This document shows positions 1 to 64,000 of a DNA stretch of 64,000 nt, in pieces. Source of the stretch: Catenuloplanes atrovinosus (GTDB taxonomy: Bacteria; Actinomycetota; Actinomycetes; Mycobacteriales; Micromonosporaceae); the NCBI RefSeq assembly GCF_031458235.1, contig NZ_JAVDYB010000001.1, positions 3,989,001 through 4,053,000 of the forward strand, read 5' to 3'. Numbering within the stretch: position 1 is the first letter of the stretch; every line of letters starts with the position of its first letter. The translations under genes and the position numbers were made by a program. The notes under the pieces are model-generated. The model was not told the DNA's origin and did no database searches. It was given only the letters and a program-made list of their open reading frames with translations.

Positions 1-223
1 GTCCGCGCTGGGGCTGCGCGTCCCCGCGTCCCGGCTGCCGTCCGCGCTGGCCGGACCGCACACGGTGCCGTTGCCCGCGCTCCCGGCCGGGCTGGTCCTG
101 CAGCGCGTCGCCGCCACCGCCGACGGCCTCGCGGTGACCGTGGCCGGCACCGGCATGAGCGCCGACGGGATCGGCACGCCGCATACCGACACCACCGGCA
201 CCTGCGAGGGTACGAACGAATGA
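1..223 (+). CDS. DUF2993 (LmeA-like) protein, C-terminal fragment
   Basis: The gene enters from the left edge, so only the last 73 codons or so are visible. The tail LPAGLVLQRVAATADGL followed by VTVAGTGM resembles the end of DUF2993 domains. These are secreted or membrane-anchored lipid-binding proteins that include mycobacterial LmeA. The TGA overlaps the ATG of the MMPL transporter (ATGA at 220-223), so the two are probably translationally coupled. A lipid-binding protein next to a lipid-type exporter makes sense, but the family call rests on a short segment. Confidence 0.6.
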   Translation, partial: SALGLRVPASRLPSALAGPHTVPLPALPAGLVLQRVAATADGLAVTVAGTGMSADGIGTPHTDTTGTCEGTNE

Positions 224-2391
224 GCACCATCGAGAGCGGCGTCATGCACCGGGTGATGACGCGCTGCGGCCGGTTCACCACGCGTCATCCGTACCCGGTG
301 ATCGTGGTCTGGCTGCTCCTCACCGTCACGATCGCCGCACTGGTCGTCGCGTTCGGCCGCCCGATCGACGAGGACGCCACCCTGCCCGGCAGCGCCGGGC
401 AGCACGGACGCGAGGTGCTGGAGGCGCACCTCGGCGGCGCGGCCGACGCGAACGGCCAGGTGATCCTGCGCTCGTCCGGCGCCCGGCTGGACGAGCCCGC
501 CACCGCCGCCGCGATCGCCGAGACCGCGGCCCGGATCGACGCGGTGGAGCACGTCAGCGCGGTCGCCCGGCCGGTGCTCAGCGCGGACGGGCTGACCGGA
601 TACCTGGACGTGTCGCTGGACGTCGGGCCGCAGGAGCTGACCAGGGCGACCACCGTCGAGATCATGGACGCGGCCGGTACGCCCGGGCTGGAGACGCTGC
701 CCGGCGGCGCGCTGACCCGGGCGCAGGGCGGCACCGGCCACAGCGAGGCGTTCGGCGTCGTGGTCGCGCTGGCCGTGCTGGTGGTGGCGTTCGGCGGCCT
801 GGTCGCCGCCGCGCTGCCGCTGCTCACGGCCGCGCTCGTGCTGATCATCGGGGTCGGCGCGATCGGCCTGGCCGGGCACCTCACCGGCATCCCGTCCGTG
901 GCCACCACGCTCGGCACGATGATCGGTCTCGGGGTCGGCATCGACTACGCGCTGTTCCTGATCACCCGGTACCGCGCCCTGCTCGACCGCGGCCGGCCGG
1001 TGCGGGACGCGATCGTCGGCACGGTGGCGTCGTCCGGCAGCGCGGTCGTCTTCGCGGGCGGCACCGTGGTGGTGGCACTGTGCGGGCTGGGCGTGGCCGG
1101 CGTGCCGATCCTCGCCACGCTGGGCTGGACAGCAGGGCTGGTCGTGCTGGTCGCGGTCGCGGCCGCCACCACGCTGCTGCCCGCGATGCTGACGCTGCTC
1201 GGCCCGCGGATCGACGCGCTGCCGGTCCGGCGCCGGTCCCGGGCCGGCCGGGCGTCGGCGTGGGGCCGGCTCGCCGACCGGGTGATCCGCCGCCCGTGGC
1301 GGTACGCGCTGGCCAGCACCCTGCTGCTGCTCGTGCTGGCCGCGCCGCTGACCGCGATGACGCTCGGCCAGACCGACGCGGGCGACAAGGCGGCCGGCTC
1401 GGCCGAGCGCGCCGGCTACGAGGCGATGGCCGCCGCGTTCGGCCCCGGCATCAACGGCCCGATCACCGTGGTCGCGGAGCTGTCCCCGGCCGCGACCGGC
1501 CGCGACGACCCGCGGCTGACCGCACTGACCGGCGCGGCCGCGGCCGTGCCCGGCGTCACGCAGGCGAACCCGGCGCGGCTCGCCGAGGACGGCCTGGTCG
1601 CGTCCGTGCGCGTCATCCCCGGCACCGCACCGGGCGACCCGGCCACGCTGGACACCATCGACCGGCTGGCCGCGCTGGACGTGGACGGCGCCGCGATCTC
1701 GGTGACCGGGCAGACCGCGATCCGCGGCGAGCTGGCCGAGCGCGTCGGCGACCGCATGCCGCTGGTGATCGTGCTGGTGGTGCTGCTCAGCGGCCTGCTG
1801 GTGCTGATCGCGTTCCGGGCGCCGGTGGTGGCCGCGAAGGCCGCGGTGATGAACCTGCTGTCCGTGGCCGCGGCCTACGGCGCGCTGACCGCGGTGTTCC
1901 AGTGGGGCTGGGGCGCGGAGCTGATCGGGCTGGACGGGCCGGTGCCGATCGAGGCGTACGTACCGATGATGCTCTTCGCCCTGCTGTTCGGCCTGTCCAT
2001 GGACTACGAGGTGTTCCTGCTGACCGCGGTCCGCGAGTCCTGGGAGCGCACCGGGGACAACCGCCGCGCGGTCCGGGACGGGCTGTCCGACACCGGCGTG
2101 GTGATCACCTCCGCCGCGCTGATCATGGTGTGCGTGTTCGCCAGCTTCGTGCTCAGCGACGAGCCGGTGATCAAGATGATGGGCCTGGGCCTGGCCGTCG
2201 CCATCGCGGTCGACGCCACGGTCATCCGCGGCCTGCTGGTGCCCGCCACCATGACCCTGCTCGGCGACGCCAACTGGTGGACGCCGCGCACCACCCGCCG
2301 CGCGCCCGAGTCCCCCGATCAAGCCCGGTGGGCGGTACCCTCCGAATCGGACGGAGCGGAACCGGCCCGCAGCGGGGGGAGCCCGGCATGA
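220..2391 (+). CDS. MMPL family RND transporter
   Basis: This 723-residue inner-membrane exporter shows the two-half RND layout: a TM helix near residues 28-48, an extracytoplasmic domain, a TM bundle near 180-330, then a second domain and bundle to about 680. Each half carries the expected acidic motif, GIDYALFLITRYR in the first and SMDYEVFLL in the second. In MmpL proteins these Asp-Tyr pairs relay protons. Family members export lipids or hydrophobic compounds; the substrate here is unknown. It overlaps both neighbours by ATGA, which suggests an operon with the DUF2993 protein and the DUF574 methyltransferase. Confidence 0.93.
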   Translation: MSTIESGVMHRVMTRCGRFTTRHPYPVIVVWLLLTVTIAALVVAFGRPIDEDATLPGSAGQHGREVLEAHLGGAADANGQVILRSSGARLDEPATAAAIAETAARIDAVEHVSAVARPVLSADGLTGYLDVSLDVGPQELTRATTVEIMDAAGTPGLETLPGGALTRAQGGTGHSEAFGVVVALAVLVVAFGGLVAAALPLLTAALVLIIGVGAIGLAGHLTGIPSVATTLGTMIGLGVGIDYALFLITRYRALLDRGRPVRDAIVGTVASSGSAVVFAGGTVVVALCGLGVAGVPILATLGWTAGLVVLVAVAAATTLLPAMLTLLGPRIDALPVRRRSRAGRASAWGRLADRVIRRPWRYALASTLLLLVLAAPLTAMTLGQTDAGDKAAGSAERAGYEAMAAAFGPGINGPITVVAELSPAATGRDDPRLTALTGAAAAVPGVTQANPARLAEDGLVASVRVIPGTAPGDPATLDTIDRLAALDVDGAAISVTGQTAIRGELAERVGDRMPLVIVLVVLLSGLLVLIAFRAPVVAAKAAVMNLLSVAAAYGALTAVFQWGWGAELIGLDGPVPIEAYVPMMLFALLFGLSMDYEVFLLTAVRESWERTGDNRRAVRDGLSDTGVVITSAALIMVCVFASFVLSDEPVIKMMGLGLAVAIAVDATVIRGLLVPATMTLLGDANWWTPRTTRRAPESPDQARWAVPSESDGAEPARSGGSPA

Positions 2392-3152
2392 CCGACCCGG
2401 CGACGCCGCAGACCGCCAGGGTGTGGAACTACTGGCTCGGCGGCACCGACAACTTCCCGGCCGACCGCGCGCTCGGCGACGAGATCGCCCAGGCGTTCCC
2501 CCTGGTCGTGGAGATCGCGCGGGCGACCCGCTCGGTGCTGACGCGCGCGGTCCGGCACCTGGTCGCGGAGGCCGGCGTCCGGCAGTTCCTGGACGTCGGC
2601 GCCGGCCTGCCGACCGCGGACAACACGCACGAGGTGGCCCAGTCGGTGGCGCCGGAGTGCCGCGTGGTCTACGTGGACTTCGACGCGCACGTCCAGGCGC
2701 ACGCACGGCGGCTGCTGCGCGGCCACCCGGCCGGCGCCACCGACTTCGTCCACGCGGACCTGCGCGACCCGGCGACCATCCTGCGCGAGGCCGCCCGCAC
2801 GCTGGACCTGGACCGACCGGTCGCGGTGATCCTCTCCGGCATCCTGGCGCACCTGCCGAGCGCGGCCGAGGCGCGCGCGGCCGTGCGGGCGCTGATGGCG
2901 CCGCTGCCCTCCGGCAGCCACCTGGTGGCCATCGACGGCGCGGACACCAACCCCGAGCTCAACGACGTGATGCGGATCTGGAACCAGACCGCCGACCCGC
3001 CGTACGAGATGCGCTCCCCCGCCGAGATCCGCTCCTACTTCGACGGGCTGGAGCTGCTCCCGCCCGGCCTGGTCGACGTCACGCTCTGGCACCCGGCGGG
3101 CGGCCCGGTCCCCCCGCTGGACAACCTCATCGGGGTGGCCCGCAAGCCATGA
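2388..3152 (+). CDS. SAM-dependent methyltransferase, DUF574 family
   Basis: The 254-residue product starts at the ATG overlapping the MMPL stop and follows a GGGGGAG ribosome binding site. Its N-terminus has the DUF574 signature RVWNYWLGGTDNF, followed by the SAM-binding segment FLDVGAGLPT and an acidic strand ending VYVDFD. DUF574 proteins are abundant in actinomycetes and adopt the class I methyltransferase fold, but their substrates are mostly unknown. The coupling to the exporter suggests co-expression, not necessarily a shared pathway. Confidence 0.9.
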   Translation: MTDPATPQTARVWNYWLGGTDNFPADRALGDEIAQAFPLVVEIARATRSVLTRAVRHLVAEAGVRQFLDVGAGLPTADNTHEVAQSVAPECRVVYVDFDAHVQAHARRLLRGHPAGATDFVHADLRDPATILREAARTLDLDRPVAVILSGILAHLPSAAEARAAVRALMAPLPSGSHLVAIDGADTNPELNDVMRIWNQTADPPYEMRSPAEIRSYFDGLELLPPGLVDVTLWHPAGGPVPPLDNLIGVARKP

Positions 3153-3189
3153 CCCGCGAGCCCGGCGAAACTCTGCGAGAATGCCGGGC

Positions 3190-3267
3190 ATGAGCGAGCT
3201 TGCGAGCGAATCATCAGCTCAGCGCCGACCACGGCGTGACGGCAGCGGGAAGGATAACGCGGCATGA
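3190..3267 (+). CDS. repeat-encoded mini-ORF 1 (25 aa)
   Basis: It encodes MSELASESSAQRRPRR followed by DGSGKDNAA, a basic peptide with no known domain. The TGA overlaps the ATG of mini-ORF 2. No strong ribosome binding site precedes this first copy (GAGAATGCCGGGC). Expression is plausible but unproven; it may serve only as a translated leader. Confidence 0.4.
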   Translation: MSELASESSAQRRPRRDGSGKDNAA

Positions 3268-3341
3268 GCGAGCTTGCGAGCGAATCATCAGCTCAGCGCC
3301 GACCACGGCGTGACTGCGGCGGGAAGGATAACGCGGCATGA
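3264..3341 (+). CDS. repeat-encoded mini-ORF 2 (25 aa)
   Basis: Same first 16 residues as copy 1, then a DCGGKDNAA tail. It has a GGGAAGGA ribosome binding site from the preceding unit and is coupled at both ends by ATGA. The start and stop geometry is preserved despite base changes in the unit, which hints that the reading frame matters. Confidence 0.42.
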   Translation: MSELASESSAQRRPRRDCGGKDNAA

Positions 3342-3415
3342 GCGAGCTTGCGAGCGAATCATCAGCTCAGCGCCGACCACGGCGTAATTGCAGCGGGAAG
3401 GATAACGCGGCGTGA
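3338..3415 (+). CDS. repeat-encoded mini-ORF 3 (25 aa)
   Basis: Same first 16 residues, then NCSGKDNAA. Its TGA overlaps the GTG start of the small lipoprotein gene (GTGA at 3412-3415). This copy is therefore the immediate translated leader of that gene. Confidence 0.42.
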   Translation: MSELASESSAQRRPRRNCSGKDNAA

Positions 3416-3573
3416 GTGACTCTGAGGAGAAGATGGGCCGGCGTGCGCTCTTCGGCCGGACGACGCTGCTGGCCGCGGGTGCCGCGGTCACGCTGCTGGG
3501 GCTGACCGGCTGCCCCGGCGGCGAGCAGGACGACGACGGTGACGACGACGACGGCGGCGATGACGACGACTAG
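3412..3573 (+). CDS. small Tat-type lipoprotein with Asp-rich tail (53 aa)
   Basis: This short gene uses GTG after a GGGAAGGA ribosome binding site. The product has a twin-arginine stretch (GRRALFGR), a hydrophobic segment from about residue 17 to 33, and an LTGC lipobox with Cys near residue 34. The remaining 19 residues are mostly Asp, Gly and Glu. It looks like a membrane-anchored acidic peptide exported by the Tat route and could bind cations, though that is inference. It is expressed behind the mini-ORF repeats and is followed directly by a strong terminator. I recognise no family. Confidence 0.7.
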   Translation: MSDSEEKMGRRALFGRTTLLAAGAAVTLLGLTGCPGGEQDDDGDDDDGGDDDD

Positions 3574-3579
3574 CGGGAC

Positions 3580-3607
3580 GCGGCCCCCGGCCTGAGCCGG
3601 GGGCCGC
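3580..3607. terminator. bidirectional hairpin terminator
   Basis: A perfect 12-bp stem, GCGGCCCCCGGC pairing with GCCGGGGGCCGC across a CTGA loop, lies between the convergent lipoprotein gene and the GH87 gene. No T-run follows, which is usual for high-GC actinomycetes. Confidence 0.8.
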
Positions 3608-3621
3608 GCCACCTCAGCCGG

Positions 3622-6189
3622 TCATCGGCCGGTGATGGTGAACTGTGAGCCCGGCTCGATGACGACGTCGCCGTCCGCCGAGTTCGTGATGGTCACGTTG
3701 CTCAGCACCGCGTTGCCGCGCGCGCCGCCCATCGCCAGGATGCCCGCGCCGTTGTTCGACCGGTCGATCCGGACGTTCGTGATCTGCACGTTCGGCATGT
3801 TGCCGCCGCCGTTCTTGAACTGGATGCCGTCGTAGGTGGAGTCCAGGATCTCGGTGTCCCGGATGACCACGCCGGTGATGTCCCGCGTCTGCGGGTAGAG
3901 CGTGATCGCGCCGAACTCCTGGTCCTCGTTCCAGAACGCCCCGCCCGTACGGTGCAGGCCGTTGTTCGCGACCAGCGTGGTCCCGCCGAACGGCAGCGGG
4001 CTGTGGTCGGTGGCCAGCATGATCCCCGGGTAGGTCGCGGTGTCCGAGACGAGGTTGTTCTCCACCGCGTTGTCGATGCCGCCGTAGATCGCGATGCCGT
4101 TCGCCCGCCACGGCAGCTGCACCGTGTTGTTGACGAACCGGTTGTTCGACGCGATGTCGACGGCCTGGTCCCGCACGTACGGGTTCGCCCACACGGCCAG
4201 CGAGTCGTCGCCCGTGGTCCGGAACGACGAGTTGAACACGCGCGAGTTCTTCGTACCGTTGCTGAAGTTGATGCCGTCCGCGAACGTGTTCCGGATGCGC
4301 ATGCCGGAGAACTCGACCGTGTTCGCCGGGTTCCAGTACGCGGGCGTGTCCGAGTAGTCCCGGCCGACCCAGGCGCCGACGTTCACGTGCTCGATCCACA
4401 CGTTGCTGATCCGGGTGTTGCGCCCGAACCGCCCGTTGAGCCCGTGCCCGCGGTTCGCCCGGTTCTGCGTGTTGCCGAAGATCGCCAGGTCGGAGATCTG
4501 CGTGTTGTCGTCGATGTCGAAGCCGACGTTGCCCTCGTGCGGGTGGTTGATGCCGCCCACCACCTGGTGCGGCTGCGTGTCCGAGTAGAGCTGGCTGTGC
4601 CACATGCCGGCGCCGCGGATCACGACGTTGCGCAGGCCACGCTGGTTGTACTGGCCGCGGTTCGGGTCCGGGGAGAGGATCTTCTGCTCCTGGCGCCACC
4701 GGCCGGCCGGAATCCACACGCAGGAGATCACGCCGTTCTCGTCGTCGGTCACCGCGCGCTGGATCGCCGCGGTGTCGTCCTGGCCGTCGTTCGGCACCGC
4801 GCCGTACGTGGTGATCGAGGTGCAACCGGCCGGCTGGGACGCGGCCGGGGCGACCTGCTCCAGGTCGATGAGATCGATGATGTAGAACGCCGCGCTGTCA
4901 CCGGCGTCGCGCTGCAGCTTGAACCGGGTGCCGGCCGGGTAGGACGTGCCCAGCAGCGCGTGCGACTCGTCGAACAGGCGCCGCGCGTCCGCGGACGGCG
5001 TGTTGGACAGGCTCTCGGTCTCGTCCGTGGTGCCGTAGAGCCAGCTGTTGCGCGAGGACAGCGTCAGCTTCCGGGAGAACTGGTCGTTGACGTACAGGCT
5101 GATGGTGTGGTCCTGGCCGCCGCCGTTCGGCGCGTCCGGCACCGAGTTGCGCACCACGATCGAGTTCGACGGCACCGTGGACGTGAACTCGACGAACTGT
5201 CCGGTGCTGGTGAGCCGCACCGACCTGCGCCCGGACGACTCCGACCCGAAGTTCGTGTGCCCGAACGTGCGCAGCGGGTCCGCCTCCACCAGCGCGCCGG
5301 AGTAGCGCGCGGCCTCCGCCTCGTACTCCGCGTAGGGCAGCGCGGCGCCGCGGCCCACGCCGATCGGGCGGGACAGCGCGTTGTTGGTCTCGTCCGTCTC
5401 CGCCACCGCGCCGGTCGCGTCCGCGGTGGCGGTCACGGTGGCGCCGCCGGTCGTCGCGGTCCAGGTCCCGCCGATCGGCACGGTGGCGGTCGCGCCCGCG
5501 GCCAGCGCCGGTGTGGCCCCGGTCAGCGTGGTGCCGCCCACCGTGATCCGGGTGGTCGAGGCGCCCGCGGCCGCGTTCCCCCGGTTGGCGACCGTCGCGG
5601 TGAACGAGACCGCGGTCCCGGCGGACGGGTTCGCCGGGCTCGGCGTGATGCCGGTGACGTGCAGGTCGGGCCCGGTCGGCGGCGGCGTCCACTCGCCGAT
5701 CACCTGCAGCTCGCCGACCTGGCCGCCGGGCGCGCCGGTGTTCGCGGCGAACTGCAGCTGGAGGTCGGCGACCCGGCCGGTGACCGGGATGGTCACCGTG
5801 TTCTGGTTCGAGCCCGGGTCGAAGCGGTAGTCCGCGCGCGCCTTCAGCGAGGTGAACCCGGCCGCGCCCGCCGCCCGGCCCAGGACCTGAAGGCTCTGGG
5901 TACGCGCGGCCCAGATCGGGTCGGGGTTGAGTTTGACCACGACGGAGGTGACGTCGGCGTCCGCACCGAGCCGCACGGTCAGCGTGGCCGGGAAGCCGTT
6001 GGACTCCCAGTAGGTGCCGATGTTGCCGTCGTTGGCGTTCGGCGCGACGAACGAGAAGACGGTCGAGGACGCCTCGATCGGCTTCCCGGCCGCGAGATCC
6101 GCCGCCGCGGCCCGGGCGGGCGGTGCGGCGAGCGTGGTGAGCGTGGTGGTGGCGACGGTGAGCGCCGCCAGGAGATGCGTCAGTTTCAT
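3622..6189 (-). CDS. secreted GH87 alpha-1,3-glucanase (mycodextranase type)
   Basis: The 855-residue enzyme begins with a Sec signal peptide (about 1-28, ending PARA). Next come a discoidin/CBM32-like domain (about 30-165), a CARDB-like beta domain (about 175-275) and a second carbohydrate-binding-like domain (about 285-450). The last 400 residues form a right-handed beta-helix typical of GH87: CTSITTYGAVPNDGQDD, GAGMWHSQLY, GINHPHEGNVGFDIDDN and RTTGDDSLAVW. GH87 enzymes hydrolyse alpha-1,3-glucans such as fungal cell-wall glucan. The Asp pair in TTGDD is a likely catalytic site. The gene is monocistronic and convergent with the small lipoprotein gene. Confidence 0.88.
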   Translation of the reverse strand: MKLTHLLAALTVATTTLTTLAAPPARAAAADLAAGKPIEASSTVFSFVAPNANDGNIGTYWESNGFPATLTVRLGADADVTSVVVKLNPDPIWAARTQSLQVLGRAAGAAGFTSLKARADYRFDPGSNQNTVTIPVTGRVADLQLQFAANTGAPGGQVGELQVIGEWTPPPTGPDLHVTGITPSPANPSAGTAVSFTATVANRGNAAAGASTTRITVGGTTLTGATPALAAGATATVPIGGTWTATTGGATVTATADATGAVAETDETNNALSRPIGVGRGAALPYAEYEAEAARYSGALVEADPLRTFGHTNFGSESSGRRSVRLTSTGQFVEFTSTVPSNSIVVRNSVPDAPNGGGQDHTISLYVNDQFSRKLTLSSRNSWLYGTTDETESLSNTPSADARRLFDESHALLGTSYPAGTRFKLQRDAGDSAAFYIIDLIDLEQVAPAASQPAGCTSITTYGAVPNDGQDDTAAIQRAVTDDENGVISCVWIPAGRWRQEQKILSPDPNRGQYNQRGLRNVVIRGAGMWHSQLYSDTQPHQVVGGINHPHEGNVGFDIDDNTQISDLAIFGNTQNRANRGHGLNGRFGRNTRISNVWIEHVNVGAWVGRDYSDTPAYWNPANTVEFSGMRIRNTFADGINFSNGTKNSRVFNSSFRTTGDDSLAVWANPYVRDQAVDIASNNRFVNNTVQLPWRANGIAIYGGIDNAVENNLVSDTATYPGIMLATDHSPLPFGGTTLVANNGLHRTGGAFWNEDQEFGAITLYPQTRDITGVVIRDTEILDSTYDGIQFKNGGGNMPNVQITNVRIDRSNNGAGILAMGGARGNAVLSNVTITNSADGDVVIEPGSQFTITGR

Positions 6190-6379
6190 GGCGTCCTGCT
6201 TCCAGGGGGGAGGCCGTCACGATATTTCGTCCCTCGCCGCAGAAATTTCGATCACTTGCCGACTTCTTGCGGTCGAGGGCATTCAATGTTTCAGATATGT
6301 CACCGTTTCGTCAATGTCCCGCGCTGCCTGGGTGCACCGCACCCAGGCGACCCCGGGTGCTCCGCCATACAGTGATCCC

Positions 6380-7213
6380 ATGGCACGATCACCGCTCGGC
6401 GACTTCCTGCGGCGGCGGCGCGACCAGGTCAGCCCCGCCGAGGTCGGGATCACCGGCACCGGCGTGCGGCGGGTGGCCGGGCTGCGCCGCGAGGAGGTCG
6501 CGATGCTGGCCGGCGTCAGCGTCGACTACTACGTGCGGCTGGAGCAGGGCCGCGAGCGCACCCCGTCCGCCCAGATGCTGGACGCGCTGAGCGGCGCGCT
6601 GCTGCTCGACGAGGACGCCCGGATGCACCTGTTCCGGCTGGCCGGCCTGGCACCGCGCGGCGGCGTCGACACCGGGCCGGAACGCGCGGACCCGGCGCTG
6701 CTGACGCTCATGGCCGCCTGGCCGGACAACCCCGCGCTGCTGTACGGCCGCGCCTACGACGTGCTGGCCGCGAACCCGCTCGCCGAGGCGCTGTTCCGGG
6801 GCTTCCCGTTCTCCCGCAACCTGATGCTGTCGCTGTTCCTCGACCCGGCCGCCCGCGCGTTCTACCGCGACTGGCCCGAGGCCGCCGCCAACGCGGTCGC
6901 CGGCTTCCGCCTAGCCTTCGGCGGCGCACCGCACCACCCGCGCCTCCGGGAGGTGCTGTCCACATTGACCGAGCACAGTGCGGAGTTCCGCACGCTCTGG
7001 GCCGAACACCGCGCGCGCGGCAAGTCCCTGGAGGTCAAGACGTTCCGGCACCCCGAGATCGGCGAGACCACGCTGCGCATGCACACGTTCGACGTGCGCT
7101 CCGCGCCCGGGCAGGAACTCGTCGTCTACCACGCGGAGCCCGGCACCCCGGCCGCCGACAACCTCCGGCTCCTCGCCACGCTCGCCGCCACCGCCCTGAC
7201 CGAACGGCCCTGA
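6380..7213 (+). CDS. XRE-family regulator with MmyB-like ligand domain
   Basis: The 277-residue product starts MARSPLGDFL. An XRE-type helix-turn-helix spans about residues 8-70, with the family signature RRVAGLRREEVAMLAGVS and YYVRLEQGR. A C-terminal domain (about 110-275) resembles the MmyB-like ligand-binding domain found in the many actinobacterial proteins of this architecture. These are usually local repressors or activators. It is divergent from the GH87 gene, with 190 bp between them, so that gene and its own promoter are the first candidate targets. Confidence 0.88.
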   Translation: MARSPLGDFLRRRRDQVSPAEVGITGTGVRRVAGLRREEVAMLAGVSVDYYVRLEQGRERTPSAQMLDALSGALLLDEDARMHLFRLAGLAPRGGVDTGPERADPALLTLMAAWPDNPALLYGRAYDVLAANPLAEALFRGFPFSRNLMLSLFLDPAARAFYRDWPEAAANAVAGFRLAFGGAPHHPRLREVLSTLTEHSAEFRTLWAEHRARGKSLEVKTFRHPEIGETTLRMHTFDVRSAPGQELVVYHAEPGTPAADNLRLLATLAATALTERP

Positions 7214-7286
7214 CCGCCCCGCTAGCCTGACCCGTCGGCCGCGCCGCGATGTTCGGCGTTCGACCCGCCTGGTGGTGACCGCCCGG

Positions 7287-7940
7287 TCAGCCGCCGGTGG
7301 CGTAGCGGATGCCGCCCAGCAGGTGGCCGAGCACGGCGGGCTCCGCGTAGGACTCGGCGGTGTGGCCGAGCGCGGTGTAGAAGGATCGGCCGCCCAGGGA
7401 GTCGTGACACCAGGCCAGCGGGTGGTCGGCGCCCATCGCGCCGCCGGTGTAGGACGTCTCGTCCACGCGCAGCAGCACACGCACCCGGTCGCGCGGGTTG
7501 GTGCGGAAGTCGTACCACTCATCGGTGCGTGACCAGACCGCGGGCAGGTGCGCGGTGGCCGGGTGCGCCGAATCCTCGACGAGCAGGCGGGCGGGCTGCA
7601 CGTCGGGGTGCCTGTCGAACCGGGCACCGACCAGCTCGCCGAAGAACGGCCAGTCGTACTCGGTGGTGGAGGCGGCGTGAATGCCGGCGAAGCCGCCGCC
7701 GTCACGGACGTAGCGCTCCAGCGCGTCCCGCGCGGACGGGTCGGCGGAGATGGTGCCGCTGGTGCTGAGGAACGTCACGGCGGCGAACCCGGCGAGCTCC
7801 CCGGGCGTGAGCACCGCGGGGTCCTCGGTCGCCACGACCTCGAAACGGTGATCCCGGCCGAGCGCGGTCAGCGCCGCCACCCCGGCCGGGATCGAGTCGT
7901 GCCGGAAGCCCGTCGTCCGGCTGTACACCAGGATTCGCAC
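7287..7940 (-). CDS. ThuA-like domain protein
   Basis: This 217-residue cytoplasmic protein matches the ThuA/trehalose-utilisation fold, a glutamine amidotransferase-like family. Recognisable segments are ILVYSRTTGFRHDSIPAG at the start, GGGFAGIHAAS, the ARFDRHP strand, DEWYDF and a final LGHTAESY. The nucleophile elbow carries no obvious Cys, as in most of the family. The role is probably in sugar metabolism, by family only. It stands alone between two genes of opposite strand. Confidence 0.88.
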   Translation of the reverse strand: MRILVYSRTTGFRHDSIPAGVAALTALGRDHRFEVVATEDPAVLTPGELAGFAAVTFLSTSGTISADPSARDALERYVRDGGGFAGIHAASTTEYDWPFFGELVGARFDRHPDVQPARLLVEDSAHPATAHLPAVWSRTDEWYDFRTNPRDRVRVLLRVDETSYTGGAMGADHPLAWCHDSLGGRSFYTALGHTAESYAEPAVLGHLLGGIRYATGG

Positions 7941-8094
7941 CCGGCCGAGCCTAGCGGGCGGGTCCCGGCGCCGGCCTCGTCAGGCCCGGCCGTGACCGAA
8001 TGTCAACGCCGGTTCGCGTTCTCTTTCCATCCCGTTACGGCCCGGTCGCGCGGTCACGCTGGGACGATACGGATAGGCGAGTACGTCACAACTC

Positions 8095-8126
8095 GTTGCA
8101 CCCAGTGCAACGGTGCACTTAGTGTA
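8095..8126 (+). promoter_or_regulatory. paired TetR-type operators
   Basis: The perfect inverted repeat GTTGCAC-CCA-GTGCAAC (8095-8111) is followed two bases later by a weaker copy, TGCAC-TTA-GTGTA (8114-8126), with the same 3-base spacer. Both lie within 40 bases of the TetR start codon, so the regulator probably represses its own operon, including the MMPL exporter, from here. Confidence 0.72.
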
Positions 8127-8131
8127 AGAAC

Positions 8132-8755
8132 GTGCAACCCACCGATCGCCGCGCCGCGCTCAAGGCGCGTCACCGTCGCGCGATCATCGACGCGGCGACC
8201 GCGCTCATCTCGGAGAGCGGTGCGGCCCGGTTCAGCGTCGATCAGCTCGCCGCGCGCGCGGACGTCTCCCGGCGCACGGTCTTCAACCACTTCTCCTCGA
8301 TCGACGACATCGTCACCACCGCGTGCACCGACGTGCTCGGCGTCGTGGTGGACAACTTCCGCGCCGCGTTCAGCGCCAGCCCGGTCGAGCCGGGCAACCG
8401 CGCCTCCATGTTCGAGGCGGTCACCGCCGCGCTGCGGGCCACCGACGTGCCGAGCGTGATCGCGTTCATCTGGCAGGCGCTGGGCGGCTTCGGCCCCGGC
8501 GACCCGCGGCCGCAGCAGATCTTCCAGGCCACGTTCTCGCGTACCACCGATGAACTGGCCCGTGAACTGGCCGAACGCAACGCGGCCGAGGACTCGCTCG
8601 ACGCGGAACTGCTGGTCAGCTCGCTCATGCACGGCGTCGAGGTGATCGCCCACCGGTGGATCACCGAGACCGGCGCCGCCACCGACGACGCGGCGCTCGC
8701 GCTCTGGGGCCGCCTGCTCGACCGGCTCATCGACAACGTCCGCACCGGCTACTGA
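8132..8755 (+). CDS. TetR-family repressor
   Basis: The 207-residue regulator uses a GTG start close behind its operators, so the transcript may be nearly leaderless. The N-terminal HTH (about 15-60) shows RAIIDAATALISESG and VSRRTVFNHFSS, the classical TetR helix 2-3 region. The C-terminal helical domain should bind the inducer. The stop is 25 bp before the MMPL gene, and the pair is a standard regulator-efflux operon in which a toxic or lipidic ligand releases repression. The ligand is unknown. Confidence 0.92.
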   Translation: MQPTDRRAALKARHRRAIIDAATALISESGAARFSVDQLAARADVSRRTVFNHFSSIDDIVTTACTDVLGVVVDNFRAAFSASPVEPGNRASMFEAVTAALRATDVPSVIAFIWQALGGFGPGDPRPQQIFQATFSRTTDELARELAERNAAEDSLDAELLVSSLMHGVEVIAHRWITETGAATDDAALALWGRLLDRLIDNVRTGY

Positions 8756-8780
8756 CCGTACGATCGAAAGCAAAGGGACC

Positions 8781-11270
8781 ATGGCAGAGATGCTGTATCG
8801 CCTGGGACGCTTCAGCGCCCGGCGAGCCTGGGCAGTCCTGATCACCTGGCTGGTGATCCTGGGCCTGTCCGTCACCGCCTACTTCGTCGCGGGCGGCACG
8901 CTGTCGTCACAGGTGACGATCCCGGGCACGGAGACCGCGAAGGTCACCGACCAGCTCGCGGCGCGCTTCCCGGCCGCCAGCGGCGGCACCGGCACGATCG
9001 TGTTCCACACCGGCGACGGCGCGCCGTTCACCGCGGAGCAGCAGGCCGCGATCGGCGCGCTGCTGACCTCCACCGGCGAGCTGGACGGCGTCGCGACCAC
9101 ACGCGACCCGTTCGCCACCGCGCAGCAGATCGCCGCGCAGACCGAGCAGCTGACCGCCGGCCAGGAGCGGATCGACACCGAGCGGGCGAAGCTGGACGCC
9201 GGTCAGCAGCAGCTCGACGCCGGCCGGCAGCAGCTCGAGGCCGCGAAGGCGCAGGCACCGCCGCAGGCCCAGGCCCAGTTCGAGGCGCAGCAGGCGCAGC
9301 TCGACGCGCAGCAGGCGCAGCTGGACGCGGGCCGCACGCAGCTCGACGCGGAGGCCGCCAAGGTCGACGTCGGCCGCAAGCTGATCGAGATGTCCTCCGA
9401 GATCCGCACGGTCTCCACGGACAACACCACCGCGGTCGCCGCGGTCGTCTTCACCGACCGCCAGCTCGACGTCACGCCGGAGATCAAGGAGCGCGTCGTC
9501 GACCACGTCACCGGCGGCGTCCCGGCCGGCGTCGAGGCGGACTTCTCCAACGAGATCACCCAGACCGTCCCGCAGGTCTTCGGCGTCGGCGAGGCGGTCG
9601 GCCTGGTCGTCGCCGCGATCACGCTGATCGTCATGCTCGGCACGCTCATCGCGGCCGCACTGCCGCTGGTCGGCGCGCTGGTCGGCGTGGGCGTGGGCGT
9701 CACGCTGTCGCTGGCCATGTCCGGCGTCATCGACATGCTCTCGATCACGCCGGTGCTCGGCGTGATGCTCGGCCTCGCGGTCGGCATCGACTACAGCCTG
9801 TTCATCCTCAACCGGCACCGCCGGCAGCTGCTCGCCGGCATGGACGTGCACGAGTCGATCGGCCTGGCCAACGGCACCTCCGGCAACGCGGTCGTGTTCG
9901 CCGGCTCCACCGTGCTGGTCGCGCTGCTCGCGCTGAACATCACCGGCATCGGCTTCCTCGGCCTGATGGGCACGGTCGGCGCGATCTGCGTCGCGGTCTC
10001 CGTGATCATCGCGGTCACGCTCACGCCCGCGCTGCTCGGCCTGCTCAAGCTGCGCGTGCTCACCCGCAAGGCGCGCGCCACCATCGGCCAGCCGCACCAC
10101 GACACCACGCCCACCACGCCGATGGGCACCGGCCGCGCGATCCTCACCGCGGTCGCGACGCTGGCCGTGCTGATCGTGGTGGCGATCCCGGCGCTGTCCA
10201 TGCGGCTCGGCCTGCCGGACGGCTCCTCCGAGTCCGAGGACTCCACGCAGTACCAGGCGTACCAGCAGATCGAGGAGAAGTTCGGCGCCGGCGTCAACGG
10301 CCCGCTGCTGGTCGTGGCGGAACTGCCCGCCCCGGTCGCGGACGAGGAGGCCGCCCGTCCCGAGCAGGTCCGGATCGGCACCCTGCTGCTCGGCCAGCAG
10401 GACGTCACCGCGGTCGCGCCGGTCGGCCTCTCCGAGGACCGCAAGCTGCTCGCGTTCCAGGTCGTCCCCGCCGAGGGCCCGAACAGCGAGTCGACCGGCG
10501 AACTCGTCCGCACGCTGCGCGGCCTCTCCCCGGTCGAGGGGAACGTGACGCTCGGCGTGGCCGGCAGCGCCAGCGGCAACATCGACGTCTCCGAGCAGCT
10601 CTCCGACGCGCTGCCGCTCTACCTGAGCGTCGTGGTCGGCCTCTCGCTGATCATCCTGATCTTCGTGTTCCGGTCGATCCTGGTGCCGGTGACCGCCACG
10701 CTCGGCTTCGTGCTGTCACTGTTCGCCACGTTCGGCGGCATCACCGCGATCTTCCAGTGGGGCTGGCTCGGCCAGATCTTCGACGTACACGACCCGGGCC
10801 CCATCCTCAGCTTCCTGCCCACCATCCTGATCGGCATCCTGTTCGGCCTCGCCATGGACTACCAGCTGTTCCTGGTCTCCGGCATGCGTGAGGCCTACGC
10901 CCACGGCTCCGCCGCCCGCCTCGCCGTCCGGCAGGGCGTCCACGCCGGCCGCGTCGTGGTCACCGCCGCCGCGATCATCATGATCTCCGTCTTCGGCGGC
11001 TTCATCTTCTCCCACACCACGATGATCCGCTCCATCGGCTTCGGCCTCGCCTTCGGCGTCCTCGCCGACGCGTTCCTGGTCCGCATGCTGCTGATCCCGG
11101 CCATCATGCACCTGCTCGGCCGCTCCGCCTGGTGGATCCCCCGCTGGCTCGACCGCATCCTGCCCAACGTCGACGTCGAGGGCGCCGCCCTCGAACGCCG
11201 CCACCCCTCCACCCCGCACGAAACCCCGGAGAACACCGGCCAGGCCGCTCCGGCAACGCCCATCCCCTGA
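8781..11270 (+). CDS. MMPL family transporter under TetR control
   Basis: This 829-residue RND exporter follows an AAAGGG ribosome binding site. It has two TM bundles and the two acidic motifs GIDYSLFILNRHR and AMDYQLFLVSGMR. The first extracytoplasmic domain contains a Gln/Ala-rich coiled-coil insert at about residues 115-200, with repeats of the type LDAGQQQLDAGRQQL. That insert is seen in some actinobacterial MMPL and YhgE-like proteins. The substrate is unknown; pairing with TetR suggests inducible efflux of a hydrophobic compound. Confidence 0.93.
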   Translation: MAEMLYRLGRFSARRAWAVLITWLVILGLSVTAYFVAGGTLSSQVTIPGTETAKVTDQLAARFPAASGGTGTIVFHTGDGAPFTAEQQAAIGALLTSTGELDGVATTRDPFATAQQIAAQTEQLTAGQERIDTERAKLDAGQQQLDAGRQQLEAAKAQAPPQAQAQFEAQQAQLDAQQAQLDAGRTQLDAEAAKVDVGRKLIEMSSEIRTVSTDNTTAVAAVVFTDRQLDVTPEIKERVVDHVTGGVPAGVEADFSNEITQTVPQVFGVGEAVGLVVAAITLIVMLGTLIAAALPLVGALVGVGVGVTLSLAMSGVIDMLSITPVLGVMLGLAVGIDYSLFILNRHRRQLLAGMDVHESIGLANGTSGNAVVFAGSTVLVALLALNITGIGFLGLMGTVGAICVAVSVIIAVTLTPALLGLLKLRVLTRKARATIGQPHHDTTPTTPMGTGRAILTAVATLAVLIVVAIPALSMRLGLPDGSSESEDSTQYQAYQQIEEKFGAGVNGPLLVVAELPAPVADEEAARPEQVRIGTLLLGQQDVTAVAPVGLSEDRKLLAFQVVPAEGPNSESTGELVRTLRGLSPVEGNVTLGVAGSASGNIDVSEQLSDALPLYLSVVVGLSLIILIFVFRSILVPVTATLGFVLSLFATFGGITAIFQWGWLGQIFDVHDPGPILSFLPTILIGILFGLAMDYQLFLVSGMREAYAHGSAARLAVRQGVHAGRVVVTAAAIIMISVFGGFIFSHTTMIRSIGFGLAFGVLADAFLVRMLLIPAIMHLLGRSAWWIPRWLDRILPNVDVEGAALERRHPSTPHETPENTGQAAPATPIP

Positions 11271-11608
11271 TTGATCTACCCGCTTCCGGCGTGGTGACGG
11301 TCCGCATGCTCCCGCGGGCACCGGTCGGTCGTTGACCGACCTCCCTGCCGGTCCCGCACCCGCTCACCACAACCCGATGCCCGCCGCCCCAGCGGCGGGC
11401 ATCACCTTTCCCTCGCCCCGCCCCCGCCCCCGCCCCCGCCTCGCCTCGCCCCGCCTCGCCCCGCCCCGCCTCGCCCCGCCTGGCCGCGTCGATCTAGGGC
11501 GGATTCCGGCGCTTTGATCTCCAATCACGTGAATGTGACCTAGATCGGCGGGGCAGGGGCGCGGCGAGGCGGGGGTGCGGAGGCGCGGCGGGGCGAGGGC
11601 GGGGAGGG
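11271..11608. other. intergenic low-complexity DNA and inverted repeat
   Basis: No gene is seen in these 338 bp between the convergent MMPL and GH2 genes. They hold one copy of the GCATGCTCCCGCGGGC element (11304-11319) and strand-biased CCTCGCCCCGCC simple repeats (about 11410-11480). A 9-bp inverted repeat, CGATCTAGG to CCTAGATCG, spans 11490-11547. A G-rich counterpart at about 11550-11605 can pair with the C-rich tract and may act as a terminator for both genes. Confidence 0.7.
11490..11547. repeat. 58-bp element bounded by 9-bp inverted repeats
   Basis: CGATCTAGG (11490-11498) and CCTAGATCG (11539-11547) flank 40 bp of clearly lower GC than the surrounding simple repeat. It resembles a very small MITE-like insertion or a regulatory stem; no direct target duplication is obvious. 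Confidence 0.45.
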
Positions 11609-14600
11609 TCAGCGGCGTTCGGCCGTGAAGAGGGCGGTCACCTCCGCGTCGGTGAGGGCGCGGTCGTAGGCGTGGACGCCGTCGATCGCGCCGGACCACC
11701 AGTCGGTCTCGTTGCCGGCGTACTTGGCGCGGCCGACCGCGAACGAGCCGGTGCTCACCACCACGGGCCCGGCGGTGGTGGCGGCCGCGCGGGCGCCGTC
11801 CACGTACAGCCGGACCTCGCCGGAGGCGCCGTCGCGGACGCCGACCAGGTGGTACCACCGGTTCAGGTCGGGCGTGACGGGCAGCCGGGCGCGGTTGCCG
11901 CCGGGCGTGCTGAAGGCGAACGCGCCCTGGCCGTACTGCAGGTAGAACGGGCTCTCCGCGCGCCGCCCGTCCTGGCTGACCGCGGTGGCGTAGTTGCCGG
12001 GCAGTTCGTCCAGCGACACCCACGCGGCGATCGTGTACGACCCGGCGGTGTCGACCACCGGCCCGGCGGTCTCGGCCGCGTCACCGTCGCCGTCGAAGGC
12101 CAGCGCGGAGCCGGAGACGCCCGGCGTCCAGGCGGTGTTCCCGGTGAGCGTCAGGTCGGCGCCGCTGCCGCTGGTGTCGCGCGCGGTGGTGCCGCTGCCC
12201 TCGTCCAGCGCCCAGTCGCCGCGGCCGGGGAAGGTCGCGTCCTCGCCGGCGGACGCCCCCGCGGCGATCACCTTCTGGTTGATCGCCCTGACCGGGGCCG
12301 GGTCGACCTTGATCTCCCGCCGGTCGTACGTCCAGAGGCCGTTGAGCTCGTTCTCCAGGTCGGTGATCTGGGTGTAGACCGAACCGGACAGCTCCGCACC
12401 CGCGGCCTCGAGGTAGAACCGCTCGGTGTTGTCGACGTACTTCGCGGTCAGCGCCGCCTTGTCCGCCACGCCGCTGTAGATCACGGCCGGGGCGCCGGGC
12501 CACATGTGGCCGGGCGTGCGGAGCGTGAACCCGCCGTGCTCGCCGTCCATCGCCACGCGCGTGGCGTCCGGGAACGGCGGGTCGGTGTTGTTGTAGTCGT
12601 GGTGGTCGATGACCTCGCCCTTGCCGGAGTCACCCTTGGAGTCGCAGCAGTTCACGCCGGAGTGCGCGTTCACGATGCGGGACGGGTCCGCGGCCTTGAC
12701 CTGCTCGGCGATCTGGCCGGTGGCGGTGCGGTCCCACTCGCCCCAGCCCTCGTTGAAGACCACCCAGCCGATGATCGACGGCGAGAACCGGAGCTGTTCC
12801 ATGATCTCCCGGCCCTGGCTGAGGAACGCCTCCTGGCCGGCCGTGGTGCGGATGGTCGCGGAGACGAAGTCCTGCCAGACCAGCAGGCCCAGCTCGTCGG
12901 CGTGCCGGTACCAGCGGGCCGGTTCGGCCTTGATGTGCTTGCGGACCGCGTTGAAGCCGAGCTTCTTGGTCTCCTCCAGGTCGAAGCGCAACGCCGCGTC
13001 GCTCGGTGCCGTGTACAGCCCGTCCGGGAAGAAGCCCTGGTCGAGCGTGGCGAGCGAGAAGACCGGCTTGCCGTTGAGCACCAGCTTCGGGAAGCCGCCG
13101 ACCGTCTGCACCTCGATGTGCCGCATGCCGAAGTAGCCGCGCACCGTGTCGGTGACCCGGCCCTGGGTGAGCGTGACGTCGAGGTCGTAGAGGTACGGGT
13201 CGTCCGGGCTCCACAGCCGCGGGTTGGTGATCTTCAACTGGAGCGGCGTGTTGGCAGCGCCGCTGACCGTACCGACGCGGCGGCCCTGCTTGTCCAGCGC
13301 GGTGGCGGTCACCCTGGCGTTGGTGGCGGCCGACTTCACGGTCACGGTGAGCGCGGAGCGCGCCACGTCCGGCGTGGTGACCAGCGAGTCGATCGCGGCG
13401 GTGGCGACCGGCTCCATCCAGACGGTCTGCCAGATGCCGGACGACGGCGTGTAGACGATGCCGCCCGGGCTGGTGGACTGCTTGCCCTTGGGCTGGTCCG
13501 GGCCGGTGGTGTCGGTGACCGCGACGACGATCTCCTGTGCGCCGCGCCCGCGCAGCGCGTCCGTGATGTCCGCGGTGAACGCGGTGTATCCGCCGGTGTG
13601 CTCCGTGACCAGCGTGCCGTTGACCCACACCCGGGCCTGGTAGTCGACCGCGCCGAAGTTCAGCTTGATCCGCTTGCCGGACCAGTCGCGCGGCACCGTG
13701 ACGAGCTTGCGGTAGAACATGTGGTCCTCGCGCCGCTCGATGCCGGACAGCTGCGACTCGACCGGGAACGGCACGATGATCCGCTCGTCCAGCCGCTTGC
13801 CGAAGACCGGCGCCTCCCCGGCCTCGGCGTCCGCGAACTCCCACGGCCCGTTGAGGTGGAGCCACTGCTTGCGGATCAGCTGCGGCCGCGGGTACTCCGG
13901 CAGTGGCTTGTTCCGGTCGAGCTTGTCGCCCCACGGCGTGGTGAGGCGCTGGGTGGACGCGTTCGAGGCGGACCGGATCACCTGGGGTACGGCCTCGCCG
14001 CCCACCACCAGGCCGCCCTCGCCGGTGTAGCCGATCCGTACCCGCTGGTCCTTGAGGATCTTCTCGGCCAGCGTGATCACCAGCCGCTTGCCGCGCACGG
14101 CGACGGCCTCGATCGGCATCGGCGTGGTGTCGACCTCGACGGTCAGGCTGCTCGCGGACGGCGCGGCGTCGATCCGGCTCTCGAAGTCCGCGACGAGCGT
14201 GCGCCCGTCCTTCTGCACGCCGAACGTGACCGGGTAGACCTGGAAGCCGTCCGGCGGCGTGAACGCGGACTCGGGCACGATCTGCTTGGCCAGGCCGGCG
14301 GCGGACCAGCGCAGGAACAGGTTCGCGCCGCCGATGTCCTGGAACATCTCGATGCGTACGTCGTGTGCCTGGCCGGCCACCAGGTGCACCGGCGCGCTGG
14401 TCTGCTCCACGTCCCAGTCGCCGACCCAGTGGTCGATCACCGGCTGCCCGTCCAGCAGGAAGCGGAAGCCGTTGTCGCCGATCATGTGGAACGTGTAGTC
14501 GCCGGTCGCCGGCGCGGTGAGCTTGCCGGTCCAGCGGGCCGTGGTGTGCTCGGTGCGACCGGTCAGCGAGCCGAACGTGCCGGCCAGGCCGGGCAGGTCG

Positions 14601-14791
14601 ATGTTCGGGTCGAGCGACACGCCGCCCAGCTCCGCGAAGTCGCGGGCGCCCGGAGCGGACATTCGGTAGTACTCGCCCTTCAGGCCGTGCACGGTCGCCG
14701 GGGCGGCCGTCGCGGCGACCGCGGGCGACACGATCATCGATAGGATCAGCAGCGCTACCAGGGAGAATGACCGCAGGGGCGATCTCGGCAT
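11609..14791 (-). CDS. secreted GH2 glycosidase with PA14 and LamG domains
   Basis: I chose the ATG at 14791 because GGAAGGGA lies just upstream and a signal peptide (SFSLVALLILSMIVSPAVA) follows; an upstream start would add 27 unlikely residues. The 1060-residue enzyme has a PA14-type domain (about 35-170), GH2 sugar-binding, immunoglobulin-like and TIM-barrel domains (about 290-840), and a C-terminal LamG/concanavalin-like domain (about 880-1060). WVVFNEGWGEWD carries the Asn-Glu acid/base site typical of GH2. Substrate is unresolved among beta-galactosides, glucuronides and similar glycans. The gene is not adjacent to a transporter. Confidence 0.88.
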   Translation of the reverse strand: MPRSPLRSFSLVALLILSMIVSPAVAATAAPATVHGLKGEYYRMSAPGARDFAELGGVSLDPNIDLPGLAGTFGSLTGRTEHTTARWTGKLTAPATGDYTFHMIGDNGFRFLLDGQPVIDHWVGDWDVEQTSAPVHLVAGQAHDVRIEMFQDIGGANLFLRWSAAGLAKQIVPESAFTPPDGFQVYPVTFGVQKDGRTLVADFESRIDAAPSASSLTVEVDTTPMPIEAVAVRGKRLVITLAEKILKDQRVRIGYTGEGGLVVGGEAVPQVIRSASNASTQRLTTPWGDKLDRNKPLPEYPRPQLIRKQWLHLNGPWEFADAEAGEAPVFGKRLDERIIVPFPVESQLSGIERREDHMFYRKLVTVPRDWSGKRIKLNFGAVDYQARVWVNGTLVTEHTGGYTAFTADITDALRGRGAQEIVVAVTDTTGPDQPKGKQSTSPGGIVYTPSSGIWQTVWMEPVATAAIDSLVTTPDVARSALTVTVKSAATNARVTATALDKQGRRVGTVSGAANTPLQLKITNPRLWSPDDPYLYDLDVTLTQGRVTDTVRGYFGMRHIEVQTVGGFPKLVLNGKPVFSLATLDQGFFPDGLYTAPSDAALRFDLEETKKLGFNAVRKHIKAEPARWYRHADELGLLVWQDFVSATIRTTAGQEAFLSQGREIMEQLRFSPSIIGWVVFNEGWGEWDRTATGQIAEQVKAADPSRIVNAHSGVNCCDSKGDSGKGEVIDHHDYNNTDPPFPDATRVAMDGEHGGFTLRTPGHMWPGAPAVIYSGVADKAALTAKYVDNTERFYLEAAGAELSGSVYTQITDLENELNGLWTYDRREIKVDPAPVRAINQKVIAAGASAGEDATFPGRGDWALDEGSGTTARDTSGSGADLTLTGNTAWTPGVSGSALAFDGDGDAAETAGPVVDTAGSYTIAAWVSLDELPGNYATAVSQDGRRAESPFYLQYGQGAFAFSTPGGNRARLPVTPDLNRWYHLVGVRDGASGEVRLYVDGARAAATTAGPVVVSTGSFAVGRAKYAGNETDWWSGAIDGVHAYDRALTDAEVTALFTAERR

Positions 14792-14888
14792 CAGGCGTGT
14801 CCCTTCCGGACGACGACGATTGCCGATCCACATTGACTGATCTTTATTCGCGATGTCAACAGAGTGAAACAAAACCGTGCACAGTAGA

Positions 14889-14922
14889 ACGCCGGTGGAC
14901 CGCCGACCGGGCCCACCGGCGT
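14889..14922 (-). terminator. hairpin terminator of the ChaB-family gene
   Basis: A perfect 10-bp stem, ACGCCGGTGG pairing with CCACCGGCGT, lies just downstream of the minus-strand stop at 14934. Confidence 0.65.
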
Positions 14923-14933
14923 GATCGCCCGGC

Positions 14934-15332
14934 CTACTTGCTCCGGGCCTTGCGCGTGCTGGAGGCGTTCGCCTTCTGGATCGCGTCGACCAGCTCGGGC
15001 TTGGTCATCCGGGACCGGCCGCGGATCTCCAGCCGCTTGGCCACGTCCATCAGGTGGGTCTTGGAGGCGTTCGCGTCCACGCCGCCGGCCGTCTTCGCCC
15101 GGGTGTTCCGCCCGCCCGCGGCCTTGGCGTCGCTCGGGCCCTTCTTCGCCTTCGGCTCCCAGTGGTCGCCGACCTTCTCGAACGAGTGCTTGACCGCGGA
15201 GAACGCGGTGCGGTGCGCCCGCTCCCCCTCGCCGTACTGCTCCACCGCCGAGTCGTGCGTCTTCGCGTACGTCTCCTGCGCCTTCTTCGGCGACCGCTTC
15301 AGCGTGCTCGGCATGTCCTCACGGGCCGGCAT
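14934..15332 (-). CDS. ChaB-family protein with Rho-N/SAP-like tail
   Basis: The 132-residue basic protein starts MPAREDMPSTLKRSP, behind GGGAGG. The first 60 residues match the ChaB fold (PKKAQETYAKTHDSA, then AFSAVKHSFEKVGDHW). The last 45 residues, HLMDVAKRLEIRGRS followed by MTKPELVDAIQ, resemble the Rho N-terminal/SAP helix-extended-helix fold that binds nucleic acid. Such proteins are common stress-associated genes in actinobacteria. A GCAT-N15-GGGTAG promoter-like site lies 41 bp upstream of the start. Confidence 0.85.
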   Translation of the reverse strand: MPAREDMPSTLKRSPKKAQETYAKTHDSAVEQYGEGERAHRTAFSAVKHSFEKVGDHWEPKAKKGPSDAKAAGGRNTRAKTAGGVDANASKTHLMDVAKRLEIRGRSRMTKPELVDAIQKANASSTRKARSK

Positions 15333-15372
15333 GACGTACCTCCCTGGTGGTTGGTGTTCGTTCGTGACTCTC

Positions 15373-15397
15373 CTACCCGGCCGGGCGCGCGTCATGC
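15373..15397 (-). promoter_or_regulatory. SigB-like promoter for the ChaB-family gene
   Basis: Read on the minus strand: GCAT, 15 bp, GGGTAG. This fits the GNNT-N14-16-GGGTA pattern of actinomycete SigB-group promoters (consensus recalled, not looked up). It is back to back with the next site. Confidence 0.5.
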
Positions 15398-15401
15398 GGC
15401 C

Positions 15402-15426
15402 GTTTGCCGCCGTCGCGCGCGGGTAG
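15402..15426 (+). promoter_or_regulatory. SigB-like promoter for the 61-aa acidic protein gene
   Basis: GTTT at 15402-15405, 15-bp spacer, GGGTAG at 15421-15426, ten bases before the ATG. The transcript would be leaderless or nearly so. Confidence 0.6.
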
Positions 15427-15435
15427 CCGACCGCC

Positions 15436-15621
15436 ATGACCCCTGACGAGAAGCAGTCACCGCTCGGGCAGCCGGCCGGCGTCGCCGACCCGGAACCCGA
15501 CCCGGACTTCGCCGGCGAGCACGAGGACACCGCGGTGAGCAAGGACATCACCGGCGGCCAGGACGAGGACGCGGAACCGGAGGCGCCCGGCGGCTGGTCC
15601 GGCATGGAGCCGACCGACTGA
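15436..15621 (+). CDS. small acidic protein (61 aa)
   Basis: This unrecognised hydrophilic protein (MTPDEKQSPLG start) is rich in Asp, Glu, Pro and Gly, with no TM or signal peptide, and is probably disordered. Support for it being real: GC3 bias, a well-formed SigB-like promoter immediately upstream, and its place between the ChaB and CsbD genes. A general-stress role is inferred from context only. Confidence 0.65.
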   Translation: MTPDEKQSPLGQPAGVADPEPDPDFAGEHEDTAVSKDITGGQDEDAEPEAPGGWSGMEPTD

Positions 15622-15625
15622 GCTG

Positions 15626-15651
15626 GTTTCCGCCGGTCGCATACCGGGTAG
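15626..15651 (+). promoter_or_regulatory. SigB-like promoter for the CsbD-family gene
   Basis: GTTT at 15626-15629, 16-bp spacer, GGGTAG at 15646-15651. CsbD genes belong to the SigB regulon in Bacillus, which agrees with this reading. Confidence 0.6.
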
Positions 15652-15705
15652 CCGGTTATGTGAACGGCCCGGATCCCATCGGGCCTGCACCGCACGGAGG
15701 TCGAC

Positions 15706-15879
15706 ATGGGCACCGATGACAAGATCGACAACAAGGTCGAGGAAGCCGGCGGCAAGGTCAAGGAGCACGTCGGCCGCGCTACCGACGACCGCGACCTGGA
15801 GGCCGAGGGCAAGGCCGACCAGAGCAGCTCCCACGTCAAGCAGGCCGTCGAGCACGTCAAGGACGCCTTCAAGTCCTGA
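15706..15879 (+). CDS. CsbD-family stress protein (57 aa)
   Basis: The gene follows GGAGG at the proper distance. The product MGTDDKIDNKVEEAGGKVKE, continuing with a second GRATDDRDLEAEGK half, is a typical CsbD helical protein. The family is induced by general stress and its molecular role is unknown. It is followed at once by a strong bidirectional terminator. Confidence 0.92.
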   Translation: MGTDDKIDNKVEEAGGKVKEHVGRATDDRDLEAEGKADQSSSHVKQAVEHVKDAFKS

Positions 15880-15892
15880 CCACAGCGTCTTA

Positions 15893-15925
15893 ACGGGTGG
15901 CCGGCCCCTCGGGGCGGCCACCCGT
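15893..15925. terminator. bidirectional terminator
   Basis: ACGGGTGGCCG pairs perfectly with CGGCCACCCGT, and CCCC/GGGG extends the stem inward around a short loop. It separates the convergent CsbD and LCP genes. Confidence 0.88.
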
Positions 15926-15933
15926 TTCGCGTG

Positions 15934-17073
15934 TCAGCTGCTGCGGGCGATGAACTGCGGGTTCTCGATCAGGAAGGTGCCGAGCGTGCCGGCCTCCGCG
16001 GCGTCGAGCATGGCGAGGGACTTGTCGTCGAGGTCCTCGTAGGCGATGCCGTCGACGATCACGGTGTTGACGTTGCCGGCGTTGGTCTTGATCAGCGTGA
16101 GGTCGTTGGCCGCGACGCCCTTGAGCGTGAACAGGAAGTCGGCCGGCGGGATGCCGCCGGTGTCCAGCACGAACGCGTCGCCCGCGGCCTTCACCAGGTT
16201 GTTCAGCTTGCCCAGGTCGGTGAGCACGCCCCGGGTGGTGGCCTGCTTGACGATCGCCTTGATCAGCTGCTGCTGGTGCCGCTGGCGGCCGTAGTCGCCG
16301 TCGCTCAGGCTCTTGCGGATGCGCGCGTAGTCGAGCGCCTCGGTGGCGCTCATCTTCCGGCAGCCCTTCTCGTGGACGAACGGCGTGACGCCGGGTGGGA
16401 GCTGGATGCCGGCCGCCTCGGAGTGCCAGCCCTGCACCAGTTTGCCGTCCGCGTCCACGCCGAGGTGCGCGGACTCGGCCGTCTCGTCCACGCACATGTC
16501 CACGCCGCCGAGCGCGTGGATCACACTGGCGAAGCCGCTGAAGTCGATGATCGCGGCGCCGTTGAAGCGGATGCCGGTCACCTTGTTGAGCGTGGTGGAG
16601 AGCAGCGTCATGCCGCTGGCGCGTTTTTCCAGCTCGGAGCCCTGGACGTTATATCCGTACGAGAACGCTGAATTGATCTTGTAAGATCCGCCGGGGAAGC
16701 CGGCCTTCTCGTACGCCGGGACCTCGACCAGCCAGTCCCGCGGAATGGAGATCAGGTATGCCTGATCGTGCGTCTCCGGGATGTGCAGAATGATGATCGT
16801 GTCGGACAGGACGCCGGTCTCGGACGAGCCGGGCGGGCGCGCGTCGATGCCGACGAGCAGCAGGTTCACCGCGCCGTCGATGTTGTTGCCGGACGCGCCG
16901 TCCTGCGCGGCGGCGTCACCCTCCAACAGCGAGCCCTGGGTGAACGCGGTCGACGCCCGGTTGATCACCGTGTGCGCCGCGACCAGCGTGCCACCGCTGA
17001 GCACCACCAGCACCGCGCCGAAGATCAGGAGAAGTCGCGCCCACAGCGGATCCCCGCGACGCTTCGTCACCAT
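15934..17073 (-). CDS. LytR-CpsA-Psr (LCP) family phosphotransferase
   Basis: Start 17073 (MVTKRRGDPLWAR) aligns with the start of the neighbouring paralogue and has AAAAAGG upstream; 17157 with a GGGGGAGGGG site would add 28 basic residues and is also possible. The 379-residue protein has a short cytoplasmic tail, one TM helix (about 14-36) and an extracellular LCP domain. Key segments are NLLLVGIDARPPG, SDTIIILHIPETH, AYLISIPRDW and ATEALDYARIRKSL, which bind the polyprenyl-phosphate donor and catalyse transfer. LCP proteins attach glycopolymers to peptidoglycan. Confidence 0.9.
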   Translation of the reverse strand: MVTKRRGDPLWARLLLIFGAVLVVLSGGTLVAAHTVINRASTAFTQGSLLEGDAAAQDGASGNNIDGAVNLLLVGIDARPPGSSETGVLSDTIIILHIPETHDQAYLISIPRDWLVEVPAYEKAGFPGGSYKINSAFSYGYNVQGSELEKRASGMTLLSTTLNKVTGIRFNGAAIIDFSGFASVIHALGGVDMCVDETAESAHLGVDADGKLVQGWHSEAAGIQLPPGVTPFVHEKGCRKMSATEALDYARIRKSLSDGDYGRQRHQQQLIKAIVKQATTRGVLTDLGKLNNLVKAAGDAFVLDTGGIPPADFLFTLKGVAANDLTLIKTNAGNVNTVIVDGIAYEDLDDKSLAMLDAAEAGTLGTFLIENPQFIARSS

Positions 17074-17332
17074 TGAGCCTTTTTCACCCTGGCGCACCCG
17101 AACCGTCCAGCGCCGCCGCGCCCCCCGGCCCCGCAGGCCAGGTTGAAAATCGCTCATCGTGCGCACCCCTCCCCCGGCGCTCGATCCGAGCCTCACGCAG
17201 GCTAGCAATCATTGACGACAACGGATAGGAACGATGTGAGCTGCGTCGCTTTCCGGATCAATACCGGCACCTGATGACTTCCCGAGATGTCGTTAGGGAA
17301 CAGGAACCGCAGACCGACGGGGGGCGTACGAG

Positions 17333-18475
17333 ATGAAAATTCCGCGCTGGGCGCGCATCGTCCTCATTCTCGGCGCCGTGCTGGCGGTCGCGAGCACCGG
17401 CACGATCGTCGGCGCGCGCATGCTGATCGACGGCGCGACCGCGGCCATCCCGCAGACCACGCTGATCGAGGGCGACGCCCGGGCACCCCGGCGCGAGCAG
17501 GGCAAGGCCATCGACGGCGCGATCAACCTGCTCCTGGTCGGCATCGACGCGCGCGACACCGGCGGTGGCAGCGACGGCGACTCGGTCCGGTCGGACACGA
17601 TCATCATCCTGCACATCCCGAAGGCGCACGACCGGGCGTACCTGATCTCCGTCCCGCGTGACTGGCTGGTCGACATCCCGGCGTACCGCAAGAACGGCTT
17701 CGCCGGCATCAGCGACAAAATCAACACCGCGTTCTCCGCCGGGTACGCGGGCGACGGCGACCGCATGGAGAAACTCGGCCGCGGCGTGGACCTGCTGTCG
17801 ACCACGCTCAACAAGACGACCGGCATCCAGTTCGACGGCGCCGCGATCATCGACTTCGACGGCTTCGCCAGCGTGATCCACGCGCTCGGCGGCGTGGACA
17901 TGTGCGTGGCCGAGGCCGCCGAGTCCGCGCACCTCGGCGTGGACGCGGACGGCAAACTGGTGCAGGGCTGGTACTCCGAGGCGTACGGCATCCAGCTCCC
18001 GCCGGGGGCGCAGCCGTTCGTGCACCGCCCCGGCTGCCGGACCATGAGCGCGACCGAGGCGCTCGACTACTCCCGCATCCGCAAGAGCCTGCCGAACGGC
18101 GACTACGACCGGCAGAATCACCAGCAGCAGCTGATCAAGGCGATCGTGGACAAGGCCACCACCCGCGGCGTCCTCACCGACCTCGGCAAACTCAACGACC
18201 TGGTCGCCGCCGCCGGCGACGCATTCGTCCTGGACACCGGCGACGCCTCCATCGCCGACTACGTCTTCACCCTCCGCAACCTCCGCGCGGACGACATGGT
18301 GCTACTCAAGACCAACGCCGGCAAGACCAACACCCAGTTCATCAACGGTACGTCGTTCGAGATGCTCGACCAGCCCTCGATGGACATGCTGACCGCCGCC
18401 AAGAACGGCACCCTCGACACCTTCCTCACCCAACACCCCGACTACAACGCCGACTCCCCCGCCGCGGACAAGTAA
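17333..18475 (+). CDS. LytR-CpsA-Psr (LCP) family phosphotransferase, paralogue
   Basis: The 380-residue protein is closely similar to its divergent neighbour across the whole length, including the TM helix (about 8-30), LLLVGIDARDTG, SDTIIILHIPKAHD, AYLISVPRDW and ALDYSRIRKSL. The pair is therefore a head-to-head duplication sharing a 260-bp regulatory region. The function is attachment of a cell-wall glycopolymer from a lipid carrier. The residues retained in both copies argue that both are active. Confidence 0.92.
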   Translation: MKIPRWARIVLILGAVLAVASTGTIVGARMLIDGATAAIPQTTLIEGDARAPRREQGKAIDGAINLLLVGIDARDTGGGSDGDSVRSDTIIILHIPKAHDRAYLISVPRDWLVDIPAYRKNGFAGISDKINTAFSAGYAGDGDRMEKLGRGVDLLSTTLNKTTGIQFDGAAIIDFDGFASVIHALGGVDMCVAEAAESAHLGVDADGKLVQGWYSEAYGIQLPPGAQPFVHRPGCRTMSATEALDYSRIRKSLPNGDYDRQNHQQQLIKAIVDKATTRGVLTDLGKLNDLVAAAGDAFVLDTGDASIADYVFTLRNLRADDMVLLKTNAGKTNTQFINGTSFEMLDQPSMDMLTAAKNGTLDTFLTQHPDYNADSPAADK

Positions 18476-18502
18476 CACTCCGGCACTCCTCTGCCCCAGC
18501 CA

Positions 18503-18590
18503 CCCGCCGGCCCTGCCGCTGGCAACCGACGCCCGCCGGCCCTGCCGCTGGCAACCGACGCCCGCCGGCCCTGCCGCTGGCGACTGACGC
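18503..18590. repeat. 29-bp tandem repeat, three copies
   Basis: Unit starts at 18503, 18532 and 18561, each beginning CCCGCCGGCCCTGCCGCTGG. The third copy has diverged. It follows the LCP stop and lies outside any supported gene. Confidence 0.85.
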
Positions 18591-18867
18591 CCGACAGCGG
18601 CTGCCAGGTGGCGGCCGGCCACGCCGGCCAGCGTCACGGCGGCTGGTGTCCCGGCGCGTGGCGGGTGCCGGTCGGCAGCCGACGCAGCCGGTTGCCGCGC
18701 AGCGGCGGACAACGGCCAGCCGCTCCGGCTGACGCCCGACCGCCGCGTAGCGGATTCCGGTCGGCAGCCGACACTGCCGGTTGGCGCGCAGCGGCGGCAA
18801 CGGCCAGCCGCTCCGGCCGACGCGCAGCGGCGGCAACGGCCAGCCCTGGTGACCGGCAGCCGACCCT

Positions 18868-18940
18868 GGCGGTTGGCGGGTGAGCCTGCCGGTTGGCGGG
18901 TGAGCCTGCCGGTCGGCGGGTGAGCCTGCCGGTCGGCGAA
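18868..18940. repeat. 20-bp tandem repeat array
   Basis: The unit CCGGTTGGCGGGTGAGCCTG recurs about three and a half times, with a T to C change in the last copies. No function is visible. Confidence 0.8.
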
Positions 18941-18999
18941 TAGTGCTCCGCATCGGCGGGCGCCCCGCGCCCGATATTTCGGCATATTGGCGATGGAAG

Positions 19000-19083
19000 T
19001 TGATCGCCATTCTGACTTTGTGAGGCGTAGGCACGTTATTCCGGCCGAATAACGTGCCTACGCCTCACAAAGTGGGCGATCAA
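19000..19083. repeat. large hairpin: 27-bp perfect inverted repeat
   Basis: Arms 19015-19041 and 19047-19073 are perfectly complementary over 27 bp (ACTTTGTGAGGCGTAGGCAC and onward) around a CGGCC loop. An outer 9-bp pair, TTGATCGCC (19000-19008) with GGCGATCAA (19075-19083), extends the stem past a 6/1 bulge. Its GC content is far lower than the surroundings. It could be a MITE-type remnant, a cruciform or a strong transcript-end structure. Confidence 0.92.
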
Positions 19084-19289
19084 GCAAATTCGCAAGAAAG
19101 ATCGTGGTCTTCTTGAGCCGCACGGTCATGCGAGCGGCGACGATATGCATATCCGGCATCGCATTCTCCGCGGAATGCCGCCCACACGGTCGCGGCTCCG
19201 CCGCCATTCCGGCCGCGGTCGACGATCGGCGGCGAAACGCCGCACGCGATCACGCGGCCAGGATTGAGAACGACCCGCACCGCACAAAC

Positions 19290-19650
19290 CTCCCCGGCCA
19301 CGCCGGGACCGGCTGCAGCGCCGCGTGCGAAGCGGACTCCCCCGGCCACGCCGGAGCCAACTCCAGCGCCACGCGCGAAGCGGACTCTCCCCCGGCCACG
19401 CCGGAACCGGCTGCAGCGCCGCCTGCGGAGCGGACTCCCCGGCCACACCGGAGCCAACTCCAGCGCCACGCGCGAAGCGGACTCCCCCGGCCACACCGGA
19501 ACCGGCTCCAGCGCCACGCACGAAGCAGACTCCCCCGGCCACACCGGAACCGGCTCCAGCGCCACGCACGAAGCAGACTCCCCCGGCCACACCGGAACCG
19601 GCTCCAGCGCCACGCACGAAGCGGACCCCCCGGCCACGCCGGAACCGGCT
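19290..19650. repeat. 48-bp tandem repeats
   Basis: The clearest units begin CCACACCGGAACCGGCTCCA, with starts 48 bp apart (for example 19491 and 19539); more diverged units extend to both sides. The 16-codon period keeps frames open, giving Pro/Ala-rich (plus) or Val/Gly-rich (minus) readings, but neither shows normal codon bias. Confidence 0.8.
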
Positions 19651-19925
19651 CCGTCGCCGCGTGCGGAGCGGAGCGCTAGCGGAGTCGGAGCCCGCGGCGA
19701 GGTTTGCCCGCGGGAGCATGCGGAACTCGACCCGCCGGAAGCGGGAAAATCGAGGTCACAAGGTTTTCCCGAAGCGGCACAGCGCACGGAACCCGGGCCG
19801 GGCCGAAGCGGAGATCGGCCCCCGGAGCGGCACCGCGCTCCCGGGAACAGGGGCACCCGGCCAAGCCGGTCGGGAGGCGGGAGAGCCGGCGGGCGCGGGA
19901 GAGGTCCCGCGCCCGGCCGTCGATG

Positions 19926-20060
19926 TCAGTCGTTCTTGTCGTCGTCGGCGCGGTCCGGGTCCGGCTCGCTCGGGGGCTTCTGGCCGGCGCGCTCCTCGGT
20001 TTCGGTTTCGGGAACGCCGTAGCCCTCTTCGGCGGCGCCGCGGTCCGGCTGTTCGGTCAT
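19926..20060 (-). CDS. small acidic protein (44 aa)
   Basis: This short gene starts MTEQPDRGAAEEG and ends with a DDDKND-type tail. A strong GAAAGGAG ribosome binding site lies 8 bases before its ATG. The product is hydrophilic, acidic and probably disordered. It sits 46 bp downstream of the DUF2231 gene on the same strand and is probably co-transcribed with it. No family is recognised. Confidence 0.65.
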   Translation of the reverse strand: MTEQPDRGAAEEGYGVPETETEERAGQKPPSEPDPDRADDDKND

Positions 20061-20106
20061 GGTCGTGCTCCTTTCGGTTGCGATGTGTGCGGTGGGGACC
20101 CGGGGG

Positions 20107-20577
20107 TCAGGACAGGGAGCTGGCCGCGTCCGGGTGGGCGTCCTCGTGGACGCCGATGCCGAGGCGGTCGACGAGTTCGCCGCCGAGCCAGGCCGCGCCG
20201 CTGCCGGCGGCCAGGGCGATCACCTCGAGGACGAACGCCAGCACGCCGGGCTCGTGGGTGGTGCCGTCCAGGCGCAGCAGCCATGAGATCAGGAAGAGCA
20301 CCAGCACCAGGCCGTTGATGGCGCCGTGCAGCAGGCCGATGCGCTTGGCGCGGGTGCCGGGCGGGATGGCGGTCCAGTCGAGCCAGCCGGTGGCGGACGC
20401 GATGACGGCGCCGATCAGGCCGGCGCCGATGTTCCAGAAGCCTACCTGGCCGAATACGTCGTTGCCGGTGATCAGGTGGACGAGGTCGAAGATGGTGCCG
20501 GTGACCAGGAGTCCGAGCGGGAAGACGATGACCATCGGATGCACCGGGTGGCCCAGCGCGCGTACTCGTGTCTGCAT
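20107..20577 (-). CDS. DUF2231 membrane protein
   Basis: The 156-residue protein starts MQTRVRALGHPVHPM. This start is preferred over the ATG at 20589 because that codon overlaps the predicted -10 box. The HPVHPMVIVFPLG motif and four hydrophobic helices (about 18-38, 50-70, 80-100, 113-133) are typical of DUF2231, whose function is unknown. A GGTT-N15-GGGTAT promoter lies directly upstream. Confidence 0.85.
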   Translation of the reverse strand: MQTRVRALGHPVHPMVIVFPLGLLVTGTIFDLVHLITGNDVFGQVGFWNIGAGLIGAVIASATGWLDWTAIPPGTRAKRIGLLHGAINGLVLVLFLISWLLRLDGTTHEPGVLAFVLEVIALAAGSGAAWLGGELVDRLGIGVHEDAHPDAASSLS

Positions 20578-20587
20578 GCGACGGCGC

Positions 20588-20612
20588 ATACCCGCGTCGA
20601 TGCGCCTGAACC
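20588..20612 (-). promoter_or_regulatory. SigB-like promoter for the DUF2231 gene
   Basis: Minus-strand GGTT, 15 bp, GGGTAT. The position implies a very short or absent leader for the start at 20577. Confidence 0.55.
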
Positions 20613-20677
20613 GCGTCGTTTGAAGCAGGTGCCTGGGGGCACGCGGTCGCGGACGGCGTTCGAGAGGAGACGAGCAC

Positions 20678-21097
20678 ATGAGACGCGCGGTGTTCACGAT
20701 GGCGGTGGGCGGTGCGGTCGGGGTGGCGGCGGTGGCCGCGGTCCGCCGCGGACGGCAGGCGCGGGCCGCCGCCGACGACCGCTGGCACAGCATCACGATC
20801 AACCGGGAGCCGGAGGAGGTCGGGCCGCAACCGCAGCCGCTGCACGATCTGGGTGAGGCGATCCAGGTGCGGGTCCGCCCGGCGCCCGGCGGCCGGGGCA
20901 CGGAGATCGCGGCGCGCTGCGTGAATCCGAACCCGGACGGCGTGCGGGCGCTGCGCCGCGCGCTGCGCGAGACGCGGACGCTGGTGGAGACCGGTGAGGT
21001 GCTGCTGCCGGACGCGCCGCCGACGACGCGGCGCACGCCGCTGGGCGCGCCGCTGGCGTACGCGACCCGGCACGGACGGCAGGAGGGACGGCTGTGA
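20678..21097 (+). CDS. hypothetical protein, possible SRPBCC-like remnant
   Basis: The 139-residue product begins with an N-terminal hydrophobic anchor (about 4-22). The segments HSITINREPEEV and IQVRVRPAPGGRGTEIAAR resemble short stretches of polyketide-cyclase/SRPBCC proteins, but most of the fold is missing. Its last codons overlap the dehydrogenase start (GTGA), so the two are translationally coupled and may act together. Family assignment is weak. Confidence 0.6.
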   Translation: MRRAVFTMAVGGAVGVAAVAAVRRGRQARAAADDRWHSITINREPEEVGPQPQPLHDLGEAIQVRVRPAPGGRGTEIAARCVNPNPDGVRALRRALRETRTLVETGEVLLPDAPPTTRRTPLGAPLAYATRHGRQEGRL

Positions 21098-22263
21098 GGG
21101 CGCTGTGCTGGGAAGGCGTGAACGACCTCGCGGTACGGGACGTGCCCGACCCCGAGATGCGCAACGAGCAGGACATCGTCGTCAAGGTGCGCAAGACCGT
21201 CACGTGCGGTTCGGACCTGCACCTGATCGGCGGGTACATCCCGTTCATGAGCCGCGGGGACGTGCTCGGCCACGAGTTCGTCGGCGAGGTGGTCGAGGTC
21301 GGCGCGCAGGTGCGCAAACACCGGGTCGGCGACCGGGTGGTGGTCAGTTCGTTCGTGTCCTGCGGCCGGTGCTGGTTCTGCTCGCAGGAGCTCTACTCGC
21401 TGTGCGACAACGGCAACACGAACCCGGCGATCACGGAGTCGATGTGGGGCTTCGCGCCCGGCGGCTGCTTCGGCTACTCGCACGCGATGGGCGGCTTCGC
21501 GGGCAGCCACGCGGAGTACATCCGGGTCCCGTTCGGCGACGTCGGCGCGTTCACCATCCCGGACGAGGTCGACGACCTGCGCGCGCTGTTCGCGTCGGAC
21601 TCCGCCGCGACCGGCTGGATGGGCGCGGACCTCGGCGGCGTGAAGCCCGGCGACGTGGTGGCGGTCTGGGGTGCCGGCGCGGTCGGGCAGATGGCCGCGC
21701 GCGCGTCCGTGCTGCTCGGCGCGGAGCGCGTGCTGATCATCGACCGGTACGACAACCGCCTCGACCAGGCCGCGAAGTTCGCCGGTGCGGAGCCGCTGAA
21801 CTATGTGCGCGACGACGTGGGCGCGGCGCTGCTGGAGGCGACCGGCGGGCGCGGCCCGGACGTGTGCATCGAGGCGGTCGGCATGGAGGCGCACCGGCCC
21901 GGCCCGCAGCACGCGTACGACCAGGTGAAGCAGCAGCTGCGGTTGCAGACCGACCGGCCGTCCGCGGTCCGGGACGCGATCTATCAGGCGCGCAAGGGCG
22001 GCAGCGTGTTCGTGCTCGGCGTCTACGCCGGGTTCGTCGACAAGTTCCCGCTCGGCGCCATGATGAACAAGGGCCTGACCGTCCGCGGTGCCCAGATGCA
22101 CGGCCAGCGGTACATCCCGATGCTGCTGGACCGGATGGCGCGCGGCGAGCTGGTGACCGAGCACCTGGCCACCCACGTGATGCCGCTGGACCGCGGTGTC
22201 GAGGGATACCGGATGTTCAAGGACAAGGAGGACGGCTGCGTGCGCGCGGTCTTCGAGCCCTGA
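21094..22263 (+). CDS. zinc-dependent alcohol dehydrogenase (formaldehyde-dehydrogenase-like)
   Basis: The 389-residue MDR enzyme has a GroES-like catalytic domain with CGSDLHL (catalytic zinc Cys), GHEFVGEV, and the structural zinc Cys cluster CGRCWFCSQELYSLC. The Rossmann domain follows with VWGAGAVGQMAA and an Asp-ending strand, LIIDRYD, which favours NAD. An insertion around MGGFAGSHAEY is typical of the glutathione-independent formaldehyde dehydrogenase-like group. The substrate is probably a small aldehyde or alcohol. The GTG start overlaps the upstream gene; a terminator follows. Confidence 0.9.
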   Translation: MRALCWEGVNDLAVRDVPDPEMRNEQDIVVKVRKTVTCGSDLHLIGGYIPFMSRGDVLGHEFVGEVVEVGAQVRKHRVGDRVVVSSFVSCGRCWFCSQELYSLCDNGNTNPAITESMWGFAPGGCFGYSHAMGGFAGSHAEYIRVPFGDVGAFTIPDEVDDLRALFASDSAATGWMGADLGGVKPGDVVAVWGAGAVGQMAARASVLLGAERVLIIDRYDNRLDQAAKFAGAEPLNYVRDDVGAALLEATGGRGPDVCIEAVGMEAHRPGPQHAYDQVKQQLRLQTDRPSAVRDAIYQARKGGSVFVLGVYAGFVDKFPLGAMMNKGLTVRGAQMHGQRYIPMLLDRMARGELVTEHLATHVMPLDRGVEGYRMFKDKEDGCVRAVFEP

Positions 22264-22280
22264 CGGTACCCGGCCGGCGT

Positions 22281-22298
22281 GTGTCCCCGGGGGGACAC
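22281..22298 (+). terminator. hairpin terminator
   Basis: GTGTCCCC and GGGGACAC form a perfect 8-bp stem with a 2-base loop, 18 bp after the dehydrogenase stop. Confidence 0.65.
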
Positions 22299-22375
22299 GC
22301 GTCGGCCCGGGCGGGCCGCCGGATCGGGGCAGTCCCTTCGGCGAGGAGAGGACACCCGCGGAAGGGGGACACGTC

Positions 22376-22558
22376 ATGCCGGACCGCGTCAGTACCGCGA
22401 TGCTCGGCCGTACCGCTGTCATCGGCCTTTATCTGATCGCCCTGCTGGTCGCGCCCGGCCCGGCCGCCGCCGCGCCGGCGGCGCTGCTGGGCATGGTGTG
22501 GGTGGCCGGGTACGCCCGGGAGCTCACCCGCCGGACCGGGGCGCCCGATGGCCGTTGA
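22376..22558 (+). CDS. small membrane protein (60 aa)
   Basis: The gene has a GAAGGGGG ribosome binding site. The product has two hydrophobic segments (about 13-28 and 31-46) and a basic C-terminus. It overlaps the Nramp transporter gene by 11 bp and is probably co-translated. It may be an accessory peptide of the transporter, but this is inference and no family is recognised. Confidence 0.65.
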   Translation: MPDRVSTAMLGRTAVIGLYLIALLVAPGPAAAAPAALLGMVWVAGYARELTRRTGAPDGR

Positions 22559-23804
22559 GCAGGCCGTCGCCGTCGCGCCGCTCACCATCCGGACCCGGAT
22601 CGCGCGGGTCGCGCCGTGGTTCGGGCCCGCGTTCGTGGCCGCGGTCGCGTACGTGGACCCGGGCAACTTCGCCACGAACTTCACCGGCGGCGCCGCGTTC
22701 GGCTACCAGCTGGTCTGGGTGATCCTGGGCGCGAACCTGATGGCGATGCTGGTCCAGTCGCTGTCCGCGAAGCTGGGCCTGGTCACCGGCCGCGACCTGC
22801 CGGAGCTGTGCCGCGCGCACCTGCCCCGCCCGGTCAGCCGCGGCCTGTGGGTGCAGGCCGAGCTGGTGGCGATGGCGACCGACCTGGCCGAGGTGATCGG
22901 CGGCGCGCTGGCGCTGGCGCTGCTGTTCGGCATCCCGTTGCCGATCGGCGGCGCGATCACCTGCGCGGTCTCGTTCGCGCTGCTCGGGTTGCAACAGCGC
23001 GGCTACCGCACGTTCGAGTCGGTGATCGCCGGCATGCTCGGCGTGATCCTGGCCGGCTTCCTCTACACGGTGCTGCGCTCCGGCGCCGAGCCGGCCGCGC
23101 TGGCCGCCGGCATGGTGCCGTCGTTCTCCGGCGCGGACAGCCTGCTGCTGGCCACCGGCATCCTGGGTGCGACGGTCATGCCGCACGTGATCTATCTGCA
23201 CTCCGCGCTGGCCAAGACGCGCACGCCGGGGATCAGCGGGCCCGCCGAGCTGCGCCGCGCGCTGGGCTGCCAGCGGCTCGACATCCTGGTCGCGCTGGGC
23301 CTGGCCGGGCTGGTCAACCTGGCCATGCTGGTGATCGCGGCGCGGCTGTTCCACGGCCGGGCGGTCGGCGACACCGGCACGCTGGAGGGCATCCACGCGG
23401 CGCTCGGCGTCAGCCTGGACTCGGCGGCCGCGCTCGCGTTCGCGCTGGCGCTGCTGGCGTCCGGGTTCGCGTCGTCGAGCGTGGGCACGTACGCCGGCCA
23501 GGTCGTCATGCAGGGGTTCATCCGCCGGCGGATTCCGCTGACGGTACGCCGGGCGCTGACCATGGCGCCCGCGATGGTGGTGCTGCTGCTCGGCGTGGAC
23601 CCGACCACCGCGCTGGTGCTGTCCCAGGTGGTGCTGTCGTTCGGCGTGCCGTTCGCGCTGGTGCCGCTGGTGATGCTGACCCGGCGCCGGGACGTGCTGG
23701 GCGAGCACGTCAACCGTCCGATCACGACGGTCGCGGCCTCGGTGGTCGCCGCGCTGATCATCGCGCTCAACGTGTTCCTGCTGATCCGCACGTTCGCGGG
23801 CTGA
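22548..23804 (+). CDS. Nramp-family divalent metal transporter (MntH type)
   Basis: The 418-residue membrane protein has about 11 TM helices. TM1 carries DPGNFATN and TM6 carries MPHVIYLHS, the two unwound helices that coordinate Mn2+ or Fe2+ in Nramp proteins; the Met of the metal site is present. Import is proton-coupled. A manganese catalase gene lies 1.6 kb downstream, so manganese supply is a plausible role. Confidence 0.93.
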   Translation: MAVEQAVAVAPLTIRTRIARVAPWFGPAFVAAVAYVDPGNFATNFTGGAAFGYQLVWVILGANLMAMLVQSLSAKLGLVTGRDLPELCRAHLPRPVSRGLWVQAELVAMATDLAEVIGGALALALLFGIPLPIGGAITCAVSFALLGLQQRGYRTFESVIAGMLGVILAGFLYTVLRSGAEPAALAAGMVPSFSGADSLLLATGILGATVMPHVIYLHSALAKTRTPGISGPAELRRALGCQRLDILVALGLAGLVNLAMLVIAARLFHGRAVGDTGTLEGIHAALGVSLDSAAALAFALALLASGFASSSVGTYAGQVVMQGFIRRRIPLTVRRALTMAPAMVVLLLGVDPTTALVLSQVVLSFGVPFALVPLVMLTRRRDVLGEHVNRPITTVAASVVAALIIALNVFLLIRTFAG

Positions 23805-23815
23805 GCCCCGTTTGT

Positions 23816-23853
23816 ACCCCTTCGTGGCGGGCACCCGGTCGCCGCGAAGGGGG
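23816..23853. terminator. hairpin terminator between convergent genes
   Basis: ACCCCTTCG pairs with CGAAGGGGG across a 20-base loop region, between the Nramp and response-regulator stops. Confidence 0.65.
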
Positions 23854-23867
23854 TCACGGATGCGATC

Positions 23868-24512
23868 TCAGATCAGGCCGGCGCTTCCGGCCAGCGCCGC
23901 CGCCTCGGTCCGGCTGGTCACGCGCAGTTTGCGCAGCAGCGTGGCGGTCAGCCGTTTGACCGTACGCTCCGAGACGTGCAGTTCCTCGGCGATCTCGGTG
24001 GTGGTGGCACCGGCCGCGATCAGCCGCAGCAGGCGCCGCTCCGCGTCGTCCAGGTGCACCGGCGGTGCCGGGCGGGGCCCGCGCCCGGGCGTGAGCAGCG
24101 GGCCGAGCAGCCAGGACGGCAGCACCGACCAGCCGTCCAGGATGGACAGCAGGGGGGACAGCAGCGCCTCCGCGTCCATCGACTTGGGCAGGAAGCCCTC
24201 CGCGCCGGCACGCAGCGCCTCGACCGCGGGCTCCGGGTTCTCGTCCCCGGACATCGCCACGATCCTGGTGCGTGCCACCGTCCGCCGGATGGCCGCGATC
24301 GCCCGGATGCCGCCCGGCGCCGGCATGTGCAGATCCACCAGGGCCAGATCCGCCACGGTACGAAGGACGAGCCCCGCCGCGCCGGCCGCGTCCCCGGTGG
24401 AGGCCACCACGGTCGCCCGCCCACCGGTGATCCTGGGCAGCAGCAACTCCATGCCCTGCACGAACAGCGGATGGTCGTCGATCAGCACGACGCGCAGCGC
24501 GGGGGGCGACAT
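23868..24512 (-). CDS. NarL/LuxR-family response regulator
   Basis: The 214-residue protein has a receiver domain (about 5-120) with VVLIDDHPLF and the phosphoacceptor region DLALVDLHMPAPGG, and a conserved Lys in GFLPKS. A LuxR-type HTH (about 145-205) follows: TTTEIAEELHVSERTVKRL. It is divergent from the kinase gene starting 31 bp away, which is its likely partner. Targets are unknown. Confidence 0.92.
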   Translation of the reverse strand: MSPPALRVVLIDDHPLFVQGMELLLPRITGGRATVVASTGDAAGAAGLVLRTVADLALVDLHMPAPGGIRAIAAIRRTVARTRIVAMSGDENPEPAVEALRAGAEGFLPKSMDAEALLSPLLSILDGWSVLPSWLLGPLLTPGRGPRPAPPVHLDDAERRLLRLIAAGATTTEIAEELHVSERTVKRLTATLLRKLRVTSRTEAAALAGSAGLI

Positions 24513-24542
24513 GTCGCCCGCGTTCCCACCGGCATCCCGGAC

Positions 24543-25298
24543 ATGCGCGTCATGACCGGTTCGCTGTGGCGCCTCGCCAAGCGCCTCGTCCCCGGGCGCG
24601 CCCGGCCGGGCGCGGTCACCGCCGGCGAGATGCTGGTGCTGCGCACGCTCTGCCACGAGCTCCGCCCGCCGGTCAGCACGCTCGGCTCGCTCCTGCGCGC
24701 GCTCGACCGCGAGACGGACCCGCCGGCGCGGGGTGCGGACGACTCGCACGCGCTCGCCCGGCTGGCCGCCGCGCACACCCGGCACCTGGAGGAGTTGCTG
24801 CGGCACGCCGCCGACATCGCCGAGGGGCTCAGTCGCGCGCCGGACGACGCTGCGACCGTGCCGCTCGGCCGGCTGCTGCCCGAGCTGGCCGCCACCGTGC
24901 CGGACGGCCGCCTCGACCTGCGGGTCGGCGCCGCCGCGGCCCGCTGGCCGGTGCATCCCCGGCACACCCGGCAGATCCTGATGAACCTGCTGGCCAACGC
25001 GGTACGGCACGGGCCGGCGGACGGCCGGATCACGCTGCTCGCGCGTACCGGCGCGCGGTCCCTGCGGTTGATGGTGTGCGACGAGGGTGAGGTCACCGCG
25101 GAGCTGACGGCCGCGCTGCGCCGGGACGCGGCACCGGCCGGCATGCACGGCCTGGGACTGTGGCTGGTCCGGCAGCTCGCCCGGCGGCACGGCGGCAGCG
25201 TCCACGCGCGCCCGGTCGTACCGTCCGGGGTCGCGGTCTGTGTGCTCCTCCCCCGCCGTCCCGGACTGTCACGCCGGGGCCAGCGGTTGGCCCGGTGA
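24543..25298 (+). CDS. soluble sensor histidine kinase
   Basis: The 251-residue protein (or 248 from the second ATG at 24552) lacks TM helices and any recognisable sensor domain. It opens almost directly with the dimerisation/His box CHELRPPVSTLGSL, then a coiled region and an HATPase domain with N box LMNLLANAVRHG and G box GLGLWLVRQLARRHGG. It probably phosphorylates the divergent response regulator. The signal must come through a partner or an intracellular ligand. Confidence 0.85.
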   Translation: MRVMTGSLWRLAKRLVPGRARPGAVTAGEMLVLRTLCHELRPPVSTLGSLLRALDRETDPPARGADDSHALARLAAAHTRHLEELLRHAADIAEGLSRAPDDAATVPLGRLLPELAATVPDGRLDLRVGAAAARWPVHPRHTRQILMNLLANAVRHGPADGRITLLARTGARSLRLMVCDEGEVTAELTAALRRDAAPAGMHGLGLWLVRQLARRHGGSVHARPVVPSGVAVCVLLPRRPGLSRRGQRLAR

Positions 25299-25361
25299 GG
25301 CCCGCCCCCCGGGCACTCGGTGTGCAACGACACGTCGGCACATCACAGGGAGGACCTGACC

Positions 25362-26231
25362 GTGTTCAGTCACATCAAGGACCTGCAGTTCGAGGCGAAG
25401 CCGGACGGCCCGGACGCGCTCTTCGCCCGCCGGCTGCAGGAGGTGCTCGGCGGCAAGTGGGGCGAGCTGACCGTCGCGAACCAGTACCTGTTCCAGGGCT
25501 GGAGCTGCCGGCTCCCCGGCAAGTACAAGGACCTGCTGCTCGACGTGGGCACCGAGGAGATGGGCCACGTCGAGATGATCTGCACGATGATCGCCCGCCT
25601 GCTGGAGGGCGCGCCGCAGAACCTGCACGAGGCCGCCGCGGACGACAACCCGATGCTGGCCGCCATCTACAGCGGAGAGAACCCGGCCCAGTTCATCCAC
25701 GCCGGCGGCGGGCCGCTGCCGGTGGACAGCAACGGCGTGCCGTGGAACGGCTCGTTCATCACCGCCAGCGGCAACCTGATGGCCGACTTCCAGCTCAACG
25801 TGACCGCCGAGGCCCAGGGCCGCCTCCAGGTCGCCCGCCTGTTCCACATGACCGACGACCCGGGCGTCAAGCAGATGCTCCGCTTCCTGCTGGCCCGCGA
25901 CACCATGCACCAGAACATGTGGATGGCCGCGCTCCAGCAGCTCAAGGACGACGGCCTGGAGGACATGCCGATCCCGGACGCCTTCCCGGACGCGGAGCAG
26001 GAGAACGAGTTCGCCTACCAGCTGCTCAACTTCTCCGCGGGCGAGGACTCGGCCGAGGGCCGCTGGGCCTCCGGACCGGCCCCGGACGGCAAGGGCACGT
26101 TCAGCTACGACCCGGCGCCCGCGGCCCACGCTCCGGCCCCGGTCCTCCCGCCGGGCGACCCGCGGCTCTACGGCACCCCGCCACCGACCCCGGGCGGCAT
26201 CATCGGCGCGGTCAAGGACGCCCTCAGCTGA
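25362..26231 (+). CDS. manganese catalase
   Basis: The GTG start follows GGGAGG. The 289-residue protein matches Mn-catalases: four-helix dimanganese core with Glu and His ligands in [39 protein letters not shown] and [11 protein letters not shown]. It converts H2O2 to water and oxygen in the cytoplasm. The Pro-rich C-terminal tail (about 255-289) is usual for actinobacterial members. Confidence 0.95.
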
Positions 26232-26251
26232 GCACCGTCCCCCTCCCCAGA

Positions 26252-26286
26252 GGGCCGGAACCGTCCTTCACCGGCGGTTCCGGCCC
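26252..26286 (+). terminator. hairpin terminator of Mn-catalase
   Basis: GGGCCGGAACCG and CGGTTCCGGCCC form a perfect 12-bp stem 20 bp after the stop. Confidence 0.82.
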
Positions 26287-26340
26287 GGGGTCGTGGGTCT
26301 GGTGAGCGCGGGTCGCGGTGCGGGGACTAACCTGACCGTT

Positions 26341-27258
26341 ATGCCCGGCTCGCGTACGCTCCGCATCGCCTCCCGCAACTCGCCCATGGCCCTGGCGCAG
26401 GTGGAGCGCGTCCGGGGGCTGATCGCGGCCCGGCACCCCGACGTGTCCGTGACGGTCGTCGGCATGACGACCAGCGGGGACCGGTGGCAGGGCAGCCTGG
26501 CGGCGCTGGGCGGCAAGGGCGCGTTCACCAAGGAGGTGGATCGGGCGCTGCTGGACGGTGCGGCCGATCTCGCGGTGCACTGCGTGAAGGACGTGCCCGG
26601 CGACCGGCCCGCCCCGGCCGGCACGGTGCTGGCGTCCTACCTGACCCGCGACGACGTCCGGGACTGCGTGGTGCAGCCGGGCGGGCTCACGCTCGCGGAG
26701 CTGCCGGCCGGCGCGCGGATCGGCACCTCGTCGGTGCGGCGGGTGGCCCAGCTCGCGCTGCACTGGCCGCAGCTGACCGCGGTCCCGGTCCGCGGCAACG
26801 CCAACACCCGGCTGGCCAAGCTGGACGCCGGTGAATACGACGCGCTGCTGCTGGCCGTGGCCGGGCTCGAACGGATCGGCCAGGCGCACCGCATCACGCA
26901 GATCGTGGACGTCGAGACCATGGTGCCCGCGGTCGGTTCGGGCACGCTGGTGCTCCAGTGCCGCGACGACGACCCGGCCACCCGGGACCTCGCGGCCGGC
27001 CTCGGCGACCGGCGCACCTGGCAGGAGACCGTCGCCGAGCGCACCATGCTGCACATCCTGCAGGGCTCCTGCCACTCCCCGATCGCCGGCTACGCCCGGA
27101 CCGAGCCGGACGGGCGGATCAGCCTGCGCGCCCGGGTCATCAGCCTGGACGGCAAGACCGTCCTCGACGTGCACGAGTGGGCCGCCGACCCGGTCACGCT
27201 CGGCACCAGCGTGGCCGCCGCCCTCCTCCGCCAGGGCGCCCGCGACCTGCTGGGCTGA
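26341..27258 (+). CDS. hemC: hydroxymethylbilane synthase-like protein
   Basis: The 305-residue protein covers all three HemC domains: [58 protein letters not shown], and cofactor-binding Cys in [13 protein letters not shown]. HemC polymerises four porphobilinogens into preuroporphyrinogen. Two departures from standard HemC are visible: Cys instead of Ser in the AVHSxKD motif, and GSCHSPI for the usual GGCxxPI. No other haem genes are near, so this may be a second, divergent copy. Confidence 0.85.
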
Positions 27259-27360
27259 CCGGGTTCCGCTCGCGCGACCACGGATCGTGCGGGGCGCAGC
27301 GCACGCGACGACCGGTGCCCGCACCGAGCGCGCGGGAACCGGGCCGCCGGACGCGGGTCT

Positions 27361-28149
27361 CTAGGTCGCCTGCATGTGGGTCCGCAGCGTGCCCAGGGCC
27401 CGTTGCAGCAGCCGTGACACGTGCATCTGTGAGATCCCGAGATGCTCACCGATCCGCGCCTGCGTCCACTCCTGGTAGAAGCGCAGCGTGATGATCTCCC
27501 GCTCGCGCGGGGAGAGCGCGCGCAGCGCCGGGCCGAGGTCGAGCAGCGACTCGGTCAGCGCGAAGCGCGGGTCCTCGCCACCGAGCAGGTCGCCGAGTTC
27601 CTTGCTGTCGCCGTCGTCGGCGACGGGACGGGAGAGCGAGACGGCGGAGTACGCCTGCGCACCCTCGATGCCCTCGATGACCTGCTCCTCCGTGACCCGG
27701 AGGTGGGCCGCGAGCTCGGGGACGGTCGGGCTGCGGCCGAGCGAGTGGGTGAGCGTGGTGGCGGCGTCGATGATGGCGAGGCGCATCTCCTGGACGCGGC
27801 GCGGGACGCGGACGGACCAGGTGCGGTCACGGAAGTAGCGGCGCAGTTCGCCGAGGACGGTGGGGACCGCGAAGCCGACGAACTCCCCGGCCTGCGGATC
27901 ATAGCGGTCGATCGCCTTGATCAGGCCCATGGCGGCGACCTGGCGCAGGTCCTCGTCGGCCGCGCCGCGGCCGGAGAAGCGGCGGGCCAGCCGGTACGCC
28001 ATGGGAATCCAGGCCTCGATGGCGCGCTCCCGGGCCCGGGGGCGGCGCCGGTCGTCCACGGGCAGGCCGGTGAACGCCTCGAGGGCCTTGGTGGCGCGGA
28101 CGTCCTCGTCGGTCGCTATGTCGTGCACGGGGGCGATGGTGCTGCTCAC
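27361..28149 (-). CDS. RNA polymerase sigma factor, SigB/SigF group
   Basis: I chose GTG at 28149 because GGAGG precedes it; an ATG at 28200 would add 17 residues without a good site. The 262-residue protein has sigma region 2 (LRQVAAMGLIKAIDRYDP, FAVPTVLGELRRYFRDR), region 3 (LGRSPTVPELAAHL) and region 4 (LSPREREIITLRFYQEWTQ, IGEHLGISQMHVSRLLQRAL). This is the stress/differentiation group, normally held by an anti-sigma factor; no anti-sigma gene is adjacent. Several GNNT-N14-16-GGGTA sites in this window are candidate targets. Confidence 0.92.
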   Translation of the reverse strand: MSSTIAPVHDIATDEDVRATKALEAFTGLPVDDRRRPRARERAIEAWIPMAYRLARRFSGRGAADEDLRQVAAMGLIKAIDRYDPQAGEFVGFAVPTVLGELRRYFRDRTWSVRVPRRVQEMRLAIIDAATTLTHSLGRSPTVPELAAHLRVTEEQVIEGIEGAQAYSAVSLSRPVADDGDSKELGDLLGGEDPRFALTESLLDLGPALRALSPREREIITLRFYQEWTQARIGEHLGISQMHVSRLLQRALGTLRTHMQAT

Positions 28150-28225
28150 GGTGTCCTCCGAAGGCACATCAGGTACGGGGGACAGCCTGGCTTCCCCCAA
28201 TCCGCGCTCCCAACCGGGTGAATTC

Positions 28226-29611
28226 TCATTCGGAGCAGGCCGGGATGCCCTCCAGCGCGCCGTCGCGGAACTCGGCGATCCGGTCGAACGCGCCCGCGGC
28301 CGCGTTCTCGTCGGAGCGGCCGAGCGTGAGCAGCGCGGTGACGGCCTCGTCGAGGTCGCCGGGCGACAGCCGGACGTCGCTGCCGGTACCGCGGTTGAGC
28401 AGGTCGTACGTCCAGGTGCCGGCCAGGCAGTCGGTGGCGAGGCGGCCGTCGCGGTCGGTGCTGGACCGGCCCCGGCGCTCCTGGACGGCCTGCGCGAACA
28501 GCCCGCCGATCAGCATGCCGAGCGCGTTGTCGCCGATCCGGTCGTGCAGCGCCGGCCCGAGCCGCGTGTTGTCGAACGCCACGTAGCCGCCGGACGCGCA
28601 GTAGAACGCCTGGTCGTCCAGGCTGCCCGCGCCCGGCGGCGGGACGCGCCCCTCGCACCGCGGCGCGTCGCCGTCGAACGGCTCGATGCGCAGCGGCGCC
28701 CACTGCGCGCCACCGGCCACCCGGGGGTACGCTCGCGCCCAGTACTCCTGCACGTCCTCGCCGAGCAGCTCGATCGTCTGGTCGTAGGGCAGGTCGCCGC
28801 CGGTGGCCGCCTCCTCGCGGGTGGTGAACGGCACCTCGGTGATCGGCAGGTTCTCCGCGTCGTACCCGGCGCACCGGGCCGGGCCCTCCTCGACGCCGTC
28901 CTGGAACGCGCGGATCCGGTCGAACGCGTTGCCGTGCGCCTGCGGGTTGGTGGCGGACGTGCCGGGCTCGTCGCGCAGTTGCAGGATGCCGGCGACGGTG
29001 TCGTCCAGCTCGCGCGCGGTCGGCGCGGCGAACGTGGCGGACCGGCCGCCGATCACGTCGCCGACCCAGGCGCCGGCGTAGCAGTCCGCCTGCTGTTCCA
29101 GCACCACGGTGGGCTGGCGGCCGACGCCGAGCCGGGTCTGGACGGCGTGGCCGTACTCGTGGGCCAGCACCACGCCGGTGAGCAGCGCGCCGAAGTCCTG
29201 GTGGAGCTGGGGCACGAGCACCTCGGCGTCCCAGGCGATGTAGTCGTCGGCCGGGCAGTAGTAGGCGTTCGGCTGGTACTCCCCCGCCGCGTCACCGCAG
29301 GCCGGTGGCGGGTCGTTGCGCGTGTACGGGTGGCGCCCACCGCGCACCGGCTCGAACGCGGCACCGCCCGCCAGCCGCGGGTACGCGCCGGCCCAGTACC
29401 GCTCGACGTCGGTCAGCGCGTTCTCGGCGGTCCGGTTCGCCTCGTCCGGGGAGACCGGCGCGCCGGTGCGCCCGAGCCCGTCGCCCGGCGTGCCGGGCCG
29501 CTGCGGCGTGTCCTCGAATCCGCCGGACGCGACCACCACGCATCCGCTCAGCAGCGCCAGCGTCGCCGCGCCGGCCACCAGCCCGCGAACGGTCCTGCCC
29601 CGAGAGTTCAT
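28226..29611 (-). CDS. neutral zinc metallopeptidase lipoprotein, internally duplicated
   Basis: The 461-residue protein has a lipoprotein signal ending LLSGC (Cys about 23). It then has two related halves, each opening with an ERYWAGAYPRLAGG-type or EYWARAYPRVAGG-type segment. The first half carries the zinc site LAHEYGHAVQ with downstream Glu in VVLEQQADCYAG. In the second half the corresponding site reads IGGLFAQAVQ, so it is catalytically dead. It resembles the YpfJ/neutral zinc metallopeptidase family. It is anchored outside the membrane; the dead half may bind substrate. Confidence 0.87.
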   Translation of the reverse strand: MNSRGRTVRGLVAGAATLALLSGCVVVASGGFEDTPQRPGTPGDGLGRTGAPVSPDEANRTAENALTDVERYWAGAYPRLAGGAAFEPVRGGRHPYTRNDPPPACGDAAGEYQPNAYYCPADDYIAWDAEVLVPQLHQDFGALLTGVVLAHEYGHAVQTRLGVGRQPTVVLEQQADCYAGAWVGDVIGGRSATFAAPTARELDDTVAGILQLRDEPGTSATNPQAHGNAFDRIRAFQDGVEEGPARCAGYDAENLPITEVPFTTREEAATGGDLPYDQTIELLGEDVQEYWARAYPRVAGGAQWAPLRIEPFDGDAPRCEGRVPPPGAGSLDDQAFYCASGGYVAFDNTRLGPALHDRIGDNALGMLIGGLFAQAVQERRGRSSTDRDGRLATDCLAGTWTYDLLNRGTGSDVRLSPGDLDEAVTALLTLGRSDENAAAGAFDRIAEFRDGALEGIPACSE

Positions 29612-29647
29612 GCCGGACCGGGTGCCCGCGCGGGGCGGCGGTGAAAC

Positions 29648-30301
29648 TCAGCCTTCGACGCCGGTCGCGGTGTGCGGCGAGCCGACCGGCTTCGATTCCG
29701 GGGAGCCGCGCTCGCGCAGGTAGACCGCGAGCACCACCATGGACAGCACGGCGAGCAGCTCGGACTGCCAGTTCTGGAACGTGCGGTTCCAGAATTCCGG
29801 GGTGATCAGGTACCCCGCCCAGGTGACCGGGTCCTCGCGCGAGCGCAGTTGCTCGGAGTTGTACGCCACGACGCCGGCCACGGACTGGCCCAGCCAGGAC
29901 AGCAGGAAGATCGAGCCCATGGTGAGCGACAGCGAGTGCGAGTAGACCGCCCGGCGCAGGCCGCCCGCACGCGCCCAGGACGGCGCGTCCGGCTCGTCGA
30001 CCTTCTGCTCCTCGTCGCTCTCCCGCCCGGCCTTGTCGAGCTGCTTCGACTCCGGCGAGCCGCGCTGCACCAGCCACACCGTGGCCGTGATGAAGAGCAG
30101 GAACTGCAGGTACTCCGACTGCCAGTTCTCCGCCACGTCGACCGCGAACGAGGACGAGGTCAGGTAGCGGCCGAGCGAGACGGTCTGGAGGCCGTCGGAG
30201 AGCTGCCGGTCGTTGAAGTCCGCGTGACCGCTGAGCGCCTGACCGATCAGGGCCAGCACGAACAGCAGCGCGAAGAACAGGCTGAGCCCGTTGCGGCGCA
30301 T
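29648..30301 (-). CDS. DUF6766 family membrane protein
   Basis: The 217-residue protein has about four TM helices in two similar halves (about 8-25 and 70-85, then 125-145 and 180-195). Each half holds NWQSE and ends in an RGSPESK motif (QRGSPESKQL and ERGSPESKPV). The internal duplication and the motif match DUF6766, whose function is unknown. It lies downstream of small genes on the same strand. Confidence 0.85.
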   Translation of the reverse strand: MRRNGLSLFFALLFVLALIGQALSGHADFNDRQLSDGLQTVSLGRYLTSSSFAVDVAENWQSEYLQFLLFITATVWLVQRGSPESKQLDKAGRESDEEQKVDEPDAPSWARAGGLRRAVYSHSLSLTMGSIFLLSWLGQSVAGVVAYNSEQLRSREDPVTWAGYLITPEFWNRTFQNWQSELLAVLSMVVLAVYLRERGSPESKPVGSPHTATGVEG

Positions 30302-30314
30302 GGGTGGGGCCCTC

Positions 30315-30398
30315 CTATCGGTGCAGCAGTCCGACCGTGAAGACCAGGCCGAGCCCGGCGGCGATCAGGATCAGGCAGGCGATGAACATGGCGCGCAC
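30315..30398 (-). CDS. single-TM micropeptide (27 aa)
   Basis: The GTG at 30398 follows GGGGAG with normal spacing and lies 2 bp after the upstream lipoprotein stop. The product is one hydrophobic helix (MFIACLILIAAGLGLVFTVG) with a short basic end. The arrangement suggests a real co-translated membrane micropeptide, but no homologue is known to me. Confidence 0.5.
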   Translation of the reverse strand: MRAMFIACLILIAAGLGLVFTVGLLHR

Positions 30399-30400
30399 GG

Positions 30401-30781
30401 TCAGCTCCCCTCGAGGACGCAGTCGTAGGGCCGGTCCGGCACCGGCGTGCAGCCCGCGGCCACCACGCGCCATCCGCCGGTGAACTCGGCGAGGAACACG
30501 GTGTCGGTGTCCAGCACCACCTGCGCCTGGTCGACGTAGACGCGGGCCGCCTCGACCGCGCCGGGCGCGGGCAGGTCCTCGTCGGCCAGCGCCTGCTCGC
30601 ACGGCCCGTCCAGCGACTCGGCGGTGGCCGGGGCGAGCAGCGCGCAGGCCGCGCCCGGGTCGTCGGCGGCGGCGCTCAGGAAGCGGGTGGCCACGTCCGC
30701 GGCCGCGTCGGCGCGGGCGCTCTCGCCGGCGCACCCGGCCAGGCCGAGCACCAGCAGGACCGGCAGTATCCGTCTCACCAT
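30401..30781 (-). CDS. small lipoprotein (126 aa)
   Basis: The signal MVRRILPVLLVLGLAGC ends in a lipobox (Cys 17). The mature part has a helical start (DVATRFLSAAADDPGAACAL) and a beta segment ending GWRVVAAGCTPVPDRPYDC. Actinobacteria have many secreted proteins of this size and pattern, with an NTF2-like or similar cystatin-like fold and no known function. It is 46 bp downstream of the radical SAM gene on the same strand. Confidence 0.8.
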   Translation of the reverse strand: MVRRILPVLLVLGLAGCAGESARADAAADVATRFLSAAADDPGAACALLAPATAESLDGPCEQALADEDLPAPGAVEAARVYVDQAQVVLDTDTVFLAEFTGGWRVVAAGCTPVPDRPYDCVLEGS

Positions 30782-30827
30782 GATCCGACCCGGTTTCCCG
30801 TCGGCGGGATTTCTACACCTGTCTCTT

Positions 30828-31820
30828 TCAGAAGGTGTCGCGGTAGAGCGAGCAGCCGCGGCAGACCTCCGGCGGGTCGTCCGTGGTCAGCCGGCGGCGG
30901 AACTCCCGGTACGGCGCGCCGGACCAGATCTCCGGGAACGTGGAGTCCGCCATCGAACCGAGCGAGACGCGGTCGTCGCCCATCACCATGCAGCACGGCT
31001 GTACGACGCCCGCGCTGGTCAGGTAGGCCGCCTCCCACGGCCAGGAGCAGCCACGCCCGGCCACGGCGTCGACCGGCACGGTGTGCGGCAGGCGCAGTCG
31101 CAGCCCGTGCTCGGCCGCGGCCGCGGTGGCGCCGGCGAAGACCGCGTCGGCCCGGTCGGTGTCCGCGCCGGTCCAGAGTGCCTGCCCGGCGGTGAACTCA
31201 CGGATCTCGTGGTAGCGCCCGGCCGGGTCCGCGTCGGAGAAGCTGTGCGAGAGGTTCTGCACGTGCAGCTCGTCCACGCCGATGCTGCTCAGCAGCCGGA
31301 TCAGGTCGGGCAGCTCGGCCAGGTTGTCGCGCATGGCCACGAACACCACGCGAATCCACGGGGTGGCGCTGCCGGCCGCCCGTTTCGCGCGGACCAGCCC
31401 GGCCAGGTTGTCCACCACCGTGCCGAACGTGGCGCCGTCCCGGATCGACTCATACGCGGCCGCGCTCGCCCCGTCCAGCGACACGTGCAGCCAGTCGACG
31501 CCGCTGTCCACCAGTTCGGCGGCGCGGCGCGCGGTCAGCAGGGTGGCGTTGGTGTTGAAGCCGACCGTGATCCGCCGCCGTTTCGCCGCCACGATCATGT
31601 CGAGCAGGTACGGCGAGAGCAGCGGCTCGCCGAGCCCCTGGAGGGTGAGCCGGTTCAGCCCGGGCACCTCCGCGAGCACGCGGTGGAACAGCTCCGGGCG
31701 CATCGCCCCGGCCAGCTTGTTCACCGGCGGGCGGTAGCGGACCAGGCACATCACGCACCGGAGATTGCACGCGGAGGTGATCTCCAGCTGGAGATGCCGC
31801 GGCAGCGGGGGATCGATCAT
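30828..31820 (-). CDS. radical SAM/SPASM-type enzyme
   Basis: The 330-residue protein has the [4Fe-4S]-SAM motif ACNLRCVMC (Cys at about 18, 22, 25), then LQGLGEPLL and LHVSLDGAS typical of the radical SAM barrel. The C-terminal part has CSWPWEAAYLTSAG, VQPCCMVMGD and a final CRGCSLYRDTF, matching a SPASM/twitch auxiliary cluster domain. Such enzymes mature peptides or modify other substrates. The start codon overlaps the stop of a 24-codon ORF (ATGA), which makes a peptide substrate worth considering. No transporter or peptidase for a RiPP is adjacent. Confidence 0.9.
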   Translation of the reverse strand: MIDPPLPRHLQLEITSACNLRCVMCLVRYRPPVNKLAGAMRPELFHRVLAEVPGLNRLTLQGLGEPLLSPYLLDMIVAAKRRRITVGFNTNATLLTARRAAELVDSGVDWLHVSLDGASAAAYESIRDGATFGTVVDNLAGLVRAKRAAGSATPWIRVVFVAMRDNLAELPDLIRLLSSIGVDELHVQNLSHSFSDADPAGRYHEIREFTAGQALWTGADTDRADAVFAGATAAAAEHGLRLRLPHTVPVDAVAGRGCSWPWEAAYLTSAGVVQPCCMVMGDDRVSLGSMADSTFPEIWSGAPYREFRRRLTTDDPPEVCRGCSLYRDTF

Positions 31821-31891
31821 CCCCGGCGCCAGTCGTCGTTCTCCGGGTGCGTGCCGGTGATGATCGCGACGTGCGGGGAGTCCTGCGTCAT
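31817..31891 (-). CDS. 24-aa ORF coupled to the radical SAM gene
   Basis: The peptide is MTQDSPHVAIITGTHPENDD followed by WRRG. An AAGG lies about 9 bases before the ATG, and 23 of 24 sense codons end in G or C, as in real genes here. Its TGA overlaps the radical SAM ATG. It could be a substrate peptide, a translated leader or a regulatory uORF; none is proven. Confidence 0.45.
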   Translation of the reverse strand: MTQDSPHVAIITGTHPENDDWRRG

Positions 31892-31963
31892 GGCGGGGCC
31901 TTACCCCCGTCGATGCGCCGAAAACCCAGGATTAATCGGTACGGGAGGGGGCACGCGGGGCGG

Positions 31964-32902
31964 ATGACCATGCCCGAACACCTGATCTCGCTCGGGGCCG
32001 CCCTCAAGGCCGCCGGGTACGCGTTCACCACCGTCACGCCCGCCACGCACGAGCGGGTCAACCGCCGCCCGGAGAACGCCCGGGCCACGGACCTGCGCGG
32101 CGTCTTCGGCTGGAGCCGGCCGTTCGGCCCCGGCGTGCTGCCGGACGAGATCGTGGACCTGATGGACGCGGCCGGCGTGCTGGACCGCGACGGGGACGAG
32201 TGGCGCAGCCGGGTCCGGTTCTCCAGCTACGACGGCGAGCTGTTCGTGCACTCCCCGTACCCGACCACGGACGCGGACGCGGTGTTCTTCGGGCCGGACA
32301 CGTACCGGATGGCCGACGCCGCGGCGGCGCACGTGCGTACCCGGCGGCGGCCGGTGCGGCGGGCGGTGGACATCGGCACCGGCACCGGCGCGGGCGCGAT
32401 CACGGTGGCGAAGCGCGCGCCGGGCGCGGAGGTCTTCGCGGTGGACATCAACGACGCCGCGCTGAACTTCACCCGGGTCAACATCGCACTGTCGGACATG
32501 CGCGGCGTGCGGCCGTGCCACAGCAACCTGCTCAAGGACGTGGACGGCTCGTTCGACCTGATCATCTCCAACCCGCCGTTCATGATCGACCCGGCCGGGC
32601 GGGCGTACCGGGACGGCGGCGGCACCTCCGGGCACGAGCTGTCGCTGTCCATCATCGACGTGGCGGCGGAGCGGCTGGACCCGGGCGGCTCGCTGGTGCT
32701 GTTCAGCGGCGCCGGCATCGTCGACGGCGTGGACCCGCTGCGCACCGCCGCCGCGGAACGGCTCGCCGGCACCGGCCTGAACTGGTCCTACCGCGAGGTC
32801 GACCCGGACGTGTACGACGAGGAACTGGACGGCGACGCCTACCGCCACGCGGAGCGGATCGCCGTGGTCGTGCTCACCGCCACCCGGCCCGAGTGGGAGT
32901 GA
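31964..32902 (+). CDS. class I SAM-dependent methyltransferase (HemK/PrmC-like)
   Basis: The 312-residue protein starts MTMPEHLISL. Motif I is VDIGTGTGAGAI (about residue 130) and the catalytic-type motif is IISNPPFMI (about 195). The NPPF signature places it among N-methyltransferases acting on a Gln side chain, adenine or similar planar amide. An N-terminal helical domain of about 100 residues may recognise the substrate. It is followed by the MBL gene after one base, so they form an operon. Confidence 0.85.
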   Translation: MTMPEHLISLGAALKAAGYAFTTVTPATHERVNRRPENARATDLRGVFGWSRPFGPGVLPDEIVDLMDAAGVLDRDGDEWRSRVRFSSYDGELFVHSPYPTTDADAVFFGPDTYRMADAAAAHVRTRRRPVRRAVDIGTGTGAGAITVAKRAPGAEVFAVDINDAALNFTRVNIALSDMRGVRPCHSNLLKDVDGSFDLIISNPPFMIDPAGRAYRDGGGTSGHELSLSIIDVAAERLDPGGSLVLFSGAGIVDGVDPLRTAAAERLAGTGLNWSYREVDPDVYDEELDGDAYRHAERIAVVVLTATRPEWE

Positions 32903-32903
32903 C

Positions 32904-33707
32904 ATGGATTCGACGGCGAGCGTGACGTACATCGGCAACGCGACCACGCTGCTGCGGCTGGGCGACGTCACGCTGCTCACCGACCCCGCGTTCCGCCCGG
33001 CCGGCAGCCGCTACTACCTGGGCTACGGCGCGTGGACACGGCGGCTGCTGGACCCGGCGTGCGGGCTCGGCGATCTGCCCGCACTGGACGGCGTGCTCCT
33101 CTCGCACCTGCACTCCGACCACTTCGACAGCGTGGCCGGCCGCGGCCTGGCACCGGACCTGCCGATCATCACCACGCCGCAGGCCCGGCGGAAGCTGCGC
33201 CGCAAGCGCTTCTCCGTCGTGCACGGGCTCCCCACCTGGGAGGAGTTCGACCTGTCGCGGGGCCGGCAACGGGTCCGGGTCACCGCGGTGCCCGGCCGGC
33301 ACGGCCCCGGCCTGGCCGACCGGCTGCTGCCGGACGTGATGGGCTCGGTGGTGGAGCTGTTCGAGGACGACGTGTGCCGGCTGCGCCTCTACATCACCGG
33401 CGACACGCTGCACCGGCCGATGCTGGCGGAGGTGCCGCGCCGCTGCGGCGACATCGACGCCATGCTGATCCACCTGGGCGGCACCCGGCTGCTCGGCATG
33501 CTGCTGACCATGGACGCGCGGCAGGGCGCGGACCTGACCGAGGTGATCCGGCCGCGGCTGACGCTGCCGATCCACCACGACGACTTCCGCGTGTTCACGT
33601 CGCCGGTCAGCGACTACTTCGCCCGCGCGCGCGAGCGCGGGCTGGCCGGGGTGGAGCCGATCGGGCGCGGCGACACGGTGGCGCTGCCGCTGCGGGACAC
33701 CGTTTAG
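32904..33707 (+). CDS. MBL-fold metallohydrolase (UlaG/RomA-like)
   Basis: The 267-residue protein has the metal-binding motif LLSHLHSDHFD, a downstream Asp in YITGDTLH and a final LPIHHDDF. The start VTYIGNATTLLRLG and LLTDPAF fit the UlaG/L-ascorbate-6-P lactonase-like branch, which also includes NAPE-PLD-like enzymes. The substrate is unknown. It sits one base after the methyltransferase gene and 60 bp before the YbdK-type ligase gene. Confidence 0.88.
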   Translation: MDSTASVTYIGNATTLLRLGDVTLLTDPAFRPAGSRYYLGYGAWTRRLLDPACGLGDLPALDGVLLSHLHSDHFDSVAGRGLAPDLPIITTPQARRKLRRKRFSVVHGLPTWEEFDLSRGRQRVRVTAVPGRHGPGLADRLLPDVMGSVVELFEDDVCRLRLYITGDTLHRPMLAEVPRRCGDIDAMLIHLGGTRLLGMLLTMDARQGADLTEVIRPRLTLPIHHDDFRVFTSPVSDYFARARERGLAGVEPIGRGDTVALPLRDTV

Positions 33708-33767
33708 GCCCACGATCACCGGGAAGACGGGCACGCCCCGGCCGATCCCAGACGAAACGAGTACCCG

Positions 33768-34907
33768 ATGTTGTCCGATGTGTCTCCCAGCTCGCAGGTC
33801 GCGATGGCGGACCCGGCCGTGCCGACGGTCGGGGTCGAGGAGGAGTTCCTGCTGCTCGATCCGGTGACCGGGGAGAACGTGCCGGTGGCGGAGCAGGTCC
33901 GGGCCGATCTGCCGGAGGGGGTGCGCGAGCACAGCAGGCCCGAGTTCCGGCGCAGCATGGTGGAGATGGTCAGCCCGGTGTGCCGGAGCCTGGCGGAGCT
34001 GTCGTACCACCTGCGGCGCCACCGCCGGGCGGCCGCGCTGGCCGCGCGCGGCGTGGGCGCCCGGCTGACCGCGATCGGCGCCACCCCGATGCGCGAGCCC
34101 GACCTCTCGGTCCCGGAGGGTGACCGGTACCGGCTGATGGCGGAGCGGTTCGGCACGATCGCCCGCGAGCCGGGACTGTGCGGCCTGCACGTGCACGTCG
34201 GCGTCCCGGACCGGGAACTGGCCGTGCAGGTCTGCGCGCACCTGCGCGGGTGGATGCCGCTGATCCAGGCGATGACCGCGAACTCCCCGATCTTCAACGG
34301 TGTGGACACCGGCCACGCGAGCTGGCGCGCCGTGCAGATCCAGCGGTGGCCGAGCCTGGGCCCCTCCCCGGTGTTCGGCTCCGCCGCCGAGTACGACGCG
34401 GCCGTGGCCGGCCTGATCGAGTCCGGCGCGATGATCGACAGCGGCATGACGTTCTGGTACGCCCGGCTCTCCGACCGCTACCCCACGGTCGAGATCCGGG
34501 TCGGCGACGTCTGCGCGACCGCACGGGACACCGTGCTGATCGCCGGGCTGCTGCGCGCGCTGGTCGCCACCGTGAGCGAGGACGCGCGGACCGGCGTGCC
34601 GGTGCCGGACGTGGCCGACTGCCTGGTGCACGCGGCGCACTGGCGGGCCGCCCGGGAGGGCCTGGACGGCGAGCTGTTCGACCTGCGCACCGGCCGCGCC
34701 CGCCCGGCCTGGGAGCTGGTCGAGGACCTGCTGACGGCCGTCACCCCGGCCCTGGTCCGGCACGGCGACCTGCACACGGTGCTGGCCTCGCTGGACGGGT
34801 TGCGGCGGTTCGGCACCGGCGCCGCCCGGCAGCGCCGCGTGCTCCAGACGACCGGCAGCGTGCCCGAGACGCTGGGCACGCTGGCCCGGCTGACCGTCAA
34901 CGGATGA
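33768..34907 (+). CDS. YbdK-type carboxylate-amine ligase (glutamate-cysteine ligase 2 family)
   Basis: The 379-residue enzyme starts just before VGVEEEFLLLD, the ATP/Mg binding segment. It also has GLHVHVGVPD, NSPIFNGVDTGHASWR and YPTVEIRVGDVCAT, all typical of the GCS2/YbdK family. These form gamma-glutamyl-type amide bonds; many members have unknown physiological substrates. The stop overlaps the ATG at 34904 and lies 12 bp before the chosen start of an M20 peptidase, which may act on the ligase product. Confidence 0.9.
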   Translation: MLSDVSPSSQVAMADPAVPTVGVEEEFLLLDPVTGENVPVAEQVRADLPEGVREHSRPEFRRSMVEMVSPVCRSLAELSYHLRRHRRAAALAARGVGARLTAIGATPMREPDLSVPEGDRYRLMAERFGTIAREPGLCGLHVHVGVPDRELAVQVCAHLRGWMPLIQAMTANSPIFNGVDTGHASWRAVQIQRWPSLGPSPVFGSAAEYDAAVAGLIESGAMIDSGMTFWYARLSDRYPTVEIRVGDVCATARDTVLIAGLLRALVATVSEDARTGVPVPDVADCLVHAAHWRAAREGLDGELFDLRTGRARPAWELVEDLLTAVTPALVRHGDLHTVLASLDGLRRFGTGAARQRRVLQTTGSVPETLGTLARLTVNG

Positions 34908-34918
34908 GGAGAGACACC

Positions 34919-36289
34919 GTGCGCGAGCACCTGGACACCGACCGGCTGGTCGCGGACCTGGTGGACTGGATCCGGCTGCCCTCGGTGGCCGGCGTCCCGG
35001 ACCGGGCCGGCGACCTGACGCGCTCCGCCCGCTGGCTGGCCGGCGCGCTGCGGGAGACCGGCTTCCCGGACGTGACGGTCGCGGACCCGGGCGGCGCGCC
35101 GGCCGTGATCGCCCGCTGGTGCGCGGCGCCGGGCGCGCCGACCGTGCTGGTCTACAGCCACCACGACGTGCGCGCGGCCGAGGACGAGGAGTGGGAGGAG
35201 ACGCGCCCGTTCGCGCCGGTGCTGCGCGACGGCTTCGTCTACGGCCGGGGCGCCTCGGACGCCAAGGGGCAGGTGGTGGCGCACCTGTGGGGGCTGCGCG
35301 CGCACCTGGCGGCGACCGGGCGGTCCGTACCCGCGGTGAATCTGATCTGGTTCATCGAGGGTGAGGAGGAGACCGGCTCGGCGCACCTGGCCGAACTGCT
35401 CGACGAGCACCGCATCGAGGCCGACCTGGTCGTCTACTCCGACACGCTGCTCTGGCACCGCGACCATCCCGCGATCTGCGTCAGCATGCGCGGCGGGCTC
35501 AACGCCTCGCTCCAGGTGTACGGCCCGCGGCGCGACGTGCACAGCGGCGCGGTCTCCGGCCCGGCACCGAACCCGCTGGTCGCGCTCTCCCGGCTGATCG
35601 CGCGCCTGCACGACGACAAGGGGCGGGTGACGCTGCCCGGCTTCTACGACGCGGTGACCGAGCCGACCGAGCGCACCCGGGCCGCGCTGGCCGCGCTGCC
35701 GTACTCGGACGAGGACTGGCTGGCCCGGTCGGAGACGCGCAGCATCGGCGGCGAGGAGGGCTTCACCGTGCTGGAGCGGCTGTGGGCACGCCCGGTCGTG
35801 GAGGTGCTGACCGCGGCCGCCGGCGATCCGTACGGCCCGGCCCGGGGCGCGGTCCCGGCCGTGGCGAGCGCCAGCATCACGATCCGCACCGTGCCCGAGC
35901 AGACGAGCGCGGAGGTCGCCGAGCAACTGCGCCGCTGGGTGCGGGAGACCATCGACGACGGCGTGGAGTACGAGCTGTCCGTCTCGGAGGAACTGGCGCA
36001 GGAGCCGTACCGGACCCCGGACGACCACCCGGCGGTGGCGCTACTGGACGCGGCCGTGCGCGACGGCTTCGGCGCCGCCGTGGTGGGCCGGATGGGCAAC
36101 GCCGGTGGCGGTCCCGCGGATCTGCTGTCCCGGGCGACCGGCGCGCCGGTGCTGTTCTTCGGCACCGGGCTGCCGGAGGACCGCTGGCACGACAGCGACG
36201 AGCGCGTCTCGGTGGACGTGCTGGTGGCCGGCGCCGCCACGCTGGCGTCGCTGTGGGGCCGCCTGGCCGAGGCTCAGTGGTCGCGGTAG
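34919..36289 (+). CDS. M20-family metallodipeptidase
   Basis: GTG at 34919 follows GAGGAG; an ATG at 34904 overlapping the ligase stop is possible. The 456-residue enzyme has zinc ligands in [14 protein letters not shown] and catalytic EGEEETGS, with a dimerisation domain (about 185-340) and a C-terminal zinc His in the DRWHDSDE region. Family members cleave dipeptides and acyl-amino acids. The last 16 bp overlap the convergent ctaD gene. Confidence 0.92.
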
Positions 36290-38010
36290 GACGCGCCGCC
36301 GTGTGACTCCGGGGAGGCCGGCTTCGCGCCGCCCTCCGGCGGGCCCGCGACCGACTGCTGACCGGCCGCCAGCTCCGGGAACTTCGCGTCGAACGCCGGC
36401 CGCTCCGAGCGGATGCGCGGCATGCGGTCGAAGTTGCGCAGCGGCGGCGGGCTGGAGGTGGCCCACTCCAGGCTGTTCCCGTGCCCCCACGGGTCGTCCA
36501 CGGTGACCAGCCGGCCCGCCTTGTAGGAGTGCCACACGTTCCACAGGAACGGCAGCGTGGACAGGCCGAGCACGAACGAGCCGACCGTGGAGAACGTGTT
36601 CAGCGCCGTGAAGCCGTCCTGCTCCAGGTAGTCCGCGTACCGCCGGGGCATGCCCTCCGAGCCCAGCCAGTGGTGCACCAGGAAGGTGGCGTGGAAGCCG
36701 AGGAAGGTCAGCCAGAAGTGGAGCTTGCCGAGGCGCTCGTCCAGCATCCGGCCGAACATCTTCGGGAACCAGAAGTAGATGCCGGCGAAGACCGCGAACA
36801 CGATCGTGCCGAACAGCACGTAGTGGAAGTGCGCCACCACGAAGTACGTGTCGTGGGTGTGGAAGTCGACCGGCGGGCTCGCCAGCAGCACGCCGGACAG
36901 CCCGCCGAACAGGAACGTGACCAGGAACCCGATCGAGAACAGCATCGGTGACTCGAACGTGAGCTGCCCGCGCCACATCGTGCCGATCCAGGAGAAGAAC
37001 TTCAGCCCGGTCGGTACGGCGATCAGGTAACTGAGGAAGCTGAAGAACGGCAGCAGCACCTGCCCGGTGGCGAACATGTGGTGCGCCCACACGCTCATCG
37101 ACAGCGCCGCGATCACCAGGGTGGCACCGACCAGCGGCTTGTAGCCGAAGACCGGCTTGCGGCTGAAGACCGGGATGACCTCCGTGATGATCCCGAAGAA
37201 CGGCAGCGCGATGATGTACACCTCGGGGTGACCGAAGAACCAGAAGAGGTGCTGCCACAGCATCGGACCGTTGGTCGCCGGGTCGTAGACGTGCGCGCCG
37301 AGCGTGCGGTCCGCGGCCAGCGCCAGCAGCGCCGCCGCCAGGAACGGGAACACCAGCACCACCAGCAGGCTGGTGATCAGGATGTTCCACGTGAAGATCG
37401 GCATGCGGAACATGGTCATGCCGGGCGCGCGCAGCGTCAGGATCGTGGTGATCATGTTGACGCCGCCGAGGATGGTGCCGAGGCCGGACAGCACCAGCCC
37501 GGTGATCCACAGGTTGGCGCCGAGGCCCGGCGAGTGCGTGCCGTCGGACAGCGGCGTGTACCCGGTCCAGCCGAAGTCGGCCGCGCCGCCCGGCGTGATG
37601 AACCCGCCCATCACGATGATGCCGCCGAAGAGGTACAGCCAGTACGCGAACGAGTTCAGCCGCGGGAACGCCACGTCCGGCGCGCCGATCTGGATCGGCA
37701 CCACGTAGTTGGCGAACGCGAACACCACCGGCGTGGCGAAGAACAGCAGCATGATCGTGCCGTGCATGGTGAACAGCTGGTTGTACTGCTCCGGCGACAG
37801 GATCTGCAGGCCCGGCCGCGCCAGCTCGGCCCGCATGATCAGCGCCATCAGCCCGCCGGCCATGAAGAACACGAACGACGTGACCAGGTACATGATCCCG
37901 ATCTGCTTCGCGTCCGTGGTGCTGAGCAGCTTGGCCAGCGCGGAGCCGCGAACCGCCTTGCGCACCGGCGCCTGACGGGTCTGGATGGGCCTCGGGACGA
38001 GGGTCGTCAT
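36274..38010 (-). CDS. ctaD: cytochrome c oxidase subunit I
   Basis: Start 38010 has GGAG upstream. The 578-residue protein has 12 TM helices and the heme-copper residues: His in [10 protein letters not shown], CuB His and cross-linked Tyr in FGHPEVYI, CuB His pair in WAHHMF, and heme ligands in [11 protein letters not shown]. It is the aa3-oxidase catalytic subunit reducing O2. No other oxidase subunit genes are nearby, so it is a stand-alone copy, as is common in actinomycetes. It is divergent from an HxlR regulator. Confidence 0.95.
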
Positions 38011-38123
38011 GCGATCACTCCAATGCTCGCCGGCGCGGCCCCGCGTGCCCAGCATCGACCGCGATAAACGGCCCTGTCCAGCGGTCACTTGCGGTGATCG
38101 GGTAGCTGTTGGAGAGTATCCAG

Positions 38124-38507
38124 GTGGGAACGCGTGACGAGATAGCGGCGCTGCCGCCGGAGTCCGACCTGACCCGCGCCGACTCGCTCGCCCGGGAGAT
38201 CTTCTCCGACGTGGCGAACAAGTGGGCGCTGCTGATCATCGAGTTCCTGGGCATTCGCACCATGCGCTTCGGCGAGCTGCGTGACGCCGTCGGCGGCATC
38301 AGCCACAAGATGCTCACCCAGAACCTGCGCACGCTGGAACGCAACGGCCTGGTCACCCGCACGGTGCACCCCACCATCCCGCCACGCGTGGACTACTCGC
38401 TCACCGAGGCCGGCGACGCGCTCCGCGCGGTGGTCGACGGCATGTGCGACTGGACCCAGCGCTACCTGGGCCACATCGAGTCCTCGCGCTCGCGCTACGA
38501 CTCCTGA
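38124..38507 (+). CDS. HxlR-family transcriptional regulator
   Basis: GTG at 38124 with GGAG 9 bases upstream is preferred over TTG at 38109. The 127-residue winged-helix protein has the HxlR signature: [36 protein letters not shown] and [15 protein letters not shown]. The usual N-terminal Cys of redox-sensing members is absent. The 113-bp gap to divergent ctaD makes ctaD a possible target; the lasso cluster downstream is another. Confidence 0.9.
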
Positions 38508-38829
38508 GCCGCGCGGAATTTCCACGGCTGCATCACGGCATTTAACGGGCCTGAACTCACCCGTTAGGGAACCGCTTCGGCGAATCTCTTGAACCCTTCC
38601 AAGAAACCGTTCCGTGCATATTCCATGCCGCCCCACCATGGCATGAAGACGGCGTGAACCCATTGCCCGAACCCTTGCCCCATGGCTAACGTTCTCGCGT
38701 CGGAAGCGGTGGCACCGCACGATTCCGACGCCTCGGAGTCACCGGCACGAGCGGTGGCACCGAATGTACCGGCATCGGCCGATGCGAATTCCTCATTCAC
38801 GGCGAAAGCCATTATCGAAAGGTGCAAAC
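38508..38829 (+). other. upstream region of the lasso-peptide cluster
   Basis: There are 322 bp without a supported gene. A TAACGGG/CCCGTTA stem-loop (38543-38566) probably ends the HxlR transcript. The stretch from about 38570 has lower GC than its surroundings, as expected of a promoter region, and GCGGTGGCACCG occurs twice near 38707 and 38753. I could not call a promoter with confidence. GAAAGG at the end is the precursor ribosome binding site. Confidence 0.6.
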
Positions 38830-38940
38830 ATGCCTTCCTACGAGAAGCCCGTGCTGACCCCGCAGGGCGACTTCCGGACCGAGACCGGCATCGGGAACCG
38901 CGGCCCGAAGGACCTGCTGGGCGGCAAGCAGCTCCTCTGA
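38830..38940 (+). CDS. lasso peptide precursor (36 aa)
   Basis: GAAAGG lies 7 bases before the ATG. Leader residues 1-20 (MPSYEKPVLTPQGDFRTETG) match the actinobacterial pattern YxxPxLxxxGxFxxxT, which the RRE protein recognises, with Thr19 at the conserved -2 position. The core is then IGNRGPKDLLGGKQLL, with Asp8 placed to form an isopeptide ring with the Ile1 amine; a 7-residue Gly-first ring (from residue 22) is less likely. The core has no Cys, so it would be a class II lasso peptide, and it is basic (one Arg, two Lys). Ile as first residue is unusual, Gly being commonest. Confidence 0.88.
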   Translation: MPSYEKPVLTPQGDFRTETGIGNRGPKDLLGGKQLL

Positions 38941-39010
38941 TCGGCATGATCCAGCCGGGCGGCGGCCAGCAGGCCGCCGCCCGGCCCCCTGCGGAGGAAG
39001 GACCAGCGTC

Positions 39011-40840
39011 ATGACCCGTTCCACCCGTGTCGCCGGACTGCCGGACTGGTTCCTCGTCCTCCCGGACGACCCGGCCGCCGCCACCGCCGCCGAGCCGGTG
39101 CGGCCCTTCGCCGGCCGGGTGCTCGACCATCCCGGCGGGCGTCCCTGGCTGCTCGGGCGCTGGACCGGTGAGCGGCTGACCACCGGCACGGCCGGCGACG
39201 TCACCGTGGCGGTCTCCGGCACCCACCTGGTCTCCCCGGAGGCGGCGGGCGCGGCGGCCGAGCGGGTCCGGGCCACCGGGCGCGTCGACGGCGACGTGAT
39301 CGGCGCGCCGGGCAGCTACCACGTCATCGTGCGCACGCCGGCCGGAACGTACCTGCGCGCCGGCGCCACCGAGGTGCGGCGCGTCTTCGTCGCCCGGACC
39401 GGTCCGGCGCCGCTCGCCGGTGACCGCGCCGACGTGCTCGCCGCGCTGCGTGGCGCCGCGCTCGACCCGGTCCGGCTGGCACTGCACCTGCTCGACCCGC
39501 AGACGCTGCACCCGCTGGCCGGCACCCCGGTGTGGGGCGGGATCGACGCGGTCCCGGGCGGCTCCTGGGCGGCGCTCGACCGGACCGGCCGGGTGTCGTT
39601 GCGCCGCTGGTGGACGCCGCCGGAGCCGGTCACCCCGATGGCCGAGGCCGCGCCCGCCCTGCGGGACGCGCTGATCGACGCGGTGCGGGTGCGCACCGCC
39701 GGGCGCCCGCTGGTCACCGCCGACCTCGGCGGGCTCGACTCCACCGCGGTGTGCAGCGTCGCCGCGCGGCACGGCGGCACCGCGGTCGCGGCGTACACGG
39801 TGGACGTCCACGACCCGCTCGGCGACGACGTCCGCTGGGCCGAGGCCACGGTCGCGGCGCTCGGCATCGAGCACCGGCTGGTGCCGGCCGAGGACATGCC
39901 GATGACGTACGACGGCCTCACCGGCCCGGCCGAGAGCTGGGACGAGCCCTGCCTGACCACGGTGGACCGCAACCGCTGGAAGACGCTGATGCGGCTGGCC
40001 GTGGAGCGCGGGTCCACGGTGCACCTGACCGGGATCGGCGGCGACGAACTGCTCTACGGCACCACCGCGCACCTGCACGGGCTGCTGCGCCGGCGGCCGC
40101 GGACCGCCTGGCGCGCGGTGCGCGGGTTCGCGGCCAAGTACCGCTGGCCCCGCGACCGGACACTGCGCCAGCTCGCCGGCCGCGGGCCGTACCAGGCCTG
40201 GCTGCGCCGGGTCGCGGACGAGCTGACCGCGCCGCCGCCCCCGCTGCGCGAGCCGATGCTCGACTGGGGCAGCCCGCCGCGACTGCCGCCGTGGACCACA
40301 CCGGAGGCGGTGGCGGCCGTCCGCGGGCTGATCCGGGCGGAGGCCGCCGGCGTGACTGCGCTGGCACCGGGTCGCGGGCCGCACCGCGAGCTGGAGGCGA
40401 TCCGGTCGCTGTCCCGCACCACCCGGCAGCTCCGGCAGATGGCCGCGCCGCTCGGCCTCGACTACGCGGCGCCGTACTACGACGACCGGGTGGTGACGGC
40501 CGCGTTGCGGACCGACCCCGCGGACCGGATCACGCCGTGGCGGTACAAGCCGCTGATCGTCGAGGCCATGCGCGGCGTCGTGCCGGAGGTCAGCCGCGAG
40601 CGCGCCACCAAGGCGAACGCGATGGTCGAGGAGGAGACCGGCCTGCGGCGGCACCGCGACGACCTGCTGGCGCTCTGCGACGACTCCCGGCTGGCCGGGC
40701 TCGGCCTGATCGACGCGGCCGCGTTCCGCGCGGCCTGTGCCCGCCCGCCCGACGCCGGCCTGCAATGCGGCGTGCTGCACCAGACGCTCGCCTGCGAGGT
40801 GTGGCTGCGCTCGCTCGAACAATCCACCGTTCCGGCCTGA
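39011..40840 (+). CDS. lasso peptide cyclase (asparagine synthetase-like, C protein)
   Basis: GGAGGAAGGA precedes the ATG. The 609-residue protein has a glutaminase-like N-terminal domain lacking the catalytic N-terminal Cys, and an asparagine-synthetase domain with the ATP pyrophosphatase loop LVTADLGGLDSTAV and TGIGGDELLYG. Lasso cyclases adenylate the ring Asp/Glu side chain and close the macrolactam with the core N-terminus. It lies 70 bp after the precursor and 12 bp before the RRE gene. Confidence 0.93.
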   Translation: MTRSTRVAGLPDWFLVLPDDPAAATAAEPVRPFAGRVLDHPGGRPWLLGRWTGERLTTGTAGDVTVAVSGTHLVSPEAAGAAAERVRATGRVDGDVIGAPGSYHVIVRTPAGTYLRAGATEVRRVFVARTGPAPLAGDRADVLAALRGAALDPVRLALHLLDPQTLHPLAGTPVWGGIDAVPGGSWAALDRTGRVSLRRWWTPPEPVTPMAEAAPALRDALIDAVRVRTAGRPLVTADLGGLDSTAVCSVAARHGGTAVAAYTVDVHDPLGDDVRWAEATVAALGIEHRLVPAEDMPMTYDGLTGPAESWDEPCLTTVDRNRWKTLMRLAVERGSTVHLTGIGGDELLYGTTAHLHGLLRRRPRTAWRAVRGFAAKYRWPRDRTLRQLAGRGPYQAWLRRVADELTAPPPPLREPMLDWGSPPRLPPWTTPEAVAAVRGLIRAEAAGVTALAPGRGPHRELEAIRSLSRTTRQLRQMAAPLGLDYAAPYYDDRVVTAALRTDPADRITPWRYKPLIVEAMRGVVPEVSRERATKANAMVEEETGLRRHRDDLLALCDDSRLAGLGLIDAAAFRAACARPPDAGLQCGVLHQTLACEVWLRSLEQSTVPA

Positions 40841-40852
40841 GGAGGACCCCGG

Positions 40853-41110
40853 ATGACCACCACGCTGCGATCCGGCGTGCTGATGACCGACACCGAGTAC
40901 GGCGTCGTGCTGCTCGACGAGCGCACCGGCGCGTACTACACGCTCAACCCGACCGCCGCGCTGGTCGTGCGCACGCTCGACGAGGGCGGCGACGAGGCGG
41001 CCGCGGCCGCGGCGCTGGTCACCCGGTTCGGCGTGGACCGGCGGACCGCGAGCGAGGACGTCGCCGAGCTGGTCGGCTCGCTCCGCACGGCCGGGCTGCT
41101 GCGCCGATGA
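40853..41110 (+). CDS. PqqD-like RiPP recognition element (B1)
   Basis: The 85-residue protein has the PqqD/RRE winged-helix pattern: YGVVLLDERTGAYYTLNPTA, an Ala-rich helix, and FGVDRRTASEDVAELVGSLR. It should bind the precursor leader and present it to the protease and cyclase. It overlaps the protease gene by ATGA, in the split B1-B2 form normal for actinobacteria. Confidence 0.93.
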   Translation: MTTTLRSGVLMTDTEYGVVLLDERTGAYYTLNPTAALVVRTLDEGGDEAAAAAALVTRFGVDRRTASEDVAELVGSLRTAGLLRR

Positions 41111-41523
41111 GCCTGCCGGAGACCATCGCGTACAACCCGGGCGCACTGCCCTTCACCACGCGCTGGACCGCGCGCGCGGCCGTGACCGCCGCCCGCGTGC
41201 TGGCCCGCCGCCGCCCGGACCGGGTCCGGCGGGTGATGCAGCGGCTGTGCCGCGGCGCGCGCCCGGCCGGCACCGCGCAGGTGCTGGCCGCGCACCGGGC
41301 GGTGACCGCGGCGAGCCTGGTCTGCGCCGGCCGGGAGGGCTGTCTGCCCCGGTCGATCGCGATCGCGCTGCTGTGCCGCCTGCGCGGCACCTGGCCGACC
41401 TGGTGCGTGGGCGTGCGGCGGATGCCGCCGTTCGCCGCGCACGCCTGGGTGCAGGTGGACGGCGAACCGGTCGGCGAGGACTTCCCCGCCGACTACTTCC
41501 GGCTGTTCTACACGGTCGGCTAG
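41107..41523 (+). CDS. lasso leader peptidase (transglutaminase-like, B2)
   Basis: The 138-residue protein starts MSLPETIAYNPGALPF. The Cys protease site is EGCLPRSIA, with His in FAAHAWVQV and Asp in the following VDGEPVGE, the Cys-His-Asp triad of lasso B2 enzymes. It should cut after Gly20 of the precursor, together with B1. The start overlaps the B1 stop and the exporter begins 7 bp later. Confidence 0.93.
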   Translation: MSLPETIAYNPGALPFTTRWTARAAVTAARVLARRRPDRVRRVMQRLCRGARPAGTAQVLAAHRAVTAASLVCAGREGCLPRSIAIALLCRLRGTWPTWCVGVRRMPPFAAHAWVQVDGEPVGEDFPADYFRLFYTVG

Positions 41524-41530
41524 CGCGACC

Positions 41531-43267
41531 ATGCGCCCCGACCTGTCCGGCTGGCGTGACGTGTGGCGGCTGACCGCGGGGCACCGGCGCGCGATCACCG
41601 CGGCGGCCGTGCTCAGCCTCGCCGGGTCCGCGCTGGCGCTGGCGCAGCCGATCCTGGCGCGCGACGCGGTCGACACGGCCGCGGCCGGGACCGTGCCGTG
41701 GCCGGTGCTCGGCACGCTGGTGCTGCTCTTCGCGGTCCAGGCCGCGACGATGGCACTCGGCCGCTACGTGCAGGCGCACACCGGCGAGACGATGATGGTG
41801 CGGCTGCGCCGCCGGATCATCGACCACCTGCTCCGGGTACGCATCCCGGAGCTGGACCGGCACCGGACCGGCGACCTGATCGCGCGCGCCGGCGGCGACA
41901 CCGCGGTGGTTCGCACGCTGATCGCGCAGAGCCTCGGCTCCGGCATCGCGGGCGTGGCCGGGCTGGCCGGCACCGTGGCGCTGCTGGGCTGGCTGGACCC
42001 GTGGCTGCTGGGCGCGGTGACGGCGATGTTCGGCGTCGCGGTGGCGGCGCTGCTGGCGATCGTGCGGCGGCTGCGCGTGGCGTCCCGCGGCGCGCAGGCC
42101 GCGGAGGGCGCGCTGGTGGCGGACCTGGAGCGGGCGCTCGGCGCGATCCGCACGGTGCGGGCCGGCCGCGCCGAGGCGTACGAGAGCGCGCGCGCCGTCG
42201 CGGTGGCGCGCCGGGCCCGGGACGCGAACCTGCGGATGGCCCGGCTGGCCGCGGTCAGCGGGCCCGCGAACGACCTGGCGGTCAGCGGCGCGTTCCTGGT
42301 GGTGCTGCTGGTCGGCGCCACCCGGGTCGCGGCCGGCGAGACCAGCCTCGGGCAGTTGGTGGCGTTCACGCTGGCGATGACGTACCTGGCCGCGCCGATC
42401 GGTGAGATCTTCCTGGCGGTCACCGCGATCCAGCAGGGATCCGGCGCGCTGCACCGGATCAACGAGGTGCTCGCGCTGCCCCGGGAGACCGACCCGGCGG
42501 AGTCCCCGCCGCACGTCCCGGCCGGGCCGGTGCTGCGACTCCGCGACGTGTGGTTCGGCTACCACCCGGACCGGCCGGTGCTGCGCGGGATCGACCTGGT
42601 GGTCCCGGCGCGCGGGCACCTCGCGCTGGTCGGGCCGTCCGGCGCCGGCAAGTCCACACTGTTCGCGCTGGTCGAGCGCTTCTACGACCCGGATCGCGGC
42701 ACCATCCTGCTGCACGGGCAGGACGTGCGATCCATGCCGTACGGCCGGCTGCGCGCCACCGTGGGCCTGGTCGAGCAGGACTGCCCGCTGCTGCACGGCA
42801 CGCTGCGGGAGAACCTGCTCTACGGCGGCGGGCCGGCCGACGACGACGAGGTGCACCGCACGCTCGCGCTGACCAACCTGACCGAGGTCGTCGCCGCGCT
42901 CCCCCGCGGGCTGGACACGGACGTCGGCGAGCACGGCCGGCTGCTCTCCGGCGGGCAGCGCCAGCGCGTCGCGATCGCCCGCTGCCTGCTCGCCCGTCCC
43001 CGGCTCATCCTGCTCGACGAGCCCACGGCGCACCTGGACCCGGACAGCGAGCGCGCGCTGGCCGACACGATCCGGGACGTCTCCCGGGTCTGCGCGCTGA
43101 TCGTGATCGCGCACCGGTTCTCCACCGTGCGCGGCGCGGACCGGATCGTGGTCATCGACGGCGGCACCGTGGCCGCGAGCGGCACGCACGAGGAGTTGCT
43201 CCGGCGCAACGCGTACTACCGCCGCCTGGCGGCCACGGCCGCGCCGGTCGCGACGGCCGGGCGCTGA
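41531..43267 (+). CDS. lasso peptide ABC exporter (D protein)
   Basis: The 578-residue half-transporter has a six-TM domain (about 15-300) and an ATPase domain with Walker A GPSGAGKST, signature LLSGGQRQRVAIA, Walker B LILLDEPTAHLD and switch His in VIAHRFS. It should export the mature lasso peptide and give self-protection. It is the last gene of the cluster; no isopeptidase gene is present. Convergent RidA gene follows after 6 bp. Confidence 0.92.
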   Translation: MRPDLSGWRDVWRLTAGHRRAITAAAVLSLAGSALALAQPILARDAVDTAAAGTVPWPVLGTLVLLFAVQAATMALGRYVQAHTGETMMVRLRRRIIDHLLRVRIPELDRHRTGDLIARAGGDTAVVRTLIAQSLGSGIAGVAGLAGTVALLGWLDPWLLGAVTAMFGVAVAALLAIVRRLRVASRGAQAAEGALVADLERALGAIRTVRAGRAEAYESARAVAVARRARDANLRMARLAAVSGPANDLAVSGAFLVVLLVGATRVAAGETSLGQLVAFTLAMTYLAAPIGEIFLAVTAIQQGSGALHRINEVLALPRETDPAESPPHVPAGPVLRLRDVWFGYHPDRPVLRGIDLVVPARGHLALVGPSGAGKSTLFALVERFYDPDRGTILLHGQDVRSMPYGRLRATVGLVEQDCPLLHGTLRENLLYGGGPADDDEVHRTLALTNLTEVVAALPRGLDTDVGEHGRLLSGGQRQRVAIARCLLARPRLILLDEPTAHLDPDSERALADTIRDVSRVCALIVIAHRFSTVRGADRIVVIDGGTVAASGTHEELLRRNAYYRRLAATAAPVATAGR

Positions 43268-43273
43268 GGCGGG

Positions 43274-43681
43274 TCAGTCCAGCACGGCCGTGGCCTCGAT
43301 CTCCACCAGGTGTTCCGGGACGTCGAGCGCGACGATGCCGAACAGCGAGGCCGGCGGCGTGGCGGTGCTGCCCAGCCGGGTGCGGGCCCGGTCCAGGCCG
43401 TCGAGCAGCTCCGGCATCCGGTCGGGCGTCCAATCGACCACGTGCACGACCAGCTTCACCACGTCGTCGAGCGTGGCGCCGGCGGCGGCCAGCGCGGTGG
43501 CCACGTTCAGGTAGGCGCGCTCGACCTGGCCGGCCAGGTCACCGGGCGCGACCGTGGTGCCGTCGGCGTCCCAGGAGACCTGGCCGGCGACGTGCACCAG
43601 CCGGGAGCCGGTGGCCACGGAGACGTGGTGGTAGACGGGGACCTGGGGCAGCCCGGCGGCGTTGATCATGGTGACGGCCAT
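43274..43681 (-). CDS. RidA-family protein
   Basis: The 135-residue protein starts MAVTMINAAGLPQ after a GGAGAGG site. HVAGQVSWDADG, LAGQVERAYLNVATALAAAG and a final LVEIEATAVLD match the YjgF/YER057c/UK114 fold. Canonical RidA deaminates reactive enamines using an Arg; here the corresponding segment lacks the exact RVCV-type motif, so substrate may differ. It has a putative operator just upstream. Confidence 0.87.
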   Translation of the reverse strand: MAVTMINAAGLPQVPVYHHVSVATGSRLVHVAGQVSWDADGTTVAPGDLAGQVERAYLNVATALAAAGATLDDVVKLVVHVVDWTPDRMPELLDGLDRARTRLGSTATPPASLFGIVALDVPEHLVEIEATAVLD

Positions 43682-43701
43682 CTGGTGGGAACCTCTCCTC
43701 G

Positions 43702-43716
43702 GTAACTGTTGGTTAC
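43702..43716 (-). promoter_or_regulatory. inverted repeat upstream of the RidA gene
   Basis: GTAAC-TGTTG-GTTAC lies 20 bp before the RidA start codon, near an AT-rich stretch. It looks like an operator for an unidentified regulator. Confidence 0.45.
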
Positions 43717-43770
43717 TGAGAAACCGTAAGAGATCGGTCCCGGCCCGCGGAAGAAGGTACTTTTTCCCGC

Positions 43771-44775
43771 TCAAGGCACCTTTGAGTAACCGGCCTGGCG
43801 CGGCGTCGCGGTGGTGACGGCGCGGCGGGTGGCCAGCAGCGTGAGGCGGCCGTCGTGGTGCGGGTGCCAACCCAGTTCGGTACGGGCGCGCGTGCAGTCC
43901 AGCAGCGGGCTGTCGATCAGCAGGTCGGCCCAGGACGGGTCGAGCGGGTGCAGCCGCAGGCGCCAGGTCACGCCGAGCAGGCGGCGCAGCAGCGGGCGGG
44001 AGATCGGCACGTGCCGGCCGCCCATCAGCCGCGCCAGCACCGCGGCGGACATGGCCGGCTCGTCGGTCACGTTGAACGCGCCGGTGGCGCGCGCCAGCAG
44101 CGCGCGGCCCACCACGTCGGCGACGTCCTGGGCGGCCGACACCTGCGTCACGGTCTGCGCCGGCAGCGGCAGCAGGGGCAGCCGGCCGATCCGGTGGGCC
44201 AGCGGCGCGGAGTTGCCCAGCGCGAGCCGGGCCAGGTCGGCCGCGGCCGCGGGCTGGATGACGGCGAGCGGGCGGATCCGGGCGACGCGCAGCTCCGGCA
44301 GGTCCGCCCCGAGCCGGTCGAGCAGGTCCTCGACCGCCACCTTGTCCTGGCTGTACGTCGAGCCGGGCACGCCGCGCCGGGGCCAGTCCTCGGTGACCCG
44401 CACGCCCGGATCGGCGCGGGAGTAGACCGCGGCGGAGGACAGGTGCACCAGGTGCGGTACGCGCGCGCGGGCCACCGCGGTCAGCACGTTCGCGGAACCG
44501 GCCAGGTTGGTGCGCTCCTGCGCCGGGCGGTCGTGACCGGCCACGATGTGCCAGGCCAGGTGGACGACCGCGTCGGCGCCGGTGAACGCCTCGGCCAGCG
44601 CGCCGGCCGCGCCCGGGGCGCCCACGTCCACGGCGCGCCAGCCGATCCCGTGCGGGTCGTCCGGCGGCACGCGGCGGGCGATGCCCACCACGTCACGCAC
44701 CTCGGGCCGCGCGGTCAGCCACGCCACCACCGCGGACCCGATGTTGCCACTGGCACCCGTCACCACTACGCGCAT
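43771..44775 (-). CDS. NAD-dependent epimerase/dehydratase (extended SDR)
   Basis: The 334-residue protein has the Rossmann motif VTGASGNIGSAV, DAVVHLAW, active-site YSQDK (Tyr-x-x-x-Lys, with Ser in HLSSAAVYS), and a variable C-terminal substrate domain. The family acts on nucleotide sugars, flavonoid-like or other carbonyl substrates; the exact one is unknown. It shares the strand with RidA but is separated by 89 bp that contain inverted repeats. Confidence 0.87.
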   Translation of the reverse strand: MRVVVTGASGNIGSAVVAWLTARPEVRDVVGIARRVPPDDPHGIGWRAVDVGAPGAAGALAEAFTGADAVVHLAWHIVAGHDRPAQERTNLAGSANVLTAVARARVPHLVHLSSAAVYSRADPGVRVTEDWPRRGVPGSTYSQDKVAVEDLLDRLGADLPELRVARIRPLAVIQPAAAADLARLALGNSAPLAHRIGRLPLLPLPAQTVTQVSAAQDVADVVGRALLARATGAFNVTDEPAMSAAVLARLMGGRHVPISRPLLRRLLGVTWRLRLHPLDPSWADLLIDSPLLDCTRARTELGWHPHHDGRLTLLATRRAVTTATPRQAGYSKVP

Positions 44776-44829
44776 CGGGTGGTCATTCCCCGCGCCGCCG
44801 GATCTACACGGCGCGGGGGCGGCCCGGCG

Positions 44830-45018
44830 TCAGGAATGGTCGCCGGCGGTCTTCGCGCCCGGGTCGTACGGCGACACCTGGCCCTCCGGCACCGGCCGCT
44901 TGCCGGTCTTGTCGTGGGCACCGCCCGGCGCCTCGACCGGGTCGGCGTCCTCGGTCCGCTGCTTGGTGGTGGGGCTCTCGCCGCTGCGCCGCATCTCGGG
45001 CTGCTGGATGTTCGTCAT
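44830..45018 (-). CDS. small hydrophilic protein (62 aa)
   Basis: It starts MTNIQQPEMRRSGESPTTKQ and is Lys-, Gly- and Pro-rich, probably disordered, with no recognised family. A SigB-like promoter (GCAT-N15-GGGTAG) is only 10 bp upstream of the start. It is placed among stress-type genes, which is the only clue to its role. Confidence 0.6.
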   Translation of the reverse strand: MTNIQQPEMRRSGESPTTKQRTEDADPVEAPGGAHDKTGKRPVPEGQVSPYDPGAKTAGDHS

Positions 45019-45027
45019 GGGGTCCGA

Positions 45028-45052
45028 CTACCCCCTTGACCGGCGGACATGC
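45028..45052 (-). promoter_or_regulatory. SigB-like promoter for the 62-aa protein gene
   Basis: Minus-strand GCAT, 15 bp, GGGTAG, with the start codon immediately downstream. Confidence 0.5.
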
Positions 45053-45059
45053 GGGCCGG

Positions 45060-45770
45060 TCAGCGCGCCGGCGGCAGCGTGCCGGTGTCCAGCAGGAAGC
45101 GCGCCACCTCGGCGATCTTGCGGCGCTGCGCGCGGGCGGTGCCGCGGAGCACCTCGAACGCGCGGACCGCGTCCAGTCGGCGCTGCGCCATCAGGAAGCC
45201 GACCGCGCGCTCGATGACGATGCGGTAGTCCAGCGCGTACTGCAGCTGGCCGGCGAGCTCACCCGCGTGCTGGGCGGCGAGCGCGGTGCTGAGCGTGGCG
45301 CCGATGACGTCGGAGTAGCGGGTCAGCGCCGCCATCTCCGAGTCGTCCCAGGCGTGCGGCTCCGCGTGGAAGATGTCCAGGGTGCCGACCGGGACCTGGC
45401 CGAGCCGGACCGGCACGCCGAGCACCGCGACCACGTCGTGCGCGAGGAACTCGTCGCGGACCTTCGGCCAGCGCGGCTCGTCCCGCATGTCCACCGCACG
45501 GACCAGCTCGTTGGTCACGAACGCGGACACGCACGGGCCCTCGCCGGTCTCGCTCTGCACCTCCTCCATGGCCCGGCTGGCACCGTTGCTGGCGGCGACG
45601 TACCGCAGCGTGTTCTCCTCATCGGCGATCATGAGGCCGCTGCCACGCACCCGGAACAGCGCGACCACCGCGTCGACCGCCTCGCTGACCGCGTCGCCGA
45701 GATCGCGCCCGGTCTCGCCGCCCAGGCGGCGCAGGCTGCCGGCGAGCCGGTCGGAGTCGATGTTCGGCAT
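45060..45770 (-). CDS. GAF and ANTAR domain protein
   Basis: The 236-residue protein has a GAF domain (about 25-165; VRGSGLMIADEENTLRYVAA, VLGVPVRLGQVPVGTLDIFH) and a C-terminal ANTAR RNA-binding helix bundle (about 175-230; ALDYRIVIERAVGFLMAQ). ANTAR proteins bind paired hexaloop RNA hairpins and prevent transcription termination; the GAF domain is the sensor. It follows the GAF-only gene by 6 bp, so both share one promoter. Confidence 0.9.
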   Translation of the reverse strand: MPNIDSDRLAGSLRRLGGETGRDLGDAVSEAVDAVVALFRVRGSGLMIADEENTLRYVAASNGASRAMEEVQSETGEGPCVSAFVTNELVRAVDMRDEPRWPKVRDEFLAHDVVAVLGVPVRLGQVPVGTLDIFHAEPHAWDDSEMAALTRYSDVIGATLSTALAAQHAGELAGQLQYALDYRIVIERAVGFLMAQRRLDAVRAFEVLRGTARAQRRKIAEVARFLLDTGTLPPAR

Positions 45771-45776
45771 GTGACC

Positions 45777-46349
45777 TCAGTCCTCGTCGGGCAGCAACCG
45801 GCCGGCGATCGTGCCCGGCTGCGCGGCGGCGCCGAGGCGCAGCAGGACGGCCAGCACGTTCGCGTACGCCTCGACGGCCTCGATGCGCTCCCGCGTCCAC
45901 CGGTGCGCGGCGGCGGTCATCACGTTGAGCGTACCGATCGCACGGCCGGAGATCAGTATCGGAGCGGACGCGACCCCGCGGAACGGCAGCACGTCGCCGT
46001 CGGCCTCGACCATGAACTCCCAGAGCCGGGGGTACGCGCCGCCCGCACCGAGATCATCGACGGTGACCGTGCGGTCGCGCCGGACGCAGTCGACGCCGGG
46101 CCCGACGCCGGTGCGCTGCTGGGCCAGCTCGAGCAGCGCACTCGGCGGGTCGGAGGAGCCGACCACGCACAGCTCGCCGCGCTCGTCGAGCATCATCAGC
46201 CCGGTGCCGTCGACGCCGAGCACGCTGCGCGCCGCGGCCAGCGCGTCGGACAGCCGCTCCGCCAGCGCGTCGGCCGTCAGCGCGCCGGGTGTGTCCGTGT
46301 GGTGCATGAGCTGTCGCAGGCTGTCGTCCAGAGCCTGACGGTCGTGCAT
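45777..46349 (-). CDS. GAF domain protein (190 aa)
   Basis: A single GAF domain (about 35-170) with DGTGLMMLDERGELCVVGSS and GRAIGTLNVMTAAAH is related to that of the downstream gene. It has no output domain except a short C-terminal helix, so it may sense a ligand and act through a partner. Promoter GTTT-N15-GGGTAA lies 30 bp upstream. Confidence 0.86.
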   Translation of the reverse strand: MHDRQALDDSLRQLMHHTDTPGALTADALAERLSDALAAARSVLGVDGTGLMMLDERGELCVVGSSDPPSALLELAQQRTGVGPGVDCVRRDRTVTVDDLGAGGAYPRLWEFMVEADGDVLPFRGVASAPILISGRAIGTLNVMTAAAHRWTRERIEAVEAYANVLAVLLRLGAAAQPGTIAGRLLPDED

Positions 46350-46378
46350 CGTGCCTCCCGGGTGATTGGCAGGACGCG

Positions 46379-46403
46379 TTACCCCCGAAGGGGCCGGGGA
46401 AAC
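46379..46403 (-). promoter_or_regulatory. SigB-like promoter for the GAF operon
   Basis: Minus-strand GTTT (46403-46400), 15 bp, GGGTAA (46384-46379). It is one of the best matches to the pattern in the window and is back to back with a plus-strand site 9 bp away. Confidence 0.65.
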
Positions 46404-46411
46404 GGCCGGAT

Positions 46412-46436
46412 GTTTGAAAACCGGCGCCCGGGGTGA
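46412..46436 (+). promoter_or_regulatory. SigB-like promoter for the HTH-STAS gene
   Basis: GTTT (46412-46415), 15 bp, GGGTGA (46431-46436). With the opposite site it forms a divergent promoter pair. Confidence 0.55.
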
Positions 46437-46499
46437 AAGTGTGGCCGCAGGTGACCGTCTCCGCCCTGTGTCCGCGGACCGATGTCGTGAGGATCGACC

Positions 46500-46999
46500 A
46501 TGCCCGCGGACGCTCGTGCGGAATTCGTGATGGATCTGGTCAGCCGGCTGCCCGAGCCGGAGCGGACGCTCGTCACGCTGCGCCGGTCCGGCGTGGGCGA
46601 GGCGGAGATCGCGGCGCGGCTGGGCCTGACGCCCGAGCAGGCGTCACAGTCGCTGACCCGGGCGTTCGCCTGGCTGCGGCGGGCCATGTTGGCCGAGACC
46701 GTGCCCGACTGGTCCGGCGCCTGGGGCCTGCGGATCGGCACCGAGTTCACCGCACCCGCCGAGGTGCGCCTCACCGTGACCGGCGAGATCGACCGGGACA
46801 ACGCTGCCGAGCTCGGCGAATGCGTGCTCGCCGCGCTGGGCGCGGAGCTCCGGCCGGCGGTGCTGACGCTGGATCTGGCCGGCGTGCCGCTGCTCGACGT
46901 CGCGGCCGCGCGGGTGCTGCGGGCCGCGTCCGAGGCGGCCGCGTCACGCGGGACCCGGATCGAGCTGGTGCGGATGTCGCCCGCGGTCCGTGCCGCGCT
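46500..46999 (+). other. HTH and STAS domain boundaries within the fusion gene
   Basis: The first 70 codons encode a sigma region 4-like HTH (LPEPERTLVTLRRSGVGEAE, ARLGLTPEQASQSLTRAFAW). From about codon 83 a STAS domain begins (VRLTVTGEIDRDNAAELGEC). Confidence 0.6.
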
Positions 47000-47036
47000 G
47001 CGCGTGTGCGGGCTCGACCCGCTGGTCCGGGACTGA
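46500..47036 (+). CDS. sigma region 4-like HTH fused to a STAS domain
   Basis: The 178-residue protein joins a sigma-70 region 4-type HTH (about 15-65) to a STAS anti-sigma-antagonist domain (about 85-175; LTLDLAGVPLLDVAAARVL). The usual phosphorylated Ser of SpoIIAA-type STAS (DSSG) is replaced by LDVAAA, so kinase control through that residue is unlikely. It could link a promoter or polymerase contact with anti-sigma binding. Divergent GAF genes and a shared SigB-like promoter pair support a role in stress-sigma control. Confidence 0.82.
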   Translation: MPADARAEFVMDLVSRLPEPERTLVTLRRSGVGEAEIAARLGLTPEQASQSLTRAFAWLRRAMLAETVPDWSGAWGLRIGTEFTAPAEVRLTVTGEIDRDNAAELGECVLAALGAELRPAVLTLDLAGVPLLDVAAARVLRAASEAAASRGTRIELVRMSPAVRAALRVCGLDPLVRD

Positions 47037-47078
47037 CGGCGGCGGGCACCGCGCCGCGCGCGATGCCCGCCGGATAGA

Positions 47079-47261
47079 TCAGCCGTTCGTGTCGCCGGCG
47101 CCGGTGCGCTTCTGCGCCTCGTCGACGCCGCGGTCGATCTGGTCGGCGTGCTTGCCGCCGGTGCGCTGGTCGGCCATGTCCCCGGCCTTCTCCAGGCCCT
47201 GGTCGACCTGCTTGTCGTGCTTGTCGGCGAAGTCGTCCGCCTTCTGGAGGAAGTCACTCAT
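47079..47261 (-). CDS. MT0933-like antitoxin family protein (60 aa)
   Basis: MSDFLQKADDFADKHDKQVD, followed by GLEKAGDMADQRTGGKHADQ, is the MT0933-type antitoxin pattern of amphipathic helices. The family name comes from a mycobacterial toxin-antitoxin pair, but most members, like this one, have no toxin beside them and are probably stress proteins. A SigB-like promoter lies 37 bp upstream. Confidence 0.88.
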   Translation of the reverse strand: MSDFLQKADDFADKHDKQVDQGLEKAGDMADQRTGGKHADQIDRGVDEAQKRTGAGDTNG

Positions 47262-47272
47262 CGGTTCCGCTC

Positions 47273-47440
47273 CTAATCCTCGTGCTGTCCCTCTCGGCTA
47301 CCCGCACGGGCCTCGATCACACGCGTGACCGGCCGGCGTTCCGCGCGTACCCGCCGGGGTGACTCGCCGCCGCGGCCGGACCACGACCGCGACCGGACCA
47401 GCGGCACCGAGGCGGGACGCCATACGTAGATCCGTCTCAT
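47273..47440 (-). CDS. small basic protein (55 aa)
   Basis: GGAGG lies 8 bases before the ATG at 47440. The product starts MRRIYVWRPASVPLVRSRSW and is very Arg-rich and basic, with no known domain. It is on the same strand and 11 bp upstream of the antitoxin-like gene. It may be a nucleic-acid-binding micropeptide, but this is unsupported beyond composition. Confidence 0.55.
   Translation of the reverse strand: MRRIYVWRPASVPLVRSRSWSGRGGESPRRVRAERRPVTRVIEARAGSREGQHED
47298..47322 (-). promoter_or_regulatory. SigB-like promoter for the antitoxin-like gene
   Basis: Minus-strand GTGT, 15 bp, GGGTAG, located inside the upstream small gene. Confidence 0.5.
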
Positions 47441-47470
47441 GGTTTTCGCCTCCTTCACAGCCCGGAACGC

Positions 47471-47496
47471 CTACCCGCTCCCGAGGCGCTCCATGC
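47471..47496 (-). promoter_or_regulatory. SigB-like promoter for the 55-aa protein gene
   Basis: Minus-strand GCAT, 16 bp, GGGTAG, about 30 bp upstream of the start codon. Confidence 0.45.
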
Positions 47497-47517
47497 GTGC
47501 GATCGGGGAGGCGCCGA

Positions 47518-48411
47518 TCACACATAGCGACGGGCGGTGGACGCGCGCTGCGTGGCGTCGAGCGGGGCCAGCCGCGCCTCCACGTCACGCGGGCGGGTAC
47601 GGCGGCGGGAGAGCACCCAGGGCAGCCCGCACACCGCGTCCCACCAGGCCAGCGCGGACGTGCGGTCGCGCGGCACGCTCATCGCCAGGAACGCGGTCCG
47701 GCGCAGCGCGGGCAGCACCGGGCGGCGCAGCCAGGTGAACCACAGCGTGTTGCGCAGGCCGACCCGGCGGCGCCGCACCGAGTCCCGGGCGAGGGAGGCG
47801 GCGTGGTGCACCACCAGCCGCTCCAGGTAACAGATCTCCCAGCCCGCGCTGAGCAGGTCCGTGGCCAGCAGTTCCTCCTCGCCGCCGAGCCACAGCCGGG
47901 GGCTGAACCCGCCCGCGGCCAGGAACGCGTCCCGGCGCACCACGGACGCACCGGCCAGGAAGCTGCCGAGCGCCGGGCCGGGCAGCCAGTCCGGGCCCGG
48001 CACCGGCGACTCGCGCAGCTCCGCCACGATCGGGTCGTCGCCGCCGGCCGGTTCCACGACGATGCGCGCGTTGACCACCGCCAGGCGCGGGTACGCGTCC
48101 AGCGCGTCCGCGGCCGCGCGCAGGCTGCCCGGCTCCCACCAGGTGTCGTCGTCGCAGAACGCCACGTACGGCGTGTGCAGCCGGGCCACGCCGGCGTTGC
48201 GGCCCGCCGCGCCCAGGTTCTCCCGGAGCGCGAGCACCTCCACCTGCGGGAAGCGTTCGCGCAGCGCGTCGGCGGTGCCGTCCGAGGAGCCGTTGTCGAC
48301 CACCACGACCGGTGGCCGTTCGGGCAGGTCCACCAGCCGTGCGACGGCGCCGATCACCTCGTCCCGCCGCTGGTGGGTGACGACCACCACCCCGATCCGC
48401 GAGTTGGTCAT
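47518..48411 (-). CDS. family 2 glycosyltransferase
   Basis: Start 48411 (MTNSRIGVVVVTHQRRDEV) is chosen because a promoter-like -10 box lies just upstream, excluding a longer GTG start. The 297-residue GT-A enzyme has VVVTHQRR, VVVDNGSSDGTADAL, the DXD-type FCDDDTWWEPG and WLGGEEELLATDL, typical of inverting GT2 enzymes that add sugars to surface glycans. The C-terminal half contains basic helices. The acceptor is unknown. Confidence 0.9.
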   Translation of the reverse strand: MTNSRIGVVVVTHQRRDEVIGAVARLVDLPERPPVVVVDNGSSDGTADALRERFPQVEVLALRENLGAAGRNAGVARLHTPYVAFCDDDTWWEPGSLRAAADALDAYPRLAVVNARIVVEPAGGDDPIVAELRESPVPGPDWLPGPALGSFLAGASVVRRDAFLAAGGFSPRLWLGGEEELLATDLLSAGWEICYLERLVVHHAASLARDSVRRRRVGLRNTLWFTWLRRPVLPALRRTAFLAMSVPRDRTSALAWWDAVCGLPWVLSRRRTRPRDVEARLAPLDATQRASTARRYV

Positions 48412-48421
48412 GGGGCCGGTC

Positions 48422-48446
48422 GTACCCACTCAGCGGTGATCGACGC
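48422..48446 (-). promoter_or_regulatory. SigB-like promoter for the GT2 gene
   Basis: Minus-strand GCGT, 15 bp, GGGTAC, ending 10 bp before the start codon, implying a nearly leaderless transcript. Confidence 0.5.
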
Positions 48447-48473
48447 CTGCCCGCCCGGGTGAAACGCGACGCG

Positions 48474-49040
48474 TCACTTCGTGGCGCGGCCGGTCAGCTT
48501 GTCGCGCAGCCGGTCGACCAGGCCGACGCCCGGCCCGACCAGTTTGTGGAAGACCGCGCTGTTCGGCGCGCTCGGGTGCGGCCGGGTGGGCGCGAGCTTC
48601 TTCGCGTTCTCCACCTTGGTGGCCAGCTCGACCATCTCCTCGCGGGGCACGCGGCGGCGCAGCTCGGGGAACTGCTCGGTCTCCTCGTCCTGGACGTGGT
48701 CGGCCAGCAGCGTCTCCAGGTGGCGCAGCGTCTCGTCGAACGCGGGATCGGACACGTCGATGCCCTCGAGGGCCTTCATCGCACGCTCCAGCTCCTCGTG
48801 CTCCTCCACGTCGTGCGCGACCGCCTTGTCCCCGTCGTCGAGGTAGCGGCGCATGACCGGGTAGACGTACATCTCCTCGGCCACGGCGTGCCGGACCAGC
48901 TCGCTGATCGCGGTGTCGGCCAGGTCCCGGCGCATCATCGGGTCGCGGATCGTCCAGATCTCGCCGATCAGCGCGGTCACGTCGCGGTGGTCGGCCGTGA
49001 GCACGTCGACGACGTCGCGGCCGGTCTCGGTGCTGGTCAT
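48474..49040 (-). CDS. hemerythrin HHE domain protein
   Basis: The 188-residue protein has the HHE four-helix pattern with His and Glu ligands in LTADHRDVTALIGE, RHAVAEEMYVYPVM, DVEEHEELERAM and LLADHVQDEETEQFPEL. It binds a diiron centre and may sense or store oxygen or nitric oxide. The C-terminal 50 residues are basic. Possible GGGT-N15-GGGTAC promoter 42 bp upstream (49082-49106). Confidence 0.88.
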   Translation of the reverse strand: MTSTETGRDVVDVLTADHRDVTALIGEIWTIRDPMMRRDLADTAISELVRHAVAEEMYVYPVMRRYLDDGDKAVAHDVEEHEELERAMKALEGIDVSDPAFDETLRHLETLLADHVQDEETEQFPELRRRVPREEMVELATKVENAKKLAPTRPHPSAPNSAVFHKLVGPGVGLVDRLRDKLTGRATK

Positions 49041-49178
49041 GGGCTCTCCTTCGAGGTCGGTACGGGGGTGGCCGCCCCCGCGTACCCCGTGTGACCCCGC
49101 TTACCCGGCCGACTTCGTGCCCGCGGCCCGCGCGCGACGGTTACGCCGGCCGCCCGCGACCGCTCCGATACATCGACG

Positions 49179-52100
49179 TCACCGCAGGCTGATCGCGTAC
49201 AGGTGGAGGCGCGGATCGTCGGGCAGCGTCAGCGAACGGATCTCCTTGCCGCTCGCCAGCGGCACGCTGACCGCGAAGAGGCTCACCGGCGGCCCGTCCA
49301 CGCCCTGGCCCGCCTTGATCCGGTGCGGCATGGACAGCACCGCGGTGGTGCCGGGCGACGGGCTGCCGCACCAGTCCGCGACCGTGACAGCGCGGGTCTC
49401 CACGCTCCCGTCGGCGTAGCCGATCGTCAGCGCGCCCGTGACCGGCCCGTTGTGCGTGGTGGCGACCAGCTCCAGCGACGAGTGCGCGCCCCGCGGCAGC
49501 ACCAGCGACTGCCCCGACGCCGTCACGAGGTTCGGCGCGGCACCGGCCGGGTCCGGCGCCTGATAGGTCACGCCGTTCCAGACGATCGGCCCGGCCGGGG
49601 GCAGCAGCGCCGCGTCGTAGCTCCACCCGCCGGTGTCGAAGTTCCCCTGGTCGGTGGCCTCTACCGTGGCGGTGCCGTCGCGCGTCAGCTCCGGCGTCAG
49701 GTCGACCGCGCACGCGGTGCCCGGCGCGCAGGTCAGCGCGGGCCGCACCGCGACGGTCGCGGTCCGGGTGACCGTGTTCGCGCCGCCCACCGTGACGCGC
49801 ACCGGGTACGACCCGTTCGCGACGCCGTCCGGCGCGGTGACCGTGACCGTGGCCGTCGTGGCGACCGGCAGGTGCGACGAGCGCAGCGCCGGCAGCCGTG
49901 CCGGGCTGACCGTCGCGGTCCACCCGGCCGGCGCGGCCACCGTGACCGTGGGCCGCAGCGTGGTCGGCGACTGCGCCACGATGTCCACCGTGAACGTGGT
50001 GGTGCCGCCCGCGGGCAGCGCGGCCGAGGCCGGCCGCAGCGAGGCGTCGACGCGCCGGCGGCCGTCCTGCGGGGCCCGGTTCACCGACGGCGGTTCGGCG
50101 TTCGGCGCGGTTCCCCACGACGACGGCCGGGAGCCGACCGTGTGCGCCAGCGTGCCGCCGTCCGCGACCGCGTCCCAGGACACCCAGTTCTCGGTGAGAT
50201 GGACGCCGTCCACCCGGGCGCTCCGCACGTACCGGTCGGTGTCGCTCACGCCGGGCGCGGTGATCCGCAGCGTGCCGGAGCCGGTCCGCACGGTCGCGGA
50301 CGGGAACAGCGGCGTGGACACCGCGAGGAAGTCCGCGCCGCTCATCGTCGGGTAGAGGCCGAGCGCGGAGAAGACGTACCAGGCGCTCATCGTGCCCAGG
50401 TCGTCGTTGCCGGTCATGCCGTCCGGCCCAGTGGTGAACAGCGTCATGGCCGCGCGGACCACGGTCGCGGCCTTCGCGGGCGCGCCGGCCCAGTGGTACA
50501 TGTACGGCGCGAGCAGGTCCGGCTCGTTGTTCGGGTTGTAGGTCGGCTTGGCGTAGTAGTCGTACGGCGCGGCGATCCAGTCCTCGCGGGCCGTGCGGGC
50601 CGGGTCGGTGAGCAGCCGGTCGTAGGCGAAGAACTCGTCCAGCCGCTGCTCCGCGCCGCGCCGGCCGCCCATCAGCGCGACCAGCCCGGCCGGGTCCTGC
50701 GGCACCAGCCACTGGTACTGGTACGCGCCGCCCTCGTGGAACTGATGGGACGCGGCGACCGGGTCGTACGGCGTGAGCCAGGTGCCGTCCACGGTGCGCG
50801 GCCGGAACTGCCGGGTCGAGGAGTCCCACAGGTTGCGGTACCACTGGCCGCGGGCCGCGAACATCCGGGCGTCCTCCTGCTTGCCCAGGCCCTCGGCCAT
50901 CAGCGCGAGCGCGGCGTCCGCGGCCGCGTACTCCAGCGTGGCCGACGCCGGGTGGACGCAGTCGTTGTCGCCGCCCTTGTGCCCGCAGTCGGTGCCGAGC
51001 CGCAGCCCGGACGGGATGTAGCCGCGGTCGGCGTAGTAGTCCTGACCGGTGCGCCCGTTATACGGCGAGTCGGCCGGCGGCTGGCTGGTGGCGTTCGCCC
51101 GCAGCAGCGCGTACGCCTCCTCCTCGTGCCCGGCGAGCAGGCCCTTCGACCAGTTCTCCACCAGGAACGGCGTGACCGGGTCGCCGGTCATGATGTTGGT
51201 CTCGCTGTTCGCCAGCGCCCAGCGGGGCAGCCAGCCACCGTCGCGCCCGACGGCCAGCACGGAGAGCGCCACGTCCCGCGCCACGTCCGGCGCGAGCAGT
51301 TCCAGGAGCTGGTTCTGCGGGCGGTACGTGTCCCACAGCGACAGGTTCTGGTACGGCGTGTAGCCCTGCGCGGTGTGCACCTGCCGGTCGAAGCCGACGT
51401 ACCGGCCGTCCACGTCGCCGGCCAGGTTCGGATGCAGCAGCGAGTGGTAGAGCGCGGTGTAGAAGACGGCGCGCCGCTCGTCCGTACCCCCGTCGATCGT
51501 GATCCTGGAGAGCTCCGAGACCCACCGCTCGCGGAGCGCGGCGCGGACCGCGTCGAAGTCGAACCCGGACCCGGTCTCGGCCGCGAGGTTCTTCCGGGCG
51601 CCGTCCGCCCCGGTGTAGGACAGGCCGACCTTCACCACCACGTCGCGGTCCGCCGCGGTGTCGAACGTGACGTAGGCGCCGTTGCCGCCGGCGCCGGCCG
51701 CGTCCCGGCTCTCCGGGCTGATCGTGGCGCCGCGCCAGGTGCCGAACGCGGTGAACGGCCGGTCGAACTCCGCGGTGAACCAGACCGTGTGGTCGTCCTT
51801 GCCCGCGCAGAAGTTGCCCGCGTTCACCCGGCCCTCGATCGTCCGGTCGCCCACCACGTGGATCTCGGAGTCGAACACGTTCTGGTTCGCCTTACCGGTG
51901 TTGAACAGCACGTTCGCCGCGCTGCCGGCCGGGAACGAGTAGCGCTGCCAGCCGGTGCGCGCGGTCGCGGTCAGCTCCGCGTCGATGTCGTAGCGGGACA
52001 GCCCGACGCGGTAGTAGCCCGGGCTCGCCTCCTCGTCGTCGTGCGAGAACGCGGACCGGTAGGCGTTGTGGTCGGTGCTGGTGACCGCGCCGGTGGTCGG

Positions 52101-52385
52101 CATGATCGGCAGTTCGCCGGCCACGCCGCAGCCCACGCCGGACAGGTGCGTCTGGCTGAAGCCGTAGATCGAGTCGGCGAGGTAGTCGTACCCGCCCTGA
52201 CCGCCGGTGTCCGGGCTGACCTGCACCATGCCGAACGGCGCGGAGGCGCCGGGGAACGTGTTGCCGAAGTTCTGCGTGCCGACGAACGGCCGTACCAGGT
52301 CGATCGGGGCCGCCACCCGCGACGTCTCCACGACGGGCACCCCCGGTGCGGCCAGCAGCGCGGCCACGAGCACATTGCGGATCAT
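49179..52385 (-). CDS. secreted GH92 alpha-mannosidase
   Basis: Start 52385 has GGAGG upstream and opens a signal peptide (MIRNVLVAALLAAPGVPVVE). The 1068-residue enzyme has the GH92 hallmarks VRPFVGTQNFGNTFPGASAPFG, LSLWDTYRPQNQLLELL and GNDDLGTMSAWYVFSALGLYP written here as 20-residue-or-shorter pieces of the same motif. GH92 enzymes are Ca2+-dependent exo-alpha-mannosidases acting on mannans and N-glycans. The last 330 residues form beta domains including an NPCBM-like end. It is 57 bp from a GntR regulator gene on the same strand. Confidence 0.9.
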   Translation of the reverse strand: MIRNVLVAALLAAPGVPVVETSRVAAPIDLVRPFVGTQNFGNTFPGASAPFGMVQVSPDTGGQGGYDYLADSIYGFSQTHLSGVGCGVAGELPIMPTTGAVTSTDHNAYRSAFSHDDEEASPGYYRVGLSRYDIDAELTATARTGWQRYSFPAGSAANVLFNTGKANQNVFDSEIHVVGDRTIEGRVNAGNFCAGKDDHTVWFTAEFDRPFTAFGTWRGATISPESRDAAGAGGNGAYVTFDTAADRDVVVKVGLSYTGADGARKNLAAETGSGFDFDAVRAALRERWVSELSRITIDGGTDERRAVFYTALYHSLLHPNLAGDVDGRYVGFDRQVHTAQGYTPYQNLSLWDTYRPQNQLLELLAPDVARDVALSVLAVGRDGGWLPRWALANSETNIMTGDPVTPFLVENWSKGLLAGHEEEAYALLRANATSQPPADSPYNGRTGQDYYADRGYIPSGLRLGTDCGHKGGDNDCVHPASATLEYAAADAALALMAEGLGKQEDARMFAARGQWYRNLWDSSTRQFRPRTVDGTWLTPYDPVAASHQFHEGGAYQYQWLVPQDPAGLVALMGGRRGAEQRLDEFFAYDRLLTDPARTAREDWIAAPYDYYAKPTYNPNNEPDLLAPYMYHWAGAPAKAATVVRAAMTLFTTGPDGMTGNDDLGTMSAWYVFSALGLYPTMSGADFLAVSTPLFPSATVRTGSGTLRITAPGVSDTDRYVRSARVDGVHLTENWVSWDAVADGGTLAHTVGSRPSSWGTAPNAEPPSVNRAPQDGRRRVDASLRPASAALPAGGTTTFTVDIVAQSPTTLRPTVTVAAPAGWTATVSPARLPALRSSHLPVATTATVTVTAPDGVANGSYPVRVTVGGANTVTRTATVAVRPALTCAPGTACAVDLTPELTRDGTATVEATDQGNFDTGGWSYDAALLPPAGPIVWNGVTYQAPDPAGAAPNLVTASGQSLVLPRGAHSSLELVATTHNGPVTGALTIGYADGSVETRAVTVADWCGSPSPGTTAVLSMPHRIKAGQGVDGPPVSLFAVSVPLASGKEIRSLTLPDDPRLHLYAISLR

Positions 52386-52442
52386 CGACACCTCCGTCAC
52401 GGGCGTGTGATCACGTTGCCACCGCCGAGCGACGAATGTCAA

Positions 52443-53378
52443 TCAGCCGCGATCTCGCGCGTGGGTCTTGGCGAGCTGCAGGTCGCGCATGACCTCGCCG
52501 GCCATCCGCACCGAGGCCGCGTCCAGCACGTTGCCGAACTCGATCACCCGGACCCGGCCGGCCAGGCGGGCCGCCAGGTCCGGCATCTCGCTCGGCACCA
52601 CCACCAGGTCGACGTCGCGCAGGTCCTCGTCCGTGGTGCCGGTCAGCACCTCGATGTTGGTCACGCCGGCCTGGGTGAGCGAGTCGCGGATGCTGACCGC
52701 CTGGTCCTCGGTGGAGTAGAGCAGGCCGACCGTGCGGCCCTTCGGCACCTGCGCGATCTGCACCAGCGTCTGGAGGTGCGGCGCCGCCACGATCGCCACC
52801 ACCTCGGTCTCCGGGCGCCGCATCAGCGTACGCACCTCGGCCAGGTGGAAGAACGTGGTCAGCACCAGGTCGGGACGCTCCGCCTCGGCGTCGAACGCGC
52901 CCAGCACCAGCGGCTTCACCGACGCGCCGAGCCGCGTGCCCAGCTCGGACGCGAAGTACCGGGCGCGCTCCTCGTTGCACTCGACGAACGACACCGCGAT
53001 CGTCCGCTCCGCCTCCCAGGCGGCCAGGCCCGCGATCAGGTCGCGGATCTCCCCGGCGGAGAGGCCGAGGTCCAGGCACTCGCGGGCGGCGGCGGACAGG
53101 ATCTCGCGGGCCCGGTTGCGGGCGGCGGACGTGGACCGGGCCTGCCCGCCGCCGACCACCACCATGCCGTTGCGGCCACGCGGCTCGATCAGGCCCAGCG
53201 CGCGCAGCTCGCCGTAGGCGTGGGCGACCGTGTTGCGGTTGATGCCGAGGTTGTCGGCGAGCAGCCGGGAGCCCGGCAGCCGCTCGCCGTCGCGGAGCAG
53301 CCCCATCTCGATCATGAGCGTCACCTGGGACACGATCTGCCGGTAGACCGGCACGTCCGAGTGCCGGCTGACGCTCAT
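52443..53378 (-). CDS. GntR-family transcriptional regulator
   Basis: The 311-residue protein starts MSVSRHSDVPVYRQIVSQVT. The winged-helix domain (about 8-75) has GERLPGSRLLADNLGINRN and the following TVAHAYGELRALGLIEPRG. The C-terminal part (about 110-305) resembles a periplasmic-binding-protein-like sensor with strands such as IAVSFVECNEERARYF and VDLVVVPSEMPDLA. The downstream mannosidase on the same strand is a likely target. Confidence 0.87.
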   Translation of the reverse strand: MSVSRHSDVPVYRQIVSQVTLMIEMGLLRDGERLPGSRLLADNLGINRNTVAHAYGELRALGLIEPRGRNGMVVVGGGQARSTSAARNRAREILSAAARECLDLGLSAGEIRDLIAGLAAWEAERTIAVSFVECNEERARYFASELGTRLGASVKPLVLGAFDAEAERPDLVLTTFFHLAEVRTLMRRPETEVVAIVAAPHLQTLVQIAQVPKGRTVGLLYSTEDQAVSIRDSLTQAGVTNIEVLTGTTDEDLRDVDLVVVPSEMPDLAARLAGRVRVIEFGNVLDAASVRMAGEVMRDLQLAKTHARDRG

Positions 53379-53425
53379 GCCGGCGATCACAGGGCCCACT
53401 CCCACACGGTTCGTCCCGGCCCTTC

Positions 53426-53953
53426 TCAGTCCAGCACCCGGCGCATCCGCAGGCTGCGGATGTGGTCGTCGACCCGGGACAGCGCGGCGCGCACGGTCTC
53501 CACCGGCTCGAACCCGCGCGCCCGGTAGAAGCCGATGCCCGCGCTGTCGCCCAGGAACACCGACACCCACATCTGGCGGCCACCGGCCGCGCGGATCTGC
53601 GCGGTGACCCGGTCCAGCAGCATCGTGCCCAGGCCGCGCCCGCGCGCCGCCGCCTCCAGGTAGACCAGCGACAGCTCGCCGGCCCGCGCGCCGATCATGC
53701 CGCCGCCGGCCGCGCCGAGCACCCGGCCGCGCTCCTCCACGACCTGGTAGCCGAACCACTCCGGCGGAGCCGGCGCCACCTCGGTCGCGACCCGCGCCTC
53801 GTCGTAGAACGCGACGACGGTGCGCTCGATGTACCCCTGAGGCAGCAGGTCACGGTACGTCTCGCGGTAGGCGGTGGCGCAGATCCCAGCGATGCTGGCC
53901 ACGTCGGCTTCGGTGGCTTGGCGGACAACGGTGGTCAACGACGATCCTGGCAC
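53426..53953 (-). CDS. GNAT-family N-acetyltransferase
   Basis: The 175-residue protein matches the GCN5 fold: VRQATEADVASIAGICATAY at the N-terminus, then LSLVYLEAAARGRGLGTMLL carrying the acetyl-CoA loop RGRGLG, and SAGIGFYRARGFEPVE. The acceptor is unknown. It lies 47 bp upstream of the GntR gene on the same strand and may share its transcript. Confidence 0.9.
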   Translation of the reverse strand: MPGSSLTTVVRQATEADVASIAGICATAYRETYRDLLPQGYIERTVVAFYDEARVATEVAPAPPEWFGYQVVEERGRVLGAAGGGMIGARAGELSLVYLEAAARGRGLGTMLLDRVTAQIRAAGGRQMWVSVFLGDSAGIGFYRARGFEPVETVRAALSRVDDHIRSLRMRRVLD

Positions 53954-54024
53954 GACCGCAACATTAGATGTCCCGGCCGGGGCCGCTGCGCCGGGTGACG
54001 CGCGGCACCGGCCGGGTCACCCCC

Positions 54025-55947
54025 TTACGGCTTGGAGCGCGGGCCGCTCTCCGGTTCCAGCGAGTCGACGAACTCGTGCGGGTTCTCCGACCTCGCGGCG
54101 ACGCGGGCCGCCTCCGCCTCCGCGTGCATCGCGCGGGCCGCGGCCGCCGGGTCCACGCCGACGCGCTGCGCCGCCCGGACCACACCGGCGTAGGCCTCCT
54201 CGGCCAGCGTGTACGCGAGCCGGTACTCGTGCGCGGCGAACGCGGCCTTGGCCAGGCCGAGCTTCACGTCCGCGGCGTACAGGTCCGCGGTCGCCCGGCG
54301 CGCGTCCGGGTCGGCCAGCACGTCCGCGGACAGCCGGTTCGCGGCCTCGGCGTACGCCGCGGTCAGGAACCGGTCGCTGTTGTCCCGGTCGAACTGACTG
54401 AAGTCCCAGTTCACGTCGATGTAGCTCATCATCGAGTTGCTCTCGTCGCCGACCCAGGCGAAGTAGAAGTCACCGGTCGGGATGATGTCCGTCGCCGCCT
54501 CGCTGTCCCACCCGTCGTGCGGGTGGTGCATGCCGAGGTGGTGGCCGACCTCGTGGATCTGCGTCGTGGTCAGGCCATAGCCGGCGGCCACGACCTGCGG
54601 GTTCAGGAACGAGTAGACGTAGCTGGCGGTGCCGTCGACGAAGTTGTCGTCCGCGTAGCCGAGCAGCCCGCTGACGTTCGCCTCGGTCACGTAGTTGAAC
54701 ATCGGCAGCTCGTAGTCGACCCGCCCGGCGTCGTCCCGGGTCCGCTCCAGGTTCTCCGTGGTGTAGAGGTACAGGTTCGCGTCCGGCGGCAGCGTCTGGC
54801 CCTCGTAGCAGGGCTCACCCGTCACGTACTGACCGATGAGGCAGGCGCGGTTCCGCTCGTCCAGCGGGAGGTCCTGCTCGTCGTAGTCCATCGGGTTGCG
54901 CCAGCGCAGCTCCGACAGCTCGTCCACCAGCAGATCCGCCGTGATGTACGACGAGCCGTCCACGCCCGGCCAGCCCTCGTACGTGTTGCTGTCCAGGTTG
55001 ATCGACTTCGGCAGGTTCGCCGGGAGCTCCACCGGATAGATCGGCGAGGTGGTCATCAGCAGGTCGAGCGCCACGTACCGGGTGAGCTTGGCCAGGTCAC
55101 CGGGGAGCGCGTCCGGCGAGCGGAAGCCCCCGTCCGCGTACTCCCACGCGGTCGGCATCCGGTAGTCCGGCTCGCCGTCGCCGTCCACGTCCAGCTCGTC
55201 GACGATGTAGTTCGTCATGTTCGCGTCCGGGCCGGCCGACATGTCCGCGAACCAGACCCGCCGGGTCGCGCCCAGACTGGTCTCCTCGTCGTCCGCCGTG
55301 GTCCCGCCCCAGGCCATCATCTTGCGGCTGTCCCGGTTCGCGCCGAAGTCGAACCCGGTGTCCGGATCCGGCTCGCCGGTCTTCGTGTAGACGTGGAACT
55401 TGAAGTCCGACCGCCCGTGCCAGTTGATCAGGAAGACCGTGTTGCGCCGCGTGTCCACGCCGTGCGGCGGGTTGAACGCGAGGTACTTCTCCACGCTCGG
55501 CGCGTCGATGTAGTGGTTGTCCGTGACGTCCAGGACGTTGCGCTCCTGGTCGTTGTAGGCCGCCTGGTACTCGGTCAGCGGCGCGGGCGTGGCCAGGCTG
55601 GACAGCTTCCGGAAGAACCTGTCCTCGTACCCGCGGTCCGCGTAGGAGATCTTGTAGTCGTAGATGTACGTGATACCGAGCTTCTCCTGCTCGCCGTACC
55701 ACCGCCGGGACGTCACCTCCGGCTCATACGTCCTGGCCAGACCCGCGCGGAACGCCGTCTGGTCCACCTCGGCCCGGTCGTAGCCGAGGAACACCACGTT
55801 GACCGGGACCTTCTCGACGAGCTTCGGCTGCCCTCCGGGCACCAGATGGGCGAACCTGGGCGCCGGTGCCGCCGCACCCGCCGGCGTCGCCGACGCCCCG
55901 ATCATCGCCGCGATAAGCGCTGTGACAAGCGCCGCTCTCCGTCTCAT
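54025..55947 (-). CDS. secreted zinc metalloprotease (metzincin type)
   Basis: The 640-residue protein has a signal peptide (about 1-26, ending PAGAA). The zinc site is HEVGHHLGMHH, the HExxHxxGxxH form with three His ligands, followed by a Met-turn SMMSY about 55 residues later. No domain of a well-known peptidase family was recognised N-terminal of this, and the C-terminal 130 residues are helical and charged. It is exported and cuts protein substrates; the target is unknown. Confidence 0.85.
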   Translation of the reverse strand: MRRRAALVTALIAAMIGASATPAGAAAPAPRFAHLVPGGQPKLVEKVPVNVVFLGYDRAEVDQTAFRAGLARTYEPEVTSRRWYGEQEKLGITYIYDYKISYADRGYEDRFFRKLSSLATPAPLTEYQAAYNDQERNVLDVTDNHYIDAPSVEKYLAFNPPHGVDTRRNTVFLINWHGRSDFKFHVYTKTGEPDPDTGFDFGANRDSRKMMAWGGTTADDEETSLGATRRVWFADMSAGPDANMTNYIVDELDVDGDGEPDYRMPTAWEYADGGFRSPDALPGDLAKLTRYVALDLLMTTSPIYPVELPANLPKSINLDSNTYEGWPGVDGSSYITADLLVDELSELRWRNPMDYDEQDLPLDERNRACLIGQYVTGEPCYEGQTLPPDANLYLYTTENLERTRDDAGRVDYELPMFNYVTEANVSGLLGYADDNFVDGTASYVYSFLNPQVVAAGYGLTTTQIHEVGHHLGMHHPHDGWDSEAATDIIPTGDFYFAWVGDESNSMMSYIDVNWDFSQFDRDNSDRFLTAAYAEAANRLSADVLADPDARRATADLYAADVKLGLAKAAFAAHEYRLAYTLAEEAYAGVVRAAQRVGVDPAAAARAMHAEAEAARVAARSENPHEFVDSLEPESGPRSKP

Positions 55948-56448
55948 GCGGACACGTTGCCATCGCCGGCGCCATCCGTAAATGCCTACATGACAATATG
56001 GGCATGGCTAAATTAGGTCGCAGGCCAGCACATTCTCGCTTTCCGCGTGGTCACGCGCGAGTCCTTCCACCGACGCCGAGCCCCCGCTTCCGGCGCGGGC
56101 GCCACCCGCGGGCGCCGAGCCGGCCCAGGGGACGACCCCAGACCCCGATATTCCCGCTCCCGGCGCGGTCACGACCCACATGCTCCCGCGGGCGCGGAGC
56201 CGACCCCGGACCCCGATATTCCCGCTCCCGGCGCGGTCGCGGCCCGCATGCTCCCGCGGGCCAACCTCGCGGCGGCTCCGCCGCCGCTCCGACGCCGCGT
56301 CGGAGCCGGTGCCGCCGCTGGTCACCCAACCCCCGCGATCGCCGCCCGGGGCCGGGCCCGCCGCCGCGCCGGGTGCCCCGCGCGGGTCATGCGCGGGACA
56401 CCGGCTCCCGGGGCGTCCGCATGCCCGGGATGCCGTGACGGCTGGCGA
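55948..56448. other. repeat-rich intergenic region
   Basis: No gene is supported in these 501 bp between two minus-strand genes. Two 68-bp direct repeats start at about 56141 and 56209 (GACCCCGATATTCCCGCTCC). Two copies of CATGCTCCCGCGGGC lie at 56179-56193 and 56246-56261, and CCGCGGG-type palindromes abound. The 3' end, near 56290-56440, is GC-only simple sequence. Confidence 0.7.
56141..56276. repeat. 68-bp direct repeat, two copies
   Basis: The units at 56141 and 56209 share GACCCCGATATTCCCGCTCC and the CGGCGCGGTC that follows, each ending in the CATGCTCCCGCGGGC element. The 68-bp period is not a multiple of 3, so the repeat is not coding. Confidence 0.75.
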
Positions 56449-58185
56449 TCAGCTGGTCTTGGTGACCACGACGGAGCTGACCGGGGTCGCGTTGAGCCGC
56501 TCGACCGGGGTGGTCACGCCGTTGCCCCAGGTGCCGTCGTTGGTGGCGTCCTGCTTGTGCTTGCGCAGCGACTCGAACTCCGCCAGCGTGAGCCGGTCGA
56601 TGCGGACAGTCCACTTCTCGCCGATGCCCTCGCCGTCCTTCGGGCCCAGCGTGACGGAGTAGTCCTCGGCCACACCGTTCTTGACCACGACCGGGCCGTC
56701 GAGGAAGCACCACTCCTTGACGCACACGGTGAGCGCCAGCTTGGTGGTGGTGGAGGTCGCGTCCTCGGGCGACAGCGTGAACGACACCGTGAAGTCCCGG
56801 GACACGCCGTCGCCGTCCTTCGGCGCGACGATGGCGGTCACCGCGGCCGGCGGGGTGGGCTGCCCGGTGGCGTCGGCCACCGGCGAGTTCGGGTCCGCGC
56901 CGGGCCGGACCAGCACCACGACCAGCATGATGACGGCGAAGACCACGGCCGCGGCGGCGATCACCCACGGCATCCGCGACGGCCGCTTCGCGGCGGGCGC
57001 CCCGAAGATCGGCGGCCCGTATCCGGACGCCCCGGACACCGGCGGCCCATAACCGGGCACACCGGAAACCGGCTGCCCGAAGCCCGGCGCGCCGGAAACC
57101 GGCTGCCCGTAACCGGCGCCTCCATACATCGGCTGCCCGTAGTCGGGAGCGCCGGACACCGGCTGCCCGTAACCGGGACCGGAGACGGGCGGCCCATAGC
57201 CGGGCGTACCAGACACCGGCTGCCCGTAACCGGGCATACCAGGCCCCGGCGGGCCGTAGCCGGGGACACCGGAGACCGGCTGACCGGAACCCGGCCCACC
57301 GGACACCGGCTGGCCGTAGCCGGGGACACCGGAGACCGGCTGACCGGAACCCGGCCCACCGGACACCGGCTGGCCGTAGCCGGGAACGCCGGAGACCGGC
57401 TGACCGGAACCCGGCCCACCGGACACCGGCTGGCCGTAGCCGGGGACACCGGAGACCGGCTGACCGGAACCCGGCCCACCGGACACCGGCTGGCCGTAGC
57501 CGGGAACGCCGGAGACCGGCTGGCTCGGGGCGGGCACCGCGAACGGCGGTAGCGCCGTCGTCGGCGCCTCACCGCCCGGCGCGGGAGCGCCCGGCGCGGA
57601 CTGACCCAGCGGCACCGGCGCGGTCGGCGCCTCACCGTCCGGCGCGGGAGCCCCGGACACCGGCTGACCCAGCGGCATCGGCTCCGTGGGCGGCTCTCCG
57701 CCCGGCACGGCGGCACCGGACGCCGGCATGGAAGCGGCCGGTACCGCGTTCTCGGCCGCCGCCGGAGTGCCGTCCGACACGTAGCCGCGGGCGTGCACGA
57801 CCGCCGGGTGGGACTCGCCGAGGGCGGCCGGGCCGTGCTCCGCGACGAGCGCGAAGTTCCTCCGGGCGACCAGCCGGTTGGCCAGTTCGTCCGCGACCAC
57901 GGCCAGGTCGTACGCGAGCAGCACCATCACCGGGTCGGCCGGCTGGCTGCGCTGCTGGCCGGCCGCGTAGGCCTCCTCCAGCAGGCGGCGGGCGCCGGGG
58001 TGGTCGCCGGCCTGCACGTGAAGGCCCGCGAGCTGCCGCATCGTGGCCAGCAGCTCCGGGCCGCCGGCGGCGAGGCCGGGGCGGGCCTGGTCGACGACGC
58101 GGGTCAGCAGTGCCTGGGCCCCGGCCAGGTCTCCGCTGTCGGCGAGCTGCTGGGCCTGCTGACGGGCTTCAGGATACGAACGCAC
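56449..58185 (-). CDS. TPR-like membrane protein with GQPVSG repeats
   Basis: The start is uncertain: GTG at 58185 (RSYPEARQQAQQLADSG) is preferred over an ATG at 58233. The 578-residue protein has an N-terminal TPR-like helical region (about 1-140), a long Gly/Pro/Ser low-complexity part (about 160-420) built from GQPVSGxPGx decapeptides, one TM helix (about 428-450, WVIAAAAVVFAVIMLVVVLV) and an extracellular beta domain of about 130 residues with KDGDGVSRDFTVSF. The repeat part lies in a cytoplasmic linker. Function is unknown; 60-bp DNA repeats inside it are nearly identical. Confidence 0.8.
   Translation of the reverse strand: MRSYPEARQQAQQLADSGDLAGAQALLTRVVDQARPGLAAGGPELLATMRQLAGLHVQAGDHPGARRLLEEAYAAGQQRSQPADPVMVLLAYDLAVVADELANRLVARRNFALVAEHGPAALGESHPAVVHARGYVSDGTPAAAENAVPAASMPASGAAVPGGEPPTEPMPLGQPVSGAPAPDGEAPTAPVPLGQSAPGAPAPGGEAPTTALPPFAVPAPSQPVSGVPGYGQPVSGGPGSGQPVSGVPGYGQPVSGGPGSGQPVSGVPGYGQPVSGGPGSGQPVSGVPGYGQPVSGGPGSGQPVSGVPGYGPPGPGMPGYGQPVSGTPGYGPPVSGPGYGQPVSGAPDYGQPMYGGAGYGQPVSGAPGFGQPVSGVPGYGPPVSGASGYGPPIFGAPAAKRPSRMPWVIAAAAVVFAVIMLVVVLVRPGADPNSPVADATGQPTPPAAVTAIVAPKDGDGVSRDFTVSFTLSPEDATSTTTKLALTVCVKEWCFLDGPVVVKNGVAEDYSVTLGPKDGEGIGEKWTVRIDRLTLAEFESLRKHKQDATNDGTWGNGVTTPVERLNATPVSSVVVTKTS
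57247..57530 (-). repeat. 60-bp tandem repeats encoding GQPVSG decapeptides
   Basis: Units recur at exactly 60 bp, for example from 57261, 57321, 57381 and 57441, and differ at only a few bases. Each encodes two decapeptides (GQPVSGGPGS and GQPVSGVPGY). The near identity suggests recent expansion by slippage or unequal crossover. Confidence 0.92.
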
Positions 58186-58274
58186 CCGGACATGGTTCCT
58201 GATCGACGCAACCGGCCGCCACTCCGGTCCCACGGGGCCGCGCGAATCGGTAACGTAGAGTACCGTTCCGGCTC

Positions 58275-58364
58275 ATGATTGCCGTCAAGCCGTGGCACCT
58301 CCTGCTGCTCCTGGTCGTGGTCGCGATCACGGCCGTCATGGTCCTGCTGAACCGGCGGAGGTAG
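58275..58364 (+). CDS. single-TM micropeptide (29 aa)
   Basis: The product MIAVKPWHLLLLLVVVAITA, followed by VMVLLNRRR, is one hydrophobic helix with a basic tail (positive-inside, so N-out). No clear ribosome binding site is seen, but the ORF is fully hydrophobic and GC3-biased. It lies between two minus-strand genes and is similar in type to other small membrane peptides of actinomycetes. Confidence 0.5.
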   Translation: MIAVKPWHLLLLLVVVAITAVMVLLNRRR

Positions 58365-58365
58365 C

Positions 58366-60939
58366 TCAGGCCCCGGCCGACCGCCGCCCGGTGCGCAGGT
58401 CGATGCGGTGCGTGGCGCCGCCGAACGCGATGATCATGCCGGGGTCGCCGTGCCGCAGCCGGCAGGCCGGGTTGTCGAGCTGCGTCTCCGGATCGGCCGC
58501 CGGCACGCGGCCGTTCACGGTGAACGGCCCGGACCACGCCAGCTCCAGCGCGGGCTCGCCGGGCCGGGCGTACCGGACCCGCGCCGCCCCGAAGGCCGGC
58601 GTCGCGAGGCCGTCGACGAACGCGGCGAACGAGCCGTGCGTGGCGCGGCGGCCGACCACGCACACCCACGCGGTGCCGGGGCCGCGCGGCACCAGCTCCT
58701 GCCAGGCCTCGGAGCCGGCGGTGACGAACTCGGCGCCGCCGTCCACGGCGAGCGCGACGTAGCCGTCGCCGCGCCGCCCGGCCGTCCACGGCCCGCGCGC
58801 GGCCCACTCGTCCAGGTGCGCGCGCGGGAACCAGGCATGGGTACGGCCGACCGGGTCGTCCGGCGGGATCGCGTACAGCGCCAGCAGCGTGCCACCGTGC
58901 TGGCGCACCCGGGGCAGGACGCGGTTGCCGGCCCACGCGTTCGGCCGCGACGACGGGGAGACGGACGCGTTCGGCGGATGCGTCACGAAGATCTGCGTCT
59001 CCGGGCCGAGCGTGGCGCCCCACACGTGCTCCTGCAGCCCGGGCAGCCCGGCCCGGTAGTCCTGCGCGCTGGCCAGCATCACGTCCGGCGTGCGATGCAC
59101 CACCACGTCCGAGCCGTACGGCCGGTCCAGCAGGTCCCGTTCCGGCAGGTAGCGCCCGCGGTAGCGCTGCCGGCCGCGCCAGTCGCCGCCGTGGTCCGCC
59201 ACCGCCCGGACCACGGCCGGCACGGCGTAGCCGCGCGCGGTGGCCAGCACGGTGGCGGGCAGCAGCGCGTCGTTGAGCGCGCCGACGCCGAAGCACAGCC
59301 GCATGATCGGCGCGGTCTCCTCCAGCCGGGACGAGCGCAGCGCGCCCACGTAGGACCGGCCGTGCGCGCAGCCGTGCACGCCGCGCCACGAGTTCGCGGC
59401 CAGACTGAACAGCACCCGATCGGCGAGCCCGGCGGCCAGGCCGGCGAGCGCGCGGTCCGCGCCCAGCTCGGCCAGCGAGACCAGTGCCAGCAGGTCGATC
59501 GCGAGGTACGCGTTGGAGTCGAACTCGCTGAACCCGCCCGCCAGCCGCCGGGTCATCCACTCCCCCGCCATCGCCCGGCCGTGCTCCGCGTGCCGCCGCC
59601 CGGTCCAGCCCGTGTTGCCGAACACGTCGTCGCGGAACGCCTCGCCGGCCAGCGTCTCCGCCGTGTGCCAGACCAGCTGGTGGTTCTCGGTGAAGTAGCA
59701 CATGGCGTCCAGGCCGGGCTGGTCGATCCAGTACTTGAAGCCGCGCAGCGCCGCGCGCACCTCGTCGCGCAGCCCCGGCGCCCAGTTCCCCGGCGGCACC
59801 CGGTGCCACAGGTTGAGCAGCCCCACGGCCTCGAAGTCGGCGCAGTCGGCCCGCTCGCGGATCATCGTGAGCGCGCGGCCGAGCGGGTCCGCGGTGACCG
59901 CGTCGCCGGTGAGCGTCCAGCGGGCCAGCGCGGCCGGGGCACCGGCGCCGGCCGCGGCGTGCTCCAGCAGCTCGCGCCGCCAGTCGTCCGGCGTGCCGAC
60001 CGGGCGCTCCCGATGCTCACCGGGCAGCAGCACCCCGTCCAGATCCCGATGCACCGGTACGCCGGGCGCGTCCACGCCGACCCGCAGCCGCACCGGCCCG
60101 GGCGGCCCGGCCAGCGGTATCCGCGCCCGGCCGCCGTCCAGCGTGACCGCCCCGCCGCGGTCCGGGCCGCCCGGCCACCACACCCGCAGCCGGGCGCCGT
60201 CCGGACCGGTCAGCTCCGCCGCGGCATCCGGGCCCGGGATCGCCCAGGCCGCCAGCCCGACCGCGTCCAGCAGGTCCTCGGCGCGGGCGGACGCGTCCTC
60301 GTCCGCGCCCGGGCACGGCACGATCACGCGGACCGGCGGGCCGGCCACGCGTACCCGCAGGATCTGCCGGCACTCGCGGAAGCCCGCCTGCCAGAGCGCG
60401 GCGACGAGCGTGGACACCCCGGACGGCAGCCACACCCGGACCGTCCACTCCAGAGGCTCCATGTAGGACACGCGGTCGGAGCCGCCGATCGGCGCGCCGT
60501 CGTGGAACAGCCGCACCGGGCCGGTGCCGGCCACGCGCAGCTCGCGCCACTCCGCCTGGTCGACCTCGACGGTGGCGGCGGCCAGCGCGGTCCGGTACTC
60601 CGGCGTGAAGCAGAACGCGCTCCAGTCGACCAGGCCGTCCGCCGCGGTGTGCGCGCGCCGCCACGTACCCTCGTGGCCCTGGAACGTGAACGCCGCGCCC
60701 TCCGCGGCGGCGGCCGGGACCGGGCCGTCCGCGGGAAGCGGCCGCGCCCGGTGCAGCGCCTCCTTCAGCGGCGTGGCGTCCGGCCCGTTGGTGAGCCGCC
60801 ACCGTCCGTGCGGGCCCCACGGCGGGCCCGTCGCGTCCAGGTGCGCGCCCAGGTCGCCGGCCGGGGACGACCAGGCCGGGCCGGTCAGCCAGTCGCGGAT
60901 CGTGCCGTGCCGGTCGAGGCGGTGGACGGTGCGGCTCAT
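58366..60939 (-). CDS. putative alpha/alpha-toroid glycan-active protein of the sugar operon
   Basis: The 857-residue protein has no signal peptide, so it should act in the cytoplasm. The middle (about 390-640) is helix-rich, with segments such as KYWIDQPGLDAMCYFTENHQ, FSEFDSNAYLAIDLLALVSL and ANSWRGVHGCAHGRSYVGAL. These recall the (alpha/alpha) toroid of heparinase- or alginate-lyase-like enzymes; flanking parts look beta-rich. It overlaps the permease gene by ATGA, which ties it to sugar uptake. Glycan cleavage is an inference; catalytic residues were not identified. Confidence 0.72.
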   Translation of the reverse strand: MSRTVHRLDRHGTIRDWLTGPAWSSPAGDLGAHLDATGPPWGPHGRWRLTNGPDATPLKEALHRARPLPADGPVPAAAAEGAAFTFQGHEGTWRRAHTAADGLVDWSAFCFTPEYRTALAAATVEVDQAEWRELRVAGTGPVRLFHDGAPIGGSDRVSYMEPLEWTVRVWLPSGVSTLVAALWQAGFRECRQILRVRVAGPPVRVIVPCPGADEDASARAEDLLDAVGLAAWAIPGPDAAAELTGPDGARLRVWWPGGPDRGGAVTLDGGRARIPLAGPPGPVRLRVGVDAPGVPVHRDLDGVLLPGEHRERPVGTPDDWRRELLEHAAAGAGAPAALARWTLTGDAVTADPLGRALTMIRERADCADFEAVGLLNLWHRVPPGNWAPGLRDEVRAALRGFKYWIDQPGLDAMCYFTENHQLVWHTAETLAGEAFRDDVFGNTGWTGRRHAEHGRAMAGEWMTRRLAGGFSEFDSNAYLAIDLLALVSLAELGADRALAGLAAGLADRVLFSLAANSWRGVHGCAHGRSYVGALRSSRLEETAPIMRLCFGVGALNDALLPATVLATARGYAVPAVVRAVADHGGDWRGRQRYRGRYLPERDLLDRPYGSDVVVHRTPDVMLASAQDYRAGLPGLQEHVWGATLGPETQIFVTHPPNASVSPSSRPNAWAGNRVLPRVRQHGGTLLALYAIPPDDPVGRTHAWFPRAHLDEWAARGPWTAGRRGDGYVALAVDGGAEFVTAGSEAWQELVPRGPGTAWVCVVGRRATHGSFAAFVDGLATPAFGAARVRYARPGEPALELAWSGPFTVNGRVPAADPETQLDNPACRLRHGDPGMIIAFGGATHRIDLRTGRRSAGA

Positions 60940-61784
60940 CGCAGGCCGGTGGCGGCGATGCCGCGGGTGATGTGCCGCTGCAGGACCAGGAAGATGACGA
61001 TGACCGGGATCATGCTGACCACGGACATGGCCAGGATGTAGTTGAACGGCACCACGAGCTGGCCGTCGAACTGGGCCAGCGCGACCGGCAGCGTGTACTT
61101 GTCCTGGTCCTGGCTGATGATGAGCGGCCAGAGGAAGTCGTTCCACCGCCAGATCACGGAGAAGATGGCGAGCACCGCCAGCGGCGGCGCGCATAGCGGC
61201 ACGATGATCCGGACGAACGTGCGGAACTCGCCGGCGCCGTCGATGCGCGCGGCCTCGATCAGCTCGTCCGGCAGGCCCAGCATGTACTGCCGGAGCAGGA
61301 ACACGCCGGTCGGGGTGGCGGCGGGCGGGATGATCAGTCCCCAGAGCGAGTTGACCAGGCCCAGGTCGGCCGCGACCTCGTACACCGAGATCAGGATGAC
61401 CTGAAGCGGGATCATGATGGTGCCGAGCGTGACCAGGAACAGCACGGTGCGGCCCCGGAAGTTGTACTTGGCCAGCCCGTACGCGGCCATGGTGTTGATC
61501 ACCAGGGTGAGCGCGGTGGCCGCGACCGTGACGACGACGCTGTTGCGCAGGTAGACGCCGAAGTCGAAGGTGCGCAGCGCCTCCGTGTAGTTGGTCGGCG
61601 CGAACGAGGCCGGCAGCGGCGACGGCGGGCGCGCGGCCAGCTCCGCCTGCGTCTTGAACGAGGAGAGCACGGCCCAGACGATCGGCACCAGCACCACCAG
61701 CGACAGCGCGATGAGCAGCGTGTAGGCCAGCACCTGGCCGGTGGCGGGCGGCCGGCGGCCGGTCGCCGACCTCCAGGTGCTCAT
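60936..61784 (-). CDS. carbohydrate ABC transporter permease, MalG type
   Basis: The 282-residue protein has six TM helices and the EAA motif LPDELIEAARIDGAGEFRTF, which contacts the ATPase. The N-terminal tail is short and the end FLVLQRHITRGIAATGLR is typical of MalG-type permeases. The ATPase is not encoded nearby, as is usual in actinomycetes where one MsiK-like ATPase serves many systems. Its ATG overlaps the stop of the repeat-encoded mini-ORF. Confidence 0.93.
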   Translation of the reverse strand: MSTWRSATGRRPPATGQVLAYTLLIALSLVVLVPIVWAVLSSFKTQAELAARPPSPLPASFAPTNYTEALRTFDFGVYLRNSVVVTVAATALTLVINTMAAYGLAKYNFRGRTVLFLVTLGTIMIPLQVILISVYEVAADLGLVNSLWGLIIPPAATPTGVFLLRQYMLGLPDELIEAARIDGAGEFRTFVRIIVPLCAPPLAVLAIFSVIWRWNDFLWPLIISQDQDKYTLPVALAQFDGQLVVPFNYILAMSVVSMIPVIVIFLVLQRHITRGIAATGLR

Positions 61785-61933
61785 GCCGGGCTCCCCGGAA
61801 CGCTGCGGTTCCGGCGTGGTCGGCGCTGAGCCGATGATTCGCTCGCAAGCTCGCTCATGCCGGGCTCCATCGGAACGCTGCGGTTCCGGCGTGGTCGGCG
61901 CTGAGCCGATGATTCGCTCGCAAGCTCGCTCAT
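61781..61933 (-). repeat. two in-frame copies of the mini-ORF repeat between permease genes
   Basis: Units start at ATG 61933 and 61858, 75 bp apart. The first 44 nt of each match the 3.2-kb copies apart from one base (TCA to TCG). The downstream part differs and instead holds a CGGAAC/GTTCCG stem and a GGAG-type ribosome binding site. The stop of the first permease gene overlaps the first ATG, and the last TGA overlaps the second permease ATG. Confidence 0.95.
61781..61933 (-). CDS. repeat-encoded mini-ORF (50 aa)
   Basis: Because this period is 75 bp, both copies read as one frame: MSELASESSAQRRPRR, then NRSVPMEPG, then the same 16 residues again and NRSVPGSPA. The product is basic with no known domain. 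It is coupled by ATGA on both sides, so ribosomes finishing the first permease could pass through it to the second. Confidence 0.5.
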   Translation of the reverse strand: MSELASESSAQRRPRRNRSVPMEPGMSELASESSAQRRPRRNRSVPGSPA

Positions 61934-62796
61934 GCCGGCCGCCGGTCGAGCAGCACGTTGATCAGTGTGAGGCCGAAGACCGTGCAGAAGAGGATGACGG
62001 AGCCGGCCGCGGCCAGCCCGTACCGGATGGGTGACTGGAACGCGTTCTGGTAGATGTACTGGACCATGAGCGTGGTGGCGCCGATCGGGCCGCCGCCGGT
62101 GAGCGTCCAGATGAAGTCGAAGGCCTGGAAGCCGGCGATCATGCTGAGGATGACCACGACCATGGTGGTGGGGCGCAGCAGCGGCAGCGTGATGTAGCGC
62201 AGGCGCTGCCAGGCGGAGGCACCGTCGATCATGGCGGCGGCGTGGTGGTTCGGGTCGATGCCCTGGAGGCCGGCCAGGATGATCAGCGCGTAGAAGCCGA
62301 GGTGCGTCCAGAGTCCGACGAAGACGACCGCGGCCATCGCGAGCCGGCCGTCCACCAGCCACGGGACGTCCGCGCCGAGCAGCGTGTTCGCCAGGCCGTT
62401 GCGGCGGTCCAGGATCCAGCCCCAGATCAGGCCGACCACCACCGGGGAGAGCAGCACCGGCAGGAAGAAGATCGCCCGGAAGGCACCGCGGCCACGCAGC
62501 CGCCGGTCGAGCAGCAGCGCCAGCCCGATCGCGCCGATCGTGCAGAGCACCACGAAGCAGACCGCGAAGATCGCGGTGGCGCGCGCCGCGGCCCAGAAGT
62601 CCGCGCTGCGGACCAGCTCGGTGTAGTTGCTCGTGCCGGCGTAGGTGAACGTGCGGCCGTTGGTGCTGTCGTACGCGCTGATCGTGACGTTGTTGATCGC
62701 AGGCCAGATGGTGAAGACCCCGAAGATCAGCATGTTCGGGAGGACGAACAGGTACGGCGCCACCCGGATGTTCCACGGCGTGCGGGCCGCGGTCAT
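61930..62796 (-). CDS. carbohydrate ABC transporter permease, MalF type
   Basis: The 288-residue protein has six TM helices and the EAA-type segment LAGLQGIDPNHHAAAMIDGA. It should pair with the MalG-type permease to form the membrane channel for a sugar binding-protein system. Its ATG overlaps the binding-protein stop, and its TGA overlaps the repeat ORF. Confidence 0.93.
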   Translation of the reverse strand: MTAARTPWNIRVAPYLFVLPNMLIFGVFTIWPAINNVTISAYDSTNGRTFTYAGTSNYTELVRSADFWAAARATAIFAVCFVVLCTIGAIGLALLLDRRLRGRGAFRAIFFLPVLLSPVVVGLIWGWILDRRNGLANTLLGADVPWLVDGRLAMAAVVFVGLWTHLGFYALIILAGLQGIDPNHHAAAMIDGASAWQRLRYITLPLLRPTTMVVVILSMIAGFQAFDFIWTLTGGGPIGATTLMVQYIYQNAFQSPIRYGLAAAGSVILFCTVFGLTLINVLLDRRPA

Positions 62797-64000
62797 CGGG
62801 GCACGGCCGCCTTCTGCGCCTCGTCACGGATCTCCTGCGCGGCCCGCTCCGGCGTCTGCGCGTCGGTCAGCACCTTGCCGAGCGCGGTGACGGCCGCGCG
62901 CGCGGTGGCGTTGAACCCGGGGCTGTACGCGGCGGCGTAGGTGTCCGCGGGCGTGCGCTGGATCTCCTGGAGGAAGACGTTCATGTCCTCCGCCCGGGAC
63001 GGGTACTGGATACCGGAGTCGATCAGGTCCTTGCGGGTGGGCAGGAACGCGGCCTCCTGGCACAGCCGCCGCTGCGACTCGGCCGAGGTCATGAACGCGA
63101 TGAACTCCGCGGCCAGCGCCTGGTGCGCGCTCTGCCGGAACGACGCGAGGAACTTGCCGCCGGGGAAGCCGCCGCAGCGTTCGCCGCACGGGTTCGGCGC
63201 GGCCTGCCAGGCGAACGCCGCGGACTTCGCGAACGCGCTGACCTGCCAGTTGCCGCTGATGTAGACCGGGACCTGCTGGGCCAGGAAGATCTCGTTGGCC
63301 GCCTTGTACTTGGTGCCGGCCGACAGCCACAGGTCCGCCGGCATCGCGCCGGTCTCGTGCAGCCGGGCGAACTCGGTGATCGCGGCCGTGGCCTTGGCGG
63401 CGTCCAGCGTGACCGTCTCGCCGTTGAGGTACGTGGTGCCGTACTGGCTGAGCATGGTGGCGAACCGGTGCCCGGAGACGTCCATGGCGAGCGCGTACTC
63501 CGTGCCGTTGGCGCGCTGCACGGCCTGCGCCGCCTCGATCAGCTGGGGCCAGGTCCACGGCGCCGCCGGGTCGGGCAGCGGTACGCCGGCCGCGCGGAAC
63601 TGGTCGACGTTGATGATCGGCGCGTTCATGGTGAGGTCGCTGGGCACCGCGATCAGCTCGCCGTTCGGCCCGGTCGTCGCGGGCGTGGCGCCGTCGATGA
63701 ACCGGCCGGACAGCGCGTCCCGCTGGTGCGCGCCGAGGTCGAGCAGGTCGGCGCGGAACGGCGCCAGGTCGGTCAGCCGGGCCACGTCCGGCGCGTTGCC
63801 GCCGGAGAGCCGGGCCTGCAGCTGCTGCTCGAGATTCGCGTACGGCACGACCTGGAGGTTGACGGTGGCGCCACTGCGCCGCTCGAACTCCGCGATCAGC
63901 GCGCGGGTGACCGCCTCGTCCGGGCCGTCGGTGAAGTAGACGTACGTGAGGTTCCGGTCGGCGGCCTGGTCGGCCTCCCCCTCGCCGGAGCCGCCGGGTG
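62793..64000 (-). CDS. extracellular sugar-binding protein, N-terminus beyond the window
   Basis: The gene runs off the right edge, so the signal sequence and lipobox are not visible; upstream codons GGSGEGEADQAADRNLTYVY continue the frame past the apparent ATG. The visible 402 residues fit a family 1 solute-binding protein: NAPDVARLTDLAPF, PAAPWTWPQLIEAAQAVQ, FLAQQVPVYISGNWQVSAF and a typical late segment MTSAESQRRLCQEAAFLP. It captures a sugar for the two permeases. No ATPase gene is adjacent. Confidence 0.9.
   Translation of the reverse strand, partial: PGGSGEGEADQAADRNLTYVYFTDGPDEAVTRALIAEFERRSGATVNLQVVPYANLEQQLQARLSGGNAPDVARLTDLAPFRADLLDLGAHQRDALSGRFIDGATPATTGPNGELIAVPSDLTMNAPIINVDQFRAAGVPLPDPAAPWTWPQLIEAAQAVQRANGTEYALAMDVSGHRFATMLSQYGTTYLNGETVTLDAAKATAAITEFARLHETGAMPADLWLSAGTKYKAANEIFLAQQVPVYISGNWQVSAFAKSAAFAWQAAPNPCGERCGGFPGGKFLASFRQSAHQALAAEFIAFMTSAESQRRLCQEAAFLPTRKDLIDSGIQYPSRAEDMNVFLQEIQRTPADTYAAAYSPGFNATARAAVTALGKVLTDAQTPERAAQEIRDEAQKAAVPR

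Follow-up and report, generated by a model that had tools for sequence, protein, structure and literature searches.

Relay repeats: short units at start codons and stop/start overlaps of actinobacterial genes, probably passable by ribosomes

Introduction

In Catenuloplanes atrovinosus, a small gene is preceded by three tandem copies of what looks like a gene start, each overlapping the next at a stop/start joint. The locus lies near one end of the window, by which we mean the whole stretch of 64,000 nt that was analysed. It raises the question of what has been copied here, and why the copied frames remain open. The initial annotation took the array for an amplified translation-start module and offered several possible roles, namely a translation-coupling buffer, a source of basic micropeptides, an RNA regulatory leader, or a selfish element tied to ATGA junctions. 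From the sequence comparisons described below, we consider it probable (roughly 0.75) that the copies belong to an interspersed actinobacterial family, here called relay repeats, which sits at start codons and RTGA overlaps, is selfish or neutral, and can be passed by ribosomes.

The array and its flanking genes

The three units follow one another at a spacing of 74/74 and lead into the GTG of the small gene (Table 1). Over 85 nt, units 2 and 3 are 98% and 94% identical to unit 1, respectively. Each mini-ORF has 25 codons and is terminated by the TGA inside the next ATGA or GTGA, and the predicted peptides consist of MSELASESSAQRRPRR followed by DGSGKDNAA, DCGGKDNAA or NCSGKDNAA (units 1, 2 and 3). 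The 3' end of each unit is GGGAAGGATAACGCGGC, after which comes the next ATGA or, for unit 3, the GTGA at 3412; the SD-like GGGAAGGA stands before all joints of the array. The array is thus real as first described, in its coordinates and spacing, and the exact overlap of each stop with the next start was verified in all three units. A second array in the window, on the opposite strand, joins two ABC-transporter permease genes.

Table 1. Relay-repeat arrays in the window and the genes around them (positions are those of the window)
Feature	Position	Strand	Remarks
Upstream S-adenosyl methyltransferase gene, PF04672	~2400..3152 (nominal 5' boundary)	+	stop 3150-3152
Relay-repeat unit 1, 74 bp	3190..3263	+	ATG 3190; mini-ORF 3190-3267; SD-like GGGAAGGA 3247-3254
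Relay-repeat unit 2, 74 bp	3264..3337	+	ATG 3264; mini-ORF 3264-3341; SD-like 3321-3328
Relay-repeat unit 3, 74 bp	3338..3411	+	ATG 3338; mini-ORF 3338-3415; SD-like 3395-3402
Downstream small gene, 53 codons	3412..3573	+	GTG overlaps mini-ORF 3 stop (GTGA)
ABC-transporter permease gene downstream of second array, PF00528	60936..61784	-	start = last ATGA joint
Second array, unit 2, 74 bp	61785..61858	-	ATGA joint into next gene
Second array, unit 1, 75 bp	61859..61933	-	in-frame joint, ATG still present
ABC-transporter permease gene upstream of second array, PF00528	61930..62796	-	TGA shared with first unit's ATGA

Unlike most arrays of the family, the focal one does not begin at a stop/start overlap, as 37 nt separate the methyltransferase stop from unit 1. 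The methyltransferase belongs to a large paralogous family, with 17 PF04672 matches in the same genome. The 53-codon gene gave no match in Pfam; its product has a hydrophobic N-terminal part containing RR, and an Asp/Gly-rich end.

A family of interspersed units

On the contig that holds the window (8,906,892 bp), a 23-nt core of the unit, with up to 3 mismatches allowed, gave 142 matches (71 + 71), and the reversed core gave none, so the focal array is not a chance arrangement. We traced 53 arrays with 134 units in this genome (53 regions were examined, of which L088 held no array under the threshold and L071 held two), a count that takes in weak end units and, at L090 and L113, a last unit that runs on as gene. 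A census with a sequence model built from 38 units found at least 155 matches in the same genome and 23, 37, 37 and 32 in four congeners (G001 to G004).

A unit is one start-to-start module, laid out as an RTGA, the conserved core GAGCGAGCTTGCGAGCGAATCA, a tail that varies in sequence and as a rule closes with an SD-like stretch, and then the RTGA of the next unit. Twenty of the 53 arrays have only 74-bp inner joints, 13 have only 75-bp ones, 3 are mixed or irregular, and 17 are single units. Units inside one array are near-identical, which points to growth of the arrays by local tandem duplication.

Position at stop/start junctions

To locate the coding frames of the flanking genes, GC at the third codon position was used. 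In 38 of the 53 arrays, the upstream coding frame terminates at the TGA of unit 1; one more is placed as TAATGA, and 14 lie elsewhere. At the other end, 43 arrays have the joint that lies 74 nt inside their last unit in frame with the downstream coding sequence, and the ten exceptions include the short focal gene, in-frame fusions, run-on last units and irregular arrays. The chain of mini-ORFs terminates on an ORF starting directly after the last unit in 45/53 cases (43 of these ORFs having at least 90 codons); of the other eight, four continue in frame into the downstream ORF as fusions and in four the last unit runs on into a long ORF. The exceptions in joint length are L061 and L082, with joints of 64, 71, 72 and 73 nt.

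A further set of 40 loci (12 from the same genome and 28 from congeners; 39 among the census matches listed, and L267 from another search) contains the core in 37. In 33 of these the units relay into an ORF that has at least 90 codons or continues past the end of the stretch, while two are fused and two do neither; intact joints are favoured in this set, because the model that selected it contains the next RTGA. The upstream stop coincides with the TGA of the unit in 21 loci. No clear relay was seen at L234 and L267, and L239, one of the 33 relaying loci, has a weak core and no start codon. An enrichment of the copies at start codons, on which the initial annotation had staked its reading, was looked for and found in the arrays of this genome, in the further set and in the named genera described below.

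Two kinds of joint

The initial annotation had noted that each unit shifts the frame and that every frame still closes exactly. This proved to be a rule of the family, to which a second, in-frame mode has to be added. The 81 inner joints comprise 41 of 74 bp, 33 of 75 bp, and seven of 64, 68, 71, 72 or 73 bp. A start codon is present in all 43 inner joints whose length is 2 mod 3 and absent from 28 of the 34 whose length is 0 mod 3 (Fisher P 1.7e-15, a value to be read with the relatedness of units in one array in mind, which are not independent). In the startless joints the ATGA is altered and the GC or GT behind it is kept, mostly uniformly inside an array and differently between arrays. By hand count, the inner start has been lost in 10 of the 13 arrays with only 75-bp joints, whereas the 20 arrays confined to 74-bp joints all keep it; the three of the 13 that retain it have ATG (two) or TTG (one). 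In most arrays with only 75-bp joints (10/13), the in-frame run ends at an ATGA located 74 nt inside the last unit, whereas L072, L077 and L104 are fused to the downstream ORF, for which N-terminal extensions of ~75-100 residues are predicted.

SD-like tetramers, scored with an anti-SD sequence, are found ahead of 86 of the 101 joints that have a start and of 9 of the 33 that lack one, the latter being 28 inner joints and five last units that had no start at the distances tried. Among eight arrays with both kinds of joint, the SD of the last unit is stronger in just five, so the link between start codon and SD-like stretch is no more than suggestive.

Empty and occupied sites in congeners

The repeat-free, joined flanks of 17 of the 53 arrays (that of L090 without the first 74 nt of its gene) were searched in the four congeners. 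At six loci (L063, L085, L101, L108, L110 and L112) the alignment crosses the junction without a gap, and by this alignment the congener genes there overlap directly as ATGA or GTGA. At least 12 of the 17 loci, the focal one included, lack the unit in at least one congener, although an empty site in a relative could also reflect a deletion. At the precise stop/start junctions, the alignments show an RTGA on both sides of the apparent insert and a single one in the empty sites, which is consistent with either a 4-nt duplication or an RTGA carried by the unit. The relay repeat is probably mobile.

In three congeners the alignment passes straight across the focal site, and in G002 the two genes are ~1.4 kb apart, with the core absent from a 3.2-kb stretch. 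The DNA of the 53-codon gene is kept in all four congeners, each time without any trace of the module. These data bear on the origin of the focal array. Tandem copies directly before the gene would speak for slippage duplication of that gene's own start, or for chance, yet the same module recurs in 52 other arrays of the genome. The genome-wide family and the array-free congeners together refute both accounts, to which we give practically no credence. What survives of the proposed amplification of a translation-start module is the start-to-start unit; the start is not that of this gene, but belongs to an interspersed module.

In congeners the junction is often taken up by a different insert. 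Thirteen junctions with unit-like inserts were chosen by eye (two without the core; the other length differences, at L080 in G001, G003 and G004, L101 in G003, and L111 and L112 in G002, were left out), and 12 of them relay into the next gene, the final start lying at a distance of 59, 62, 65, 74, 77, 152 or 209 nt. The L064 junction carries a unit in all five genomes of the genus, with GTGG instead of RTGA as the first start in G003.

Distribution among actinobacteria

The 24-nt core RTGAGCGAGCNTGCGAGCGAATCA was found in at least 120 stretches of named genomes, of which 80 loci were kept. The loci listed include Actinoplanes, Catenuloplanes, Pseudonocardia, Kutzneria, Amycolatopsis, Actinokineospora, Saccharothrix, Kibdelosporangium, Nocardia, Rhodococcus, Nakamurella and Mycolicibacterium. 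Of the 82 first units listed from these genera, 60 pass on to another ORF by a relay, 19 are continuous with it in frame and three do neither, as compared with relay at 104 of 809 control RTGAGC sites in the same DNA. The 19 fusions, in which the core runs without a frame change into the ORF that follows, bear out an impression recorded in the initial annotation that Micromonosporaceae proteins often have MSE-type N-termini. The RTGA of the unit supplies the TGA on which the upstream gene stops at 60 of 78 testable sites vs 59 of the 809 controls (four of the 82 sites lack upstream sequence, and 12 ambiguous ones were scored as misses in the 78, likewise in the controls). The final start lies in a coding frame at 70/82 sites vs 539/809 controls, a measure that says little because the control is also high.

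The family is patchy in its distribution. In a class-wide sample, a 24-nt pattern with up to 2 mismatches matched 4 of 394 genomes, C. atrovinosus counted. Within the bacterium's own family, 10 of 81 genomes contained the 23-nt core when at most 1 mismatch was allowed, C. atrovinosus and three congeners counted, with 79 matches in C. atrovinosus and at most 26 in any other. An exact search with 34 nt gave no match among named genomes, a set outside which the genome's own or very near records possibly lie. The core also occurs in single mycobacterial records, L298, L309, L347 and L124 (genus g3), and the sites read there (L347 excluded) comprise one fusion and two short relays of 23 nt, with no arrays. 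In L305, from an Actinophytocola MAG, the core forms an in-frame tandem repeat that is much shorter (GAGCGTGCGAGCGAATCATCAACACAGG...), possibly a third mode of growth.

What is conserved in the units

The relay frame is interrupted by an internal stop at 1 of 38 loci, where ~6.8 would be expected (P 0.004), and at that single locus (L069) the unit is shortened and relays after 14 codons. The peptide behaves differently. Its first residues, MSELASESSAQRRP, show good conservation among the loci; the tails vary from locus to locus, and differences between neighbouring units are spread over the three codon positions (48/59/58). Silent changes make up 35 of 120 codons with a single difference, about what random placement would give. 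There is thus neither codon phasing nor a surplus of silent changes, which argues against the proposal that the units are a source of micropeptides.

The CGCCG/CGGCG hairpin remarked upon in the focal array is present there, but it is not kept in the family: 72% of the cells are paired, the middle pair is found at 12 of 38 loci, and the pairing is no better than in shuffles. RNAalifold predicted 12 pairs, one of them with both sides changed, and the covariation term was not favourable. With covariation not above the shuffles, the idea of an RNA regulatory leader built on this hairpin loses its footing, and an RNA hairpin element was rejected because the fold is not conserved across the family. 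As the frame remains open while peptide and hairpin drift, what is maintained appears from these comparisons to be a passable open frame, and not the peptide or the RNA fold.

Comparison with known repeats

Mycobacterial interspersed repetitive units (MIRUs), reportedly described by Supply et al. in 1997, are the closest parallel in build. According to later papers, MIRUs seem to be mobile and, inserting at start codons, become coupled to the gene with a spacing of -4 nt (PMC12548453), and among M. tuberculosis strains a correlation was seen between the length of a MIRU-VNTR region and the mRNA of the gene that follows (PMC2734929); they are also described in a third paper (PMC4213456). An example is provided by L155, taken as mycobacterial from the identity of RegX3, in which six 53-bp MIRU units stand upstream of regX3 with inner TGATG joints and, as in relay repeats, a last ATGA. 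By these descriptions, both repeats are built of short units that follow one another in tandem within operons and directly adjoin a start codon, with a mini-ORF joined to the next gene by a stop/start overlap, units of 3n-1 nt and an SD-like tail; both vary in copy number and are missing at the same place in related species. The start-codon and overlap architecture of MIRUs is found here in 38 of 53 first units, which lie at an upstream stop, and in 45 of 53 chains. The differences concern the sequence itself, the unit length (74, 75 or 77 bp in relay repeats, 53 or 77 bp in MIRUs) and the inner joint, which is ATGA with a 4-nt overlap in relay repeats but TGATG with a 1-nt overlap in the 53-bp MIRU of L155. 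Unlike MIRUs, relay repeats have a second, in-frame joint with a lost start, and they occur in many actinobacterial genera.

Aligned with one 53-bp MIRU of L155 (the 77-bp type being excluded), the relay-repeat consensus of C. atrovinosus gave a score reached by 372 of 1000 shuffles. Against the wider relay family, the MIRU showed a weak excess, its mean being reached by 5 of 200 shuffles and its best score by 16 of 200. The relay repeat is thus built like a MIRU; remote kinship is possible, and a clear kinship of sequence is not supported. In the open-access PubMed Central literature, which is without the original MIRU paper, no description of the relay repeat and its in-frame mode was found.

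REP elements with RAYT (Y1) transposases are also small repeats of high copy number. Relay repeats differ from them in having no conserved, covarying hairpin and in being tied to gene starts. The mobilising enzyme was sought as the Y1 transposase family alone (PF01797), which had no match in the C. atrovinosus genome and matches in 5 of 14 control genomes; with the Y1 transposase missing, a REP/RAYT identity was rejected. Rickettsia palindromic elements are tolerated in genes by staying in frame; they are palindromic and lie inside coding genes, whereas relay repeats lie at starts. The enterobacterial RU-1, RU-2 and RU-3 elements (127, 168 and 103 bp) are described as MITE-like, and resemble relay repeats in being small mobile intergenic sequences with open frames (PMC2759123). 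Relay repeats differ from these in their lack of inverted ends: the 25-nt ends of the consensus pair no better than shuffles (423/1000), and a MITE was rejected on this ground.

Discussion

A selfish or neutral repeat is the simplest account of the element. A ribosome finishing the upstream gene could reinitiate at once on the RTGA of unit 1, would read about 25 codons, would end on the next RTGA and would so be passed along to the downstream gene; in 75-bp units it would stay in one frame through the array. Such a hand-over is inferred from the sequence, in which the majority of units have an open frame and a length of 3n-1 nt. A frame that can be passed would make an insertion nearly neutral, so that copies persist, and selection would act for the open, passable frame and not for the peptide. 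Of the roles first proposed, a selfish element tied to ATGA junctions fits best, judged by the arrays, the further set and the named genera. A bolder version, which we hold to be doubtful though worth stating, is a widespread actinobacterial class of mobile repeats that targets the RTGA overlap itself and has two interchangeable modes of remaining invisible to ribosomes, namely reinitiation through 3n-1 units (with start and SD-like tail) and in-frame reading through 3n units with a lost ATGA. In that version, the RTGA or the translated mRNA may guide insertion, and selection would be more than a filter acting afterwards on its own.

The most serious competitor is that the arrays are functional regulators, in which copy number tunes downstream translation as a coupling buffer or attenuator and for which the family is kept. 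The preserved joints and open frame agree with this, as do the unit at the L064 junction throughout the genus and the reported tracking of next-gene mRNA by MIRU-VNTR length in M. tuberculosis strains (PMC2734929). However, avoidance of harm alone also predicts preserved joints, and the patchy presence (at least 12 of 17 loci without a unit in at least one congener) and the range of 23 to at least 155 matches per genome speak against a maintained function; we regard this explanation as unlikely. Somewhat less likely still is that relay repeats are MIRUs in the strict sense, one family inherited or transferred. The shared architecture of tandem 3n-1 units at a start codon, with overlapping joints and an SD-like tail (PMC12548453), speaks for it, whereas the alignment at shuffle level (372/1000) does not; the weak excess in the wider family (5/200 for the mean, 16/200 for the best) leaves room for a remote kinship, and strict membership is not supported by the consensus alignment.

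That the mini-ORFs encode functional basic micropeptides is very improbable. Their conserved beginning, MSELASESSAQRRP, would fit, but it is explained by common descent of the repeat, and the tails that differ among loci, the even spread of differences over codon positions (48/59/58) and the near-random share of silent changes (35/120) are not those of a selected peptide.

If relay repeats are selfish or neutral passengers, they suggest that translation itself decides the survival of small repeats on a genome scale, as frame length, start and open frame are kept and the peptide drifts. With 0 to 7 units, two joint types and empty sister sites, they offer a natural series for gauging reinitiation at ATGA overlaps. 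They also carry a warning for annotation, since in some actinobacteria N-termini of the MSELASES type and ORFs of 25 codons belong to a repeat, and they suggest that MIRU-like elements extend well past mycobacteria.

Other inserts at stop/start junctions

Some congener junctions hold sequences of another kind. Two core-less 65-nt inserts and degenerate short tandem repeats are found in L206 and L204 (G004) and, at the L080 junction, in L209 (G003) and L212 (G004), and several families of repeats may have their hot spots at stop/start junctions. At the L101 junction of G003 (L184), there is an insert of 23 nt, a length of 2 mod 3, in which, judged by eye, a GTG...TGA mini-ORF would close on the next GTGA.
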